Assembly: GCA_029624815.1 (NCBI GenBank)
Contig: JARSSH010000033.1
Coordinates: forward strand, 1 to 64,000
DNA: 64,000 nucleotides
Reading direction: 5' to 3'
From: Candidatus Competibacter sp.
Lineage (GTDB): Bacteria > Pseudomonadota > Gammaproteobacteria > Competibacterales > Competibacteraceae
Shown: in pieces, positions 1 to 64,000 of the stretch
Numbering within the stretch: the first letter of the stretch is position 1
Layout of the letters: the number at the start of each line of letters is the position of its first letter
Program-made: the position numbers and the translations under genes
The notes under the pieces: model-generated
Told to the model about the DNA's origin: nothing
What the model saw: only the letters and a program-made list of their open reading frames with translations
Databases searched by the model: none

Positions 1-45
1 TTACCTCCTTTCTATCGGGTTTGCCCCGTGATGAGAAACTGATAG

Positions 46-1956
46 GTGGTAAGGACCATCGCGCGACTGCGCCATCCGCATCTGGTGCGGGTGGTAAACT
101 TCTTCGAGTCGAACGACACCGCCTATCTGGTGATGGACTACTATGAAGGCGAAGACCTGGGGCGGCATCTGAAACCGCCCCGAAAAGGACAACCGGGAGT
201 CCGGTTGCCATGGCGGCGAGCGGTCGCGCTGCTGCTGCCGGTACTGGCCGGCTTGGAGAAAGTACATCAAGCCGGATTCATGCACCGGGACATCAAGCCG
301 GGCAACTTGTATCTGACCCATGACGACGAACTGATTCTGCTGGATTTCGGCTCGGCCCGGCAGGTGACCGGCACCCACACCCGCAGCTTGCTGATCTTTT
401 CCGAAGGCTTTGCGCCCTACGAACAGTACCTGCAAGGCCATTTGAACCGGCAGGGACCGTGGACCGACGTCTACGCCGTGGCGGCCACCCTGTACTTCAT
501 GCTAACCGCGCAGCGGCCGCCGTCGGCGCTGGACCGGAAACAGGCGACGCTGCTGCAACAACCGGAGTTGCTGAAACCGGCCCGCCATTTTCTCCCGGAT
601 CTCCCGCCGGCGCTGGATGCCGCCCTGCTCCGGGCGCTGGCGGTGGAACCGGAACAGCGGCTGCAATCGATCACGGCGTTCAAGCAGCATCTGGAAACCG
701 CACTGGCGGAAGACGACAAACCGCGCCCGACACCGCCGCCCGAACCGCCGACCCGACCCCAAGCCGCGCCACAACCATCGATTCCGCCCAAGGCGGCGTC
801 GGAATCCACCGCGAAGCCACCGCGCCCGGAAACGCCACCCCCGCCCAAAGCAGCCCCGGAACGCTCGTCAAGGTCGAACTGGGGGAGCGCGACGACGGCC
901 ATCGCCGTGGTCGGGTTGATAGCGTGGGGTGGGTGGTCGATTGGGTTGAGAACTCCACCGGATTTACCCAAGCCGCCGATGGTTGCAACGCCGTCGGTCG
1001 CCGAATCGCCGCCGATTCCAGCGCCGCCGCCGGCGGAACCAGTGCCCACTGTAGAGCCGCGCGCCTATCTGACGGTCAAAACCGAACCGCCCGAGGCTCA
1101 AGTTCGCATCATGAACATCGACCCGGCGTATCGGGACGGGATTGAATTGGCGCCGGGCGATTTTGACATTGAAGTGAGCGCCCCCGGCTATCGAACCGAC
1201 CGGGCGTGGCACGCGCTGGCGGCGGGCGCGCAAGAACTGAAGATCGCCTTGCCAGCGGAACCGTCCGCACCCGCCGCGGTACCACGATCATCGTTCGAAC
1301 CGGAAGTGGTGCGCATCCCTGGTGGGTGTTTTGAGATGGGCAGTCCAGCCTCGGAAGCGGATCGGGATGATGACGAACGGCAGCACCGGGTCTGCGTGGA
1401 CGCTTTCGAGGTCGGTCGATACGAAGTCACCCAAGGGCAATGGCAAGCGGCGATGGGCGACAACCCGTCCCGTTTCAAACGCGGCGACGACCACCCCGTG
1501 GAAAATGTCTCTTGGAACGATGTCCAAACGTATCTGCAAAAACTCAACGCCCGAACGGGCCGGACCTACCGCCTCCCCACCGAAGCCGAATGGGAGTATG
1601 CCTGCCGAGGTGGCATGGCGGGACAACGCTACTGTGGTGGCGACGGTCCCGAGCGGCTGGCCTGGCATAACGCCAACAGTGGCAACCAGGTCCACCCGGT
1701 GGGCCAAAAAGCCGCCAACGGCTTCGGACTTTATGACATGAGCGGGAATATCTGGGAATGGACCTGTTCGTTATACGACAAGAGCTACAGCGGCGCGGAG
1801 AGTGATTGTGCTGATAATAATACAGGGGGCCCCCGGTCGTTGCGCGGTGGCTCCTGGCGCAACGATCTTGCGTGGGTGCGTTCCGCCAACCGTGGCGGGC
1901 TCACGCCGGCGGGTCGCAACGACAACGCGGGGTTCCGTCTCGCCAGATCATTATAA
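46..1956 (+). CDS. Ser/Thr kinase - PEGA - FGE-sulfatase fusion, 5' truncated; probable DGR variable protein
   Basis: The protein begins inside a protein kinase domain. It has HRDIKPGN (residues 80-87), DFG (100-102) and GFAPYEQ (121-127) but no glycine-rich loop, catalytic Lys or alpha-C Glu. Two in-frame stops (TGA, TAG at 40-45) lie directly upstream, so the N-lobe has been lost, or the reading frame is broken near the window edge. After a proline-rich linker (about 226-275) comes one hydrophobic segment (about 278-300), a PEGA-like domain (about 340-402) and a formylglycine-generating-enzyme fold (about 420-636) with GGCFEMGS, LPTEAEWEYACRGG and GNIWEWT. The layout predicts a cytoplasmic kinase and an external C-type-lectin-like domain. 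The last 38 residues have the character of a DGR variable region, and an avd fragment follows 73 bp downstream. A functional kinase is doubtful in this form. Confidence 0.85.
   Translation: MVRTIARLRHPHLVRVVNFFESNDTAYLVMDYYEGEDLGRHLKPPRKGQPGVRLPWRRAVALLLPVLAGLEKVHQAGFMHRDIKPGNLYLTHDDELILLDFGSARQVTGTHTRSLLIFSEGFAPYEQYLQGHLNRQGPWTDVYAVAATLYFMLTAQRPPSALDRKQATLLQQPELLKPARHFLPDLPPALDAALLRALAVEPEQRLQSITAFKQHLETALAEDDKPRPTPPPEPPTRPQAAPQPSIPPKAASESTAKPPRPETPPPPKAAPERSSRSNWGSATTAIAVVGLIAWGGWSIGLRTPPDLPKPPMVATPSVAESPPIPAPPPAEPVPTVEPRAYLTVKTEPPEAQVRIMNIDPAYRDGIELAPGDFDIEVSAPGYRTDRAWHALAAGAQELKIALPAEPSAPAAVPRSSFEPEVVRIPGGCFEMGSPASEADRDDDERQHRVCVDAFEVGRYEVTQGQWQAAMGDNPSRFKRGDDHPVENVSWNDVQTYLQKLNARTGRTYRLPTEAEWEYACRGGMAGQRYCGGDGPERLAWHNANSGNQVHPVGQKAANGFGLYDMSGNIWEWTCSLYDKSYSGAESDCADNNTGGPRSLRGGSWRNDLAWVRSANRGGLTPAGRNDNAGFRLARSL
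1842..1955 (+). other. putative DGR variable region (VR) at the 3' end of the FGE domain
   Basis: The segment encodes a scaffold typical of DGR targets: invariant-looking GGSW, VRSANR and GFRLAR blocks separated by positions filled with R, D, L, W, G, G, L, G, D and A. In DGR template repeats such positions are AAY codons that adenine mutagenesis scatters. The region ends at the stop codon, as DGR variable regions usually do. No template repeat is present in the window, so the adenine-specific signature cannot be tested here. FGE-fold proteins without any DGR also end in GFR-like motifs; the neighbouring avd fragment is what tips the balance. Confidence 0.55.
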
Positions 1957-2029
1957 CAATTTGATTTTTATTGTTTTACCCTCTATCTTCACGCGAAGCG
2001 CGGGCGATTTTTTTGAAAAATTATCCACA

Positions 2030-2170
2030 ATGGCCAATGAACATTCGCGTGATTCCGTTCCTCGGGCGGTGCAAGCCTGCCATGAACTGCTGGCTTGGCT
2101 GATTCCGCCACTGGACTTATTTCCCCGCGCCCGGCGTTTTGCCTTGGGCGAGCGGGGGTGCTGTTCCTGA
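2030..2170 (+). pseudogene. avd: truncated avd (DGR accessory variability determinant)
   Basis: A 46-residue reading frame begins at an ATG and contains ACHELLAWLIPPLDLFPR followed by RRFALGER. This is the recognisable N-terminal helix region of Avd-type four-helix-bundle proteins, which work with the DGR reverse transcriptase. Normal Avd proteins run to roughly 110-130 residues; here the similarity stops at GER and the frame ends four residues later, exactly where a short inverted-repeat element begins. None of the other frames beyond that point continues the family. It lies 73 bp after the variable-protein stop, the usual order target-avd-template-RT. This is inferred to be the remnant of a DGR whose rest was deleted. 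Confidence 0.7.
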
Positions 2171-2247
2171 CGTGGATATAATGACCATCAACTAAATGAA
2201 TATAAAGTAGTTATTGAACTCAATATCCACGTCTGAAGCACTACCTA
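2155..2247. repeat. MITE-like inverted-repeat element interrupting avd
   Basis: Perfect 11-bp inverted arms (2169-2179, GACGTGGATAT, and 2223-2233) enclose an AT-rich centre. The similarity of the arms extends outward imperfectly over about 20 bp on each side. The left end coincides with the loss of avd similarity and the right end touches the stop codon of the next gene. A third related arm occurs alone at 6679-6705. No transposase is seen, so this is either a miniature element or the two ends left from a larger insertion sequence. Confidence 0.5.
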
Positions 2248-2712
2248 CGGCGGCTTGATGCCGTACTTGCGATAAATCTGCCGCAGTTCGCTTTTGGCCG
2301 CGCGGATCTCGCGGCTGTGGCTGCGTGCGCTGCCCAGGGTCGAGGAAGACAGGCGCCGAATATCGCTATTGAGATTGTCGATTTTGGCCTGGTCCTCGTA
2401 ACCGATGTGTGTGGGCGTGTTCTTCTTGCGACGCGAGGAACGGGGGCGATCGAGCTCGCGCACCGAGACGCCTCGATTCACCGCGCGCAATTCGCGCAAC
2501 TCCCGAGTGGCCCGCCGCATCGCACCGACGTTATCCACCTCGCCGTCCGGCGTGGGTTGAGACTGAATGTCCAGAGTCTGCGCGGGTTGATCGGCGGCGG
2601 GCGGAGCCCCGCCGTAATGGACTCGCCCGTCGGCGTCGGTCCACTTATAGACCTGCGCCCGAGCCGGTAAGACCAGCGCCAGCACAACGGCGAACATCAG
2701 CGCGGGTTTCAT
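2245..2712 (-). CDS. DUF4124 domain periplasmic protein
   Basis: The start is chosen at the ATG encoding MKPALMF because a GGAGGAT ribosome site sits just upstream, although the frame is open further. A signal peptide of about 19 residues ends at ARA. It is followed by the DUF4124 signature VYKWTDADGRVHYGG (about residues 21-35), a small beta domain at the mature N-terminus of many proteobacterial envelope proteins. The rest is charged and probably helical (ending RQIYRKYGIKPP) with no catalytic motif. Molecular function is unknown. It is followed downstream only by the inverted-repeat scar and lies 5' of nothing co-oriented except the antiporter. Confidence 0.75.
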   Translation of the reverse strand: MKPALMFAVVLALVLPARAQVYKWTDADGRVHYGGAPPAADQPAQTLDIQSQPTPDGEVDNVGAMRRATRELRELRAVNRGVSVRELDRPRSSRRKKNTPTHIGYEDQAKIDNLNSDIRRLSSSTLGSARSHSREIRAAKSELRQIYRKYGIKPP

Positions 2713-2751
2713 GCTTGATCCTCCCGAAAGCATGGCGGCGAACCGATTGGC

Positions 2752-4017
2752 TTACGGATTACCCGCGCCGGGATTGGCGGGAACCACCGTCGCTTCGATC
2801 AACCGGCCCACCGTCAAGCCCTGCACCAGAATCGAGAACAGCACCACGATGTAGGTCAACGCCAGCACGATCTGGCGTTCCGGCCCCGTCGGCAACGACA
2901 GCGCCAGAGCCACGGAAATGCCGCCGCGCAATCCGCCCCAGGTCATGATCTTGACGGCATGCGGCGAAAACGCAAAGCCGAACCGACGCCGCATGATACT
3001 TACGGGTAGGCCCACGCACGCCAGCCGGACCAGCAACACAATCGGGATGATCATGAGGGACGCCAGCAGATAATCGCGCGTGAAGGTCAGGATGACCACT
3101 TCCAGGCCGATCAGCACGAACAGCACGGCGTTCAGAATCTCGTCGATGAGTTCCCAGAAGGTATCCAGATGCTCGCGCGTGGCGTCCGACATCGCCAGGC
3201 TGCGGCCGTGATTGCCGATCATCAAGCCAGCCACCACCATGGCGATGGGTCCGGAAACATGCAGGTGAATGGCCAGCGCATAGCCGCCCAGCACCAGCGC
3301 CAAGGTGATCAGAATTTCGACATCGTAGCGATCGATGCTTTTCAGCAGCCGATAGGCGGCATAACCGATCGCCAGGCCGAACACGATGCCGCCCAGCGCT
3401 TCCTCGACGAACAGCAGGGCGACCCCGCCGGGCGTTACCGCTTCGCCGCCCACGGCCAGACCGAGCAGGATGGCGAACACCACCACGGCGACGCCGTCGT
3501 TGAACAGCGATTCCCCGGCGATCTTGATCTCCAGGCTCTTGGGGGCCTTGGCGGATTTTAGAATGCCGAGCACGGCGATCGGATCGGTGGGCGAAATCAG
3601 GGCGCCGAACAGCAGGCAGTACAGCAGGGCAATCGAGATGCCGAACAAAAAGTTGAGCACCAGCCAGGAGGCGATGCCCACCAAAAAGGTGGAGGCCACC
3701 ACGCCGACGGTCGCCAGAATGCCGATCGGCCATTTCTTCCGGGCCAATTCCTCCAGATCGACATGCAGGGCGCCGGCGAACAGCAACAGGGAGAGCATGC
3801 CTTGCATCAGCACCTGGTTGAAGTCGATGCCGCCGATGATGGCCTCGGCCCGCTGTTCGATCGGCGCGTATCCCAGTTCGCCCAGGCTCATCAGGATCAG
3901 GCTGAGCAACATGGCCAGCGCCATGACCCCAATGGTGGTGGGGAGTTTAATGAAACGGTGGTTGATGTAACTGAAGAGAGCGGTCAAGGTAACCAATAGC
4001 GCGACAATATCCAGCAT
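2752..4017 (-). CDS. CPA1-family Na+/H+ antiporter
   Basis: A polytopic inner-membrane protein of about 421 residues with 12 or so hydrophobic segments. It carries the cation/proton antiporter motifs SPTDPIAVLGIL and GESLFNDGVAVV, which hold the acidic residues used for ion and proton binding in the NhaP/CPA1 family. A GTG lies two codons upstream, but the ATG at 4017 has an AGGATC site at good spacing and is preferred. It should exchange cytoplasmic Na+ or K+ for protons in pH and salt homeostasis; the exact cation cannot be told from sequence. It is close to the DUF4124 gene on the same strand, but the two need not share a function. Confidence 0.88.
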   Translation of the reverse strand: MLDIVALLVTLTALFSYINHRFIKLPTTIGVMALAMLLSLILMSLGELGYAPIEQRAEAIIGGIDFNQVLMQGMLSLLLFAGALHVDLEELARKKWPIGILATVGVVASTFLVGIASWLVLNFLFGISIALLYCLLFGALISPTDPIAVLGILKSAKAPKSLEIKIAGESLFNDGVAVVVFAILLGLAVGGEAVTPGGVALLFVEEALGGIVFGLAIGYAAYRLLKSIDRYDVEILITLALVLGGYALAIHLHVSGPIAMVVAGLMIGNHGRSLAMSDATREHLDTFWELIDEILNAVLFVLIGLEVVILTFTRDYLLASLMIIPIVLLVRLACVGLPVSIMRRRFGFAFSPHAVKIMTWGGLRGGISVALALSLPTGPERQIVLALTYIVVLFSILVQGLTVGRLIEATVVPANPGAGNP

Positions 4018-4260
4018 GATCACGATCCTAACAATCGGGCTTAGGCCATAGGAGAAACAAGCCGCATGAGACCCGCGTTACCCACCTACGGTCTGGATGG
4101 ACCCTCGGCAACCGCCACCGTGGATAACGCTAACCCGCAAAGCTCCACTTATCTCAGTGGAAAACTGTCCAAGCAAATGGGTCCATCTCTCTTCTTACCG
4201 TATAAGAATGCGGGAGGCACACCGAAATGCCCGGTTTGTCGTGCAGAGCCCCACACAACG

Positions 4261-6624
4261 TCATCGCGGCGCCAGCCGCGATCCGGTGGTAAACGAGACG
4301 ATGACAAAGTTCTGATGGGGCTCTGCCCAGCGCACGACGACGTTGCCGCCGGACCGGGGGAAATCCGGGAAAGTGTATTGACCGCTGGCTCCTTGCAGGA
4401 ACTCCACACCCAGGGTGGTCACGGTGAAATTGACGTTGGCGAATTCGGCACCGTCGGCGAAGGCCCGCAGGTTGTGGGTGCCGTCGCCCAGCCGGTTCCA
4501 GTTGAAGGTGGCGCCAAAGCCGTTGTCGGCGTCGCCGCAGGCCGCCACCGTATCCTCCCGCGTGGTGCCGTAAGCCACTCGTTGTCGCGCGCCGCCGTCG
4601 ATCTGCACCTCCACGGTGTTGGCCTGACAGATCCAGCCCCGGATCAGCCCGATTCCACTTTCGAACGAACCCGGTTGCGGGCTTTCCAGGGTGGCCGGAA
4701 ATTGCGCCAGCGGGGGGACCATCGCGGCCGGTTGGATGCTGGCCGCATTCCGGCTGGCGCCCACGATCACGAAGTTCTGATGGGATTCGGCCCAGCGCAG
4801 CGTCACGTTCGTGCCGGCCTGCGGGAAGTTGGCGACCGGATACTCGCCGCTGGCGCCCCGTAAGTACTCTTCACCCAGGGTGGTCACGGTGAAATTGACG
4901 TTGGCGAATTCGGCACCGTCGGCGAAGGCCCGCAGGTTGTGGGTGCCGTCGCCCAGCCGGTTCCAGTTGAAGGTGGCGCCAAAGCCGTTGTCGGCGTCGC
5001 CGCAGGCCGCCACCGTATCCTCCCGCGTGGTGCCGTAAGCCACTCGTTGTCGCGCGCCGCCGTCGATCTGCACCTCCACGGTGTTGGCCTGACAGATCCA
5101 GCCCCGGATCAGCCCGATTCCACTTTCGAACGAACCCGGTTGCGGGCTTTCCAGGGTGGCCTTGCCACCGCCCGACGACGGGCTCAACCATTGACTGACC
5201 GCAGGAAACGTCAAGTCAAAACGGCCATATAAATCAGATGCCGTCGGGTTCGCGCAGGATGAAGCGCCACCGTGCAAATCGCCGACAAACAGTTGCAGGC
5301 CGTTTTGCTCGCCGGTAATCACGAAGATGCCGGATCCGCTACTTCCTGTTTCGGTAATCCCTTGCGACCAAGTCACCTGGATGTGGTTGTCGCTTGTGTC
5401 GACCGAACCCTCACCAGTCCAGGGAGCGAATCGATCAGCCGTGCCTTGACTCCATTTTTTCAAGTCGCCCTGGGGATGATGGATGCCCACCGCCGTCCGG
5501 CCGACCGGATTGGTCGTGGTCCAGCCGGCAAATTGGATGCCCGGCAGGCTGCTGATTTGCGCATCCCGCAAGCGCAGGAAGGTAAAGTCGGTGCTGGCGC
5601 CGGTGGCGAGCAAGTCGGCGCCGCCGGCGAACTGGATGACGGATGTTGGGTTCGGTCCCTCGCAGACCGCGCGTTCGAAAAACCAGTAGCTGTTGATAGT
5701 GTTGGCGACCGATTGGGTCGACAGGCAGTGGTTGGCGGTCATGAAATATGGAATTCTGGTATTGGGATCATTATCGTTGAGCAAGGTGCCCGTGCACAGA
5801 AAACTGCTTTGGGCGTCGCTGTAAATGATTTTGGCCACTGCGGCGCTTAAATCGCTGGGCACCGTGTCGCGGCATTTGACGTCGATGTTGCAAGCCGCGG
5901 AGCTGCCGATACCAGAAAGATCCTTTTCGTCGGGATACTGAAGCGAATACGCCAGGTGCTGTATCTTGGACGCCCGCATTGGAAACCCGCTTTCCACCGG
6001 CCCGGGCAGATAAATCTCTACCCCGGCGGTTTCCCCCTCGATCACCGGCGACCAGAACAGAGTCGGGGCAGTTTCGGTGCCGGCGGCATCGCTCCCCGCT
6101 TGCTGGGCGCGCAGGGATCTGGCGGTGAAGGGGCCGAAGGTGTCGGAATTCTTGCTCCCGAAAAAACGCATTTCCGCGTTCTCGGGCAGCCCCTCCAGTT
6201 CGACCCCCACTCGAATCGCCCGCGCCCCCGGCGAGGTGACCGAAAAGGCCGCGACCCGACCATCGCCGGGCAGGGATTCCCAGGTCAGCCATGGAGATAA
6301 ATCCCCCTGATAGGGTGGCGGCATGTCCCGTGCGAACCCCACCTTCAGCGGCTGGCCCTTGCGCGGCGCCGCCAGGGTGGCTTTCTCCGTGGCCGTGACC
6401 GGGTCCAGCACGACTTGGAGGGGTATCGCGGTGGTGCGGTAATCCCGCTTGAGTGGCTGGGCGGGCAGCGTCATGGGTACCCTGCTAGCCGCCGGCGGCG
6501 AGTCCCAACCGACCGAGGCGGAGTGGCTCTCGGAAAAAACAAACGCCAACAAGAAGAGAGCGACCAGCGAAGGCGAAAGTGACCGCGGGGACATCAATCG
6601 AACACACCGTTCTGCCGTATTCAT
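4261..6624 (-). CDS. secreted trypsin-like serine endopeptidase with two identical C-terminal repeat modules
   Basis: The start is set at the ATG at 6624 (MNTAERCVRL), preceded by AGGAAA. The upstream extension looks non-coding. A signal peptide with a hydrophobic core VALFLLAFVF is followed by a propeptide-like region. The protease domain has His299 in TANHC, Asp346 in STDFTFLRL and Ser431 in GSSGSGIF, the trypsin-fold triad in the style of lysyl endopeptidases. Two C-terminal modules follow, each opening with ESPQPGSFESGIGLIRGW and holding two Cys; part of each is identical at the DNA level. Each module pairs an Ig/beta-like unit with a short segment ending in NFVIV. Secretion, possibly to the cell surface, is inferred. 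The IS110 fragment lies upstream. Confidence 0.82.
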   Translation of the reverse strand: MNTAERCVRLMSPRSLSPSLVALFLLAFVFSESHSASVGWDSPPAASRVPMTLPAQPLKRDYRTTAIPLQVVLDPVTATEKATLAAPRKGQPLKVGFARDMPPPYQGDLSPWLTWESLPGDGRVAAFSVTSPGARAIRVGVELEGLPENAEMRFFGSKNSDTFGPFTARSLRAQQAGSDAAGTETAPTLFWSPVIEGETAGVEIYLPGPVESGFPMRASKIQHLAYSLQYPDEKDLSGIGSSAACNIDVKCRDTVPSDLSAAVAKIIYSDAQSSFLCTGTLLNDNDPNTRIPYFMTANHCLSTQSVANTINSYWFFERAVCEGPNPTSVIQFAGGADLLATGASTDFTFLRLRDAQISSLPGIQFAGWTTTNPVGRTAVGIHHPQGDLKKWSQGTADRFAPWTGEGSVDTSDNHIQVTWSQGITETGSSGSGIFVITGEQNGLQLFVGDLHGGASSCANPTASDLYGRFDLTFPAVSQWLSPSSGGGKATLESPQPGSFESGIGLIRGWICQANTVEVQIDGGARQRVAYGTTREDTVAACGDADNGFGATFNWNRLGDGTHNLRAFADGAEFANVNFTVTTLGEEYLRGASGEYPVANFPQAGTNVTLRWAESHQNFVIVGASRNAASIQPAAMVPPLAQFPATLESPQPGSFESGIGLIRGWICQANTVEVQIDGGARQRVAYGTTREDTVAACGDADNGFGATFNWNRLGDGTHNLRAFADGAEFANVNFTVTTLGVEFLQGASGQYTFPDFPRSGGNVVVRWAEPHQNFVIVSFTTGSRLAPR
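4408..4696 (-). repeat. 289-bp perfect direct repeat, copy 1 (distal module)
   Basis: Identical by eye, base for base, to 4873-5161. The two lie at a 465-bp (155-codon) period inside the protease gene and encode residues about 643-740. The flanking parts of each module differ, so identity is confined to this block. Confidence 0.9.
4873..5161 (-). repeat. 289-bp perfect direct repeat, copy 2 (proximal module)
   Basis: Partner of 4408-4696; encodes residues about 489-585 of the protease. Perfect identity, including third codon positions, points to a recent duplication or ongoing gene conversion. Confidence 0.9.
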
Positions 6625-6942
6625 AGAGCATTTCCTGTTTGCTGGGCGTGGAGGGGGAGCTGGAAGCTTGAGGTATGAAATCCATGTCTGGAACACTACC
6701 ATCGGCCTGGATACGGTTTTTTGACCTCGTCCACCGTTCGTCCCAGTCACAACGCTCGCACGCAGGTTATCCAGCGCTCGCCACTCGGGGATGGCCATCG
6801 GACGGCTCGTTGCTAGGATTATAGTTAAGAACCCAAAAATATCAGTGAAACACTCAAGAATTCAGTCATCGGCGGGCACGAGTCGGGCACTGCTGGCTGT
6901 GCGGATTCCGCCAGCAATTTGGGAAGCTCAAAATAAACCTCC
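6625..6942. other. intergenic, protease promoter side, with a solitary inverted-repeat arm
   Basis: No supported gene. At 6679-6705 lies one arm related to the MITE-like element at 2155-2247, about 55 bp ahead of the protease start. The end adjoining the IS110 fragment is probably debris of that element. The protease promoter should lie here, but no convincing -35/-10 pair was assigned. Confidence 0.45.
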
Positions 6943-7431
<489 letters not shown>

Positions 7432-7578
7432 CTACCACGTCAATCAAAACCCTACCAAACTCCAAACATATAAGAGCCGGAACATCGCTCGAAACTTTCC
7501 GACCCAGGCGCGGGTCGCCTACAATTCGCGACATCCATTCTCAATCATTCCCGCCCGCCAACGAACCGGTGAAATCTC

Positions 7579-8040
7579 ATGCCCTTAACGCCTAAACCGC
7601 GCCTTGTTCGCCTCGCGCGTCTCACCGCAGCGCTACTGGCGTTGGCCGCGCTGCTGGTGGTTGGCTGCGCCTCCAAACCCGACAGTGAATCCAGCGCCGG
7701 TTCGCGGGAGAACGGCGTGCTGGTGCTTACCCGCGACGATGATCAGCGCACCGCCGAAGTCCGGGTCGGGGAACGGATCGTGGTGCGTTTGCCGGAAAGC
7801 CATGGCACCGGCTTTGTTTGGGCTGTCGATGAAACCGATCGGCAACGGCTGGCGCTGGACAGCACCGACTTCGAAGACCCGACGGAAGGCTTCATCGGAG
7901 CACGCGGCATGCGTACCTTCACTTTCACCGCCCGCCAACCGGGCGAGGTCGTTCTCAAGCTCAAGCACTGGCGGATCTGGGAAGGGGAGGGCTCGGTGAC
8001 CGAACGGTTCATCGTGACCCTGCGCATTCAGGAAAAATAA
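7579..8040 (+). CDS. lipoprotein with chagasin-type (I42) protease-inhibitor domain
   Basis: A 153-residue protein. A signal with lipobox LVVGC (Cys about 31) predicts lipidation. The mature part matches the chagasin/I42 beta fold: a loop with GTGFVW (the equivalent of the NPTTGY loop of the family), then GARGMRTFTF, and the final GEVVLKLKHWRIWEG corresponding to the RPWE loop. Chagasin-family proteins are tight inhibitors of papain-like cysteine proteases, so the upstream serine protease is not an obvious target. In bacteria these lipoproteins probably protect the periplasm from foreign or own cysteine proteases (inference). It is followed by lutA after a 15-bp gap, perhaps only by chance. 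Confidence 0.75.
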   Translation: MPLTPKPRLVRLARLTAALLALAALLVVGCASKPDSESSAGSRENGVLVLTRDDDQRTAEVRVGERIVVRLPESHGTGFVWAVDETDRQRLALDSTDFEDPTEGFIGARGMRTFTFTARQPGEVVLKLKHWRIWEGEGSVTERFIVTLRIQEK

Positions 8041-8055
8041 AATAGGGAGATCGCG

Positions 8056-8856
8056 ATGAGCGAGACTTCGTCATGTTCCCCCAAACCGCGCGTCGGCCTG
8101 TTCGTGACCTGTCTGGTGGACGTATTCCGCCCGACGGTCGGTTTCGCCGCCGTGAAACTGCTGGAAGACGCCGGCTGCGCGGTCGAAGTCCCGGCCGCCC
8201 AGACCTGCTGCGGCCAGCCGGCCTACAATTCCGGCGACCGCGCCGACGCTCGTGACTTGGCGCGGCGGGTCATCGCCGCGTTCGAGGATTTCGATTACGT
8301 GGTCGCGCCATCCGGCTCCTGCGGCGGCATCATCAAACGACACTACCCGCCGCTGTTCGACGGCGATCCCGCCTGGCAAGCCCGCGCGGAACGCTTGAGC
8401 GCCAAGACCTACGAACTGGTGTCGTTCCTGACCGACGTGCTCGGCGTGGAGCGGGTGATCGCGCGTTACCCCGATACCGTGACCTACCACGACTCCTGTT
8501 CCGGGTTGCGGGAATTGGGTATCAAATCGCAACCGCGCCGCTTGCTGGCCACGGTCGCGGATCTCGACTTGCGGGAGATGGCCGAGAGCGAGGTGTGCTG
8601 CGGCTTCGGCGGCGCGTTCTGCGTCAAATATCCCGAATTGTCCAATCGCATGGTCAGCGAAAAAGCCGCCCACATTCAGGCCAGCGAAGCCGGTACCCTG
8701 CTGGCCGGCGATCTGGGTTGCCTGCTGAACATGGCCGGCAAACTGCAACGCGAAGGCGCGGCGATCCGGGTCCGGCACATTGCCGAAGTACTGGCCGGGA
8801 TGGCCGATGCGCCGGCCATCGGCGAACCCGACCGGGGAGACGCGCCATGCAAGTGA
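8056..8856 (+). CDS. lutA: L-lactate oxidation complex subunit LutA/LldE (cysteine-rich CCG protein)
   Basis: A 266-residue protein with two cysteine-rich CCG domains, visible as TCCGQPAYNSGD and EVCCGFGGAFCVKYPELS. These bind a non-canonical iron-sulfur cofactor in the heterodisulfide reductase-like family. It is the first gene of a lutABC (lldEFG) operon; the three-subunit LutABC enzyme oxidises L-lactate to pyruvate in the cytoplasm, passing electrons towards the respiratory chain. The start has GGGAGATC ahead of ATG. Its stop overlaps the lutB start by 10 bp, indicating translational coupling. No lactate permease or GntR-type regulator is seen nearby. Confidence 0.9.
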   Translation: MSETSSCSPKPRVGLFVTCLVDVFRPTVGFAAVKLLEDAGCAVEVPAAQTCCGQPAYNSGDRADARDLARRVIAAFEDFDYVVAPSGSCGGIIKRHYPPLFDGDPAWQARAERLSAKTYELVSFLTDVLGVERVIARYPDTVTYHDSCSGLRELGIKSQPRRLLATVADLDLREMAESEVCCGFGGAFCVKYPELSNRMVSEKAAHIQASEAGTLLAGDLGCLLNMAGKLQREGAAIRVRHIAEVLAGMADAPAIGEPDRGDAPCK

Positions 8857-10271
8857 CCAGCCAGACCTTCAAAAGCAACGCCGGTGCCGCCCTGCGCGAC
8901 GCCGCCTTGCAACGGGCCTTGAAAAACCTCAAAGCCGGTTTTCCCGGCAAACGGGCCGCCGCCATCGCCAAATTGCCCGAGTTCGATCAATTGCGCGCCG
9001 CCGGCCGCGATCTGAAGAACCATGTACTGGAGCATCTGGATTTCTATCTGGAACGGTTCGAGGCCAAGGTGATTGAGCAGGGCGGCCAGGTTCACTGGGC
9101 GCGCGACGCCGCCGAGGCCCGGCAAATCGTGCTCGACATTTGCCGTTCGGTTGCCGCCCGGCGGGTGACCAAGGGCAAGAGCATGATCAGCGAGGAAATC
9201 GGCCTGAACGAGTTTCTCGAAGCCCACGGCATCCAGCCGGTGGAAACCGATCTGGGCGAGTACATCATCCAACTGCGCCACGAACATCCCAGCCACATCA
9301 TCGCCCCGGCCATCCACCTCAACCGCGATCAGGTGGCCGACGCCTTTCACGCCCATCACGGCCCCTACGGTTTCACCGAACGCAACGAGGAACCGCGGGC
9401 GCTGATGAACGAGGCCCGTCAGGTGTTGCGCCAGCAATTCCTGAGCGCAGATGTCGGCATCACCGGAGCCAACTTCTGCGTCGCCGAGACCGGCGCCACG
9501 GTCATCGTCACCAACGAGGGCAACGGCGATCTGACCCAGATTCTGCCGCGCGTCCATATCATATTGGCCAGCATCGAAAAGATGGTGCCGACCCTGGAGG
9601 ATGTCGGCGCTTTGCTCCGGCTGCTGACCCGCTCCGCCACTGGCCAGGAGATCACCGTCTACACCACCTTCTCCAGCGGACCGCGCCGCCCGGAGGATCT
9701 GGATGGCCCGGAACAGTTTCATGTGGTGCTGCTGGACAATGGCCGGAGCGGCATGGTGGGCGGCGAGTTCCAGGACATGCTGCGTTGCATCCGCTGTTCG
9801 GCCTGCATGAACCATTGCCCGGTGTACGGCGCCATCGGCGGCCACGCCTACGGCTGGGTCTATCCGGGACCGATGGGCTCGGTGTTGACCCCGCAACTGA
9901 TCGGCATCGACGCCGCCAGCCAGTTGCCGAACGCTTCCACGTTCTGCGGTCGCTGCGAGGAAGTCTGCCCGATGCATATCCCGCTGCCGAAGATGATGCG
10001 CCACTGGCGCGAGCGGGAGTTCGAGCAACATCTGTCCCCGGCGGGGGTCCGCTTCGGTCTGAGCGCGTGGGCCTTTTTCGCCAAACGTCCGAAGCTTTAT
10101 CGGATCGCCGCCGGTTTCGGGGCCTGGTTGCTGCGCCGGTTGGGAGGCCGGAAAGGGCGCATCAAGCACCTGCCGCTGGCGGGCGGCTGGACCGCTTGGC
10201 GCGACCTGCCCGCTCCACAGGGCCAAACTTTCCAGCAGCAATGGGCAGCCCAGAGGGGAGCACGATCATGA
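8847..10271 (+). CDS. lutB: L-lactate oxidation iron-sulfur subunit LutB/LldF
   Basis: The start is at the internal ATG (MQVTSQTFK) that overlaps the end of lutA; the longer open frame is a shadow. The 474-residue protein has the LUD domain in its N-terminal two thirds (KGKSMISEEIGLNEFLE, ADVGITGANFCVAETGA). A 2x[4Fe-4S] ferredoxin-like region follows, with CIRCSACMNHCP and CGRCEEVCPMHIP, and a C-terminal DUF3390-like tail. Length and order match LutB of the lactate utilisation complex. It probably moves electrons between LutA and a downstream acceptor. Confidence 0.92.
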   Translation: MQVTSQTFKSNAGAALRDAALQRALKNLKAGFPGKRAAAIAKLPEFDQLRAAGRDLKNHVLEHLDFYLERFEAKVIEQGGQVHWARDAAEARQIVLDICRSVAARRVTKGKSMISEEIGLNEFLEAHGIQPVETDLGEYIIQLRHEHPSHIIAPAIHLNRDQVADAFHAHHGPYGFTERNEEPRALMNEARQVLRQQFLSADVGITGANFCVAETGATVIVTNEGNGDLTQILPRVHIILASIEKMVPTLEDVGALLRLLTRSATGQEITVYTTFSSGPRRPEDLDGPEQFHVVLLDNGRSGMVGGEFQDMLRCIRCSACMNHCPVYGAIGGHAYGWVYPGPMGSVLTPQLIGIDAASQLPNASTFCGRCEEVCPMHIPLPKMMRHWREREFEQHLSPAGVRFGLSAWAFFAKRPKLYRIAAGFGAWLLRRLGGRKGRIKHLPLAGGWTAWRDLPAPQGQTFQQQWAAQRGARS

Positions 10272-10939
10272 GCGAGGCGCGCGAACAGATTCTGAACACC
10301 CTCCGGCGGGGCTTGAAGCGCGGTCCCGTGGCGGGCGCGCGGCGGACGGAACTGGAAACGCGGCTGGCGCATCCGCCGCGCAACCCGATTCCGGCGCGGG
10401 CGCAATGCCCGCATTTCGAACAGGTGGATCTCTTCGTGCGGATGGCCCGGAACGCGGCGGCGACCGTGGACCCGGTGACCCATCCCGAGGAGGTGCCGGT
10501 GGCGGTGTCGGCCTTTTTGGACTGCGAGGGCGTGCCGCTCGAACTGGTCATGGCGTCGGACCCGGAACTGGCGGCGCTGCCGTGGCCGGAGGAACCGACC
10601 CTGCGTATCGAACGCCGCGCGGCGGTGGACGGCGACAAGACCAGCGTATCGCTGGCCTTCGCCGGCATCGCCGAGACCGGCACGCTGATGCTGCTATCCG
10701 GGCCGCACAGTCCGACCACGCTGAATTTTCTGCCGGACACGCATATCGTGGTGCTGCGCACCGACCGTATCGTCGGCGCTTACGAGGACGCCTGGGATCT
10801 GCTGCGGGCGCGCGGTTCGGGGATGCCGCGCACGGTCAATTTCATCACCGGCCCCTCGCGCAGCGCCGACATCGAACAGACCGTGCAAATGGGTGCGCAC
10901 GGCCCGCTCCGGCTGCACATCGTGTTGGTGGAGAGATAA
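10268..10939 (+). CDS. lutC: L-lactate oxidation subunit LutC/LldG (LUD domain)
   Basis: A 223-residue LUD-domain protein (FAGIAETGTLMLLSGPHSP, then GPSRSADIEQTVQMGAHGP), the usual third subunit of LutABC. Its ATG overlaps the lutB stop in an ATGA arrangement, so translation is coupled. The GPSRTADIE-like motif is the characteristic C-terminal signature of the family. The operon ends here; a stem-loop follows at 10946-10981. Confidence 0.92.
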   Translation: MSEAREQILNTLRRGLKRGPVAGARRTELETRLAHPPRNPIPARAQCPHFEQVDLFVRMARNAAATVDPVTHPEEVPVAVSAFLDCEGVPLELVMASDPELAALPWPEEPTLRIERRAAVDGDKTSVSLAFAGIAETGTLMLLSGPHSPTTLNFLPDTHIVVLRTDRIVGAYEDAWDLLRARGSGMPRTVNFITGPSRSADIEQTVQMGAHGPLRLHIVLVER

Positions 10940-10945
10940 GCCGCT

Positions 10946-10981
10946 TGCGCAAGAGACGGCCCGACCGCTCACTCTTGCGCA
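10946..10981 (+). terminator. stem-loop after lutABC
   Basis: Perfect 10-bp inverted arms TGCGCAAGAG (10946-10955) and CTCTTGCGCA (10972-10981) start seven bases after the lutC stop. There is no following T tract, so it may act as an mRNA 3'-end stabiliser or a weak terminator rather than a classical intrinsic one. Confidence 0.5.
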
Positions 10982-11034
10982 TTATCGTCGCGGGATTTGC
11001 GGCGGAGGGCTTAATGCGATGCCCGGTGACCCCT

Positions 11035-11991
11035 CTACAGCAAGTAAGGCACCGTTTCGGGTACATAATTGTCAATCGTCACGTTGACGACTCTGACCCA
11101 ATCGTTTTGATCGCTATCCCACGCATCGCAAGTAATGATGAAGCTTTCCGGAAGCCACTGTTCGGCTTCGACCAACTCCCATTGTTCCGGGTCGCATAGT
11201 GGTTGCAACGCCAATCGGCCAGGCGTCATGCCAACCGGCTGGCCGCAGGTTATGTTGTATATCACCTCGACGCCTTGCAACACGAGTTCCTTGACGTGTC
11301 TCTCCGCCTGCTTTGCCATCTGCGTATTGGACGCCGCCCAAAAAGGCACCATATTTCTCGGCTCCTCGCCGGAGCCATTCAAATTATGGTTGAGCAAATG
11401 CGCCAAGACATAGTGTGGTTTGGCGCCGTACTGAGTCAGCGCGCCCTGGTTTTCATAGGCGCGCCGTTTCAAGATATTCCAGACAGGCGCCAAGCGCCCA
11501 ATCTCATCCTGGTCCGGCACCGAACCAAATTCGACTCCCCATGCCGGGTCCGGTAAACAGGTCAACGTATTGGCGATCAAACCCGTACCCATCTGATGAT
11601 GGGCATCCAGTCCAAGGATGACATCCGAGTTAGGCAGGGGGTCGGCGCGGTTCTGCATCACATATCGAATGCCCTGCACACATGTCTGAACCGCTGGCCG
11701 GCTAGCAATCCCAAAATCCTTGCAGAGGTGATTGTGCGCTTGGCCGAGAAAGGCATCCACATCATCCTGACCGGTATGGATGAGAACCGAATTGACCTCT
11801 ATCTCCGAGGGATAGTAATCGTCGTAGTCCCTGCTGGCTTTCTGCATCGCGGTTTTGATTTCCGCAACGGTTTTCTTCGCATCCACCTTTAACGCATCAA
11901 CCAGCTCTCGCCAAAGCGGAATGCCCGAGGAGGATAACAGGGGAAACTTGCCTTTACTGAGTTCACGCAGGAGATGAGCGCTTAATGGCAT
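11035..11991 (-). CDS. hypothetical protein with a nonspecific-endonuclease-like motif
   Basis: A single 318-residue protein, convergent with lutABC. It has no signal peptide or transmembrane segment. Residues about 200-250 hold AHLLNHNLNGSG, then NMVPFWAASNTQM and VEVIYNITC. This is reminiscent of the DNA/RNA non-specific endonuclease-like domain of secreted toxins and contractile-injection cargo (GHLLN...G.G...NL.P....N), although the leading Gly is replaced by Ala. The N-terminal half is unrecognised. No immunity gene is adjacent, so a toxin role is only a possibility. The name is by motif resemblance alone. Confidence 0.5.
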   Translation of the reverse strand: MPLSAHLLRELSKGKFPLLSSSGIPLWRELVDALKVDAKKTVAEIKTAMQKASRDYDDYYPSEIEVNSVLIHTGQDDVDAFLGQAHNHLCKDFGIASRPAVQTCVQGIRYVMQNRADPLPNSDVILGLDAHHQMGTGLIANTLTCLPDPAWGVEFGSVPDQDEIGRLAPVWNILKRRAYENQGALTQYGAKPHYVLAHLLNHNLNGSGEEPRNMVPFWAASNTQMAKQAERHVKELVLQGVEVIYNITCGQPVGMTPGRLALQPLCDPEQWELVEAEQWLPESFIITCDAWDSDQNDWVRVVNVTIDNYVPETVPYLL

Positions 11992-12354
11992 GACGGATTC
12001 TCGGTGGGTGTAAAAGGATAATCCTTGGTTCGGGCGACAGGCGACACGCCCATGAACACCTTAAGTCTTGGGCGGAGCCGATGCCTCGCGTTCGCCGGTC
12101 GGTTTCCGCACACCTCGGTCATGGCTAAATGTGGCCAAGTCGCGCTGCCTGAAAAACGGCAGGCATCGACCCGGTTAATTTTAGAAGAAAACTTAAGGAA
12201 GACCATTCCAGGCGAGCGGGGGATCGCTATACTGTGCGCGCGCTTCGCCCCGATCACCCCGGCCGGTTGTGACATCCGCCAAGCGTCCATTCCTGAAAAC
12301 AATTTCCAAACAATGTCTTAATCAGGGGTTATCCCCGTCAAGGAGAAAAGTATC
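11992..12354. other. intergenic region, no supported gene
   Basis: A small frame on the plus strand (12025-12321) has no recognisable features and atypical composition. The region should hold the divergent promoters of the nuclease-like gene and the lipoprotein. An AAGGAG ribosome site ends it just before 12355. Confidence 0.5.
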
Positions 12355-13002
12355 ATGAAAGAGCGCATCGTGGCCGTTCTGGGCATGGTGAGTTTGCTAA
12401 CGACCGTGGGTTGCGCCAGCCTGACGGGTCAGGATAAGAACAAGGCGGAGATGGAAAAAGCGTCTGCCGCCCCGCAGGCGGCGGCGTCCGCGCCGGCGAT
12501 CGCCGACAGCGAAACCGTCACCATGACCGCGACGGTACAGGCGGTCGATCTGAAAAACCGGGTGGTGACGCTCAAGCAGAAGGGCGGCCAACCCTTTACC
12601 GTTCACGTCAGCGAAGAAGCGCGCAACCTGCCCCAGGTTCGGGTGGGCGACCGGGTGGTGGTGAAGTACACCGAGGCCGTGGCGGTGCGGATCAACCGGG
12701 ATACCACCGGCGGAATCACGAGCCGAAAGGACACCGTCAGCGGCAGTCGCGCCCCACTCGGACAAAAACCGGCGGGCAGCATGCGCAACACGGTCGAGAT
12801 TATCGCCAACATCCTGGCGATCGATCCCAAAACGCGCAAGATCACCTTCCAGGGTCCGGAACGCACGCTGACCGTGAAGGCGCCCGCCGACGCGAACCTC
12901 GGCCGGCTCGACGTCGGCGACCAGGTGCTGCTCACCTACACCGAGGAACTGGCGATCTCGGTGGAACCCGCCAAAGCCGCGAAACCGACCAAGAAAAAAT
13001 AG
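12355..13002 (+). CDS. lipoprotein with two related beta domains
   Basis: A 215-residue protein. The lipobox TTVGC (Cys about 20) predicts an envelope lipoprotein. After an Ala/Lys-rich linker there are two similar modules of about 55-60 residues, each starting with T/I-A-x-V/I-x-A-I/V-D and closing with VGDxVxxxYTEExAIxV (VRVGDRVVVKYTEAVAVRI and LDVGDQVLLTYTEELAISV). They look like small beta-barrel (DUF5666-like) units. The C-terminus is Lys-rich. It has a good AAGGAG site and stands alone, followed by an intrinsic terminator. The function is unknown; metal or polymer binding would be guesswork. Confidence 0.7.
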   Translation: MKERIVAVLGMVSLLTTVGCASLTGQDKNKAEMEKASAAPQAAASAPAIADSETVTMTATVQAVDLKNRVVTLKQKGGQPFTVHVSEEARNLPQVRVGDRVVVKYTEAVAVRINRDTTGGITSRKDTVSGSRAPLGQKPAGSMRNTVEIIANILAIDPKTRKITFQGPERTLTVKAPADANLGRLDVGDQVLLTYTEELAISVEPAKAAKPTKKK

Positions 13003-13039
13003 ACACCTGGACACCGCCCGTCCGGGTATCCCACCCAGA

Positions 13040-13064
13040 ACCCGCCGCCCGGCGGGTTTTTCTT
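13040..13064 (+). terminator. intrinsic terminator after the lipoprotein gene
   Basis: GC-rich stem CCCGCC/GGCGGG with a short loop followed by TTTTTCT, 38 bp after the lipoprotein stop and well before valS. Confidence 0.85.
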
Positions 13065-13185
13065 TGCCGCCGGGCGCGGGCCTCACCGCCGACAAGCTGG
13101 GTTATACTGCGTTCCTCGAACACCCCGACTCCGTGATTCCTAGCGGCCACGCGCCCGCCGACTCCCCGAACAACCGATAACAGCC

Positions 13186-15999
13186 ATGGACAAGACCTAC
13201 GAACCGCACGCGATCGAGCAGCGCTGGTACGCCTTCTGGGAGGAGCGAGGCTATTTCGCCCCCAGCGGCCAGGGTATGCCCTACTGCATCATGATCCCGC
13301 CGCCGAACGTCACCGGCACCCTGCACATGGGACATGCTTTCCAGGACACCATCATGGACGCGCTGACCCGCTATCACCGGATGAAGGGTCATAACACCCT
13401 GTGGCAACCCGGCACCGATCACGCCGGCATCGCCACGCAAATGGTGGTCGAGCGGCAACTGGCCGGCGAGGGCCGAACCCGCCACGATCTGGGCCGCGAC
13501 GCGTTCATCGAGCGGGTCTGGACCTGGAAGGCGGAATCCGGCGGCACCATCACCCGCCAGTTGCGGCGGATGGGCGCCTCGGTGGATTGGGGCCGCGAGC
13601 GCTTCACCATGGACGACGGCTTATCCGCCGCCGTGCGCGAGGTGTTCGTCCGCCTGTACGAGGAAGGGCTGATTTATCGCGGCCAGCGGCTGGTCAACTG
13701 GGATCCGGTGTTGCACACCGCCGTCTCCGATCTGGAAGTGGTCAGCGCCGAGGAAAGCGGATTCATGTGGCACATCCGCTATCCGCTGGTCGAGGGCGGC
13801 GGCGATCTGATCGTCGCCACCACCCGCCCGGAAACCCTGCTCGGCGATGCCGCCGTGGCCGTGCATCCCGACGACGAGCGCTACAAGCACCTGATCGGCC
13901 TGCACGCCGTTCTGCCGCTGACCGGACGCAATATCCCGATCATTGCCGACGAGTACGTGGACCCGACCTTCGGTACCGGCTGCGTCAAGATCACCCCAGC
14001 GCACGATTTCAACGACTACGCGGTCGGCCAGCGCCATAAACTGCCGTTGATCAACGTGTTTACGCCCGACGCCCGAATCAACGAGAACGGCCCGGAGTCC
14101 TATCGCGGCCTGGATCGGTTCGAGGCCCGCCGGCGCATCATCGGCGACCTGGAGGAACAGGGGCTGCTCGAAGAGACCCGGCCACACAAGCTGATGGTGC
14201 CGCGCGGCGACCGCAGCCACGCGGTGATCGAGCCGCTGTTGACCGATCAGTGGTACGTGAAAACCGGTCCGCTGGCCGGACCCGCCATCGCCGCCGTCAA
14301 AACCGGCAAGATCCGGTTCATCCCGGAAAACTGGGAGAAGACCTATTTCGACTGGCTGAACCGGATCGAGGATTGGTGCATCAGCCGGCAAATCTGGTGG
14401 GGCCACCGCATCCCGGCCTGGTACGACGCCAGCGGCAAAGTCTACGTCGGGCGCGACGAGGCGGAGGTGCGCGCCAAGCACCGCCTGGACCCAAACGTGG
14501 CGCTGGAGCAGGATGCCGACGTGCTGGACACCTGGTTCTCCTCGGCGCTGTGGCCGTTCTCGACCCTCGGCTGGCCGGAGAACACGGATGCGCTCAAGAC
14601 CTTCTATCCCACCAGCGTGCTGGTCACCGGTTTCGACATCATCTTCTTCTGGGTGGCGCGGATGATCATGATGGGCCTGAAATTCATGGGCGACGCGCCA
14701 TTTCGCGAGATCTACATCCACGGCCTGGTGCGCGACCAGGACGGCAACAAAATGTCGAAATCCAAGGGCAACGTGCTGGACCCGCTGGACATCATCGACG
14801 GCGTCGGCCTGGACGAGCTGGTGGCCAAGCGCACCAGCGGACTGATGCAACCGCAAATGGCGCCACGCATCGAGAAGGACACCCGCAAGCAATTTCCGAC
14901 CGGCATCCACGCCCACGGCGCCGACGCGCTGCGCTTCACCTTCGCCGCGCTGGCGACGACCGGGCGCGACATCGTGTTCGACATGGGCCGGGTCGAGGGT
15001 TACCGCAACTTCTGCAACAAGCTGTGGAATGCCGCCCGTTACGTGTTGATGAACACCGAAGGGAAGGACACCGGCCTGAATGGCGGCGAGATCGAACTCA
15101 GTCAGGCCGACCGCTGGATTCTGGCCTGCCTGCAACGCACCATCGACGAAGTCAACACCGCGGTGCGGGACTACCGTCTCGATCAAATGGCGCAGGCGAT
15201 CTACGAATTTACCTGGAACGAATTCTGCGACTGGTATTTGGAACTGTCCAAGCCGGTGCTGACCGACCCCGCCAGTTCCGAGGCGGCGCAGCGCGGGACG
15301 CGGCAGACCCTGGTTCATGTGCTGGAAACCCTGCTGCGCCTGCTGCATCCGCTGATGCCGTTCCTCACCGAGGAAATCTGGCAACGGGTCGCGCCCCTGG
15401 TCGGGAAAATCCCCCCCAACCTCCCTTTGACAAAGGGGGGGGCGAACGAAGTCAGTGGGGGGATTTCCATCATGCTCCAGCCCTATCCCGAAGCGGACCG
15501 GACGCGGGCCGATAACGCCGCGGTCGCCGAGATCGAATGGCTGCGGCAGTTCCTGCTGGGCGTGCGCCGCATTCGCGCCGAGATGAACATCGCGCCGGGC
15601 AAACCGCTGCCGGTGCTGCTGCAGTACGGTTCCAGCGACGATCGCGCGCGGCTGGAGCGGCATCGCCGGGCGTTGAGCACCCTGGGCCGGTTGGAAACGA
15701 TCGACTGGTTGGACGATGACGCGCCGGCCCCGGAAGCCGCCACCGCCCTGGTCGGCGGCATGAATATCCTGATTCCGATGGCTGGCCTGATCGACAAGGC
15801 GGCGGAGAGCGCCCGCCTCGACAAGGAAATCGCCAAGTTACGCAAGGAAGAGGAACGCGGCGCGGCCAAGCTGGGCAACGCCGACTTTCTCGGCCGCGCC
15901 CCGGCCGCGGTGGTCGAGAAAGAACGCATCCGCTTGGCGGAACTCCAAACGGCTATCCTCAAGCTGGAGGAGCAACTGACCCGCATCCGCCAGATGTGA
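13186..15999 (+). CDS. valS: valyl-tRNA synthetase
   Basis: A 937-residue class Ia synthetase that charges tRNA-Val. The HIGH motif appears as TLHMGHAF (about residue 45), the KMSKS loop as [10 protein letters not shown] (about 523), and the CP1 editing domain lies between. The C-terminal coiled coil ([19 protein letters not shown]) is present. An extra tract of roughly 17 residues (about 743-760, [18 protein letters not shown]) interrupts the otherwise conserved QRVAPLVG...SIMLQPYP stretch in the anticodon-binding region. At the DNA level it is a palindromic repeat (15404-15468). The reading frame stays open through it, so the enzyme is presumably functional with a surface insertion. Confidence 0.97.
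15404..15468. repeat. palindromic repeat inserted in frame inside valS
   Basis: Outer arms GGAAAATCCCCCC / GGGGGGATTTCC and an inner hairpin CCTCCCTTT-GAC-AAAGGGGGG form a double palindrome of about 65 bp. The type (ATCCCCCC...CCTTTGTCAAAGG...GGGGGGAT) is familiar as a dispersed intergenic repeat in several bacteria. Here it lies within a coding sequence and is translated. Exact ends are uncertain because the target-site duplication cannot be identified. Confidence 0.85.
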
Positions 16000-16043
16000 A
16001 CTCACTGGAACCCATTCCGAACCATCGAACCAAGGAATACGAC

Positions 16044-17123
16044 ATGGACCCGCAAGACTCCGCATCCGCGAAAAAACCGAACCTGGGTAGCAAAGTCACC
16101 CAGGTGGCGACTTTTTACAATCCACGCACCTGGAAGGAAAAAGGGTTGTGGTGGACTCTGGGTCTGTTCGCGGTCACCTACGTCATTGTGGTGGTCGTGC
16201 TCGGCTTTGTCTGGTCGCGCTCGCCCGGCGACTTCGATGTGCGCGAAAGCGCGCTGGAAATGGCCAACAAGGACGAGAAAAAGCTGGTGCCTGGCTACGT
16301 GACCACCGCGGCCGCCATCCGCATCGCCGAGACCCTGCTGGACAAGCCCGGTGGCTACCTGAGCAACGACCTTACCCCGCCGGGGATTTATCTGGATAAC
16401 ATCCCGAACTGGGAATTCGGCGCCCTGACCGAACTGCGCGACCTGGTGCGCTCGATGCGCAACGATTTCAGCCGTTCGCAAACCCAATCGGTCGAAGACA
16501 AGGATTTGCAAGTCGCCGATCCGCAGTTCAACTACGATTCGGAATCCTGGATTTTGCCGTCCACCGAGTCGGAGTACCGTAAGGGCATCACGGCGCTGTA
16601 CCGCTATCTCGAACGGCTGGCCGACGACAAGACTTACGACGGCCAATTTTTCACCCGTGCCGACAACCTCAACGCCTATCTGGCGGTGGTCGAGAAACGT
16701 CTCGGCAGCTTGGCGCAGCGACTGGCGGCCGGCGCCGGCCAGATTCGCTTCAACGTGGATCTGGCCGGCGACCCCAACGCCCGCCAGTCGACGCCGACTC
16801 CGGCGCAATCTCAGGTCAAGACGCCCTGGCTGAAGATCGACGACAATTTCTTCGAGGCGCGCGGCTATTCCTGGGCATTGCTGCATACGCTCCGGGCGCT
16901 GGAGGTGGATTTCGCCAGCGTCCTGGAGAACAAGAACGCCGTGGTGTCGCTCAAGCAGATCATCCGTGAGCTGGAAAACACACAGGCGTTCATCTGGAGC
17001 CCGATCATCCTCAACGGCACCGGTTTCGGGCCGATGGCCAACCACTCGCTGATCATGGCGTCCTATATCTCCCGCGCCAACGCCGCGATCATCGACCTGC
17101 GCAATCTGCTGGTGCAGGGGTAA
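16044..17123 (+). CDS. DUF2333 family inner-membrane protein
   Basis: The start is at the ATG of MDPQDSAS, preceded by AAGGAA; the longer frame runs from the valS end and lacks a ribosome site. The 359-residue protein has one N-terminal transmembrane segment (about 33-55, LFAVTYVIVVVVLGFVW) and a large, mostly helical periplasmic part. Length and motifs such as PPGIYLDNIPNWEFGAL and GYSWALLHTLRALEVDF match the DUF2333 family of proteobacteria, whose function is unknown. It follows valS by 44 bp and precedes the YdjM-like gene by 24 bp; the three may be cotranscribed. Confidence 0.85.
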   Translation: MDPQDSASAKKPNLGSKVTQVATFYNPRTWKEKGLWWTLGLFAVTYVIVVVVLGFVWSRSPGDFDVRESALEMANKDEKKLVPGYVTTAAAIRIAETLLDKPGGYLSNDLTPPGIYLDNIPNWEFGALTELRDLVRSMRNDFSRSQTQSVEDKDLQVADPQFNYDSESWILPSTESEYRKGITALYRYLERLADDKTYDGQFFTRADNLNAYLAVVEKRLGSLAQRLAAGAGQIRFNVDLAGDPNARQSTPTPAQSQVKTPWLKIDDNFFEARGYSWALLHTLRALEVDFASVLENKNAVVSLKQIIRELENTQAFIWSPIILNGTGFGPMANHSLIMASYISRANAAIIDLRNLLVQG

Positions 17124-17147
17124 AAACGTGCGCGGTAAAGCGTAGGG

Positions 17148-17900
17148 ATGGCGAATTTCAACGTCCATCTGATGGGGGCTGTGACGGTGAGCGGCGTGAC
17201 CGCCACCGCACTGACGATGACCGGGATGTTCCCCCATCAGGCGGTGATCGGCTATTTCGTGCTGGGCGTGATCGGCGGCCTGCTGCCCGACATCGATTCG
17301 CCGCATTCGATCCCGGTCCGCATCGCCTTCATGGCGGTGGCGGTGGCGGCCGGGTTTTTGCTGGTCTTCACCTTCGGCCGGCGCTATTCGCTGGTGGAGC
17401 TGCTGGCGCTGTGGCTGGGCTGTTTCCTGCTGCTCCGTTACGGTGTGTTCGCTCTGCTCGACCGCCTCACGGTCCATCGCGGCTTGATCCATTCGATTCC
17501 GGCGGGCATCGGTTTCGGTTTGGCCACCACCCTCGTCGCCTACCATGCCTTCAATGCGTCCGTGATCCATGCCTGGCTTTGCGGCGCCTTCGTCACGCTG
17601 GGTTTTATCGTCCATCTGCTGCTGGACGAGTTCTACAGCGTCGATCTGCTCGGCAAGAAACTGCTGAAAAGCTCCTTTGGCACCGCGCTCAGCCTGGGCA
17701 GCCTCAGCCAGCCCATCGGCACGGCGGCGCTGTATCTGACCATTGTCGGACTGTTCCTGCTTTGTCCCTCGCCCCGACCCTTCGCCGAACTGATCCTGGA
17801 TGGCGCTACCTACCGGGGCGTAACCCAGCGCCTGCTGCCCGGCGAGGTCTGGTTTCCCAACCTGTTGCCCCGTCTGCCGCCGGACTTGCCCGGCCGTTAA
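17148..17900 (+). CDS. YdjM-like membrane-bound metal-dependent hydrolase
   Basis: A 250-residue polytopic protein with five or six hydrophobic segments. It carries the DUF457/YdjM motifs: His7 near the N-terminus, GLLPDIDSPHS (about 42-52), HRGLIHS (about 108-114) and HLLLDEFYSVDLLGKK (about 146-161). The conserved His/Asp residues are thought to bind metal at the membrane face. In E. coli the YdjM relative is an SOS-regulated inner-membrane protein; no LexA site was noticed here. The substrate is unknown. Confidence 0.8.
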   Translation: MANFNVHLMGAVTVSGVTATALTMTGMFPHQAVIGYFVLGVIGGLLPDIDSPHSIPVRIAFMAVAVAAGFLLVFTFGRRYSLVELLALWLGCFLLLRYGVFALLDRLTVHRGLIHSIPAGIGFGLATTLVAYHAFNASVIHAWLCGAFVTLGFIVHLLLDEFYSVDLLGKKLLKSSFGTALSLGSLSQPIGTAALYLTIVGLFLLCPSPRPFAELILDGATYRGVTQRLLPGEVWFPNLLPRLPPDLPGR

Positions 17901-18005
17901 CCCTCTCGGAGCGTGGCGGGCAGATCCATGCTCGCTCCGCTGCTTGTCATCGGATGATCATCCCGGCTTCATAAAAACGTTGCGCGAACCGGCCATAGTG
18001 CCGGC

Positions 18006-19196
18006 ATGATCGCTATCCCTTCCCCGCTATTTCCCAGCGCCGATTCACGCCGGCTACGGGTCGGCATCGTCACGGAAACCTATGGCCCCGAGGTCAACGG
18101 GGTGGCCATGACCGTCGGCCGCATGGTCGAGGGCTTGCTCGCGCGCGGCCATTCCGTGCAACTGATCCGGCCGCGCCAGCATCCCCGCGACGATCCCCGC
18201 CGCGACGGATTGTTGGACGTGTGGCCGGTGGCCGGCGCCGCCATCCCGTTCTATCGGGATCTGCGGGTCGGTTTCCCCGCCAGCCGCCTGCTGCTGGAGC
18301 GCTGGCGTCGGACGCCACCGGACGTGGTGCATATCGTGACCGAAGGTCCGCTGGGCGGGTCGGCGCTGGCGGTGGCCCGCCGCCTGCGTCTGCGGGTCTT
18401 TTCCGGCTTTCACACCAATTTTCACGCCTACAGCCGGCACTACGGCATGGGTCTGCTAGCCCGTCCCATCGTCGCCTATCTGCGCCATTTCCATAACCGG
18501 ACCGATTGCACGCTGGTGCCGACCGAGGAATTGGCGGCGGAGCTGCGGACCATGGGCTTTCATCGGCTGCGGGTGTTGGCGCGTGGGGTGGATACCCGGT
18601 TGTTCGATCCGGTGCGCCGCGATCCGGCGCTGCGCCGAAGCTGGGGGGCAAATCAGGCCGATCCGGTGGCGTTGTACGTGGGCCGGCTGGCGGCGGAGAA
18701 AAACCTGCGTCTGGCGTTGACGGCATACCGCGCGCTGCGCGCGATCCGGCCGGCGACACGCTTGGTACTGGTCGGTGACGGCCCTCTGACGGCGCGGCTA
18801 CAAGCCCGCCATCCCGAAATCGTGTTTGCGGGCACGCGCACCGGCGCGGATTTGGCCACGCATTATGCGTCGGCCGATCTCTTTCTATTTCCCAGCCTGA
18901 CCGAGACCTTCGGCAACGTCACTTTGGAAGCGATGGCCAGCGGATTGGCGGTGGTGGCGTTCGACTACGCCGCCGCTCACCGCCATATCGTTCATGGCCA
19001 AAGCGGTCTGCTGGCGCCGCGTGGCGACCAGACCGCCTTCATCGAATCGGCGGGTCATCTGGCCAGCGATCCCACGCTCCGCCGAGCCTTGGGGCAGTCA
19101 GCTCGTCAAGCGGTTTTGGCATTCGATTGGGAACGCATTTGCCAGCAGTTGGAGCGATGGTATCTGGATTCGGCCTACGAGGAGCAAAACCCATGA
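18006..19196 (+). CDS. GT4-family glycosyltransferase
   Basis: A 396-residue GT-B enzyme of the type that adds sugars to lipids or polysaccharides from nucleotide-sugar donors. The N-domain motif VNGVAMTVGRMVEGLLARGH and the C-domain LYVGRLAAEKN and PSLTETFGNVTLEAMASG (E-x7-E donor-site motif) resemble the MgtA/SQD2-like lipid mannosyl- and sulfoquinovosyl-transferase group. It overlaps the following PAP2 phosphatase gene by 4 bp (ATGA). Such a pair fits glycolipid synthesis, with the phosphatase acting on a lipid phosphate (inference). Confidence 0.85.
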   Translation: MIAIPSPLFPSADSRRLRVGIVTETYGPEVNGVAMTVGRMVEGLLARGHSVQLIRPRQHPRDDPRRDGLLDVWPVAGAAIPFYRDLRVGFPASRLLLERWRRTPPDVVHIVTEGPLGGSALAVARRLRLRVFSGFHTNFHAYSRHYGMGLLARPIVAYLRHFHNRTDCTLVPTEELAAELRTMGFHRLRVLARGVDTRLFDPVRRDPALRRSWGANQADPVALYVGRLAAEKNLRLALTAYRALRAIRPATRLVLVGDGPLTARLQARHPEIVFAGTRTGADLATHYASADLFLFPSLTETFGNVTLEAMASGLAVVAFDYAAAHRHIVHGQSGLLAPRGDQTAFIESAGHLASDPTLRRALGQSARQAVLAFDWERICQQLERWYLDSAYEEQNP

Positions 19197-19729
19197 ACAG
19201 AGTCCATGAAGCAATGCCGTTGCGGCGGTTGGCGGAACTGGATCTGGCCTGGTGCCTGCGGTTCAATCGGGCCAGCCGGCGCCGGGGACTGGAACGGCTG
19301 TTCGCCGTGGTCAGCCGCCTGGGTGACGGCGTATTCTGGTACGTCCTGATGCTGATTCTGCTGCTCGGTCTGGGTGAAGCGGCGCTGCCGGTGGTGGCGC
19401 GTATGCTGGCGGCCGGAGCCTTGGCGCTGGCTCTGTACAAGTGGTTGAAATCCCGCACCACTCGCTTGCGGCCCTGCGCCCGCCACGAGCGCATCCGGGC
19501 TTCGGTGGCGCCGCTGGACGAATACAGCTTTCCCTCGGGCCACACCCTGCACGCGGTGTCGTTCAGCATCGTGGCGATTTGCGCCTATCCGGCGCTGGCT
19601 TGGCTGGTGGCGCCGTTTACCGTGCTGGTGGCGCTGTCGCGGGTGGTGCTGGGCTTGCACTATCCCAGCGATGTGCTGGCCGGGGCGGCGCTGGGCGGCG
19701 GACTGGCGGCGCTGGTCTTGCAGTTCTAG
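19193..19729 (+). CDS. PAP2-family membrane lipid phosphatase
   Basis: The start is at the ATG overlapping the glycosyltransferase stop, which gives 178 residues. The three PAP2 motifs are in order: KxxxxxxRP as KSRTTRLRP, PSGH as FPSGHTLHAVS, and SRxxxxxHYxxD as SRVVLGLHYPSDV. Several transmembrane helices surround them, so the active site faces the periplasm. Likely substrates are phosphatidic acid, undecaprenyl pyrophosphate or a phosphoglycolipid; the sequence does not decide. It is translationally coupled to the glycosyltransferase. Confidence 0.88.
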   Translation: MNRVHEAMPLRRLAELDLAWCLRFNRASRRRGLERLFAVVSRLGDGVFWYVLMLILLLGLGEAALPVVARMLAAGALALALYKWLKSRTTRLRPCARHERIRASVAPLDEYSFPSGHTLHAVSFSIVAICAYPALAWLVAPFTVLVALSRVVLGLHYPSDVLAGAALGGGLAALVLQF

Positions 19730-19772
19730 CGAATCCGCCGAGATCATCACGCTGTTAGGGAGCTAGGGCCCG

Positions 19773-20453
19773 TTAGCGTCCCACCCAACCGCCGCACACC
19801 GGGAACACTTGTCCGACAAAGCAATCGGCGGCGCTGCTGCAAAGGTATGCGGCAAACTGCGCATCCTCGCGCGCGGACACCAACCGACCCAGTGGAACTT
19901 CTCGGGCCAATCGTTCCTGGAATCGGGGATTGGCTTGAAGCTCCGGCGGGAAGTACGTCGGATTATCCACGAAGTTTTGCGCGATCGCATTGACCTGAAC
20001 ATGATGTGGCGCAAGCTCCACGCCAACTGCTTGAACATAGGCCAACTGAGCGCCGCGCGCCGCGCTATAGGTGGATGTTCGTTTCATGCCGCGCAAAGCC
20101 GACGCACTGCCGATCACCAGAACCTTTCCCGAGCGCCGGCTCATCATGTTCGGTAACACCGCGCTGACCAGGCGCGGGAGCGGATCCACGAGCGCCGCGA
20201 AAACGCGTCTCCACTCCGACTCCGTGACCTCCATCGCCGGTGTCGTGGGCGCTTTGAGTGCGAGATTGGCGACCAGGACATCGATGGGTCCGGCGTCGCG
20301 AACAATCCGGGCAGCGGTGTTCGGCTCAACAAGGTCGTCGGTGTTGGCAATGATGTCAGCACCTTGTTCGGCGAAAACATCGCAGAGCACGGGCCCCATG
20401 AACTCGGTGGCTTGAGTGATCAGAACGCGCTTGCCAACCAATGCGTTGTGCAT
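19773..20453 (-). CDS. putative halohydrin dehalogenase (SDR-derived)
   Basis: A 226-residue protein with an SDR-like sequence but without the NAD(P)-binding TGxxxGIG turn. In that place is T13-x4-F18-x-G20 (TQATEFMG), the halide-pocket motif T-x4-[F/Y]-x-G of halohydrin dehalogenases. The catalytic set is Ser116, Tyr129 and Arg133, in the exact spacing S-x12-Y-x3-R, with Arg where ordinary SDRs have Lys. QNFVDNPTYFPPE matches the nucleophile-site loop of D/E-type enzymes. Such enzymes convert vicinal haloalcohols to epoxides plus halide. The start is at MHNALVGK; the upstream open frame is not supported. A haloalkane dehalogenase remnant lies 340 bp upstream on the same strand, so the pair may descend from a catabolic cluster. 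Confidence 0.75.
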   Translation of the reverse strand: MHNALVGKRVLITQATEFMGPVLCDVFAEQGADIIANTDDLVEPNTAARIVRDAGPIDVLVANLALKAPTTPAMEVTESEWRRVFAALVDPLPRLVSAVLPNMMSRRSGKVLVIGSASALRGMKRTSTYSAARGAQLAYVQAVGVELAPHHVQVNAIAQNFVDNPTYFPPELQANPRFQERLAREVPLGRLVSAREDAQFAAYLCSSAADCFVGQVFPVCGGWVGR

Positions 20454-20792
20454 GACCCATCTCCGCGCAAATGCAAGACGCGAGTATAGCCTTCGCTGCC
20501 TAGCGAAGCAGTGGGCAATCTCGACCCGCCTCCTTCCTCCCGCCCGTAAACACTGTTCCGGGCATTGCCGTGCCAACTCCACCTCGCAGTCTGAGAATTC
20601 GGCCAAGCATTGTTCGGCGGGTCAGGGAACAGCGGAGAAACCCATCGGTGGTCGCCACACCGATATCGACGCGGGCGACGGTTCGCTCACGCTCCGTCCG
20701 CCTCGTATCGAGGCGGCGGCACGGAACTTCCGCGCGCGGACTGACCGGCGCACTATCCGGGGCGATCGCCGCCGACGCGATACCCATGCCAG
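20454..20792. other. non-coding gap between the two dehalogenase genes
   Basis: No supported reading frame. A perfect 7-bp inverted repeat (CTTCGCT/AGCGAAG, about 20491-20508) lies 40 bp ahead of the halohydrin dehalogenase start and may be the terminator stem of a lost upstream transcript. Confidence 0.4.
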
Positions 20793-21162
20793 TCACTGGC
20801 GGGATGTCTGCTTGAATACGTCGAGCGCCTTGGCCGCGACGCCCTCGCCCCATTCCTGGACGAAATGGCCGGCCTCCTGGACTTCGAGCGGTGGCGGACA
20901 GTCCTTGATCAGCTTGCGCACCTGGCGCATGACGTCAGGCCCCAGGATGGGATCCTGCACGCCGATGGCCATGAAGCTGGGGCCGTTCCATTCATGGCGC
21001 CACCAGTCCCGTGCGCGCCGGGCAATCGCGGCGCCGTCCGCATCGGGATGGTCTGGCACGATGTCGGGGAAACGGCGAACGCCGGCTTTATAGCGCTGAT
21101 CGGGAAACGGCGCGGCATACGCGGCGTACTCATCCGCCGTGAGATGGGGACAGGTGCGTTCC
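20793..21162 (-). pseudogene. haloalkane dehalogenase, C-terminal remnant
   Basis: About 120 codons remain of an alpha/beta-hydrolase. LTADEYAAYAAPFPD, YKAGVRRFPDIVP, the acid loop AIGVQDPILGPDVM and the catalytic His region EAGHFVQEWGEGVAAKA are typical of the cap and C-terminus of DhlA/DhmA-type haloalkane dehalogenases, which hydrolyse haloalkanes to alcohols. The N-terminal half with the nucleophile Asp and oxyanion residues is absent. Similarity begins right after position 21162, where the right end of an IS605-type element starts. This points to disruption by insertion plus deletion. Any protein made would be inactive. Confidence 0.75.
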
Positions 21163-21326
21163 TTGACATCCTCCTCGCCCTGAAGGACGGGGATTCCTGA
21201 CTTCACAATCAGGGTTTTCTGCTTCGACGAGGTTGCCCATGGGAGTACCGAGCCTGGTTTTCGCAATTCCCCCCGGAGGGGGTTTTACGAGTGTTCCGCA
21301 CTCAACCGCATACCCCCACAGGTCTG
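21163..21326 (-). mobile_element. IS200/IS605-family right end (TnpB 3' end / omega-RNA region), remnant
   Basis: On the minus strand the tract ends with a CCCCGTCCTTCAGGG hairpin and GAGGATGTCAA. This is the characteristic 3' end of IS605/IS1341-type elements, in which the tnpB tail overlaps the omega-RNA scaffold and right end. The frame upstream (AVECGTLVKPP, TRLGTPMGNLVEAE) resembles degenerate TnpB C-terminal tails. It directly adjoins the haloalkane dehalogenase remnant. No tnpA or catalytic part of tnpB is present. Confidence 0.6.
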
Positions 21327-21482
21327 ATACCAATTCCCGGTAAGTTTTATATTTCCCGCGTAGGGCGGGTTAGCGCAGCGTAACCCGCCGAAGTCACAAT
21401 CAAATCGGCGGGTTACGGGCCGACGCCCTAACCCGCCCTACCCCTCTGAATCATAAAATCTATTGAGAAACGGTATGACACT
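21327..21482. repeat. REP/MITE-like palindromic element nested in the IS605 remnant
   Basis: Two pairs of perfect arms (GTAGGGCGGGTTAG at 21360-21373 with 21428-21441; GTAACCCGCCGA at 21380-21391 with 21405-21416) and imperfect outer arms (TCTGATACC... and ...GGTATGAC) make a palindrome of about 150 bp. The GTAGGGCGGGTTAG...TAACCCGCC type is a widespread dispersed repeat. It separates the two parts of the TnpB tail, so it inserted after the insertion sequence did. Confidence 0.75.
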
Positions 21483-21640
21483 TCTCCACGGACTTCACGT
21501 CCCGCCAGCCCGGCGGTAGGTCTTCAGGAGACAGGCGTGATGCTACCGAAAAGAGCAGCGCTTCAACAGTCCCCCTGCCCGGATCTGCCTGGTTTTCGGC
21601 ATCCTACAGATCGTTCTTACAGCCCCCTCCCTTTCTTCAA
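21483..21640 (-). mobile_element. IS605-type tnpB C-terminal remnant, distal part
   Basis: On the minus strand one frame reads ASRLSPEDLPPGWRDVKSVE, a stretch resembling the low-complexity C-terminal tail of IS1341/TnpB transposases (DVKPVE). It runs into the palindromic element; the remaining tail and right end continue beyond it at 21163-21326. Upstream (towards 21720) no transposase similarity is recognisable. Confidence 0.4.
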
Positions 21641-21719
21641 ATCGAACGACAGATATGAGGATAAGAAGCCATCTTGGAAAAGACCATCTTTTCATGGGCT
21701 TGACAGCTTCGCAAATTCC

Positions 21720-21872
21720 TTAACCATGCACCAACGCCGTCATGTAGCGAACGATCGCCCATTGCTCGGCGCTGTAGGCGTGTTGTCCGACCTTGGCATC
21801 GATCACGGCGAAGGACTCGTGCTCGATGGCCTGACCGGCGGCGGTCAGTTGCTCGGTGACGGCATTGTTCAT
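21720..21872 (-). pseudogene. cobH: precorrin-8X methylmutase, N-terminal fragment
   Basis: Fifty residues with IEHESFAVIDAKVGQHAYS and EQWAIVRYMTALVHG, the start of CobH/CbiC, the enzyme that moves a methyl group from C-11 to C-12 in cobalamin synthesis. Full-length proteins are around 210 residues; this frame stops where insertion-sequence debris begins. The start overlaps the 3' end region of cbiX, the natural operon order. The gene is broken and the protein inactive. Confidence 0.75.
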
Positions 21873-21879
21873 GGTCGGC

Positions 21880-22797
21880 TCAGGGATGATGGTGGAGGTG
21901 ACCACCGCCGCCGCCATGAATCGGCGCAGGTGACGTGGCAGGGCGATGAGTGTCATGCGCGGGGCCGTGCTCCGGATCATGGCCATGGGAGTGGACGCGC
22001 TCGGCGGCGGTTTGCCGGAAGGCGCGGCCATCGCGATCGAGCAGCGCGTCGTCGGCCGCCGCCGTGGCGCGCTCGTCGAGCAACGCGAACAAGCTCTCGT
22101 CGCAACCGAAGTAGGAACCAAGCGCGAAACTCACTTGGGGATAGGCCTGTTTCAAGCGCGTCATTTGTTCACCGATGCGCTCGATCAGCACGCCCGTGAA
22201 TAAATAGATCGGTTGCACCAGAATTTGACTCATGCCAAGACGGACCTGTCGTTGCACCACCGATTCCAGACGTGGATGAGCGATGTCGGTAAAGGCAATG
22301 TCCGCCAGATCGTGCTCGCTGGCCTCGTACACCCAACGAGCGAGGCGCGCCATGTCGCCGTTGGTGCTGGGGTCGGAAGAGCCGCGCCCCAGCAGGATTA
22401 CTCCGGTGGTGCGCGGGTCGGGCATGGCCATCTCGCGCATCAAACCGTCGAGTCGGCGCATGACGATGGCGAAGATGTCACAGCCCAAGCCAAGGTGCGG
22501 CGCACAAGCGAATTCGATCGTCGGATGGCGTGCGCGGGCAGCGGCGACGGCGGCCGGAATATCCCTCTTCACGTGACCGGCGGTGTTAAGGATGAGCGGC
22601 AACACGATCACGCGCCGGCCATGGGCGGCGGCGCGGTCGAGCCCCGCTTCGAGCAGTACCTCGGCTAATTCGATGAAGCAAACCTCGATGCTCCAGTCCG
22701 GGTGGCGTTGTCGCCAGAGTTGGACGAACGTTTCGACCTGGTCGTTGCTACCGGGGCGGCGCGAGCCGTGGCCGACGAGCAGCAGGGTGTCATTCAT
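21880..22797 (-). CDS. cbiX: sirohydrochlorin cobaltochelatase CbiX, long form
   Basis: The start is at MNDTLLLVGHG; the open frame upstream is out of register with the family. The 305-residue protein contains two CbiX-type chelatase modules (first opening LLLVGHGSRRPGSNDQ, second VILLGRGSSDPSTNGDM) and a His-rich tail (SHGHDPEHGPAHDTH, then GGGGGHLHHHP) typical of long CbiX. It inserts Co2+ into sirohydrochlorin in the early, anaerobic-type cobalamin route. The next operon gene, cobH, is broken, so its present role is uncertain. The preceding frame overlaps its ATG as ATGA. Confidence 0.88.
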   Translation of the reverse strand: MNDTLLLVGHGSRRPGSNDQVETFVQLWRQRHPDWSIEVCFIELAEVLLEAGLDRAAAHGRRVIVLPLILNTAGHVKRDIPAAVAAARARHPTIEFACAPHLGLGCDIFAIVMRRLDGLMREMAMPDPRTTGVILLGRGSSDPSTNGDMARLARWVYEASEHDLADIAFTDIAHPRLESVVQRQVRLGMSQILVQPIYLFTGVLIERIGEQMTRLKQAYPQVSFALGSYFGCDESLFALLDERATAAADDALLDRDGRAFRQTAAERVHSHGHDPEHGPAHDTHRPATSPAPIHGGGGGHLHHHP

Positions 22798-22985
22798 GGC
22801 TGGAGGCTCCGGGGGAGCGGATGGTTGCCCGGCGGAAGCAAATGCGCAAAAGCCGGGTCGTGGAGTTTGGAACGGGCAAGGCTGGAGCCGTTGTGCGCGC
22901 CCAAGGCTGGGCTGACGACGATCGTGGCCTGGACGCCGACCTTCTCGGCCTGGCGTTCGCGCTTGGGTGGTCCTGCACAAGTAGT
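22796..22985 (-). pseudogene. possible C-terminal remnant of a gene upstream of cbiX
   Basis: A minus-strand frame with native-looking composition (VGVQATIVVSPALGAHNG, then HDPAFAHLLPPGNHPLP) ends in a TGA that overlaps the cbiX ATG as ATGA, the hallmark of an operon partner. It has no start: coding character is lost at about 22985, where an AT-rich tract begins. Not assigned to a family. Confidence 0.35.
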
Positions 22986-23355
22986 GATATATAAATCAAT
23001 TTATTACGTAGGATCAAGCATGATGAGGTATCCGGCGCAAAATAGGACTTCTGGCGGCTCGCCTTGTGATCAATCAAGCACATGGAAAAGATTTTGCCTC
23101 AGATATTTCTCCACTACTTGCAAAGTATAAATAAATAAAATCAATATGTTATTGGTAAATGCTTGTGCAGGGCCACCCCCGTGACACCCCCGGCCACGGT
23201 CGCCATGAGACGGTTCGCGATGGAACCCGAAGCCCCACGCCCGCACGACCGGCACGACCGGTGAAGAGGTTTTTTCGGATTGGCGTCCCTGGCTTCCGAT
23301 GCCGTACCGCATTTCAACAGGCAAGCCTTGGAATCGGAACCGCTGGCGTTCGCTA
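22986..23355. other. AT-rich gap and unassigned sequence
   Basis: 22986-23160 is strikingly AT-rich for this genome and has no reading frame of note. 23160-23355 is GC-rich again; a minus-strand frame there (SIANRLMATVAGGVTGVAL) has some coding character but no recognisable family. The composition break fits an old insertion or deletion junction. Confidence 0.4.
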
Positions 23356-24195
23356 TTAGCCTACGGCCCAAGAAATTGTCAGCCTCATCAACATAAACAT
23401 TGCCACCGCCACGATCATCCCGGCGAACAGCTTTTGCAGGATTGGACCGGCGATGCGTTTACCTACCGCGATACCCAGCGCCATGCCGGTCAGGCCACCC
23501 AGCACGAAGCCAACCGTGATCCCGATATCCAGCCGGTGACCGGCGACGATATGGGACAGCAAGCCGATGACGCTGATGATGGCGATCACCCACAGCGAGG
23601 TGGCGACCGCCCGCCGCATCGGCAGCGAGGCGATCAACACCAGCGCTGGCACGATCAGGAAGCCACCACCGACGCCGAACAGCCCGGACAGCAGGCCGGT
23701 TGCGGAACCGGTCGCCGCCAGTCGCACCGCGCAGCGCGAGGTGAATTGCAACTGGCCGCCAGGATCGTAGCGGCAGGCGGGTCCGACGGCATCGCCGTTC
23801 GGATTGGGGTTCGCGCGAACGATGCGGGTTTCCTCCGGCCGGCGGTTGGCCTGCCGCCACATGCGGAACGCCACCGCCAGCATCAGCAGGGCAAAACCGG
23901 CCAACAGCACCGTTTCGGGGAACCTTGGGCTCAACCAGGCGCCCAGCGGTGCGCCGACGATTCCGGACAGGCCGAAGATGAGCGCGGTGCGCAATTCGGC
24001 CTCGCCATCGCGCAGCCGGGCCAGTCCGCCGCCCAGCGCGGTCGCGCCGACCGCCGCCAGCGAGATCGCCACCGCCGCGTGCGCCGGCGCCTGCATGCCG
24101 TACACCAGCAACGGCACGGCAAGCACGGAACCACCGCCGCCGGTCAGGCCCAGGGAAAAGCCGACGATCAGACCAAAAAGCAGGCTGGGAGTCAT
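23356..24195 (-). CDS. TauE/SafE-family sulfite/sulfonate exporter-like permease
   Basis: A 279-residue protein with about eight transmembrane helices and the duplicated TauE/SafE signature: LIVGFSLGLTGGGGSVLAVP at the N-terminus and LLSGLFGVGGGFLIVPAL at the middle. Members move sulfite, sulfonates or other anions across the inner membrane; the substrate cannot be read from sequence. It stands alone, with its start about 100 bp downstream of the icd stop on the same strand. Confidence 0.85.
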   Translation of the reverse strand: MTPSLLFGLIVGFSLGLTGGGGSVLAVPLLVYGMQAPAHAAVAISLAAVGATALGGGLARLRDGEAELRTALIFGLSGIVGAPLGAWLSPRFPETVLLAGFALLMLAVAFRMWRQANRRPEETRIVRANPNPNGDAVGPACRYDPGGQLQFTSRCAVRLAATGSATGLLSGLFGVGGGFLIVPALVLIASLPMRRAVATSLWVIAIISVIGLLSHIVAGHRLDIGITVGFVLGGLTGMALGIAVGKRIAGPILQKLFAGMIVAVAMFMLMRLTISWAVG

Positions 24196-24330
24196 GCGTG
24201 CGCTGAAGGAACAGGGGCAGGGACCGGCATCGCGCCGTTCCCAATATCCAAATGAAAACGGCGCTCGCGCCCGACCCGTGGATCGTGGCGCGAGCGCCGC
24301 CGTTGGTTCCGGCGTGTCGGCCGGCCGCGA

Positions 24331-26094
<1,764 letters not shown>

Positions 26095-26274
26095 GAGCCC
26101 TCCTTCTCGTTTTGGTTGCCACCGAGGTGTTGAACGCTGGGGTGCGCGGCGGCCCGCTCGGGGCACGCCGGAGGCGCGAAAAAACGCGCATAAGCTACAC
26201 GCAATCGGGATTTATGTCCATGACGGTCCGGAGCGGCGCCCGCCCGGCCACCGGCTGCCGCGAGTGCTATCGCC

Positions 26275-27204
26275 ATGACCTTGAACGAACTGCGCTACAT
26301 CGTCGCGGTTGCCCGCGAACGGCATTTCGGCCACGCCGCCGAATCCTGCCACATCAGCCAGCCCACGCTGAGCGTGGCGGTGCGTAAGCTGGAGGACGAA
26401 TTGGGCGTGACCCTGTTCGAACGCGGCCCCGGCGAAATGACGGTGACTCCCATCGGCCGGCGCATCGTCGAACAGGCCCAGCGAGTGCTGGAGGAAACCG
26501 CCGTCATCAGACAGCTCGCCAGCCAGGGCCAGGACGAGCTGGCCGGGATGCTGCGCCTGGGGATTATCTACACCATCGGCCCGTACCTGCTGCCGCACCT
26601 GATCCCGCGGCTGCATCGCCGCGCGCCCAATATGCCCCTGCAAATCGAGGAGAGCTACACGGCGCTGCTGGGCGAGCGGCTCAAGGCCGGCGATCTGGAC
26701 GTACTGATCCTGTCGCTGCCGTTCGACGAGCCGGGGGTGGCGACGCAAGCGGTGTACGAGGAACCGTTCGTGGTGCTGATGCCGCTCGGTCACCCGCTGG
26801 AGGAAGCGACTCGGATCGATGCCGCCACCCTGGCCCGGCAAGATCTGCTGCTGCTGGGGCCCGGCCACTGTTTCCGCGACCAGGTGTTGCGGTTTTGCCC
26901 GGAGTGCAACCGACTGAGCGTAACCTCGGACAACATGCAAAGAACCCTGGAGGGCAGCTCGCTGGAAACCATCCGGCTGATGGTGGCCACCGGGATCGGC
27001 GTCACGGTGCTGCCCTACACCTCGGTCAGCGGCTACGCCTATCCCAGCGACCTACTTAGCGTCCGGCCGTTCGAGACCCCGGCGCCAACCCGGGTGGTGG
27101 CCCTGGCCTGGCGCAAGAGCTTCCCGCGCCAGCGCGTGATTGCCTTGTTGGCCGAGGCCATCCGCGCCTGCCCGCTGGGCGAGGCGGTGCAGTTGCTGGA
27201 ATGA
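26275..27204 (+). CDS. oxyR: OxyR, peroxide-sensing LysR-type regulator
   Basis: A 309-residue LysR-family protein with an N-terminal winged HTH (ESCHISQPTLSVAVRKLEDELG) and a periplasmic-binding-like sensor. Cys199 (GHCFRDQ) and Cys208 (RFCPEC) sit at the same numbers as the redox pair of E. coli OxyR, which forms a disulfide on H2O2 exposure. A third Cys211 is also present. It is divergent from icd across 180 bp. Usual targets (ahpC, katG) are not in the window. Confidence 0.93.
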   Translation: MTLNELRYIVAVARERHFGHAAESCHISQPTLSVAVRKLEDELGVTLFERGPGEMTVTPIGRRIVEQAQRVLEETAVIRQLASQGQDELAGMLRLGIIYTIGPYLLPHLIPRLHRRAPNMPLQIEESYTALLGERLKAGDLDVLILSLPFDEPGVATQAVYEEPFVVLMPLGHPLEEATRIDAATLARQDLLLLGPGHCFRDQVLRFCPECNRLSVTSDNMQRTLEGSSLETIRLMVATGIGVTVLPYTSVSGYAYPSDLLSVRPFETPAPTRVVALAWRKSFPRQRVIALLAEAIRACPLGEAVQLLE

Positions 27205-27267
27205 AGAGACAGCGGAGAGAACGATTTTATCTTCTGAATTATTTCATTGATTCTCATAATCAATATA

Positions 27268-27281
27268 CCCGCGTTCGCGGG
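27268..27281. terminator. short GC hairpin after oxyR
   Basis: Perfect CCCGCG-TT-CGCGGG hairpin within the 250-bp oxyR-ftsY gap; lacks a T tract. The flanking 27220-27265 is AT-rich. A weak candidate for the end of the oxyR transcript. Confidence 0.35.
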
Positions 27282-27455
27282 CCTTCCCGCGTTCGAGGCG
27301 TCACTGCCATCACGCCGATATCCGTTGGTTTGAGGCCAAAACCGCCGCCTTCCGACCCACTGGCATATTTACCCCATCATGCTTTACGTCTTGCTGGCAA
27401 GCGCATAACCAGCTCGCGGCTACAACCGCACTCACTTTTCCCTTGGACCCTGCTC

Positions 27456-28535
27456 ATGCCCGATTCCAAACACGATGCCAATCCTCCCACCGCGCCCAAA
27501 ACCCCGGAGCACAAGAAGGCCAGCCTGTTCGAAGTCCTGAACCGGCCGCTTCACTTCCCGTTCCGCAAGGACCGCGCGCCCGAGACCGTGGCCGAGCCCG
27601 CTGAATCCAAGCCCGAGCGCTTCGCCCGGCTGCGCGACCGGTTGCGGCGTACTCGCCAAAGCCTGGTTTCGGGGCTGTCCGGCCTGTTCGCCGGTCGTAA
27701 GCTGGACGACGAGGTGCTGGAGGAGCTGGAAAGCCGCCTGCTGCTGGCCGACGTCGGCGTGGACGTGACCAATCACCTGCTTAAGAGGTTGGGTGAGCGG
27801 GTCTCGGGCCAGCAACTGCGCGATGTGTCGGCGCTGCTGCAAGCACTGCGCGCGGAATTGCTGGACATTCTCACTCCCTGCCAGCAGCCGTGGCAACCCA
27901 GCGAATCCCGGCCTTATGTCATCCTGACGGTCGGAGTCAATGGGGCCGGCAAGACCACCACCATCGGCAAACTGGCCAAAAAGCTGCAAGACGACGGGCA
28001 TTCGGTGCTGCTGGCGGCTGGCGATACCTTTCGCGCCGCCGCCATCGAGCAATTACAGGTCTGGGGCGAGCGCAACCGCATTCCGGTCGTTGCCCAGCAC
28101 AACGGCGCCGATGCCGCGTCGGTGATTTACGACGCCATTCAGGCCGCCAGGGCCCGGGCGTTGGAAGTGGTCATCGCCGATACCGCCGGTCGGCTGCATA
28201 CCCAAGCGGGTTTGATGGAGGAGCTCAGGAAAATCAAACGGGTCTCCGGCAAGGTCGATACCACGGCCCCGCACGACGTCTTGCTGGTGCTAGATGCCAG
28301 CACCGGCCAGAACGCGTTGAATCAAGCCGTGCAATTCCACGAAGCGGTCGGCGTGACCGGCTTGATCCTGACCAAGCTCGACGGCACCGCCAAGGGCGGC
28401 ATCGTGTTCGCCATCGCCCGCCGGCTGGGCCTGCCGATTCGCTTTATCGGCGTCGGCGAGAGCATCGAAGACCTGCGGCCGTTCGACGCCAACGAATTCG
28501 TCGCCGCCCTGCTGGACGAAGAGACCGGCGCTTGA
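27456..28535 (+). CDS. ftsY: signal recognition particle receptor FtsY
   Basis: The start at ATG 27456 (MPDSKHDANPP) was chosen because the long upstream frame lacks coding character. The 359-residue protein has a charged N-terminal A region, a helical N domain and the SRP GTPase NG domain: P-loop VGVNGAGKTTTIGKLA, DTFRAAA, DTAGRLHT and TKLDGTAKGG. It docks the SRP-ribosome complex on the inner membrane for cotranslational insertion. In many gammaproteobacteria ftsE and ftsX follow; here rpoH comes directly after, 103 bp downstream. Confidence 0.97.
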   Translation: MPDSKHDANPPTAPKTPEHKKASLFEVLNRPLHFPFRKDRAPETVAEPAESKPERFARLRDRLRRTRQSLVSGLSGLFAGRKLDDEVLEELESRLLLADVGVDVTNHLLKRLGERVSGQQLRDVSALLQALRAELLDILTPCQQPWQPSESRPYVILTVGVNGAGKTTTIGKLAKKLQDDGHSVLLAAGDTFRAAAIEQLQVWGERNRIPVVAQHNGADAASVIYDAIQAARARALEVVIADTAGRLHTQAGLMEELRKIKRVSGKVDTTAPHDVLLVLDASTGQNALNQAVQFHEAVGVTGLILTKLDGTAKGGIVFAIARRLGLPIRFIGVGESIEDLRPFDANEFVAALLDEETGA

Positions 28536-28573
28536 CCGGGCCAATGCGGCGGCACTGGAACTTCTCGGTGATT

Positions 28574-28600
28574 TTGGCACTCTTAGGTCGCGAGTGCTAA
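28574..28600 (+). promoter_or_regulatory. CIRCE element (HrcA operator) ahead of rpoH
   Basis: TTGGCACTC, nine bases, GAGTGCTAA: one mismatch from the canonical TTAGCACTC-N9-GAGTGCTAA with the exact spacer length. It ends 37 bp before the rpoH start, so HrcA should repress rpoH transcription. Confidence 0.88.
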
Positions 28601-28637
28601 AATTACCAATGACGAAAATCCTGCAAGGGTGGAGTGA

Positions 28638-29519
28638 ATGAAGATGACAACGACTGCGCTGGTTCCGCGTATGCAAAACCTGCCGGTGCCGGTCGACAGT
28701 CTGGAGAACTACATCCAGGCCGTCAGCCAGGTGCCGATATTAAGCGCCGAGGAAGAGCAGGATCTGGCTCGGCGCTTGCGGCTGCGCAACGACCTGGAAG
28801 CGGCGCAACACTTGATCGTGGCGCACTTGCGCTTTGTGGTGCATATCGCGCGCGGCTACCTGGGGTACGGCCTGCCGCTGGGCGATCTGATCCAGGAAGG
28901 CAACATCGGTCTGATGAAAGCGGTCAGGCGTTTCGATCCGGCGCACGGTGTGCGGCTGGTCTCGTTCGCCGTGCATTGGATCCGGGCGGAAATCCATGAA
29001 TTTGTCCTGCGCAACTGGCGAATCGTCAAGATTGCCACCACCAAGGCCCAGCGCAAGCTGTTTTTCAAGCTGCGTGGCTCCAAGAAGCGGCTGGGCTGGC
29101 TGAACGGCGAGGAAGTGAACACGGTCGCCCGCGAGTTAGGGGTCAGCCCCGACAACGTGCTGGAAATGGAAGCGCGTTTGGGCAGCCACGATGTCTCGTT
29201 CGACCCGGCGCCGGAAGCCGATGGGGACGACGAGTCCGAAAGCTATGCCCCTTCGGCCTACCTGCGCGACGAGCAGGCCGATCCATCGGAGATGCTGGAG
29301 CGGGACGACTGGGAAGATCAAACCGTCAATCGGCTCGGTGCGGCGCTGGAGGGGCTGGACCCACGCAGCCGGGACATCGTGCGGCGCCGCTGGTTGAACG
29401 ACGATAAACCGACCCTGCATGAGCTAGCCGCGGAATATAAGGTGTCGGCCGAACGCATCCGCCAGTTGGAAACCAACGCCATGAAGAAATTGCGGGCCGC
29501 TCTGCCGGTGGCGGCCTGA
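28638..29519 (+). CDS. rpoH: heat-shock sigma factor sigma-32
   Basis: A 293-residue group 3 sigma factor. Region 2 ([47 protein letters not shown]) and the sigma-32-specific RpoH box [13 protein letters not shown] are present. Region 4 ends [25 protein letters not shown]. It directs RNA polymerase to chaperone and protease promoters. A CIRCE operator ahead of it predicts repression by HrcA, and therefore linkage of the two heat-shock circuits. GGAG lies before the start and an intrinsic terminator closes the gene. Confidence 0.97.
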
Positions 29520-29536
29520 ACCCGACCGAATTCCCA

Positions 29537-29563
29537 AAACCCGTCTATTCGGCGGGTTTTTTG
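29537..29563 (+). terminator. intrinsic terminator after rpoH
   Basis: AACCCG ... CGGGTT stem followed by TTTTT, 17 bp after the rpoH stop. Confidence 0.75.
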
Positions 29564-29632
29564 TTGCCTGCATTTTCATATGCGTCGGAAGGGGCTACAT
29601 TTTGTATTTCCAGCTTGCCAAACCGGTCTTTC

Positions 29633-30664
29633 ATGAGTCAGTCAACCGCTGTTTTAGCGCGCAACGTGGCGCTGTGTTCCTTCAATACCTTCGGGTTGCC
29701 AGCCCGCGCCGCCTGGTTTGCCGCCGTCGAGACGCCAGCCCAGCTCGTTGCCTTGACTGCCTCGCTCGAATGGCGGTATTTGCAGCGCTTCGTTCTGGGT
29801 GGCGGCAGCAACGTCATTCTGACCGGCGACTTCGAGGGGCTGGTGTTGCATGTGCGGATCCCGGGACGGGAGTTGCTGGCCGAGGAGTGCGATGCCTGGA
29901 TCGTGCGCGCGGGCGCGGGCGAAAATTGGCACGATTTCGTGCGCTGGACGCTGGGACGTGGCTGGCCGGGTCTGGAAAACCTGTCGCTGATTCCCGGCAC
30001 GGTCGGCGCGGCTCCGATCCAGAACATCGGGGCTTACGGCCTGGAAATGGCGGAGCGGTTCGAGCGCTTGGAAGCAGTGGATCTGGAGCGTGGCAAGACA
30101 GTGACGTTCGACCGCGCCGCCTGCCGATTCGGGTATCGGGACAGCGTGTTTAAACGGGAAGCGGCCGGGCGCTATCTGATCACCAGCGTGACTTTCCGGT
30201 TGCCGAAACACTGGCGGCCCGAAACCCGTTACGCCGGGCTGGCGCAAGAACTGGAACAACGGCGCATCGCCAACCCCACGGCGCGGCAGATTTCCGATGC
30301 GGTCATGGCGGTTCGCTTGCGCAAACTGCCGGATCCGGCGTGCTTGGGCAATGCCGGCAGCTTCTTCAAGAATCCAGTGGTGGACGCGACGACCTTTGCT
30401 CAGCTTGCGGCGCGCTTCCCCGGGTTGCCGCACTATCCGCAGGCGGACGGCGCGGTGAAACTGGCCGCCGGTTGGTTGATCGAACGTTGCGGTTGGAAGG
30501 GTCGCGACCTCGGGCCAGTGGGCGCTTACGAAAAACAGGCGCTGGTGCTGGTCAACCGCGGCGGGGCGCGCGGCGCGGACGTGCTGCGGTTGGCTCGGGC
30601 GATTCAAGAGTCGGTGCGGACGGCGTTTGGCGTCGAACTGGAGCCGGAGCCGGTGGTGCTGTAA
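29633..30664 (+). CDS. murB: UDP-N-acetylenolpyruvoylglucosamine reductase
   Basis: A 343-residue type I MurB, the FAD enzyme that reduces UDP-GlcNAc-enolpyruvate to UDP-MurNAc in the cytoplasm. It shows the FAD-binding region [39 protein letters not shown], the E. coli-type YRDSVFK insert with Tyr, the catalytic Ser in [10 protein letters not shown] and the C-terminal Glu in ELEPEPVVL. The start is at MSQSTAVLA; the frame's earlier part overlaps the rpoH terminator. It is not in a dcw-type cluster here. Confidence 0.95.
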
Positions 30665-30890
30665 TTGGAGTATCCACACGCGGGCGATCGGAGTGCCGAA
30701 ACTGGCTACCGACCGGCTGATGGCGAATACGGTCGCGTCGCCGGGATATCGAAAACAGTTTCTTTCGCCTTCGCTCGCCACTTGGAAATCCCCTTGCAAC
30801 AGTACCTCCAAACCTATAATTTCAGTACATTCCCAGAGGAAAATTTCGAACGCCGTCGGAGCCGGGCTACCGGGCCAAGGGGAGCGAAAC

Positions 30891-31709
30891 ATGAATGACA
30901 ACGTCGAGCGAGTCGTCAAGGAGGCGAAATCCTGGCAAGGACGTTACTTCAGTACCGCCGGCTATGGCGGGTCCGGACCGTACTGCGCCGCCTTCGTGCG
31001 CTACGTATTCAGGGCCGCGCTGGGTGAAGCCGGCGAGATGCCCGTCGTCATGGCCGACCGTTACCGAGCGATGGGAAGCCCCTACACCGGCTATCCGGTC
31101 GGCGAACTGTTCGCCGACAGCCTGGCGGGCGACCCGATCGGCCCCGCGATCGCCGCCAGCCTGATGCGACCGGGCGATCTGCTGTTCTTTATCGATACCT
31201 ACTCGGGTTACGCGCAGGGCACCATCACCCACATCGGTATCTGCGTCGGCGGCGAAGGGCTGATGGCGGACGCCGGCAGCGGCAGCCTGGTGCATGTCAG
31301 AAACCACGCTCTGTACTTCCCCAATAAACTCATCGAGGTACGTCGACCCAAATGTCTTGGGACCGTGGCCAAAAGAACCTTCATCACCCTGGAGCACGGC
31401 CAGGCTCAGGCGATGTTGCACGGCGTGAAAGCCTTTCAACAGGACATGCAGGTCCGATTCGACGGCATGCTGCACCTGAGCGTCAACGGCAAGGAAATCA
31501 AGCGATCCTATATCACCGTCGAAATCGCCACCGCCGACCAGCCCGGTTACGTCAAGATCTACTGCCACCACAACCGCATCGCGGCGCTGAAGGGCGGCCA
31601 CCCAGTCCAGAAACTGGAGGTCAAGGCCAGCTTCAACAACGGTGCGTTGCACGTCTGGGTCGACGGTCAGGAAATCAAGCCGGTGGCGCTAAAGATCGAA
31701 GGTGTGTGA
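30891..31709 (+). CDS. NlpC/P60- or CHAP-like cysteine peptidase/amidase with a C-terminal beta domain
   Basis: The start is at MNDNVERVV, preceded by AAGGGGAG. Of 272 residues, the first about 140 form a papain-like fold: Cys32 in GPYCAAFVRYVF, RPGDLLFF, and His114 in GTITHIGICVG, the order expected for cell-wall-type peptidases. There is no signal peptide, so it may be an intracellular enzyme, or be exported by another route. The remainder contains a beta-rich unit (KSYITVEIA-like, LHVWVDGQEIKPVALKI) with internal similarity between NGKEIK and DGQEIK segments. Whether it acts on peptidoglycan is not shown by sequence. Confidence 0.65.
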   Translation: MNDNVERVVKEAKSWQGRYFSTAGYGGSGPYCAAFVRYVFRAALGEAGEMPVVMADRYRAMGSPYTGYPVGELFADSLAGDPIGPAIAASLMRPGDLLFFIDTYSGYAQGTITHIGICVGGEGLMADAGSGSLVHVRNHALYFPNKLIEVRRPKCLGTVAKRTFITLEHGQAQAMLHGVKAFQQDMQVRFDGMLHLSVNGKEIKRSYITVEIATADQPGYVKIYCHHNRIAALKGGHPVQKLEVKASFNNGALHVWVDGQEIKPVALKIEGV

Positions 31710-31734
31710 AATCCTGGTTGGCAATCGATGGAAA

Positions 31735-32421
31735 TCATTCTTTTGCCTTGGCATTGCGTAAAGACGGGATCGTGGCTTCGGCAACTCCATACCGCGCCCG
31801 ATAAGCCCGCATCGCCTCCAGATGCCTCGCGTAGTCGGACCGCTCCTCCAGATAGGCCACCACGTCGCCCAAGGTCACGATACCGGTCACGGCCACGCCG
31901 TGGGCGCGTTCGACTTCCTGCACCGCCGACAGCTCGCCCTGCCCCCGCTCCTGCCGGTCCAGGGCGATCGCCACCCCGGCCGGCGTCGCATCGTGCGCGG
32001 CCAGAATTTCCATCGTCTCGCGGATGGCGGTGCCAGCGGTGATGACGTCGTCCACGATCAGCACTCGGCCCTCAAGCGGTGCGCCGACGATCGTCCCACC
32101 CTCGCCGTGATCCTTGGCTTCCTTGCGGTTGAAGCACCAGGGCAGATCGCGGTTATGTCCATCGGCCAGAGCGATGGACACCGCCGCCGCCAGCGGAATG
32201 CCCTTGTAGGCCGGCCCGAACAGCATGTCGAATTCCAGTCCGGCCTCCATGATCGCGGCGGCGTAGTAGCGGCTCAGCCGGGCTAATGCCGCGCCGCTGT
32301 CGAACAGCCCGGCGTTGAAGAAATAGGGGCTGATACGCCCGGATTTGAGGGTGAATTCACCGAAGCGCAGCACGCCCCGGCCGATGGCGAAGTCGAGAAA
32401 TTCCCGTTGATAGTCCCGCAT
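31735..32421 (-). CDS. pyrE: orotate phosphoribosyltransferase
   Basis: A 228-residue type I phosphoribosyltransferase that makes orotidine 5'-phosphate from orotate and PRPP in pyrimidine synthesis. The PRPP-binding loop [13 protein letters not shown], the substrate region [16 protein letters not shown] and the [13 protein letters not shown] loop are in the usual places. It is divergent from xthA across about 90 bp. Full length, nothing unusual. Confidence 0.96.
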
Positions 32422-32510
32422 GGTTCGAGATTCCGGCTGAGTAGAGGGAAAACGCCGGTATCATAACGCGCTTCGAGATCCATCCGACCGCCGGAGAGTC
32501 GCCCCCGACC

Positions 32511-33284
32511 ATGCGTGTCATCACCTTCAACGCCAACGGCATCCGTTCCGCCGCCAGCAAGGGTTTTTTCGCCTGGCTGGCCGAACAGAACGCCGATGTG
32601 GTCTGCATTCAGGAAACCAAGGCCCAGGAGCATCGGTTGTCGTCCGGGGTCTATCGTCCGGTTGGCTACCATTGCCATTATCACGACGCCGAACGCAAAG
32701 GCTACAGTGGCGTGGCGCTGTATGCTCGCCACGAGCCGGACGAGGTGCGAACCGGGCTGGGCTGGCCGGAATGCGACCGCGAGGGTCGCTGGCTGGAAGC
32801 GCGCTTCGGCACGCTCAGCGTGGTGTCGCTGTACCTGCCCTCCGGTTCCACCAAACCGGAACGGCAGGTGGTGAAATTCGATTTCATGGCGCGGCTGACC
32901 GAACCGCTGCGGGCGATGCGCGCCAGCGGCCGCGAGGTCATCCTGTGCGGCGACTGGAACATTGCCCATAAGGAAATCGATCTGAAAAACTGGCGGGCCA
33001 ACCGGAAGCATTCCGGTTTTCTGCCCGAGGAACGGGCCTGGCTGGATGAACTGTTCGGGCCGCTCGGCTGGGTGGACGCTTTCCGGGTGGTGAATCCCAG
33101 CCCTGATCAATACACTTGGTGGTCCAATCGCGGCCGGGCCTGGGACAAGAATGTCGGTTGGCGGATCGATTATCAGGTGGTCACGCCCGGTTTGGCGAAG
33201 CAGGCGCGCGCCGCCGCCATTTACCGCGAACGGCGCTTTTCCGACCATGCGCCGTTAACCCTGGATTACGATTATGCGTTCTGA
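32511..33284 (+). CDS. xthA: exodeoxyribonuclease III (AP endonuclease)
   Basis: A 257-residue Mg2+-dependent nuclease of the ExoIII/APE1 fold for base-excision repair. It has FNANGIRSA, the metal Glu in CIQETKAQ, Asp/Asn in GDWNIAHKEIDLKN and the catalytic SDHAPLTLDYD at the C-terminus. A GGAGAG site precedes ATG. Its stop overlaps the ampG start by 11 bp, so the two are cotranscribed. Confidence 0.94.
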   Translation: MRVITFNANGIRSAASKGFFAWLAEQNADVVCIQETKAQEHRLSSGVYRPVGYHCHYHDAERKGYSGVALYARHEPDEVRTGLGWPECDREGRWLEARFGTLSVVSLYLPSGSTKPERQVVKFDFMARLTEPLRAMRASGREVILCGDWNIAHKEIDLKNWRANRKHSGFLPEERAWLDELFGPLGWVDAFRVVNPSPDQYTWWSNRGRAWDKNVGWRIDYQVVTPGLAKQARAAAIYRERRFSDHAPLTLDYDYAF

Positions 33285-34581
33285 CCCCGCCCACCGTTCC
33301 AGCCGGGACATTTTGCGCGTCTTCTTCAGCGGCCGGATGCTCACTGCCCTGATGATGGGTTTTTCCTCCGGCCTGCCGCTGCTGCTGGCCACCGGTTCGG
33401 TGCTGCAAGCCTGGCTGACCGAAGCCGGGGTGGATCTCGGCACCATCGGCCTGTTCGCCCTGGTCGGCCTGCCCTACACCCTGAAATTCCTGTGGGCGCC
33501 GCTGCTGGACCGTTTCGCGCCCATCGCCGGCATGGGGCGGCGGCGCGGCTGGCTGCTGCCGATTCAGATCACGCTGATCGCGGCCATTGCGGGCTTGGGG
33601 CTGACCGATCCGATGCGGAGTCTGTCGCTGGTCACGCTGGCGGCGTTCCTGGTGGCGTTTTTCTCCGCCTCGCAGGACATCGTGATCGATGCCTACCGGC
33701 GCGAGTCGCTGGCCGACGACGAGCAGGGTTTGGGCGCTTCGCTCTACGTCAACGGGTACCGGGTGGGGATGCTGGTTTCGTCCGGCGGTGGCTTGATTCT
33801 GGCCGATTTTATCCCGTTCCAGGCGGTGTACTGGGTCATGGCGGCGGCGATGCTGCCCGGCCTGATCACCACCCTGCTCTGCATCGAGCCGCAAATGGCG
33901 GCGGGTACGCCCCGCACCCTGCGCGAGGCGGTGGTGCAACCGTTCGTGGAGTATTTCTCGCGCCAGGACGCCGGCCTGATCCTGCTGTTCGTGCTGCTTT
34001 ACAAGGTCGGCGAGATGATGGCCAGCCAAATGACCACGCCGTTTTATCTGGATCTCGGCTTCAGCAAGAGCGAGATCGGGACCGTGGTCAAGCTGTTCGG
34101 CTTCTGGGCGACGGTGATCGGCGGTCTGCTCGGCGGCGTGTTGATCCTGCGGATGGGCTTGTACCGCGCGCTGTGGACCTTCGGGGTGCTGCAAGCGATC
34201 GGACTGATCGGATTCGTCATCCTGGCCCGGCTGGGACATAGTTTGCCCGGTCTGGCGCTGGCCATCGCCAGTGAAAACCTGTTCAGCGGCATGGCGACCA
34301 CCGCCTATGTGGCTTTCATGGCCACCCTCACCAACCGAAAATTCACCGCCACCCAGTACGCGCTGCTCAGCAGTCTGATGGGCATCCCGCGGGTGATCGT
34401 CAACACCCCGACCGGCTATCTGGCCGAATGGCTGGGCTGGGAAGGTTTCTTCCTGTTCTGCATGGTGGCCACCGTGCCCGGCTTGTGGCTGCTGACCCGG
34501 TTTCGGGCGTGGATGGATCCGGCGCGGGCATCGATGAGCGCGGAGCCGGAACCGGCGGTGTCGGGAGCCGGTAGGGATTGA
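33274..34581 (+). CDS. ampG: AmpG-like muropeptide MFS transporter
   Basis: A 435-residue, 12-helix major facilitator. The opening GFSSGLPLLLATGSVLQAWLTEAGV and PYTLKFLWAPLLDR are characteristic of AmpG, which imports anhydro-muropeptides for cell-wall recycling. RRRGWLLPIQ and SQDIVIDAYRRESL are the cytoplasmic loops. It is translated in overlap with xthA and followed by the YgjP-like gene starting at its stop. Whether it links to a beta-lactamase circuit is unknown; no ampC/ampR is seen. Confidence 0.88.
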   Translation: MRSDPAHRSSRDILRVFFSGRMLTALMMGFSSGLPLLLATGSVLQAWLTEAGVDLGTIGLFALVGLPYTLKFLWAPLLDRFAPIAGMGRRRGWLLPIQITLIAAIAGLGLTDPMRSLSLVTLAAFLVAFFSASQDIVIDAYRRESLADDEQGLGASLYVNGYRVGMLVSSGGGLILADFIPFQAVYWVMAAAMLPGLITTLLCIEPQMAAGTPRTLREAVVQPFVEYFSRQDAGLILLFVLLYKVGEMMASQMTTPFYLDLGFSKSEIGTVVKLFGFWATVIGGLLGGVLILRMGLYRALWTFGVLQAIGLIGFVILARLGHSLPGLALAIASENLFSGMATTAYVAFMATLTNRKFTATQYALLSSLMGIPRVIVNTPTGYLAEWLGWEGFFLFCMVATVPGLWLLTRFRAWMDPARASMSAEPEPAVSGAGRD

Positions 34582-35330
34582 GCGTGGCCGTCGCGGAGCT
34601 CGAACTGGCCGACGGGCGGCGGATTTCCTACCGTATCGCCGTTTCGCCGCACAGCCATGCCATTCGGTTCCGGTTGAGCGCGCGGAGCGGTTTGGTCGTG
34701 ACCGTTCCTCGCGGGTTTGACCGGTCCCGCCTGGGCGCGATCGTCGACGGCAAGCGGGACTGGGTGGCCGATCGTCTTGAGCGGTTCGTGGCGGCCAACC
34801 CGCCGCCGGTCGGCGCCGCGCCTCCTCGGGAATTCAGGCTGCTGGCGCTCGCGGAAACCTGGCGGATCGAGTATCAGGCAACGCCGGCCAAGGTCACGAT
34901 CGTCCGAACCGCCGGTTCCGGCCGGATTGTCGTGGCGGGTCAGGTGGAAAATGTGGCGACCTGTCATGCCGCCTTGCACCGCTGGCTGGTTCGCCGGGGT
35001 CGAGACACATTGGCGCCGTGGCTGGAGCGATTGTCCGGCGAGACCGGGCTACGCTATGGCGGGGTTTCCATCAAGGGGCAGCAGACCCGCTGGGGCAGTT
35101 GTTCGGCCAGGGGCGGCATCAATTTGAATTACAAGTTATTGTTTCTGCCGCACGAATGGGTTCGCTACGTGTTGGTCCACGAGTTGTGCCACACCGTCGA
35201 ACTGAATCATTCTTCCCGGTTCTGGGATCTGGTTCGGCAGTTCGAGCCGGGAGCCCGGGAAATCAGCGCGGCGCTCCGCAACGCACGGGAATACCTGCCA
35301 GCCTGGGTGCTGCAACCCGCGACCGCATAA
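34578..35330 (+). CDS. YgjP-like M48-type (DUF45) metallopeptidase
   Basis: About 250 residues, starting either at TTG 34578, which overlaps the ampG stop, or at GTG 34584, which has the better spacing from GTAGGGA. The N-terminal beta part resembles YgjP (YRIAVSPHSHAIRFRLSARSG). The C-terminal zinc site is HELCHTVELNHSSRFW, with KGQQTRWGSCSARGGINLNY ahead of it, the hallmark of the DUF45 family. It is soluble; the physiological substrate is unknown. It ends the xthA-ampG operon. Confidence 0.85.
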   Translation: MSVAVAELELADGRRISYRIAVSPHSHAIRFRLSARSGLVVTVPRGFDRSRLGAIVDGKRDWVADRLERFVAANPPPVGAAPPREFRLLALAETWRIEYQATPAKVTIVRTAGSGRIVVAGQVENVATCHAALHRWLVRRGRDTLAPWLERLSGETGLRYGGVSIKGQQTRWGSCSARGGINLNYKLLFLPHEWVRYVLVHELCHTVELNHSSRFWDLVRQFEPGAREISAALRNAREYLPAWVLQPATA

Positions 35331-35375
35331 TGGTGGAGGTACGCCGCGCCCACCACGCCACCGACCCGCCGGCGG

Positions 35376-35729
35376 CTACTGCCTTCTACCCCTTTGGTCC
35401 AGCGTCCTGTCAATCCGGGCGACCCAGATCAACACTTCGTCCTGGGTAAGCAGCAGGATTTGCAGGTGGTTGCGAAAATCCTGCCAGGATTTTTCGACGC
35501 AATCGCTGAGGGCGTCCACATAAACCACCACCAGTTTCTCGGGGGGGTCGGTCAACCGGGCTTGTTCGACATACTCCGCGCCGTGCCGCAAACACAACAG
35601 ATAGGTGTCCAGTGCCTTGCGCGCCGAACTGATGGCGCCGAGGCTCATCAACCCGCTCGCACGCAACATGCACTGCCATGCCAGCAAACCCACCGCCTGA
35701 TTTCGCTCGATGACCTTATCGATATTCAT
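35376..35729 (-). CDS. small helical protein, unknown (phasin-like size and composition)
   Basis: The start is set at the second ATG (MNIDKVIERN), giving 117 residues, nearly all predicted helix with no signal or catalytic motif (VGLLAWQCMLRASGLMSLG, ARKALDTYLLCLRHGAEYVE). The size and amphipathic helices recall phasin-type granule proteins but no signature was recognised. It converges with the YgjP-like gene and lies about 140 bp downstream of thyA on the same strand. Confidence 0.55.
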   Translation of the reverse strand: MNIDKVIERNQAVGLLAWQCMLRASGLMSLGAISSARKALDTYLLCLRHGAEYVEQARLTDPPEKLVVVYVDALSDCVEKSWQDFRNHLQILLLTQDEVLIWVARIDRTLDQRGRRQ

Positions 35730-35866
35730 TCTGGGGAACCCCACGCCAAGCTCTATGATTGTGCATCGCAACACAATTTGAGCAGCCCGTCAAGCCGGTC
35801 GGCATCATGGAGGCCGCACCGGCACAGCGATCTATCCAGCTTTTCCACCGCACGGCGGTCCATCGG

Positions 35867-36661
35867 CTAAACCGCCACCGGAGCCCGGATGGCCGGATGC
35901 GCCTGATAGCCGACGATCTCGAAATCCTCGTAACGGTACTCGAACAGGGTCTCCGGTCGGCGCCGGATCGCCAGTCGTGGCGACGGATACGGTTCGCGGC
36001 CGAGCTGCGTGCGAGCCTGCTCCAGATGGTTCAGATACAGATGGCAGTCGCCACCGCTCCAGATGAGCTCGCCCACCGCCAAATCGGTCTGCTGGGCGAC
36101 CAGATAGGTCAGCAGGGCATAGCTGGCGATGTTGAACGGAACCCCGAGAAACAGATCGGCGCTGCGCTGGTAAAGCTGGCAGGACAGCTCGCCGCCGGCC
36201 ACGTAGAACTGGAACAGCACATGGCAGGGCAACAGCCGCATCCGCTCCAGTTCGCCGACGTTCCACGCCGACACCACGATCCGCCGCGAATCCGGGTCGC
36301 GTCGCAGCAGATCGACAGCGTTGGCGAGTTGATCGATGCGACGTCCGTCGGCGGTTTCCCAGCTTCGCCACTGCTGGCCGTAAATCGGCCCCAGATCGCC
36401 ATTGGCGTCGGCCCATTCGTCCCAGATGGTCACGCCCTGCTCGTGCAGGTAGCCAAGGCGAGTATCGCCGCGCAAGAACCATAACAGTTCGTGCGCGATC
36501 GAGCGCAGGTGCAGCTTCTTGGTCGTCACCAGCGGAAACCCGGCCCGCAAATCGAAGCGCAGTTGCGCGCCGAAAAGGCTCAAGGTTCCGACGCCCGTGC
36601 GATCCTGTTTGCGTACTCCCTCATCCAGCACGCGCCGCAACAAGTCGAGATAAACTCTCAT
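35867..36661 (-). CDS. thyA: thymidylate synthase
   Basis: A 264-residue ThyA, the same length as the E. coli enzyme, methylating dUMP with methylene-tetrahydrofolate. The active-site Cys is in [13 protein letters not shown]. The [11 protein letters not shown] phosphate-binding stretch, the [25 protein letters not shown] block and the C-terminal IRAPVAV are intact. No dfrA is nearby. Confidence 0.97.
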
Positions 36662-36778
36662 GGCCGCCGCATCCGCGAATCCGGCGCTGGTTTACAGGAA
36701 TGAGAATGGATTGCGCGATGCAAGATCGTAGATCTCCATTGCATTTTTTCATGGAGGACAGTGCCGCGGCCTGTCGCC

Positions 36779-39502
36779 TTACGCTCTTCTCGGCAATTCC
36801 ACGACAAACGTCGCGCCTTGACCGATCTCGCTCTCCACCCAGATACGGCCACCGTGGTGTTCGACGATCTTCTGACTGATCGGTAACCCCAGTCCGGTGC
36901 CCTTTGGCTTGCCGGCGTGCGCGTCGTTCACTTGGTGAAATTTTTCGAAAATCAACTTGTGCTGGTCGCGTGCGATGCCGGGTCCGTTGTCGGCCACCTC
37001 GATGCGCCAGCAGGTCGCCATCGCCCGCAGGTGGATGACGACCTCGCCGGATTGTTCCGGACAGAACTTGACGGCGTTCGACAGCAGGTTGATCAACACC
37101 TGAGTGAGCCGATCATGGTCGCCGGCGATGATGACTTCCCGATCGCCCAGATCCTCGCGCAGGGTAGCGCCCTTGTCGTTGAACAGCTGGCTGGTGGAGT
37201 TGATGGCGTCCTGAATCAGGGTTCGCAGATCGACTTGGCCGATGTGCCAGTCGATCCGGCCGGAATCGATTTTGGCCATATCCAGCACCTGGTTGATCAA
37301 CCGGGTCAGGCGCTCGCTTTCCTTGACGATGATGCCGAGGAATTTGCTGCGCTGCTCCACGTCCATGCCGGGATTCGCCAGCAGGATCTCCGAGAAGGCG
37401 CGGATCGAGGTCAGCGGCGTGCGCAGTTCGTGGGTGACGGTGGAGATGAACTCATCCTTGAGCCGGTCGAGTTCCCGCAGCCGGTTGTTGGCTTCCCGCA
37501 GCTCGGCCGAGGCCGCTTCCAGCTCCCGCGATTGCTGTTCCAGCCGGCGGCTGTATTCGATGACCTGGGTGCTCTCGTCGAGAATGGTCATCACCTCCTC
37601 GATGCTAAGCACCTCGCCCATCACGATCGAAGAGATCATCACCCGGGCCGAGGCCGCGCCGATCGCGCCGGCCAGCAGCCGTTCGGTGTAGTGAATCAAC
37701 CGGGAATCCGCCCGCAGCGGATAGCCGCCGTGGTCGCGGGCGTAACGGTCGAAGACCTCGCTGGCGCGGGCCGGGCCCAGGAAACGGGCCAGCAGATCGT
37801 ACAGTTCGGCGGTTTCCACCACGCCCCGCCACAGCAGCGCGTCGCCGTCGTGGCGCTCGCGCTTGAACACATCGACGAACTGGCTGCCCTGCACCTGTTC
37901 GAGCGGGTCCGGCCGGCCCAGCATCGATCCGGCCACCAACCCGCCGATATTGACCAACATGCTCCAGAATACCGCGTGCATGTACTGATCCAGCCCCTGA
38001 AGGCCAAACAGCGCGTAGGGTTTGAGCAGTTCGATGCCGAACGGCCCGGCCTCGATAAAACCGGTATCGAGCCAGCCGGAGCGGGCCATGGCTGGCAGCA
38101 GCAGGGTGTAGGCCCAGATCAGAAAACCGCCGCTCAGTCCGATCAGCGCCCCCAGCCGGTTGGCGCGCTTCCAATATAGGCCGACCAGAATCGGCGGCGC
38201 GAACTGGGCGGCGGCGGCGAAGGACACCAACCCACTGGCGACCAGCGCGTAGCTCTCGCCGATAAAGCGGAAATACAGGTAGCCGAGCAGGATGATCACG
38301 GCAATGCCGACGCGGCGGATGCCGAGCAGCAGGCCGGACAAATCGGTGCGGCCAGCCAGCCAGCGGGGGTTGACCCGCAGCAGGATCGGCATCACCAGAT
38401 CGTTGCAGACCATGGTGGACAGCGTGACCGTTTCGAACATGATCATGCTGGCGGCGGCCGACAGCCCGCCGAGAAACACCAGCAGCGCCAGGGTCGGCAT
38501 GTGTTCGGCCATCGGCAACGCCAACACGAAGGTGTCGGCATCCACGCCGCCGTTGCTGAAAATCAGCCGCCCACCCAGGGCGATCGGCAGCACGAACAGA
38601 TTGATGGCGAACAGGTAGAGCGGAAACAGCCAGATCGCCTTGCGGATGTGCGCTTCGTTGACGTTTTCCACCACCAGCACCTGAAACTGCCGGGGCAGGA
38701 ACAGAAACGCCATCATCGACAGAAAAGTCAGCGACAGCCAGCCGCCGTAGCCACCCGGCACCACCTCGAAGCGCAGCAGCGGCGCCAGTTCCGGTTGCGC
38801 CGCCACTTGCTGGAACAGGTCGCCGGGACCGCTGAAGATGACGAACGTCACCACCACGCCAACCAGCATGAAGGCCAGCAGTTTGAGCAGCGATTCGAAC
38901 GCCACCGCCGCCACCATCCCCTCATGGCGTTCGGTGTTGTCGATATGCCGGGTGCCGAACAGGATGGTGAACACGATCAGCACCAGCGCCACATACAGCG
39001 TGGTGTCCATCCAGGCCGGATGTTGGGTCGAGGCAACCAGCCGGGTGACTTCCGGATACTGGCGCAGCAGGCTGAAGCTGGCGGCGATGGCTTTCAACTG
39101 GATGGAAATGTACGGCAGGATGCCGAGCATGACGATCACCGTCACCATTCCGGCCAGCAGGCCGCTCTTGCCATAGCGGGAGCCGATGAAATCGGCGATG
39201 GAGGTGATGCGATGGACCTTGGTGATACGCACGATGCGTCGCAACACGAACCAGAACAGCACCGCCATCAGGGTAGGGCCGAAATAGACCGGCAGGAAAT
39301 CCACCCCGCTGGTGGCCGCCAGGCCGACGCTGCCGTAGAAGGTCCAGGCCGTGCAGTAAATCGCCAGCGATAAGGTGTAGATATAGGGGTTGGCGATGAT
39401 CGAGCGGCCGGCATCGGCACGTTGGTCCCCGTAGTAGGCGACACCGAACAATACGCCCATGTAAGCCAGCGCGCTGGCGATGATAATCCCGTCGCCCAGC
39501 AT
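36779..39502 (-). CDS. SLC5-type symporter fused to sensor histidine kinase (CbrA-like)
   Basis: A 907-residue hybrid. Residues about 1-560 are a sodium:solute symporter of the PutP/SLC5 type with 12-13 membrane helices (SVGLAATSGVDFLPVYFGP, ITSIADFIGSRYGKSGLLAG). A linker (STAC/PAS-like region) follows, then a HisKA domain with the phospho-His in TVTHELRTPLTSIRAF. The HATPase_c domain has LLSNAVKFCP, DNGPGIA and GTGLGLPISQ. CbrA kinases of this architecture sense nutrient status and control catabolic genes. It is the last gene of a four-gene minus-strand operon with a single-receiver regulator; no CbrB-like sigma-54 partner is adjacent. Confidence 0.9.
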   Translation of the reverse strand: MLGDGIIIASALAYMGVLFGVAYYGDQRADAGRSIIANPYIYTLSLAIYCTAWTFYGSVGLAATSGVDFLPVYFGPTLMAVLFWFVLRRIVRITKVHRITSIADFIGSRYGKSGLLAGMVTVIVMLGILPYISIQLKAIAASFSLLRQYPEVTRLVASTQHPAWMDTTLYVALVLIVFTILFGTRHIDNTERHEGMVAAVAFESLLKLLAFMLVGVVVTFVIFSGPGDLFQQVAAQPELAPLLRFEVVPGGYGGWLSLTFLSMMAFLFLPRQFQVLVVENVNEAHIRKAIWLFPLYLFAINLFVLPIALGGRLIFSNGGVDADTFVLALPMAEHMPTLALLVFLGGLSAAASMIMFETVTLSTMVCNDLVMPILLRVNPRWLAGRTDLSGLLLGIRRVGIAVIILLGYLYFRFIGESYALVASGLVSFAAAAQFAPPILVGLYWKRANRLGALIGLSGGFLIWAYTLLLPAMARSGWLDTGFIEAGPFGIELLKPYALFGLQGLDQYMHAVFWSMLVNIGGLVAGSMLGRPDPLEQVQGSQFVDVFKRERHDGDALLWRGVVETAELYDLLARFLGPARASEVFDRYARDHGGYPLRADSRLIHYTERLLAGAIGAASARVMISSIVMGEVLSIEEVMTILDESTQVIEYSRRLEQQSRELEAASAELREANNRLRELDRLKDEFISTVTHELRTPLTSIRAFSEILLANPGMDVEQRSKFLGIIVKESERLTRLINQVLDMAKIDSGRIDWHIGQVDLRTLIQDAINSTSQLFNDKGATLREDLGDREVIIAGDHDRLTQVLINLLSNAVKFCPEQSGEVVIHLRAMATCWRIEVADNGPGIARDQHKLIFEKFHQVNDAHAGKPKGTGLGLPISQKIVEHHGGRIWVESEIGQGATFVVELPRRA

Positions 39503-39503
39503 G

Positions 39504-39809
39504 TCAGGGTGGCTCCTTCACACCGGCGTCGCCGGAATCCCGCGGAGGAGCGGCATTCGGCGACGGAGTATTTTCAGGGGGGGGGACCAGGGGTTTGGGC
39601 GGCTCGCCCGGTTCGCGGATTTCCGAGTGCTCCACCACCACGATTAGCAGGACGATGATGACGAGCCACGCCAGATACAGATAACAATACAGCAGCGGGA
39701 TGCCGAACGGCGCCCACGCTCGGTCGAATAGATCCAGCAGCGGATAATTGAGCGCGATCACGCCGCCGACGAACAAGATAACGATGTGTTCCCTGGATTG
39801 TTGTCGCAT
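39504..39809 (-). CDS. small membrane protein next to the symporter-kinase
   Basis: 101 residues with two hydrophobic segments (HIVILFVGGVIALNYPLLDLF and GIPLLYCYLYLAWLVIIVLLIVVV) and a proline-rich cytoplasmic tail (EPGEPPKPLVPPPENTPSP). It ends one base before the kinase gene begins, so it is cotranslated. Small two-helix proteins are commonly encoded beside SLC5-type symporters and may be accessory subunits; that role is inferred from position only. Confidence 0.7.
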   Translation of the reverse strand: MRQQSREHIVILFVGGVIALNYPLLDLFDRAWAPFGIPLLYCYLYLAWLVIIVLLIVVVEHSEIREPGEPPKPLVPPPENTPSPNAAPPRDSGDAGVKEPP

Positions 39810-39892
39810 TGTAGGGGGACAGGGTTCGGGGGTTGGAGGCGGGTGTTGCGGGATGGCATTTCCGCACCCCGCGTCCGTACCCCAGTGACTGT

Positions 39893-41989
39893 TTAAAAAT
39901 TCGCCTGGGTCTTGCGAATCTCCACCATCTTATCGGAGGCTTCCAGCGCCTGGCCCAGGGTTTGGATGCCCTGTGCCTCCAGTAGGTCGAGCAGCTTGAG
40001 AAATACCTGAGCGGTCACCAGCGAATCGCCCAGCGCGGTGTGGCGGTCGTGCACGTCCACCCCCAGCCGGTCGGCGATGGCGTCCAGATTGTGATCGTCG
40101 GTGTAGTCGTGCAGGTAGCCGGACAGCAGCAGCGTGTCCAGCACCGGATTGCCGAAGCGCACGCCGGTTTTCTGCTCCTTCAGTTTGAGGAATTTCATGT
40201 CGAAGGCGGCGTTGTGCGCCACCAGCACGGTGCGGTCGTCGCCGGCGAAGGCGCGAAACTGGGGCAGCACGACCGTGATGCCGGGCTTATCCGCGATCAT
40301 GTCGTCGGTGATGCCATGGAAGCGGATGGAGGCTTTGGGAATCGGCCGGCCGGGGTTGACCAATTGGTCGAAGTGCTCGCCCGCCAGCACCCGGCGATTG
40401 ACGATGCGCACGCCGGCAATCTGAATGATCTCGTCGCCCTTGGAGGGCGATAGTCCGGTGGTTTCGGTGTCGAACACCACGTAGGTCAAGGCCGCCAGCG
40501 GATAATTGACCAGGTCGCCCCATTCCTCCAGGCTCTCGGCCAGGGAAAAATCGTAGAACTCCGGCCGGTCGGGCAGAGCTTCGGCCGGCTCCCGCCACTG
40601 GCGCGAGGAAGCCGGTAGCGGTATCCGCAGCAGCGCGTGGCCTACCCGGCGGTGGGATTGGCTCCACAGATCGCTGTTGTGCCGCCGCAGGACTTCGCCG
40701 ACCGTGGTTTCGCCCACCAAATCCTGAACGTGCTCGCTGAGCCAACCTTCCAGCCGATCGGTGGGCACCGGCGAGCCCGGCCAGATGATATCCAGATAAA
40801 CCCGGCGATTTCCCAGCAGGCATTCAATTTCGAAGCGGTCGCCGAGTTCGTAGGCACGCAACTGTTCGAGCAGATGTTCGAGCAGCAACATGATCGAGTG
40901 GTTGTCCACGTTCAGCCACAGCGGGATGCCGATCATCTCGACCTTCGGGCCCGCGCATTGCTCCAAGTGATGGATGACGGCCCCGATCAGATCGGCGGAA
41001 TAGACATCGTTCATCGGCCAGCGACTGGCGTAGAGTTTGCGCAGGTCGAGCGTCAGTTCCTGCAAGCGCTGGCTGAGACGTTCGCTTTCCTCGACGATCA
41101 CCCGCTGGAAGGCTTCCCGCTGCGCCGGGCTCATGCTGCCGAAATTCATGACGTTTTCCGCCGCCGCCCGCAGGTTGGCCAGCGGCTGGCGCAGATCCTC
41201 GGTGCGAGTTTTGAGCAGCGAGCGGTCCATCTGTCGGGTCACGTCGCGGAAGGTGATGACAAAGGCGGCGCCCCGGTCGCCGGCGCCGGGCAGCAGGCTC
41301 ATCCGGCAGTGGAACATGGTTTCGTCGTTGACGGTGGCGCACACGAATTCGGCGTCGCCAGCCGGCTTGCCGTCGACGTTGCTCTGCTGGCGGAAACGCA
41401 GGAGCTGCAGGGTGCTTTCGAGCGGGGCGCGAGTCCACAGGTCGTACAGCGAGCGGCCCAGCCCCAGCGCCTCGCGGTTGGGCAACAGCTTCACCGCCGC
41501 CGGATTGTAGAGCAGGATGCGCGCCTCGCCGTCGCAAACCAGCACCCCCTCGGACAACTCCCGTAGCACGGTCTCCAGCCGGGCCTTTTGTTCTTCGATC
41601 TCCTGGGTGCCGATGGCGGTGGCGGCGGCGACCTCGCGCCGGGCATTGTGCAGCGCCGTGCCCAGTTCCAGCAGCATGGCTGGAAAAAGGCCCAGCCAGT
41701 GCTGGCGCGGCAGTTCCAATACGTAGCCGGGGTTGCTGCGGGTGATGATCCGGGCGCCGCGGGCCATGGCGCCGAGGGGGATAAAGCAGTACCAGTCGAG
41801 CATCGCCCAAACCGCCGTGATGACGCCGACGATGGCGAAGACGGCCAGCATCAGCCACAGCAGAGTCTGATCGCGCTGGCCGGGATCCGGCACGACTTGA
41901 TGAATTCGCCAGCCCAGCCACGTCAAGGAGACCAGCGTCAGGACGACCGGAGCCAGCCATAACAGCCAGAGCTTGGTCCGATAGCGCAT
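39893..41989 (-). CDS. membrane PAS / degenerate histidine-kinase protein fused to a DnaQ-like 3'-5' exonuclease
   Basis: A 698-residue protein with two N-terminal transmembrane helices, a HAMP-like stretch and a PAS domain (about 145-260, [23 protein letters not shown]). A kinase-like region follows ([23 protein letters not shown]) with no HELRTP His-box and no recognisable G1/G2 boxes. The C-terminal 180 residues are a complete DEDDh exonuclease of the DNA polymerase III epsilon type: [32 protein letters not shown] and [11 protein letters not shown] membrane-bound sensory protein carrying a DNA/RNA exonuclease is unusual. It lies between the response regulator and the symporter-kinase on one strand. 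Confidence 0.85.
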
Positions 41990-41997
41990 GATGGTTT

Positions 41998-42372
41998 TTA
42001 GCCCGCTTCCGCCAGCAACTCGCGAACGCGTTCCACGACTTCCTGGGTCGAAAAGGGCTTGGTGATGTAGTCGTCCGCGCCCAGCGCCAGCCCTTTTTCC
42101 CGTTCGACCTCGCGGCCCTTGGCGGTCAGCATGACGATGCGTACATCTTTCCAGTCCGGATTGGCGCGAATGGCCTGGCAGACTTCGTAGCCGTTCTTGC
42201 GCGGCATCATCACATCGAGCAATATCAGGTCGGGTTGCTCGGTGGCGATGGCGGCCAGCGCGGCTTCGCCGTCCGCGGCGGTCCGTACCTGGAACCCCGC
42301 CTGTTTCATCAGGAATTCCAACGAGAGGACGATGTTTGGCTCATCGTCCACCACCAAAATCTTGTTCGCCAT
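41998..42372 (-). CDS. single-domain response regulator (receiver only)
   Basis: The start at [10 protein letters not shown] gives 124 residues; the longer frame upstream is not supported. It is a CheY-like receiver with acidic pocket DDEP, the phospho-acceptor Asp in [13 protein letters not shown], Thr in VMLTAKG and Lys in DDYITKPF. With no output domain it must act by protein contact, for example with the adjacent membrane proteins. It is 8 bp from the PAS-exonuclease gene and heads the operon. Confidence 0.9.
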
Positions 42373-42421
42373 ATCCGCTCCCCAGAGCAACCAGGATTTT
42401 TTCGGCTCGCTACCGCCGAAC

Positions 42422-42745
42422 TCACGATTTTTCCAAACCACCGTGCGCCGCGACACCTTCGCGCGCTTCCGACGGATTGGCGGTTTTTTTGTCGGATCCA
42501 TCACTGACCGAACCGGTGCTGGCCTTGGCGATTGCTTCCCAAAATTTCTGCACCATTTCCATCGAATGGAACTGGGCGGGCAACAGCGGCTTTAACAGGC
42601 CGAGGGAATCGAAGTTGATGACGCCGCGCTGCACGTTGTCGCGCAGGGCCTGCATCATATCGTCGTGCAGGGGTTGCACGTTGGGCAGGCCCAAAAACTC
42701 GCGCATTTCCTGGGCGGTGGCTTCAACGCTGACATTGACTTTCAT
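42422..42745 (-). CDS. small DUF6489-like protein
   Basis: The start at MKVNVSVEAT is preceded by AGGAAG; 107 residues. The opening EATAQEMREFLGLPNVQPL and the HDDMMQALRDNVQRG stretch resemble the DUF6489 family (small helical proteins in proteobacteria that accumulate polyhydroxyalkanoate, function unknown). The rest is helical, with a low-complexity C-terminus (SDGSDKKTANPSEAREG). The family link is from memory of the motif and is not certain. Confidence 0.6.
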   Translation of the reverse strand: MKVNVSVEATAQEMREFLGLPNVQPLHDDMMQALRDNVQRGVINFDSLGLLKPLLPAQFHSMEMVQKFWEAIAKASTGSVSDGSDKKTANPSEAREGVAAHGGLEKS

Positions 42746-42928
42746 CGAGAGGCTTCCTCGTTCACCGGGACTACGGACCTCGCCACCGGAGGCTGAGTTA
42801 TGGGGTCGAACCGCTAAATTCTGAAAAAGGATAGCAGGAATAGCGTTTCCGGTCTTCCGGGCGCGCAGGGTGCGTGCAACTTTCCATATCGGGTCCAATC
42901 GCATCGAAACCGATGCTTCGAGCCAGTG

Positions 42929-44818
42929 CTAACCGGCATTTCGGCGGGGCCGTCCGCGCTTGAGATGAACCAGCAGCAGGGAAACGGCGGCTGGGGTCAT
43001 GCCCGGAATCCGACCGGCCTGGCCCAAGGTGCCAGGCCGATGGCGCTCCAGTTTCTCCCGCGCCTCCCGCGACAGGCCGCGCACCTCGGCGTAGTCGAGC
43101 GTCGGTGGCAGGCTTAGGTGCTCTTGGCGGCGCTGGCGTTCGATTTCCTCGCGTTGCCGCTCGATATAACCGGCATACTTGGCCTGGATTTCCACCTGCT
43201 CGGCGACTTGAGGATCGGACTCGCCGGAACCGATACCGGGCAGGCGCATCAGCTTTTCATAGGTGACTTCGGGCCGGCGCAGCAGTTCGGCCACGCGGCT
43301 TTCCCGAGCCAGCGGTCCGCCCAGCAGCCATTCGGCGTCGGTTTCGGTCAACTGGCCCGGTCGCACCCAACACTCGCGCAGCCGCTGACTCTCCCGTTCG
43401 ATCGCCTCACGCTTGGTTTCGAAGACTCGCCAGCGCTCGTCGTCCACCAGTCCGAGCCGGCGGCCGGTCGCGGTCAGGCGCAGATCGGCGTTGTCCTCGC
43501 GCAGCAGCAGGCGATGTTCGGCGCGGCTGGTGAACATCCGGTAGGGTTCGCTGGCGCCGCGGGTGATCAGGTCGTCGATCAGCACGCCGAGATAGGCCTC
43601 GTCGCGATTCGGCCACCATGGCGCTTCGCCGCGCACGAACAATCCGGCGTTGAGGCCGGCCAGCAGGCCCTGGGCGGCGGCCTCTTCGTAGCCGGTGGTG
43701 CCGTTGATCTGGCCGGCGAAGAACAGACCGGGAATGGACCGGGTTTGCAGCGAGCAGTCGAGGTCGCGCGGGTCGAAAAAGTCGTACTCGATGGCGTAGC
43801 CGGGTCGAGTGATGTGGGCGTTTTCCAGCCCGCGAATCGAACGGACCAGGGCGAGCTGAATATCGAAGGGCAGGCTGGTGGAAATGCCGTTGGGATAGAT
43901 CTCGTGAGTCCGCAAGCCCTCCGGCTCCAGAAAGATCTGGTGCGAATCCTTGTCGGCGAAGCGGTGAATCTTGTCCTCGATCGACGGGCAGTAACGCGGC
44001 CCGATCCCTTCGATCACGCCGGTGTACATCGGCGATCGGTCCAGGCCGCCACGGATGATGTCGTGGGTGCGCGAGTTGGTCTGGGTGATCCAGCAGGACA
44101 CCTGCGGCGGATGCTCGTCCGCCGTGCCGAGGGAGGAGAACACCGGGCAGGGCTGGTCGCCCGGTTGCTCGGTCAATCGCGAAAAGTCGATGCCGCGCCC
44201 GTCCAGGCGCGGCGGGGTGCCGGTCTTGAGCCGGCTGACTCGCAGCGGCAGTTCGCGCAGCCGCGCCGCCAGGGCGTTGGCGGGCGGATCGCCGGCGCGG
44301 CCACCTTCGTAATTGGTCAGCCCGACATGGATGCGCCCGGCCAGAAAGGTGCCGGCGGTCAACACCACCGCGCCGGCGGCAAAGCGGATACCGGTCTGAG
44401 TCACCACACCGGCCACCCGTCCGCCTTCGACCGTCAGGTCGGCGGCGGCCTGCTGAAATACGTGCAGGTTCGGTTGATTCTCGATGAAGGTTCGCACCGC
44501 CGCCCGGTACAGCGCCCGGTCGGCCTGGCAACGGGTGGCGCGCACCGCCGGCCCCTTGCGGCTATTGAGGATGCGGAATTGAATACCGGCTTGGTCGGCG
44601 GCGCGGGCCATGACGCCGCCGAGGGCGTCGACCTCTCGGACCAGGTGACCCTTGCCGATGCCGCCGATGGCCGGATTGCAACTCATCGCCCCAACGGTCT
44701 CGATGGTGTGGGTCAGCAGCAGGGTGCGCAGGCCCATCCGCGCCGCGGCCATGCATGCCTCGGTGCCGGCGTGGCCGCCGCCGATCACGATGACGTCGAA
44801 AGGTTCGGGGTAGTGCAT
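42929..44818 (-). CDS. mnmG: tRNA uridine 5-carboxymethylaminomethyl synthase subunit MnmG (GidA)
   Basis: 629 residues, the same length as E. coli MnmG. The start is at MHYPEPFDV, with the FAD motif [44 protein letters not shown] and the catalytic Cys regions (including [12 protein letters not shown]) are present. With MnmE it modifies wobble U34 of several tRNAs. It is often near gidB/parAB at the origin; here those are absent. The next gene on the same strand is the THI5-like binding protein, upstream by 5 bp. Confidence 0.96.
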
Positions 44819-44822
44819 GAGT

Positions 44823-45803
44823 TCAATCCGGCAGCGGCAGTTGCACGGCGTAATTAGACACCGGCAGCGCCACGGTGATCGCGCCCTGTTTGGCGAGAAA
44901 GTGGGCAAAGCGCTTGTAACGCGCTTCGTCCAGCGCCGCCGGCCGGCGGGCCAGGCGCGGCAGGGTATCGCGCCAAGCACGCCGGTTCAACTCGTCGTTC
45001 AGGTTTTTATGGTTGGCGATAAACGCTTTCCAGGCATCGTCGGGGTGGTTGACGATGTAGAGCGTCGCCTGTTCCAGCGCGGTTAGAAAACGCCGCAACC
45101 GGGGATCGTTGAGCCGGTCGCGCGCGGCCACCAGCACCAACTCGTCGTAGGGTGGCACTCCTTCTTCCTCCGGATAGAACGCGCGGCCGGGTTTCTTGGC
45201 TAGATCCATCCGGTTCGGATCGAAATTGCGGAACGCGCCGACCACCGCATCCACCTGTCCCGACAACAGCGCCGGCGACAGCGGAGCGCCGATGTCGACC
45301 AGGGTCACATCCTCTGGCTTAAGGTTGGCTTGCGCCAGTAGCGCCTTGAGCAGCGCCTCCTCGCCTTCCGCCGCCGAAAAACCGATTTTGCGGCCCTTGA
45401 GATCGGCCAGGGTTTTGATGGGACCGTTTTGCAGCACCATCAGCGTGCTCAGTGGCGTGGCCACCAGCGTGCCGATGCGCTTGAGCGGCAGGCCGGTGTT
45501 GACATAAATGTGCAACCGCGGCTGATTGCTCACCGCCAGATCCACCTTGCCGGTCGCGGCCAGTTTGGACGGAGCGTTGGCATCGGCCGGCGGCTGTAGC
45601 TCGACTTCCAAACCCTGGGCGGCAAAAAAACCTTTTTCCCGTGCCACCACCAGCGCGGCGTGAGCGGGATTCACGGACCCATCGAGCATTACGGTAAGTT
45701 TATTCCTGGCGGCGTCGGGCGGATCTCCAGCCCGGACGACCGGCGCCAGAGCGGTCAATCCCAGCAACAACAGCAAGGCGCGGACTGCTTTCGGCATCGT
45801 CAT
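44823..45803 (-). CDS. ABC transporter periplasmic binding protein, NMT1/THI5-like
   Basis: The start is taken at [15 protein letters not shown]; two further starts lie within 18 codons. A signal peptide ends near VVRA. The mature protein of about 300 residues has [32 protein letters not shown] and [20 protein letters not shown], typical of the SsuA/THI5 binding-protein group. Relatives bind pyrimidine precursors of thiamine (ThiY) or sulfonates. No permease or ATPase is adjacent, so the transporter partners are elsewhere. It is nearly contiguous with mnmG. Confidence 0.82.
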
Positions 45804-45957
45804 CAATCCCATCCAGATTATTCGCGATTCCAGTGTTAAGGGCGTGGCCACGGTGCGGCCAAACCATTTTTCAACTTGTTTTTAAGGCGGTCAAGGAATC
45901 CCGCGGGATTCAAGGAACCTTGCCGTGGCGTGATCGCGGTCGCCATCTATAATACAA

Positions 45958-46025
45958 AAAAGGAATAAATATATAGATATTAATTCCTTTTGGATTTATA
46001 GGATTTGTTGCTAATTTATCAACAA
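45958..46025 (+). promoter_or_regulatory. AT-rich inverted repeats ahead of cysH
   Basis: AAAAGGAAT (45958-45966) pairs with ATTCCTTTT (45983-45991), and TTGTTG (46005-46010) pairs with CAACAA (46020-46025). Both lie in a strongly AT-rich tract, 65 bp before cysH. They could be regulator-binding sites or a bidirectional terminator for the divergent binding-protein gene; the sequence does not decide. Confidence 0.4.
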
Positions 46026-46090
46026 AAATTAGTTGGGCATGCGAGCGACCGCTTCCCAATCCTTAGTCGGAACGAACAAGGAAACACGCG

Positions 46091-46834
46091 ATGAATCAGG
46101 CACAGGAGCAGACGGACGTTCATGTTCGGGGAACTGCCGCGCACCCGTGGTTCGATCTGGCGGAAACGAATTGCGAACTAGCCACCGCGCCCGCCGAGCA
46201 GCGGGTTGCCTGGGTGCTGGAGAACTTTCCCGGCCGCGTCGTTTTGACTTCCAGCTTCGGCGCCCAGTCGGCCGTTTGCCTGCACATGGTCACCCGTCAG
46301 CAGCCCGACATCCCGGTCGTGTTGGTGGATACCGGGTACCTGTTCCCGGAAACCTACCAGTTTATCGATGAACTGTCCGAGCGGTTGTCGCTGAATCTCC
46401 ACATCTACCGCGCCGAACTCAGCGCGGCCTGGCAGGAAGCCCGCTATGGCAAGCTGTGGGAGCAGGGCTTGGAGGGAATCGAGCGCTATAACGGGCTGAA
46501 CAAGGTCGAGCCGATGCAGCGGGCGCTCAAGGAACTGGACGCGACGGCCTGGATCTCCGGGCTGCGCCGGCAGCAGGCCAAGAGCCGCCAGCATCTCGAC
46601 GTACTGTTATGGCGCAACGGCCGTTGCAAGATCCACCCGCTGATCGACTGGACCGATCGCGACGTCTATCGCTACCTGAGCCAGCATGACTTGCCCTATC
46701 ACCCGTTGTGGCATCAGGGCTATGTTTCCATCGGGGATACCCATACCACCCGGCGCTTGCTGGATGGCATGAGCGAGGAAGAAACCCGCTTCTTCGGCCT
46801 CAAGCGCGAGTGCGGCCTGCACGAACACGTCTGA
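46091..46834 (+). CDS. cysH: phosphoadenylyl-sulfate (PAPS) reductase
   Basis: A 247-residue thioredoxin-dependent reductase of assimilatory sulfate reduction. It has [13 protein letters not shown] (PP-motif), [27 protein letters not shown] and the C-terminal catalytic Cys in [10 protein letters not shown]. The paired CC motifs that hold the [4Fe-4S] cluster in APS reductases are absent, so PAPS is the likely substrate. AAGGAA lies before ATG. The other cys genes are outside the window. Confidence 0.93.
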
Positions 46835-46883
46835 CGGCTCGCGTTCGCCGCGTCCCGCCCCGCCTTTGTGCTTGAGATCCGGG

Positions 46884-48038
46884 ATGCTGCTCGATGACAC
46901 CGATCGCCATGCCCTGCACCGGCAAGGTCGTTTCCTTTTCGCCGCCTTCAAGCGACCGCACCGGGTGCTGAGCACCTGCCGGATCAACGGCGGGCTGCGC
47001 GAAGACCTGACCCACATCGCCAACCACCAAAGCTGCGAGGCCGTCGCTCACACCGCCCGCCATGCGTCGGTGCTCGGCCTGGGTCCGGACGCCTACCATG
47101 ACTTTGCCTGCGCCGAAGTCGATTTGCCCCCCGCCACCACGGCGCTGATGAGCACCGCCGCCAACATGCAATGCGCGGTAGTGGCGCGCGCCGCCCATGC
47201 GGAACTGGCGGTGCATGTCGCCGCCACCGCCGGCGTGCTCGGCAACGCCACCCGTGCCGGCGATCCGGCCGGTTGGCACGAACGCCCGGACGGCAGCGAG
47301 CGGGTGGGGCAGGTCGCGGCCAGGCCGCCGCCCGCCGAGGCCGGTTCCGGCACCGTCGTCACCCTGGTGTTAATCAACCAGCCCTGTACGGCGGCCTGTC
47401 TGGTCAAGGCGGTATCCGTGGTGACCGAGGGCAAAAGTACGGCCTTGCTCGACCTGCGCATGCCCAGCCTGCAATCGTCGGGGCTGGCCACCGGCACCGG
47501 CACCGACCAGTTGGCCATCGCCGCGCCACTGGCGCGCGTCGGCGAATGGGAGCGGCACTGGGCCAGCAGCCACAATACCTTGGGCGAATTGCTGGGGCGA
47601 GCCACCCACGACGCGGTCACCCGCTGCCTGCTGTTGCAGAACGGGCTGTGCCCGGAACTGCGACGCACGATCTGCGGCGCCCTGAGCCGCCACGGTTGCG
47701 ATGAAGCCACCTTGCGCGCTTGCGCCGCGACCGAACTCGACGCCGGTCTGGCGCAACTGTTCGCCGATAATCTGCCGGCGCTGCTGCATGACCCGCAGAG
47801 CGCCGCCGCCGCGTATGGTCTGGCCGAAAGCGTCGATCTGGCGCGAGCCGGCGTGCTGCACCTGGAAGTGGCGCGGGAAGCGATTCTCAATCAGGCCGCG
47901 CTACTCGCCGCGACGGTGGCGGTGAAGCCGGAGCGATTCGCCGAGTTCCGCGAAATGCTACGCAGTCGGCGGGACGCCGATCCGGGTGCGCTGGCGGCGC
48001 TGGCGGTGGTGCGGGGATTCGCGCGTAAATGGAACTAG
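46884..48038 (+). CDS. cbiZ: adenosylcobinamide amidohydrolase
   Basis: The start at MLLDDTDRHA has GAGATCCGGG ahead; an upstream TTG is less likely. About 384 residues. It has the CbiZ signature SGLATGTGTDQLAIAAP, and LSTCRINGGLREDLTHIANHQ and ALMSTAANMQ in the N-terminal half. The enzyme hydrolyses the amide of adenosylcobinamide or pseudocobalamin to give cobyric acid for remodelling. It heads a cbiZ-cbiB-cobD operon and overlaps cbiB by 10 bp. The locus therefore serves cobinamide salvage. Confidence 0.9.
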   Translation: MLLDDTDRHALHRQGRFLFAAFKRPHRVLSTCRINGGLREDLTHIANHQSCEAVAHTARHASVLGLGPDAYHDFACAEVDLPPATTALMSTAANMQCAVVARAAHAELAVHVAATAGVLGNATRAGDPAGWHERPDGSERVGQVAARPPPAEAGSGTVVTLVLINQPCTAACLVKAVSVVTEGKSTALLDLRMPSLQSSGLATGTGTDQLAIAAPLARVGEWERHWASSHNTLGELLGRATHDAVTRCLLLQNGLCPELRRTICGALSRHGCDEATLRACAATELDAGLAQLFADNLPALLHDPQSAAAAYGLAESVDLARAGVLHLEVAREAILNQAALLAATVAVKPERFAEFREMLRSRRDADPGALAALAVVRGFARKWN

Positions 48039-48994
48039 GCGCCCACTTCGCGCTCGTCCTGATCGCTTGCCTGCTTGATGCCGCGTTTGGCGATCCAGTT
48101 TATCCGCTGCATCCGATCCGCTTGCTGGGAGCCTGGAGCCTGGCGTGGGAGCGACGGCTGTTCGCCGTCGGCCTGAACGGCTATTTGGGTGGCCTGCTGC
48201 ACTGGTTGCTGGTGGTCGGCGGTGCCCTGGCGGCCTGGTGGGGAGTGCGGTGCGGTCTGGGCTGGTTTCATCCCTGGCTGGCCTGGGCCTGGGATGTGTT
48301 CCTGGCCTACAGTCTGTTGTGCATGCGCGATTTGCTGGCCCATGGCCGACGCGTGCTCGATGCCCTGAACGATCTTCCCGCCGCCCGGCGATGCTTAAGC
48401 CTGTTGGTGGGTCGGGACACGGCGGCGCTGCCGCGCGACGGCATCGTGCGCGCCGCCATCGAAAGCCTGTCGGAAAATCTGACCGACGGCGTACTGACCC
48501 CGTTGTGGGCCTTGTGCCTGTTCGGCCTGCCGGGATTGATCGTGGTCAAGGCGGTGTCCAGCCTCGACTCCATGGTCGGGCATAGAAATGCCCGCTACCA
48601 GCGCTTTGGCTGGGCCGGGGCGCGTTCCGACGATCTGGCGCATTGGCTGCCGGCCCGCCTGTCCGTGCCGCTGGTCGCGGCGGCGGCGGCCCTGCTGCGC
48701 TTTCATCCAGGATCAGCGTTGCGGGCCGCGTGGCGCGATCATGCCTTGCTGCCCAGCCCCAACTCGGGTTGGAGCGAAGCCGCCTGCGCCGGCGCTCTGC
48801 GGGTGCGGCTGCTCGGGCCGATCCGCTACGGCGGCAAACTGGTCACCGAAGCGTTCATGGGCGATGCCGATTGGTCCGCCGATCTGGACGGCGCCGATCT
48901 GCGCCGAGCCTTGCGTCTGATCCTGGTCTGCGATCTGTTGGCGGTGGCCGTCGGTCTGACGCTGATCCCGCTCCGGGTACTCATGCCGTGGTGA
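48029..48994 (+). CDS. cbiB: adenosylcobinamide-phosphate synthase CbiB
   Basis: A 321-residue inner-membrane protein with about five helices that joins aminopropanol phosphate to cobyric acid. It has DAAFGDPVYPLHPIRLLG at the N-terminus, SENLTDGVLTPLWAL in the middle, then SSLDSMVGHRNARYQRFGWAGARSDD and SPNSGWSEAACAGALRVRL. All are hallmarks of CbiB/CobD. Overlap with cbiZ and proximity to the PLP decarboxylase show one operon. Confidence 0.95.
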   Translation: MELGAHFALVLIACLLDAAFGDPVYPLHPIRLLGAWSLAWERRLFAVGLNGYLGGLLHWLLVVGGALAAWWGVRCGLGWFHPWLAWAWDVFLAYSLLCMRDLLAHGRRVLDALNDLPAARRCLSLLVGRDTAALPRDGIVRAAIESLSENLTDGVLTPLWALCLFGLPGLIVVKAVSSLDSMVGHRNARYQRFGWAGARSDDLAHWLPARLSVPLVAAAAALLRFHPGSALRAAWRDHALLPSPNSGWSEAACAGALRVRLLGPIRYGGKLVTEAFMGDADWSADLDGADLRRALRLILVCDLLAVAVGLTLIPLRVLMPW

Positions 48995-49025
48995 GCGAAC
49001 GGGCACCGTTCGTGGGAGGCGCGGG

Positions 49026-50120
49026 GTGAGCCAGGCCATGCACGGCGGCAGAATTGACTTGGCGTGCCTGACTTACGGCGGCGAGGCGCGGGACTGGCTC
49101 GATTTCAGCGTCAATCTCAATCCCTACGCGCCGCCGCTGAATGCGACAATCTGGCGGCGGATCGGCGCCGCCGCCGGTTGCTACGGCGACCCCGCGGCGC
49201 GCGAGCTGCGCGATCGCTTGAGCCGGTGTTATGCGGTGTCCCCGCCATGCCTGTTGCCCACGGCCGGCGGAAGCGAGGCGCTGTATCTGGCGGCGCGATT
49301 GTTCGCGGGCCAAACCGTGTTGGTGGCCGAGCCTGGGTTTGGCGATTACGCTCGGGCGGTGACGGCGGCGGATGGGATAGCCATTCGTCATGCGATCTTC
49401 CATCCGCACGCCAGCGGCACTCCCGCCGCCGTTCTCGCCCGGTTCGACCGCGCCATCGCCGCTCATCGGCCCGCCTGCGTGCTGTTGGGCAACCCCAACA
49501 ATCCGACCGGCCACGGCATTCCCGCCCGTGAATTGGGTGAACTCATCCATGCCCACGACTGCGCCTGGATCGTGGACGAAGCCTTCAGCGAGTTCGCCGG
49601 GGTGGACCCGCCGCATTCCCTGTTGCCACGCCTGACCGAGTTGCCGCGCCTGCTGATCGCCCATTCCCTGACCAAGAGTTTCGCCGTGCCGGGTTTGCGG
49701 ATCGGCTTTCTCGCCACGGCCTCGCGCGCTTGGTTGGAGCGTTTGGCGGACCTGCAACCGCCTTGGAGCGTGAGCAGCGTGGTCCAGAGCTGGGGTGAGA
49801 TCGTGCTGGCCGCCGAGGCGCGGACGGCCTTGGAAGAGGGGCTACATCGATTGGCGCGGGCGCGGGCGCGCTTGCTCGCCGGCCTCGACGCGATCGGTGA
49901 GTTGCGGCCGTATCCCAGCGCCGCCAACTTCATTCTGGTCGAACTGCTGGGTGGGCTCTCGACCGGCGAACTGTCGGAACGGCTGGCCGCGCGGCGCATC
50001 CTGATCCGGAGCTGCGATTCGTTTCATGGGCTGGCGCCGGGTCGTTTCTTCCGGTTGGCGGTGCGCCGCCCCGCCGAGAATGCCCAGTTGCTTGCCGCCC
50101 TGCGGGACTGTTTGCCATGA
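49026..50120 (+). CDS. cobD: threonine-phosphate decarboxylase CobD-like (PLP)
   Basis: The start at GTG 49026 is preceded by GGGAGGCG; ATG 49038 is the alternative. 364 residues, fold-type I aminotransferase family. It has GNPNNPTGHGIPARELGELI, WIVDEAFSEFAG and the PLP Lys in HSLTKSFAVPGLRIGF. The opening DFSVNLNPYAPP is typical of CobD/CobC decarboxylases, which make (R)-1-amino-2-propanol phosphate for the CbiB step. Position after cbiB supports this over histidinol-phosphate aminotransferase. Confidence 0.9.
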   Translation: MSQAMHGGRIDLACLTYGGEARDWLDFSVNLNPYAPPLNATIWRRIGAAAGCYGDPAARELRDRLSRCYAVSPPCLLPTAGGSEALYLAARLFAGQTVLVAEPGFGDYARAVTAADGIAIRHAIFHPHASGTPAAVLARFDRAIAAHRPACVLLGNPNNPTGHGIPARELGELIHAHDCAWIVDEAFSEFAGVDPPHSLLPRLTELPRLLIAHSLTKSFAVPGLRIGFLATASRAWLERLADLQPPWSVSSVVQSWGEIVLAAEARTALEEGLHRLARARARLLAGLDAIGELRPYPSAANFILVELLGGLSTGELSERLAARRILIRSCDSFHGLAPGRFFRLAVRRPAENAQLLAALRDCLP

Positions 50121-50220
50121 AGCGGCGTTCGCTGGCCAGGGATTCGCAAACGGAACGGAAGAACCGCGCGAGACCGTTCGGTCCTTCCGCGCGGCTTGCG
50201 GCGGCAGGCGTCCGTCGGAA

Positions 50221-50640
50221 TTACCAGGTCAGCGTTTTTGTGCCATCCTTGAACAAGGCGGCGCCGGTCAGCTCGGGTTTACCCACCTGAATGCCCGGCA
50301 GGAGGTCGGCTTCCGCGACACCGTAATGTTTCATGCACATCGGACAGGCGATGACCACGCCGCCCTTGCTTAGGATTTCGCCCAGCTTCTTTTGCGGTTC
50401 GTCGTATTTCATGGCGTTGGTCTTGGCGCCGACGAAAACGCCCTTATCGTTCAAAAAAACCGTCAGCGGATGTCCTCGCTCCATTTGCGCCTTGCCGAAG
50501 GTGATCGCCATGTTGGCGCGATGGGTATCGTCGGTGGTCATGTTCACGAATAGCGGGTCCGTGTCTCCGGCGAACGCCGGCGCGGCGATGCCGCCAACCA
50601 GCAGCACCACAACGGCCAGCAGATTTTGTAACGCTTTCAT
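50221..50640 (-). CDS. periplasmic DsrE-family protein
   Basis: The start at MKALQNLLAV has GAGGAGG upstream; 139 residues. The signal peptide ends near PAFA. The mature domain is a DsrE fold: FVNMTTDDTHRANMAITFGKA, GHPLTVFLNDKG and the Cys pair CPMCMKHYGVAE near the C-terminus. Cytoplasmic DsrE proteins carry sulfur as persulfide; an exported version may bind thiol or metal in the periplasm. It converges with cobD. Confidence 0.85.
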   Translation of the reverse strand: MKALQNLLAVVVLLVGGIAAPAFAGDTDPLFVNMTTDDTHRANMAITFGKAQMERGHPLTVFLNDKGVFVGAKTNAMKYDEPQKKLGEILSKGGVVIACPMCMKHYGVAEADLLPGIQVGKPELTGAALFKDGTKTLTW

Positions 50641-50859
50641 CCATGCCTCCTCATCGAATGATTTTGGATAAACAGTCATGACGGGCTCAATGTCCGCCGG
50701 CAACGATTATATCCGTTGAATTAAACCCTCGCCTATCTTGTGGGATTTCACAAGATTTCCACCGCCGTCCGGCCGCCCGCCAGGATGGACATCCGCAATC
50801 GTTGCATTCCGCGGGGCCGCGCCGTATACCCGGAACCATCCAGGTTAGGAGCGACGACG

Positions 50860-51143
50860 ATGCCGACCTATTCTCCACGGTATTTGTTCGAGCCCGCCTC
50901 GGTCGCGCTGATCGGCGCCAGCGAGCGACCCGGCTCGCCGGGCGCGGCGCTGACCCGCGGTCCGCTGTCCGGCGGCTTCAAGGGCGATCTGTGCTTGGTC
51001 AACCGCCGACATTGGCGCTCGCAGGGAATATCGGCCTTCCAAGTATTTATCCGAACCGCCGCGCTCCCCGGAAGTTGCGGTGATCGTCGGCGCCGTTGGT
51101 TCGAACAATACCGGCGCGGCGGCGGGGCCGTATTCCGACATGG
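50860..51143 (+). pseudogene. CoA-binding-domain protein (acyl-CoA synthetase type), broken N-terminal fragment
   Basis: An ATG with TTAGGAG upstream opens YLFEPASVALIGASERPGSPG, then GGFKGDLCLVN: the CoA-binding Rossmann start of NDP-forming acyl-CoA synthetase or Pat-type acetyltransferases. From about 51033 recognisable pieces occur in other frames (LPSIYPNRRAP in one, VIVGAVGSNNTGAAAG in another), so at least two frameshifts exist. Similarity ends at about 51143. The remaining about 200 bp before znuB is unassigned. Confidence 0.65.
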
Positions 51144-51346
51144 CTACCTGCCGCCTTAATTCTTTGGATGGGAAAGGGACATGTGTCCAGCAGGCATTCG
51201 TTGCTCAAGAGGCATGTTGCTTTCGTGGATCATCACGATTTTGCGAATGGTTTGCGAGCCAGTGGATTGAATTCAGCCGGAGCATTCGCCATCGGAAATC
51301 ATGTTTCGACTTTCCCATGACCATCATGAGCGTGAGCTTCGCCCAA
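51144..51346. other. unassigned sequence between the pseudogene and znuB
   Basis: No frame with family resemblance or a ribosome site. It is less GC-rich than the neighbours; probably the end of the decayed patch begun at 50860. Confidence 0.4.
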
Positions 51347-52138
51347 TCAGCGCCACGATCGATCGGGAACGACCGAACTCAGCACGAACAGGAAGGCGGC
51401 GGCCATCACGACCGAAGGTCCGGCCGGGGTGTCCCAGCGCAGCGAAGCCCACAAGCCGATCCCCACCGCCGCGCAGCCCAGCCCGCTGGCCAGCAGCGCC
51501 ATGCCTTCCGGCGAGCGGGCGAAACGCCGCGCCGCCGCCGCCGGAACGATCAGCAGCGAGGTGATGAGCAGGATGCCGACCACTTTCATCGCCACGGCGA
51601 TGACGATGGCGACCAGCAGCATGAACGCCAGCCGGACGGGAAAGACCGGCACGCCTTCGACCTGCGCCAGCTCCTCGTGCACGGTGATTGCCAGCAGTGG
51701 CCGCCACAGCCAGGCCAGCGCCACCAGCGCCAGCAAGGCGCCGCCCCAAATCCAGTACAGATCGATGCGGCCGATCGCCAGAATATCGCCGAACAGATAG
51801 CCGGTCAGATCGACCCGCACCGTTTCCAGAAACGCCAGCGCGACCAGTCCCAGCGACAGCGCGGTGTGGGCGAGGATGCCCAGCAGGGTATCCGTCGCCA
51901 AGCGGCGCTGCCGTTGCAGCAGCACCAGCGCCAGCGCCATCAGCAGGCAGGTGACCGCTACACCCAGTTGCAGGTTGAGATTCAGTACGGTGCCGAGCAC
52001 GATGCCCAGCAGCCCCGAATGGGCCAGGGTGTCGCCGAAATAGGCCATGCGCCGCCAGACGATGAACGCACCCAACGGGCCGGCGGCCAGCGCCACGCCA
52101 ATACCGCCGAGTAGGGCGTGCGCCAGGAAATCATCCAC
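51347..52138 (-). CDS. znuB: zinc ABC transporter permease
   Basis: The start is assigned to GTG 52138 ([12 protein letters not shown]), which overlaps the znuC stop by 8 bp; the longer frame is read through znuC. 263 residues with about eight helices, ABC-3 permease family ([47 protein letters not shown]). It forms the Zn2+ channel of ZnuABC. Cotranscribed zur-znuC-znuB. Confidence 0.93.
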
Positions 52139-52937
52139 GATCCTGCTCCACGGGCGGACGATGACCACCCCCTCCTCCCGACGCGGAAGCAAGAGGGAGG
52201 TCTGGCACCACGGCGCCGTGCAGGTCGTGATGGTGGTTGTGGTGATGATGGTAGACCGCCAGCCGTCGCGCGCCGTCGCTGCCGAACAGCTCCAGGTAGG
52301 CGGGGTCGCGGGCGACATGGTCGGGATGACCGGAGCAGCAGACGTGCCGGTTCAGACACAGGACGTGATCGGTGGTGGCCATGACCAGGTGCAGTTCGTG
52401 CGAGACTATCAAAATCCCGCAGCCGCGGGTGCGGCGCAGGGCGCCGATCAGATCGTACAATTCGTATTGACCGTTCAGGTCCACGCCCTGAATCGGTTCG
52501 TCCAGCACCAATAGATCGGGCTCGCGCAGCAGGGCGCGCGCCAGCATCACTCGTTGCAGCTCGCCGCCGGAAACCGCCTGCACCGGCGAATCGAGCACAT
52601 GAGCGGCGCCGACTTCCGCCAGCGCCGCTCGCACCCGAGCCCGCGCCGCCGGGGTGCCGAGGGTCACGAAGCGCTGCACGGACAGCGGCAGGGTGTCGTC
52701 CAGCGCCAACCGCTGCGGCATGTAGCCAACCCGCAAGCCCGGCCGCAGCCAGACCCGGCCGCTGTCCGGCCGCAGCAAGCCCAGCAGAACCCGCACCAGG
52801 GTGGATTTGCCGGCGCCGTTCGGGCCGATCAGAGCGACGATTTCTCCGCTCGCGACCCGCAGGCTGACATCGTGCAGGATCGGGTTGCCCCGGATGGCCA
52901 GGCCGATGCTTTCGGCCGTCAGCAACGGCTCAGCCAT
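52131..52937 (-). CDS. znuC: zinc ABC transporter ATPase
   Basis: 268 residues. Walker A is [10 protein letters not shown]-loop YMPQ, signature [14 protein letters not shown], Walker B LLVLDEP and the switch His in IVSHELH. The tail has a His-rich stretch ([14 protein letters not shown]), common in zinc systems and possibly metal-binding. It overlaps zur by 8 bp and znuB by 8 bp. Confidence 0.95.
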
Positions 52938-53418
52938 GACGCGTCGGCTCCTTCAGGCAATCCGGGCAACGACCGAGAATCTCCACGATCCGCGCCAATA
53001 CTTCGAAGCCGCGGGCGTCGGTTTCGGCGCGCAGCAACTCGTCGATTACCGGGTTGCTCAATTCGCTGACTCGGCCGCAATCCCGGCAGATCAGAAACTG
53101 GCCGCTGTGGTGGCTACCCGGCCGGCGGCAGCCGGTGAATACGTTCAGCGAGGCCAGCCGGTGGATTAAACCTTGCGCCAACAGAAAGTCCAGCGCTCGG
53201 TACACGGTGGGTGGCGCGCCCTGGCGACCGTCGTCGCGCAGCACGTCGAGAATGGTGTACGCACCCAGCGGCGTGGCACTGCTCCAGATGATTTCCAGCA
53301 CGCGCCGGCGTAGGTCGGTAAGGCGGGCGCCGCGCTGCTGGCACAAGGTTTCCGCCCGCGCCAGCGCCTGTTGCGCGTCGATCGAAGGTGAACAGCTAAG
53401 ATCCGCGGCTTGCCGCAT
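52930..53418 (-). CDS. zur: zinc uptake regulator Zur (Fur family)
   Basis: 162 residues with an N-terminal winged helix ([27 protein letters not shown]) and a zinc-binding C-terminal half with the structural Cys pairs [11 protein letters not shown] and GRCPDC. The Cys placement and the association with znu genes distinguish it from Fur. With zinc bound it should repress both arms of the locus through the boxes at 53457-53488, including its own transcription. Confidence 0.93.
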
Positions 53419-53456
53419 GGGGGCTCCATCATTCCAGCTTGACTGAACGTTTGAAG

Positions 53457-53471
53457 TGTTATCTTATAACA
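53457..53471. promoter_or_regulatory. Zur box 1
   Basis: TGTTAT-CTT-ATAACA, a perfect palindrome matching the core of the gammaproteobacterial Zur operator, in the zur/znuA divergent promoter region. Confidence 0.88.
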
Positions 53472-53473
53472 AA

Positions 53474-53488
53474 TGTTATTCTATAACA
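53474..53488. promoter_or_regulatory. Zur box 2
   Basis: TGTTAT-TCT-ATAACA, a second perfect palindrome two bases after box 1, 19 bp before znuA. The tandem pair could seat two Zur dimers and control both directions. Confidence 0.88.
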
Positions 53489-53507
53489 TAACATCGGGAG
53501 TGAAGCG

Positions 53508-54482
53508 ATGCAGTTTAATCCAATGAGATCGGGCGTACTGAAAAAACTGTTGGGAGGATTGCTGTTCCTGCCGCTGGTGGCCTTGGCCACCCAGCCCCAG
53601 ATCGTGACCAGCATCAAGCCGGTATATTCGCTGGTGGCCGGGGTCATGCAGGGCGTGGGTGAACCGCTGCTGCTGGTGTCCGGCGGTGCTTCGCCGCACG
53701 ACTACAGCCTGAAGCCCTCGGAGGCCCGCGCCATCGATCAGGCGCAAGTGGTGTTTTGGATCGGGCCGAACCTGGAGAGTTTTCTGACTCGGTCGCTGGA
53801 TAATGTCAAGGACAAGGTCCGCGTCGTGGCATTGTTGGACGCTCCGGGCATGACGGTGCTGCCGCTCCGAGAGAGCGGCGCCTGGGAGCCGCATGGGCAT
53901 GACGAACACGGTCACGCAAAACCGGAAGACGGCAACGATCATGAGCACGATCACCGGGCCGATCACGATCCCCATGTCTGGCTGGACCCGGTCAACGCCA
54001 TCGCCATGGTGCGTCGGATCATGGCCGTGCTGGGCGAAGTGGACGTCGCTCATCGTGTCGATTATCAGCGCAACGGCGCGGCGCTGGTCGAGCGCCTTGA
54101 CCGCTTGAACGAGCGACTGGCCACGGAACTGGCGCCGGTCAGGCAGCGGCCATACCTGGTGTTTCACGATGCCTATCAATATTTCGAACGGCGCTACGAC
54201 CTAAACGCGATCGGTTCGGTGACGATGAGCGCGGAGCGGCGGCCCGGCGCCAAGCGGGTGGCGGACATTCAGGCCCGTATCCGCGATCTTCAGGCGCGCT
54301 GCGTGTTCAGCGAGCCGCAGTTCCAGCCGGCGCTGGTGGAGACGATCATTGCCAGCAACCCCGCCGTCCGGCGCGGCGTGCTCGACCCGCTGGGCGCGGA
54401 ACTGCCGCCCGGTCCCGAAGCCTATTTCCAGCTCCTGCAGGGGCTGGCCACCTCGTTGCGAGCCTGTCTGGACGGCGCCTGA
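53508..54482 (+). CDS. znuA: zinc ABC transporter periplasmic binding protein
   Basis: 324 residues with an N-terminal signal (LLGGLLFLPLVALA). Zn ligand regions are GGASPHDYSLKPS, a His/Asp-rich loop (HGHDEHGHAKPEDGNDHEHD), DPHVWLDPVNA and VFHDAYQYFERRY. It captures periplasmic zinc for ZnuBC. It is transcribed away from zur-znuCB across the two Zur boxes; GGGAGTG is the ribosome site. Confidence 0.95.
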   Translation: MQFNPMRSGVLKKLLGGLLFLPLVALATQPQIVTSIKPVYSLVAGVMQGVGEPLLLVSGGASPHDYSLKPSEARAIDQAQVVFWIGPNLESFLTRSLDNVKDKVRVVALLDAPGMTVLPLRESGAWEPHGHDEHGHAKPEDGNDHEHDHRADHDPHVWLDPVNAIAMVRRIMAVLGEVDVAHRVDYQRNGAALVERLDRLNERLATELAPVRQRPYLVFHDAYQYFERRYDLNAIGSVTMSAERRPGAKRVADIQARIRDLQARCVFSEPQFQPALVETIIASNPAVRRGVLDPLGAELPPGPEAYFQLLQGLATSLRACLDGA

Positions 54483-54635
54483 ACGATCCATCCTCGCAAG
54501 TTGAACGCCAGTGTCGCAGTTTCCTTCTAGAATAATCCGTGCTTGACGCATAACCGCCGGCCGTTACACCGGATGGTCGGGTGCGACCGGTCGTTGGATT
54601 TTTGAGGCACTCTAAAAAGCTAAAGGCGGATAACG

Positions 54636-55055
54636 ATGACTGAAACGCTTGCGGGCTTTCCGGCCTATCGCGCGAATGAAGGGGAGGACTACATGAACGA
54701 CCAGCAAAAAAACCACTTTCGCGCCATCCTGCTGGCCTGGAAACAGGAACTGATGGAAGAGGGTCGACGTGCCGTCACCAATATGCAGGACGAACCGTTG
54801 AACCTACCGGACCCGAACGATCGAGCCAGTCAGGAAGAGGAGTTCACGATCAATCTGCGCGCCCGGGACCGGGAGCGCAAGCTATTGCGCAAGATCGACA
54901 AGGCGCTCGGCCGGCTCGCCAGCGACGATTATGGCTACTGCGAGGGCTGCGGCGTGGAAATCGGCCTGCGCCGGTTGGAGGCGCGGCCCACGGCGGAGTT
55001 GTGCATCGACTGCAAGCATCTCGAAGAGGAAAAGGAAAAAAGCCAAGCGGCCTGA
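54636..55055 (+). CDS. dksA: RNA polymerase-binding transcription factor DksA
   Basis: 139 residues with coiled-coil N-terminal helices. The coiled-coil tip carries the Asp pair (LPDPNDRASQ) needed with ppGpp. The zinc finger is C-x2-C-x17-C-x2-C (CEGCGVEIGLRR...ELCIDC). The start is set at MTETLAGFPAYR because DksA proteins usually have about 20 residues before the conserved YMNDQQ. gluQ, which often follows dksA, is not found here. Confidence 0.96.
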   Translation: MTETLAGFPAYRANEGEDYMNDQQKNHFRAILLAWKQELMEEGRRAVTNMQDEPLNLPDPNDRASQEEEFTINLRARDRERKLLRKIDKALGRLASDDYGYCEGCGVEIGLRRLEARPTAELCIDCKHLEEEKEKSQAA

Positions 55056-55222
55056 ACAATTCGCCGACTCCGCCGCCGGAATTGCGTAGACGCCCCGCCA
55101 TCCCGACCACGTCGTGGACGCGCCCCACGGCGGCGCGATCTTCGCCGGCGAGGCGGGTGGAGCCATTCGCCGAGATCGCCCTGGAATTGGGCGCGCTGTG
55201 GGCGAGTCGGGGGAACACTGAG

Positions 55223-55675
55223 CTACGCCAAACCCGCCAGCATGGCCTGGCCGAACGGGGAACGGGGTTCCAACCGGCAGATGCGGCCCTCGCCGGCGTA
55301 GCCGAGCGTGATTTCCAGATCGGCCGGCGGCAGTTCGCCGGAACCGTGTTCCGGCCACTCGACCAGCAGCACCGCCTCGCCGTCGATCTGATCGCGCAAA
55401 CCCAGATACTCCAGTTCCTCGGGATCGGCCAATCGGTACAGATCCCAGTGAAACAGCCGCCAGCCATCCAACCGATAAGGTTCCACCAATGTGAAGGTGG
55501 GGCTTTTCACCGTGCCGGGATGACCGAGCGCGTGCAGCAGGCCGCGCGTCAGCGTGGTCTTGCCGGCGCCCAGATCGCCGCTCAGATAGAGCACGCAGCC
55601 GGGCGTCAGCCCGCCGGCCAGCCGCGCCCCCAAGGCTTCGGTGGCGACGGCGGAATCGAGATGGCGTTCGAACAT
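55223..55675 (-). CDS. tsaE: tRNA threonylcarbamoyladenosine synthase ATPase TsaE
   Basis: 150 residues. P-loop GDLGAGKTTLTRGLL, then KSPTFTLVEPYR, HWDLYRL and LLVEWPEHG, the TsaE set. With TsaB and TsaD it makes t6A37 on ANN-decoding tRNAs. It follows nnr by 3 bp on the minus strand, a common gammaproteobacterial pair; the amidase gene amiC that often comes next is not recognisable downstream. Confidence 0.95.
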   Translation of the reverse strand: MFERHLDSAVATEALGARLAGGLTPGCVLYLSGDLGAGKTTLTRGLLHALGHPGTVKSPTFTLVEPYRLDGWRLFHWDLYRLADPEELEYLGLRDQIDGEAVLLVEWPEHGSGELPPADLEITLGYAGEGRICRLEPRSPFGQAMLAGLA

Positions 55676-55678
55676 GAT

Positions 55679-57163
<1,485 letters not shown>

Positions 57164-57236
57164 GGGAAACCTCCTTCGCCGCCTCGATTGGGGGCACAAT
57201 AAACCGATCTTTTTCCCTTCAATTCTAGTCGCCTCC

Positions 57237-58328
57237 ATGACCGTTACTCCAGACGATGCCCAGCTTGCCGAACTGGCCGCCGCCGTCAAGGCGTGGGGGC
57301 GAGCACTCGGTTTCCAGCAAGTCGGCATCGCCGATATCGACTTGGGCGCGCACGAGGCGCGGTTGCTCGACTGGCTGGCCGAAGGCTTTCATGGCGAGAT
57401 GGAGTATATGGCCCGGCACGGGCTCAAACGCGGCCGGCCGGCGGAATTGGCGCCGGGCACGACGCGGGTGATCGCGGCGCGGATGGATTATCTGCCGCCA
57501 GTCGCCGCCGCGCCCTGGAGCGTGTTACGCCAGCGCGAACTGGGCTATGTGTCGCGCTACGCCCTGGGCCGGGATTATCACAAGGTGTTGCGGCGACGCC
57601 TGCAACGGCTGGCCGAACGCATCGCCGCCGCCAGCGGCCCGTTCGGTTATCGGGTGTTTGCCGACAGCGCCCCGGTGCTGGAAAAAGCGCTGGCGGAGAA
57701 GGCCGGGCTGGGTTGGATCGGCAAGCACAGCAACCTGCTGGACCGCCGCGCCGGCTCGTGGTTCTTCCTCGGCGAGATTTACGTGGATCTGCCGCTGCCG
57801 GTGGATCGACCGGCCAGCGCGCACTGTGGCCGTTGCACCGCCTGTCTGGATATTTGTCCGACCCGGGCCATCGTCGCGCCATACCGGGTGGACGCCCGTC
57901 GCTGTATTTCCTACCACACCATCGAACTGCGCGGGTCGATTCCGCCGGAGTTTCGCCGCGCCATCGGCAACCGCATCTACGGCTGCGACGACTGCCAGTT
58001 GGTCTGTCCCTGGAATCGCTTCGCCCGACCGAGCGTCGAGCCGGATTTCCGCGTCCGGCACGGATTGGACGCGTTGGGATTGATCGAACTGTTCGACTGG
58101 GACGAGGCGGCGTTCCTGCGCCGCACCGAAGGTAGCGCCATCCGCCGGATCGGCCATGAACGCTGGTTGCGCAATATCGCCGTGGCTTTGGGCAACGCAC
58201 CGCGTTCGGCGGCGGCGACGGCCGCTTTGCGGGGCCGGATGACGCATCCATCGGCACTGGTGCGGGAACATGTCGCCTGGGCGCTGGCGGAACAGGGGAG
58301 TCGGTCAGTCGATACGAGCGGGATATAG
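57237..58328 (+). CDS. queG: epoxyqueuosine reductase
   Basis: 363 residues. A cobalamin-dependent iron-sulfur enzyme that removes the epoxide in the last step of queuosine synthesis on tRNA. Two [4Fe-4S] motifs CGRCTACLDICPTRAI and CDDCQLVCPWN, SAPVLEKALAEKAGLGWIGKHSN, and a C-terminal HEAT-like tail are present. It is the likely B12-requiring enzyme in this window, which gives the cobinamide salvage operon a use. Confidence 0.94.
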   Translation: MTVTPDDAQLAELAAAVKAWGRALGFQQVGIADIDLGAHEARLLDWLAEGFHGEMEYMARHGLKRGRPAELAPGTTRVIAARMDYLPPVAAAPWSVLRQRELGYVSRYALGRDYHKVLRRRLQRLAERIAAASGPFGYRVFADSAPVLEKALAEKAGLGWIGKHSNLLDRRAGSWFFLGEIYVDLPLPVDRPASAHCGRCTACLDICPTRAIVAPYRVDARRCISYHTIELRGSIPPEFRRAIGNRIYGCDDCQLVCPWNRFARPSVEPDFRVRHGLDALGLIELFDWDEAAFLRRTEGSAIRRIGHERWLRNIAVALGNAPRSAAATAALRGRMTHPSALVREHVAWALAEQGSRSVDTSGI

Positions 58329-58384
58329 AACGTTTACGATCCGGGCAACGTTCGTGGCGATCCCTTGCAAGGCCCGCGCAAGCG

Positions 58385-59770
58385 TTATTCGTCGTCGCCG
58401 AACTGATAATCCTTGAGGCGGCGCTTGAGCGTGGATAGTGGGATGCCCAGTTGGCGGGCGACAGCCGCCTTGTTGTTTTGGTTGCGCCCCATGGCGTCCA
58501 GAATCATCTGCCGTTCCATTTCCTTGAGGTGGGCGCGAGCATCGGCCGCGCTCGACGGCGACGACGGGGCGGAGATCGGCTCGGACCGGACGGGCAAGGG
58601 GCCCGGCGCGGCGGGTATTGCTTGCGCCGCCGCCTCGCGTGGCAACCGTAGATCCGCTGGACCGATCTCCCGCTCGCCGCACATCACCGCCGCCCGCTCC
58701 AGCACATTGCGCAGCTCCCGCACATTGCCCGGCCACGAGTAGTCCTGTAGCGCCGCCATGGCCGTCGCCGAAATCTGGCAGTTCAACTGCAACTGCTTGC
58801 ACAGATGGCGGGTGATCTGCGGAATATCCTCGCGCACCTCCCGCAATGCGGGCAGATCGATCGGCACCACCGACAGGCGATAGAACAGGTCGGCGCGGAA
58901 AGCGCCGGCGCGGACCATTGCCGTCAGATCCCGGTGGGTGGCGGTGATGACGCGCACGTCCACCCGCGCGGGTTTGTCGGAACCGATCGGCGTGACCTCG
59001 CGGCTTTCCAGCACTCGAAGCAGCCGCGGCTGCAAATCCAGCGGCAACTCGCCGATCTCGTCGATGAACAAGGTGCCGGTGTGCGCTTGGCGGAACGCGC
59101 CCTCGCGCGAGCCGGTGGCGCCGGTAAACGCCCCCTTGATATGGCCGAACAGGTCGTTCCGCACCATCTCGGGTTCGGTCACCGAGGCGTCGAACACCAC
59201 CAGGGGCCCGGTGCGGCCCGACAGCGCGTGCAGGGTGCGGGCCACCAGTTCCTTGCCGGAGCCCGACTCGCCGTGCAGATGCACGGTGGTCGGCGTGGCG
59301 GCCACGGCTTGAATCATGCCGTACAGTTCCCGCATCCGCTCGCTCGCGCCCACCAGTTCGCCCAATCGGTCCTGGCGCGAGACCGCGACCTTGCGCTCTT
59401 CGGTATGCTGGCGGATCAGCAGCCGGGAGTAGCCGAGCCGGCATTCGGCGTTCGGAGGAATGTAGGCTTCGGTGATGCGCACATCGTTGATGAACGTGCC
59501 GTTGGTGGAATTGAGATCGCGCAGCATCAATCCGTTCGGGGTCATGCGGATTTCCGCATGCCGGCGCGAGACCGCGCGATCGCTGAGCACGATGTCGTTG
59601 TCCAGCGCGGAGCCCATGCACACCGTCGGTAGGCCGAGGCTGGTTTCCAGACCGGCGTCCGGGCCGGCGGTCACGCGCAGCTCGATCGCCTCGAACTTGA
59701 CCCGCAGCCGGGACTGGGCGGAGGCGACGATGATCTCGGTGCCATCGCTGGATGGAAAAGATGAGGACAT
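58385..59770 (-). CDS. FHA-domain sigma-54-dependent transcriptional activator
   Basis: Start taken at ATG 59770 (a GTG three codons earlier is possible); about 461 residues. An N-terminal FHA phospho-Thr-binding domain (GSALDNDIVLSDRAVSRRHAEI, RDLNSTNGTFIND) is followed by an AAA+ domain. Walker A is GESGSGKE, the sigma-54 contact loop GAFTGA is present, and so is GTLFIDEIGELP. A Fis-type HTH ends it (NNKAAVARQLGIPLSTLKRRL). It should open sigma-54 promoters in response to Ser/Thr phosphorylation; such FHA activators often occur with type VI secretion genes, none of which is seen here. Confidence 0.92.
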   Translation of the reverse strand: MSSSFPSSDGTEIIVASAQSRLRVKFEAIELRVTAGPDAGLETSLGLPTVCMGSALDNDIVLSDRAVSRRHAEIRMTPNGLMLRDLNSTNGTFINDVRITEAYIPPNAECRLGYSRLLIRQHTEERKVAVSRQDRLGELVGASERMRELYGMIQAVAATPTTVHLHGESGSGKELVARTLHALSGRTGPLVVFDASVTEPEMVRNDLFGHIKGAFTGATGSREGAFRQAHTGTLFIDEIGELPLDLQPRLLRVLESREVTPIGSDKPARVDVRVITATHRDLTAMVRAGAFRADLFYRLSVVPIDLPALREVREDIPQITRHLCKQLQLNCQISATAMAALQDYSWPGNVRELRNVLERAAVMCGEREIGPADLRLPREAAAQAIPAAPGPLPVRSEPISAPSSPSSAADARAHLKEMERQMILDAMGRNQNNKAAVARQLGIPLSTLKRRLKDYQFGDDE

Positions 59771-59999
59771 TGCAACCACCGGAGGAATCGTTGATGCGCT
59801 TATATTAGTTCAATCCAGGCCACGGGTAATCACCAATCCGTGAGATGGCGGGTGGCGGCCGAGTGTATCCGGTAGCGACACGATCGGTATCGGTCGATGC
59901 GTCGATGTGATATCTAGAGATTACTTGATTTCCACAATAAATATGACTTTACTCTAAACTCCAGGACGATTAACTAATTGAGAAAAATGAGTAACGACC

Positions 60000-61085
60000 A
60001 TGACGGAAGAAAAAACCGGATTTTCGCTGAAAATTTTTCACAAGATTTTGCTGACGATGATTGTGGTGGCGCTAATCCCACTGAGCGGATTGCTGTATAT
60101 CGGCGGATATCAGCTTGAGCAGGACTGGCGCCAGAACGCCAATCTGAGTTTGACGCTGACCGCTGACGGTCTGGGCGGCAAGGTGAACGGATGGGTGGAC
60201 ACGAACCTGCGCGCCCTGCGCGAAAACGCCGTGCTGCCCGATCTTGTTTCCATGGATGCGACCCGGCAGAAGCCGATTCTGAAAGCGCTTCAGGATGCCT
60301 ACGAGTGGGCCTATCTGGTTTTTACCGTCGGGCGCGATGGCCAAAATATCGGGCGCAGCGACGATAATCCGTTGCAGTACTACGGTGATCGCGATTACTT
60401 CAAGCAGGTGTCGGCGGGCCAGCCGATCGGCCAGCAGGTGGTGATCGGGAAAACCTCCCAGAAACCGGCCTTGATTTTGGCTGGCCCGATTCGGAACGCC
60501 GCCGGTTCGACTGTAGGAGCCTTGGCCATGGCCATGCAGTTGGCGGATGTTTCCCAAGTAGTGGCCAGCGCCAAGATCGGCGCGACCGGATTCGCGATCC
60601 TGGTGGATCAGAACAACAAGGCGATCGCTCACGGCCGGCCGGAGCAGGTCGCCGAAGCCTTGCAGGATCTGAGCGCGCATCCGGCCCTGCAATCGCCGGA
60701 ATCGGCCCAAGCCCCGATCATCTATCGGGAAGGAGGCAAGCGCATTGTCGCCTATACCCAGAAAACCAGTTTGGGCTGGACGTTGATCGTCCAGCAGGAC
60801 TACGACGACGCTTTCGCGCCGTTGCTGGAGGCGCGGCAACGGGCGTTGTTCCTGATCGCGGGCGCGCTGGTGCTGGTGGTGGCCGTGGCCTATTTGCTGT
60901 CGCGGCAACTGGCGAGCCCGATTTGGGAGCTGACAGCCGTTGCCGAGAACATCAGTCGCGGCCATTTCGACCGAAAAATCGTCGGTACCGAACGTCGCGA
61001 TGAGATCGGCGCCCTGGCCCGCGCCATCGAGCGGATGGCGGCCAGCATCAAGCTGGCTTTCGAGCGGCTGCGGAAGAAACCCTAA
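60000..61085 (+). CDS. dCache-HAMP membrane receptor without an output domain
   Basis: 361 residues. A transmembrane helix at about 12-33, a periplasmic double-Cache domain (YGDRDYFKQVSAGQPIGQQV, YTQKTSLGWTLIVQQDYD), a second helix (LFLIAGALVLVVAVAYLLS) and a HAMP domain (ISRGHFDRKIVGTERRDEIGALARAIERM) that ends the protein. No kinase, MCP or GGDEF follows. Its signal must pass to a separate partner, possibly the next gene (61146-61694). Confidence 0.85.
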   Translation: MTEEKTGFSLKIFHKILLTMIVVALIPLSGLLYIGGYQLEQDWRQNANLSLTLTADGLGGKVNGWVDTNLRALRENAVLPDLVSMDATRQKPILKALQDAYEWAYLVFTVGRDGQNIGRSDDNPLQYYGDRDYFKQVSAGQPIGQQVVIGKTSQKPALILAGPIRNAAGSTVGALAMAMQLADVSQVVASAKIGATGFAILVDQNNKAIAHGRPEQVAEALQDLSAHPALQSPESAQAPIIYREGGKRIVAYTQKTSLGWTLIVQQDYDDAFAPLLEARQRALFLIAGALVLVVAVAYLLSRQLASPIWELTAVAENISRGHFDRKIVGTERRDEIGALARAIERMAASIKLAFERLRKKP

Positions 61086-61145
61086 ATCGATGCGCGAGTA
61101 GCGCGTCGTCAGCGGTTGGGGCGCTTCGCCCCTGAGATATTGAAT

Positions 61146-61694
61146 ATGGCCAAGGCACACCTTTCCCATTTCGCCAGATACGTGGATGAAGAACTCCGGA
61201 CGCTGTGCCGGGAAAAACGCACCGGTACGCTCTTTATCGCGTTCGCCAATAATTGGTTGGCCCAGATTGGCTTGAGCAACGGCGAGATCGTTGCCCTGAC
61301 GTTCCAGAGCAAGCATGGACAGGAAGCCTTGGGGCTGCTGCGTGGATTGGATGTCCAGATCAGCATTTCGCGTTTTGCCGAAGGACAACCACCAATTCAG
61401 CGGGCGGCGTTGCCACCCACCGATCTTATCCTGGAACAGCTCAAAGTCGCGCCTGGTTCGTCTGGGAAAGCGGCTGAACCGGTTAGCGGTCGAGCGCTGA
61501 CTGACCAGACCAAGTCCATGCTGGAACAGGAGTTGATGGAGTTTATCGGCCCCATGGCCGCGATCCTCTGCGAGGAAGCTTGGGAGTCGGCAACCGATTT
61601 GGAAACGGCGTTGACGATTTTGAGTCGAGAGCTACCCGATGCCAAGCAAGTGACTCGCTTCCGCCAGAATATCCTCAAACGGTTGTCGGCGTAG
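61146..61694 (+). CDS. DUF4388-like signalling partner protein
   Basis: The start at MAKAHLSHF lies just after a GGGGCG-CTT-CGCCCC hairpin (about 61117-61131); 182 residues. The N-terminal half (EKRTGTLFIAFANNWLAQIGLSNGEIVALTFQS) has the style of DUF4388, small beta domains of bacterial signalling proteins. The C-terminal half (LEQELMEFIGPMAAILCEEAW, then LSRELPDAKQVTRF) is a helical DUF8082-like unit. It is 60 bp after the Cache-HAMP gene and probably cotranscribed. The mode of action is unknown. Confidence 0.7.
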   Translation: MAKAHLSHFARYVDEELRTLCREKRTGTLFIAFANNWLAQIGLSNGEIVALTFQSKHGQEALGLLRGLDVQISISRFAEGQPPIQRAALPPTDLILEQLKVAPGSSGKAAEPVSGRALTDQTKSMLEQELMEFIGPMAAILCEEAWESATDLETALTILSRELPDAKQVTRFRQNILKRLSA

Positions 61695-62389
61695 CCGTCG
61701 GCGACTCCCACCGATGGCGAGGCGCGGTGAATTCCCGGCGGGAGAGGGGCGCGCGTTCGCGCGGGGCGAGGGCGAGCCGCAACCGCAATCGATTGAGGAA
61801 CGCTATATTCCCGATCTCGCCGACCCTGCCGATTATTTTCGCCCGATTCCGCCCGCGGACCGATTCGGACCACTGTCGAAACCTGTCCGTTACACACTAA
61901 TCTCCCTCGCTCTCCCCCGCAAGGGGGAGGGGATTTCCCGTTTTTAATTCCAAAAAAACCATGATCTTATAGAGTATGTATAACGGACATCCATCGAAAC
62001 GGCATCGCTGCCGAACCGAGTTCCATTGCCAATCGATGGCCGCATTTGGCGCACTGCTTGTCTGTTGGGGGATAACCCCCGGGATTCGGCCAGTGCCGGA
62101 ACGATAACAAGGCTATCGCAGTCGAATTCCACCAGCCGGTTGTAGACAGCACGGGAGCTGGCGTCGAGGGTGGCTGGCGTGGAACGGGGGCTTGAAGCTT
62201 TCCAGGCCATCTTCGGGACAGACCGCCAATTTTGTGTGGGTTGCGAATTGTGCGGGTTATCAATGTGCGGGTTATCAAGAGTACGCCGCGCCTTGACGGG
62301 GCTACAATACATCGACAACTTTCGACCGGTCTCCGCGGATTTCCCCACTACTCAATTCTTATCGTCGCCCGAATTTGACTGTTGCTGTC
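61695..62389. other. decayed stretch with palindrome and tandem repeat
   Basis: A plus-strand frame at 61714-61947 (IPDLADPADYFRPIPPADRFG) has a coding look but ends in a palindromic repeat with CTCCCCC/GGGGGAG arms (about 61907-61930) and lacks a convincing start. On the minus strand, pieces of one former gene appear in two frames (SSRAVYNRLVEFDCDSLVIV and TDKQCAKCGHRLAMELGSAA, the second with a C-x2-C), so a frameshifted remnant is likely. A 15-bp unit is exactly duplicated in tandem at 62249-62278. Confidence 0.4.
62249..62278. repeat. exact 15-bp tandem duplication
   Basis: TGTGCGGGTTATCAA occurs twice without a gap (62249-62263, 62264-62278), upstream of the N-formylglutamate amidohydrolase-like gene. 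It may be a slippage product or a paired regulator site. Confidence 0.7.
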
Positions 62390-63208
62390 ATGAACGACTC
62401 CGCGCTTCCGCGTTCGCGCTCTCCATCCTTGCTCGGCCCCGGGGAGCCACCGCCGTTTACCGTGGTCAACCCGGATGGTCGGGCTCCGCTGGTGCTGGTC
62501 TGCGACCACGCCAGCAACGCGGTGCCCGCCGCGCTGGGCCAGCTCGGCCTGGGATCGGTGGATCTGGGCCGGCACATTGCCTGGGACATCGGCGCGGCCG
62601 GCGTCGCCCGACGGCTGGCGGCGCGGCTGGACGCGCCGGCGGTGCTATGCGGCTACTCGCGGCTGGTGATCGACTGCAACCGTCCCCCCGGCGATCCCAC
62701 GTCAATCGCGGAGGTCAGCGACGGCGTTTTCATCCCCGGCAACCGCGATCTTGACGACGCCGCCGCCGAGGCGCGGGTGAACGCGGTGTTCTGGCCCTAT
62801 CATCAGGCGATCACTCAGATGCTGGCGCAGCGCTGGCGGCATGGCCATGGCCGGGCGCCGGCATTGATCGCCATCCACAGCTTCACGCCGGCGATGAATG
62901 GCTTTCGCCGTCCGTGGCATCTCGGCGTACTGTGGAATCGCGATGCCCGGCTGGCCGGGCCGGTGCTGGACCGGCTCCGCGCCGATCCCGAATTGTGCGT
63001 TGGCGATAACGAACCCTATTCCGGGCGCGAGGTTGGTTTCACCATGGACACCCACGGCGGCGCGGCCGGTCTGCCGCATGTGGAGGTGGAGATTCGCCAG
63101 GATCTGCTGGCCGACGAGACGGGCCGAGAGCGCTGGGCGACAGTGGTGGGCGACGTTCTGGCCGCGGTGCTACGGGACGAATCGCTGTACGCAGTCAACC
63201 ATTACTGA
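62390..63208 (+). CDS. N-formylglutamate amidohydrolase family protein
   Basis: The start at MNDSALPRSR; a TTG five codons earlier is possible. 272 residues. VLVCDHASNAVPAALGQLG, YSRLVIDCNRPPGDP, IAIHSFTPAMNGFRRPWHLGVLW and FTMDTHGGAAGLPHVEVEIRQDLL are the conserved blocks of the FGase/HutG-like zinc hydrolase family. No hut genes are near, so the natural substrate may not be N-formylglutamate. Confidence 0.85.
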   Translation: MNDSALPRSRSPSLLGPGEPPPFTVVNPDGRAPLVLVCDHASNAVPAALGQLGLGSVDLGRHIAWDIGAAGVARRLAARLDAPAVLCGYSRLVIDCNRPPGDPTSIAEVSDGVFIPGNRDLDDAAAEARVNAVFWPYHQAITQMLAQRWRHGHGRAPALIAIHSFTPAMNGFRRPWHLGVLWNRDARLAGPVLDRLRADPELCVGDNEPYSGREVGFTMDTHGGAAGLPHVEVEIRQDLLADETGRERWATVVGDVLAAVLRDESLYAVNHY

Positions 63209-63290
63209 GTATCGAGACGCTTGACGGTGCAGCTTGTCGTATACTCCAACTGACAGCCGCATAACGTCCGGGTTGGAGGGGGCACCCATC

Positions 63291-64000
63291 GTGGCCGCGA
63301 CGGGGAGTACAAATAACGCCGTGCCGGTGGGGCGCCCGCGAACGCGCATGGCGGCGCTGGCGCTGCTCTACATCGTGGTCTGGGTGGGCCTTTGGCATGC
63401 CTTGACCGCGCCAAACCTCGTCACGGGGGTCAGTCTTTGGTATCCATCGGCCGGACTGACTTTCGCCGTACTGCTGGAGCATGGCGCGCGCGCGTTGCCC
63501 TTGCCGATCGCCGCCGCCCTGCTGGCCGGTTTATCCCTCTGGTCCTGGAGCCAGTGGCCCTATTCTCTGCTCGGCGCTTTCATCCCTCAGCTCGGTTACG
63601 CCGTGGCCGCTCATGTTCTGCGCGGCTACCCGGACCGACGCTCTCATGGCAGGTGGCATTTCAACGATCCACGGCGGATGGCGATCTTCCTCGCCGCCTC
63701 TGCCGGTGGGTCTTTGTTCGCGGCGCTGATCGGCGCCCAGACTCTATATGTCGCCGGCCTGCTACCGCGGGCATCGTTGCCACAGGCGATTCTGGGCTGG
63801 TGGGTTGGCGACTTTGTCGGGGCGATCACTTTTGCGCCGCTGATCTTGATCTTCGCCGCGCCGTTGGCCCGGCGGTTCGGCAAAGGGGAACCACCGCAAC
63901 CGCCCAAATCCTGGATAGTGATCGACCCACCGTCGGTACGTCTGGTGCTGTTGCAGGGACTGCTGGCGATCCTGTTGCTGGTGGGCTTGTTCTGGATTCC
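63291..64000 (+). CDS. MASE1-like membrane sensor, 5' part (runs off the window)
   Basis: Open from GTG 63291, with GGAGGGGG ahead, to the window end without a stop (236 codons). Six or more hydrophobic segments include TGVSLWYPSAGLTFAVLLEHG and GWWVGDFVGAITFAPLILIF, in the manner of the MASE1 integral-membrane sensory domain. Such domains are normally followed by PAS, histidine kinase or GGDEF/EAL output, which would lie beyond 64000. Confidence 0.75.
   Translation, partial: MAATGSTNNAVPVGRPRTRMAALALLYIVVWVGLWHALTAPNLVTGVSLWYPSAGLTFAVLLEHGARALPLPIAAALLAGLSLWSWSQWPYSLLGAFIPQLGYAVAAHVLRGYPDRRSHGRWHFNDPRRMAIFLAASAGGSLFAALIGAQTLYVAGLLPRASLPQAILGWWVGDFVGAITFAPLILIFAAPLARRFGKGEPPQPPKSWIVIDPPSVRLVLLQGLLAILLLVGLFWI

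Follow-up and report, generated by a model that had tools for sequence, protein, structure and literature searches.

The diversity-generating retroelement (DGR) of BPP-1 (PMC3240598; spacer summary in PMC12875486) has, like the Competibacteraceae DGRs compared here, a variable repeat (VR), a post-VR hairpin, Avd, and a template repeat (TR) followed by a structured spacer RNA, which recruits the complex of reverse transcriptase (RT) and Avd (PMC12875486). The Competibacteraceae relatives differ from BPP-1 in their gene order (avd-RT-TR-spacer) and in their hairpin loops, which are 3-nt GNA loops instead of the 4-nt GRNA loops of BPP-1, and the target described here is a kinase receptor, whereas that of BPP-1 is a phage tail protein. 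TvpA of Treponema denticola (2y3c) likewise has a C-type-lectin fold of the FGE type with a C-terminal VR, but no kinase fusion. Ser/Thr kinase variable proteins are known from cyanobacterial DGRs (Vallota-Eastman et al. 2020, PMC7517822), in which, as in the present locus, a Ser/Thr kinase is joined to a C-terminal C-type-lectin domain bearing the VR, and remote targets scattered over the genome are a further shared trait. The cyanobacterial kinase targets are mostly predicted to be cytosolic, whereas the present target, from Competibacteraceae, has a membrane helix (by inspection).

Degenerate DGR loci eroded by MITEs, together with diversification in trans, have been described in Thiohalocapsa PB-PSB1 (Dore et al. 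2024, PMC10907252). These loci share with the present one C-type-lectin targets fused to signalling domains including a protein kinase, the loss of RT or TR, and MITE-like repeats in place of DGR parts. They differ in that reads show diversification there, either in trans or through intact variants, whereas here RT and TR were not found in the assembly, and in that the present kinase is itself broken by an IS. Both kinase targets and DGRs eroded by MITEs have been published before, and the present locus adds a well-resolved further case. The literature search found no paper on DGRs of Competibacter, the sole co-mention concerning Bdellovibrio.

The stretch of DNA analysed (the window) comprises 64 kb from the start of contig C33, in a 3.63-Mb assembly of 70 contigs that is 99.97% complete. 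Contigs of this assembly are given below as C and a number, those of other genomes with a genome handle in front. The locus at the start of the window (Table 1) is best explained, with a probability of roughly 0.87, as the wreck of a DGR, with MITE-linked loss of the 3′ part of avd and of RT and TR, a kinase gene split by an IS, and a decayed hairpin.

Table 1 Features of the DGR locus and its flanks, in window positions
Feature	Position	Strand	Description
IS end	1..53	.	At contig start; 17-bp terminal inverted repeat AACTGATAGGTGGTAAG at 37-53
DGR target gene, 3′ part	46..1956	+	Ser/Thr kinase, proline-rich linker, transmembrane helix, FGE/C-type-lectin-fold domain
10-bp target site duplication GACCATCGCG	54..63	.	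Second copy at C52 end of kinase gene
FGE-sulfatase (C-type lectin fold) domain	1300..1947	+	Profile and solved-structure matches
VR core, 99 nt	1843..1941	+	Gap-free alignment to G028:C26 TR
AT-rich stretch after stop codon	1957..1987	+	Conserved in family DGR targets
Post-VR hairpin, decayed	1988..2004	+	Arms TTCACGC / GCGCGGG, loop GAA
Perfect DnaA-box consensus TTATCCACA	2021..2029	+	Between hairpin/T-run and avd
avd remnant	2030..2155	+	Start codon and 41 codons; 35/42 identical to complete Avd of G019:C176
90-bp MITE	2156..2245	.	Imperfect terminal inverted repeats; ends avd, abuts stop codon of next gene
DUF4124 gene	2245..2733	-	Conserved flank, outside DGR

The target is a kinase-FGE gene split by an IS

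The open reading frame at 46-1956 matched Pkinase (PF00069) over profile positions 51-259, with the start of the N-lobe absent and kinase homology beginning at position 55, and matched FGE-sulfatase (PF03781) with an E-value of 6e-51, bearing out the fusion of a Ser/Thr kinase with an FGE/C-type-lectin domain that had been proposed in an earlier note on this DNA. One transmembrane helix is located near 890-950 (by inspection), and the solved-structure matches of the FGE part were, in order, PvdO, TvpA (2y3c, E 6e-28) and formylglycine-generating enzymes.

Three points had been missed in the earlier note: position 1 of the window is the start of the contig, the kinase gene is split by an IS, and avd is ended by a MITE. 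The 5′ part of the kinase gene, including the start of the N-lobe, is located at C52:54-444, and the gene upstream of it is the same as in congeners (miaB-like, by inspection). The partner inverted repeat CTTACCACCTATCAGTT at the end of C52 matches the 17-bp repeat of C33, and because GACCATCGCG is also present on both sides, the split of the kinase gene between C52 and C33 is a simple IS insertion.

Intact and eroded DGRs are found in relatives

Both Avd and DGR RTs occur in the genus and in the wider family. BLAST self-comparison of five relative loci gave TR/VR pairs of about 120 nt with mismatches only at template adenines (11/11 and 15/15 in G002:C397, 13/13 and 14/14 in G024:C53, 15/15 and 19/19 in G028:C49, 16/16 in G010:C333, and 14/14 in G028:C26); an earlier self-scan with a strict window had given none. 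By the earlier note, its reading would fall if no adenine-biased template existed in the genome or its relatives and the 46-residue frame had no match to an Avd profile. That refutation fails, since five loci in relatives carry such templates and the frame is avd by profile and by identity to a complete Avd. The targets of these DGRs include TIR-FGE, NACHT-FGE and membrane FGE proteins like that of the window. In G028:C26 the order is target VR, avd, RT, TR and spacer, collinear with the window across VR and avd. The kinase-FGE gene of the window belongs to the same class of DGR targets as a gene in a relative that has kept avd, RT and TR intact.

Eroded loci were also seen. An avd remnant lies behind the VR in G001:C92 (20 codons), in G002:C190 (about 11 codons) and, frameshifted, in G024:C24, and the RTs of G019:C176 and G001:C61 break off after some 35-43 residues. 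Since the avd remnants vary in length, DGR targets in Competibacteraceae have repeatedly outlived their machinery.

Differences in the VR concentrate at template adenines

The C-terminal segment that had been called VR-like in the earlier note contains a VR-like core, which differs from the TR of G028:C26, a reference template from another genus than the window, at 14/24 adenine sites and 13/75 other sites (p 2e-4). The genome has a second target at C26:1-3089, where a kinase-PEGA gene is followed by a secreted FGE gene. The VR of this FGE gene differs from the same template at 12/24 adenine and 4/75 other sites (p 3e-6), and from the window VR at 17/24 adenine and 11/75 non-adenine sites; compared with the VR of G019:C176, from a different genus, it differs at 14/24 adenine sites and at just 3/75 others.

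FGE genes of the same genome that are not DGR targets served as controls. Two of them, on C66 and C38, had been considered as DGR targets and were rejected, lacking low divergence at non-adenine sites; such genes differ from the G028:C26 TR at 25-28 of the 75 non-adenine sites. The C66 control also showed an adenine bias (p 0.003), yet with 27/75 non-adenine differences, and part of the adenine bias seen against a distant TR comes with the FGE fold itself. Past diversification of the window VR, an inferred step in the earlier note, is nevertheless supported, because its differences from both the family template and the VR on C26 concentrate at template adenines and the non-DGR FGE genes lack low non-adenine divergence. 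The 13/75 non-adenine differences suggest that the own TR was different or that the VR drifted. Several non-adenine states are common to the window VR, G003:C28 and G001:C92, which would fit a sister template plus some drift. The VRs of G003:C28 and G002:C190 were rejected as strict orthologs and left out as ortholog pairs for dating, as the kinase and upstream gene are syntenic and the FGE halves are swapped or frameshifted.

The avd gene ends exactly at a MITE

The 46-residue frame at 2030-2167 (to about 2170) matched the NCBIfam profile NF033474 (DGR protein Avd) over positions 4-32 of 104 (E = 0.006, 16.9 bits), a match that is weak alone and under the curated cut-off of 80 bits because just this part of the profile remains. 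The complete 121-residue Avd of G019:C176 scored 86.4 bits against the same cut-off, and the window fragment is 83% identical to it over 42 residues. A PDB sequence search with the complete Avd gave no match. DNA homology to the avd of many relatives stops at 2154-2155, so that the count of 42 codons, given as approximate in the earlier note, is exact; the frame is a genuine avd gene up to and including codon 42. It lies directly behind the target, as in G019:C176 and G028:C26. Kinase-FGE fusions exist outside DGRs, and an ordinary gene of this kind with a chance avd-like frame behind it could produce a profile match as weak as E 0.006, but this explanation is refuted by the identity to a complete Avd that itself passes NF033474, by the position behind the VR as in intact DGRs and by the VR statistics, and its probability is negligible.

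The MITE that ends avd has three more genomic copies, on C10, C35 and C29 (95-98% identity). IS and MITE junctions are repeats, at which short-read assemblies can misjoin. An intact avd in the organism, with the join to MITE and DUF4124 gene produced by misassembly at a 90-bp repeat that occurs four times, would accord with these near-identical copies and with the different neighbour on the 3′ side of the DUF4124 gene in three congeners. Such an artefact is improbable, however, as the left end of the C33 copy is unlike that of the other copies, common reads are longer than 90 bp, neither the RT nor the lost portion of avd occurs elsewhere in the assembly, and similar avd truncations occur in relatives.

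Elsewhere in the window, an 845-residue secreted protease-like protein is encoded at 4261-6798 (-), with a C-terminal module of about 150 residues tandemly duplicated in nearly identical copies, and 6943-7296 (-) holds a fragment resembling the N-terminal part of an IS110-type transposase. An Rfam search of window positions 1-4000 gave no match.

RT and TR are absent from the assembly, and a spacer scar is present

RT queries detected no DGR RT in the assembly. There were two RVT_1 matches in all, and the RT on C50 was rejected as a DGR RT, being a group II intron RT (TIGR04416, 339 bits). Neither a TR, nor another avd, nor the rest of the truncated avd was found in the assembly. The absence of TR and RT reported in the earlier note therefore extends beyond the window to the whole assembly, and the locus is not a complete functional DGR, having neither a dedicated RT nor a TR that differs at adenines only.

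A trace of the TR/RT half is present in the genome as a spacer scar of 136 bp at C14:29400-29535, 81-88% identical to the sequence directly after the TR in relatives (G028:C26, G026:C141, G002:C397 and G010:C333, with different genes beyond), and no TR adjoins it on C14. The spacer consensus folds with eight pairs that show compensatory changes, and this covariation-supported fold of the scar sequence would fit a spacer RNA of the kind that recruits RT-Avd. The scar need not be linked to the C33 locus and may stem from a different DGR. It adjoins an AAA-ATPase_like (PF09820) gene, and a gene of the same kind follows the TR in G028:C26.

The earlier note had also suggested that the receptor may still be diversified in trans. 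The window target would then be a live remote target served by an RT/TR cassette absent from the assembly, for example beyond the end of C26. The second target fits such a cassette, as its VR matches the family template at 71/75 non-adenine sites and its contig ends 27 bp after the stop codon, leaving room for the missing genes, and in Thiohalocapsa PB-PSB1 incomplete loci are known to be diversified in trans (PMC10907252). The 99.97% complete assembly itself gives the suggestion no support, with no RT, TR or complete Avd; moreover, the window hairpin is broken, the kinase is split by the IS, and the window VR has 11-13/75 non-adenine mismatches to the C26 VR and the family TR. A live target is accordingly unlikely. 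The window target instead looks dead, given its IS-split kinase and decayed post-VR hairpin.

A 3′ cassette follows the VR in Competibacteraceae targets

In most relatives the post-VR hairpin is intact, with a perfect 7-bp CCCGCGC-GCA-GCGCGGG, whereas the arms in the window have one mismatch and two wobble pairs and do not form a GC-rich hairpin of the homing type. A degenerate pattern of VR end and AT-rich segment was found at 33 places in 15/39 family genomes, and at 0 places among the 39 when reversed; four of the matched places that were inspected are unrelated genes. In most family DGR targets a GC-rich hairpin stands at an almost constant distance; its stem varies, and its loop is mostly GNA. 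The cassette runs from the VR through an AT-rich segment, a GNA-loop hairpin and a T-run to a perfect DnaA box, which about half of the targets have. An AT-rich segment (CTTTATTCTTTTTCCCTTT) likewise follows the VR at about 1056-1160 of L281, a distant AT-rich gammaproteobacterial DGR, much as in Competibacteraceae.

The perfect box TTATCCACA was seen behind the hairpin in 12/27 family loci, with 2 more having one change, and at six loci it persists where there is no avd. Sequence homology between remote targets stops at the box. In 209 kb of family DNA every one of the 7 copies sits behind a VR, and 0.19 copies would be expected by chance in the 64-kb window. DGRs of 7 other gammaproteobacterial genomes lacked the box at their VR ends, and it was rejected as a general DGR feature. 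Editing in a reconstituted DGR follows the direction of replication (PMC12875486). It is conceivable, if rather doubtful, that Competibacteraceae targets travel as a defined 3′ cassette in which the box recruits DnaA to open or mark the target, tying mutagenic homing to replication. Shared descent of the avd leader may explain the pattern, as many family targets and the VR ends in the 7 other genomes lack the box. No paper linking DGRs and DnaA was found, the sole co-mention being a phage genome report.

Discussion

In the intact system, RT with Avd would have copied the TR RNA to cDNA, placing random bases opposite template adenines, and this cDNA would have replaced the VR at the target's 3′ end. 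The target was a membrane Ser/Thr kinase whose FGE/C-type-lectin domain is presumed to have been an extracytoplasmic sensor. Such mutation would have retuned the ligand sensed by the kinase. A MITE-associated deletion or rearrangement probably removed avd after codon 42 and everything behind it, perhaps leaving the spacer scar on C14 without a TR; the IS split the kinase earlier or later than the MITE event, and the recognition hairpin has decayed.

The 3′ target cassette is the least expected lead of the analysis and would allow the features that mark a gene as a DGR target to be studied directly. The locus itself suggests that a signalling kinase of a wastewater (Competibacter) lineage was once the object of targeted hypermutation, and it is a wreck with both junctions readable. 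As avd is cut at different points in several species of the family while the target stays, it becomes possible to compare how DGRs erode and what happens to receptors orphaned in this way.
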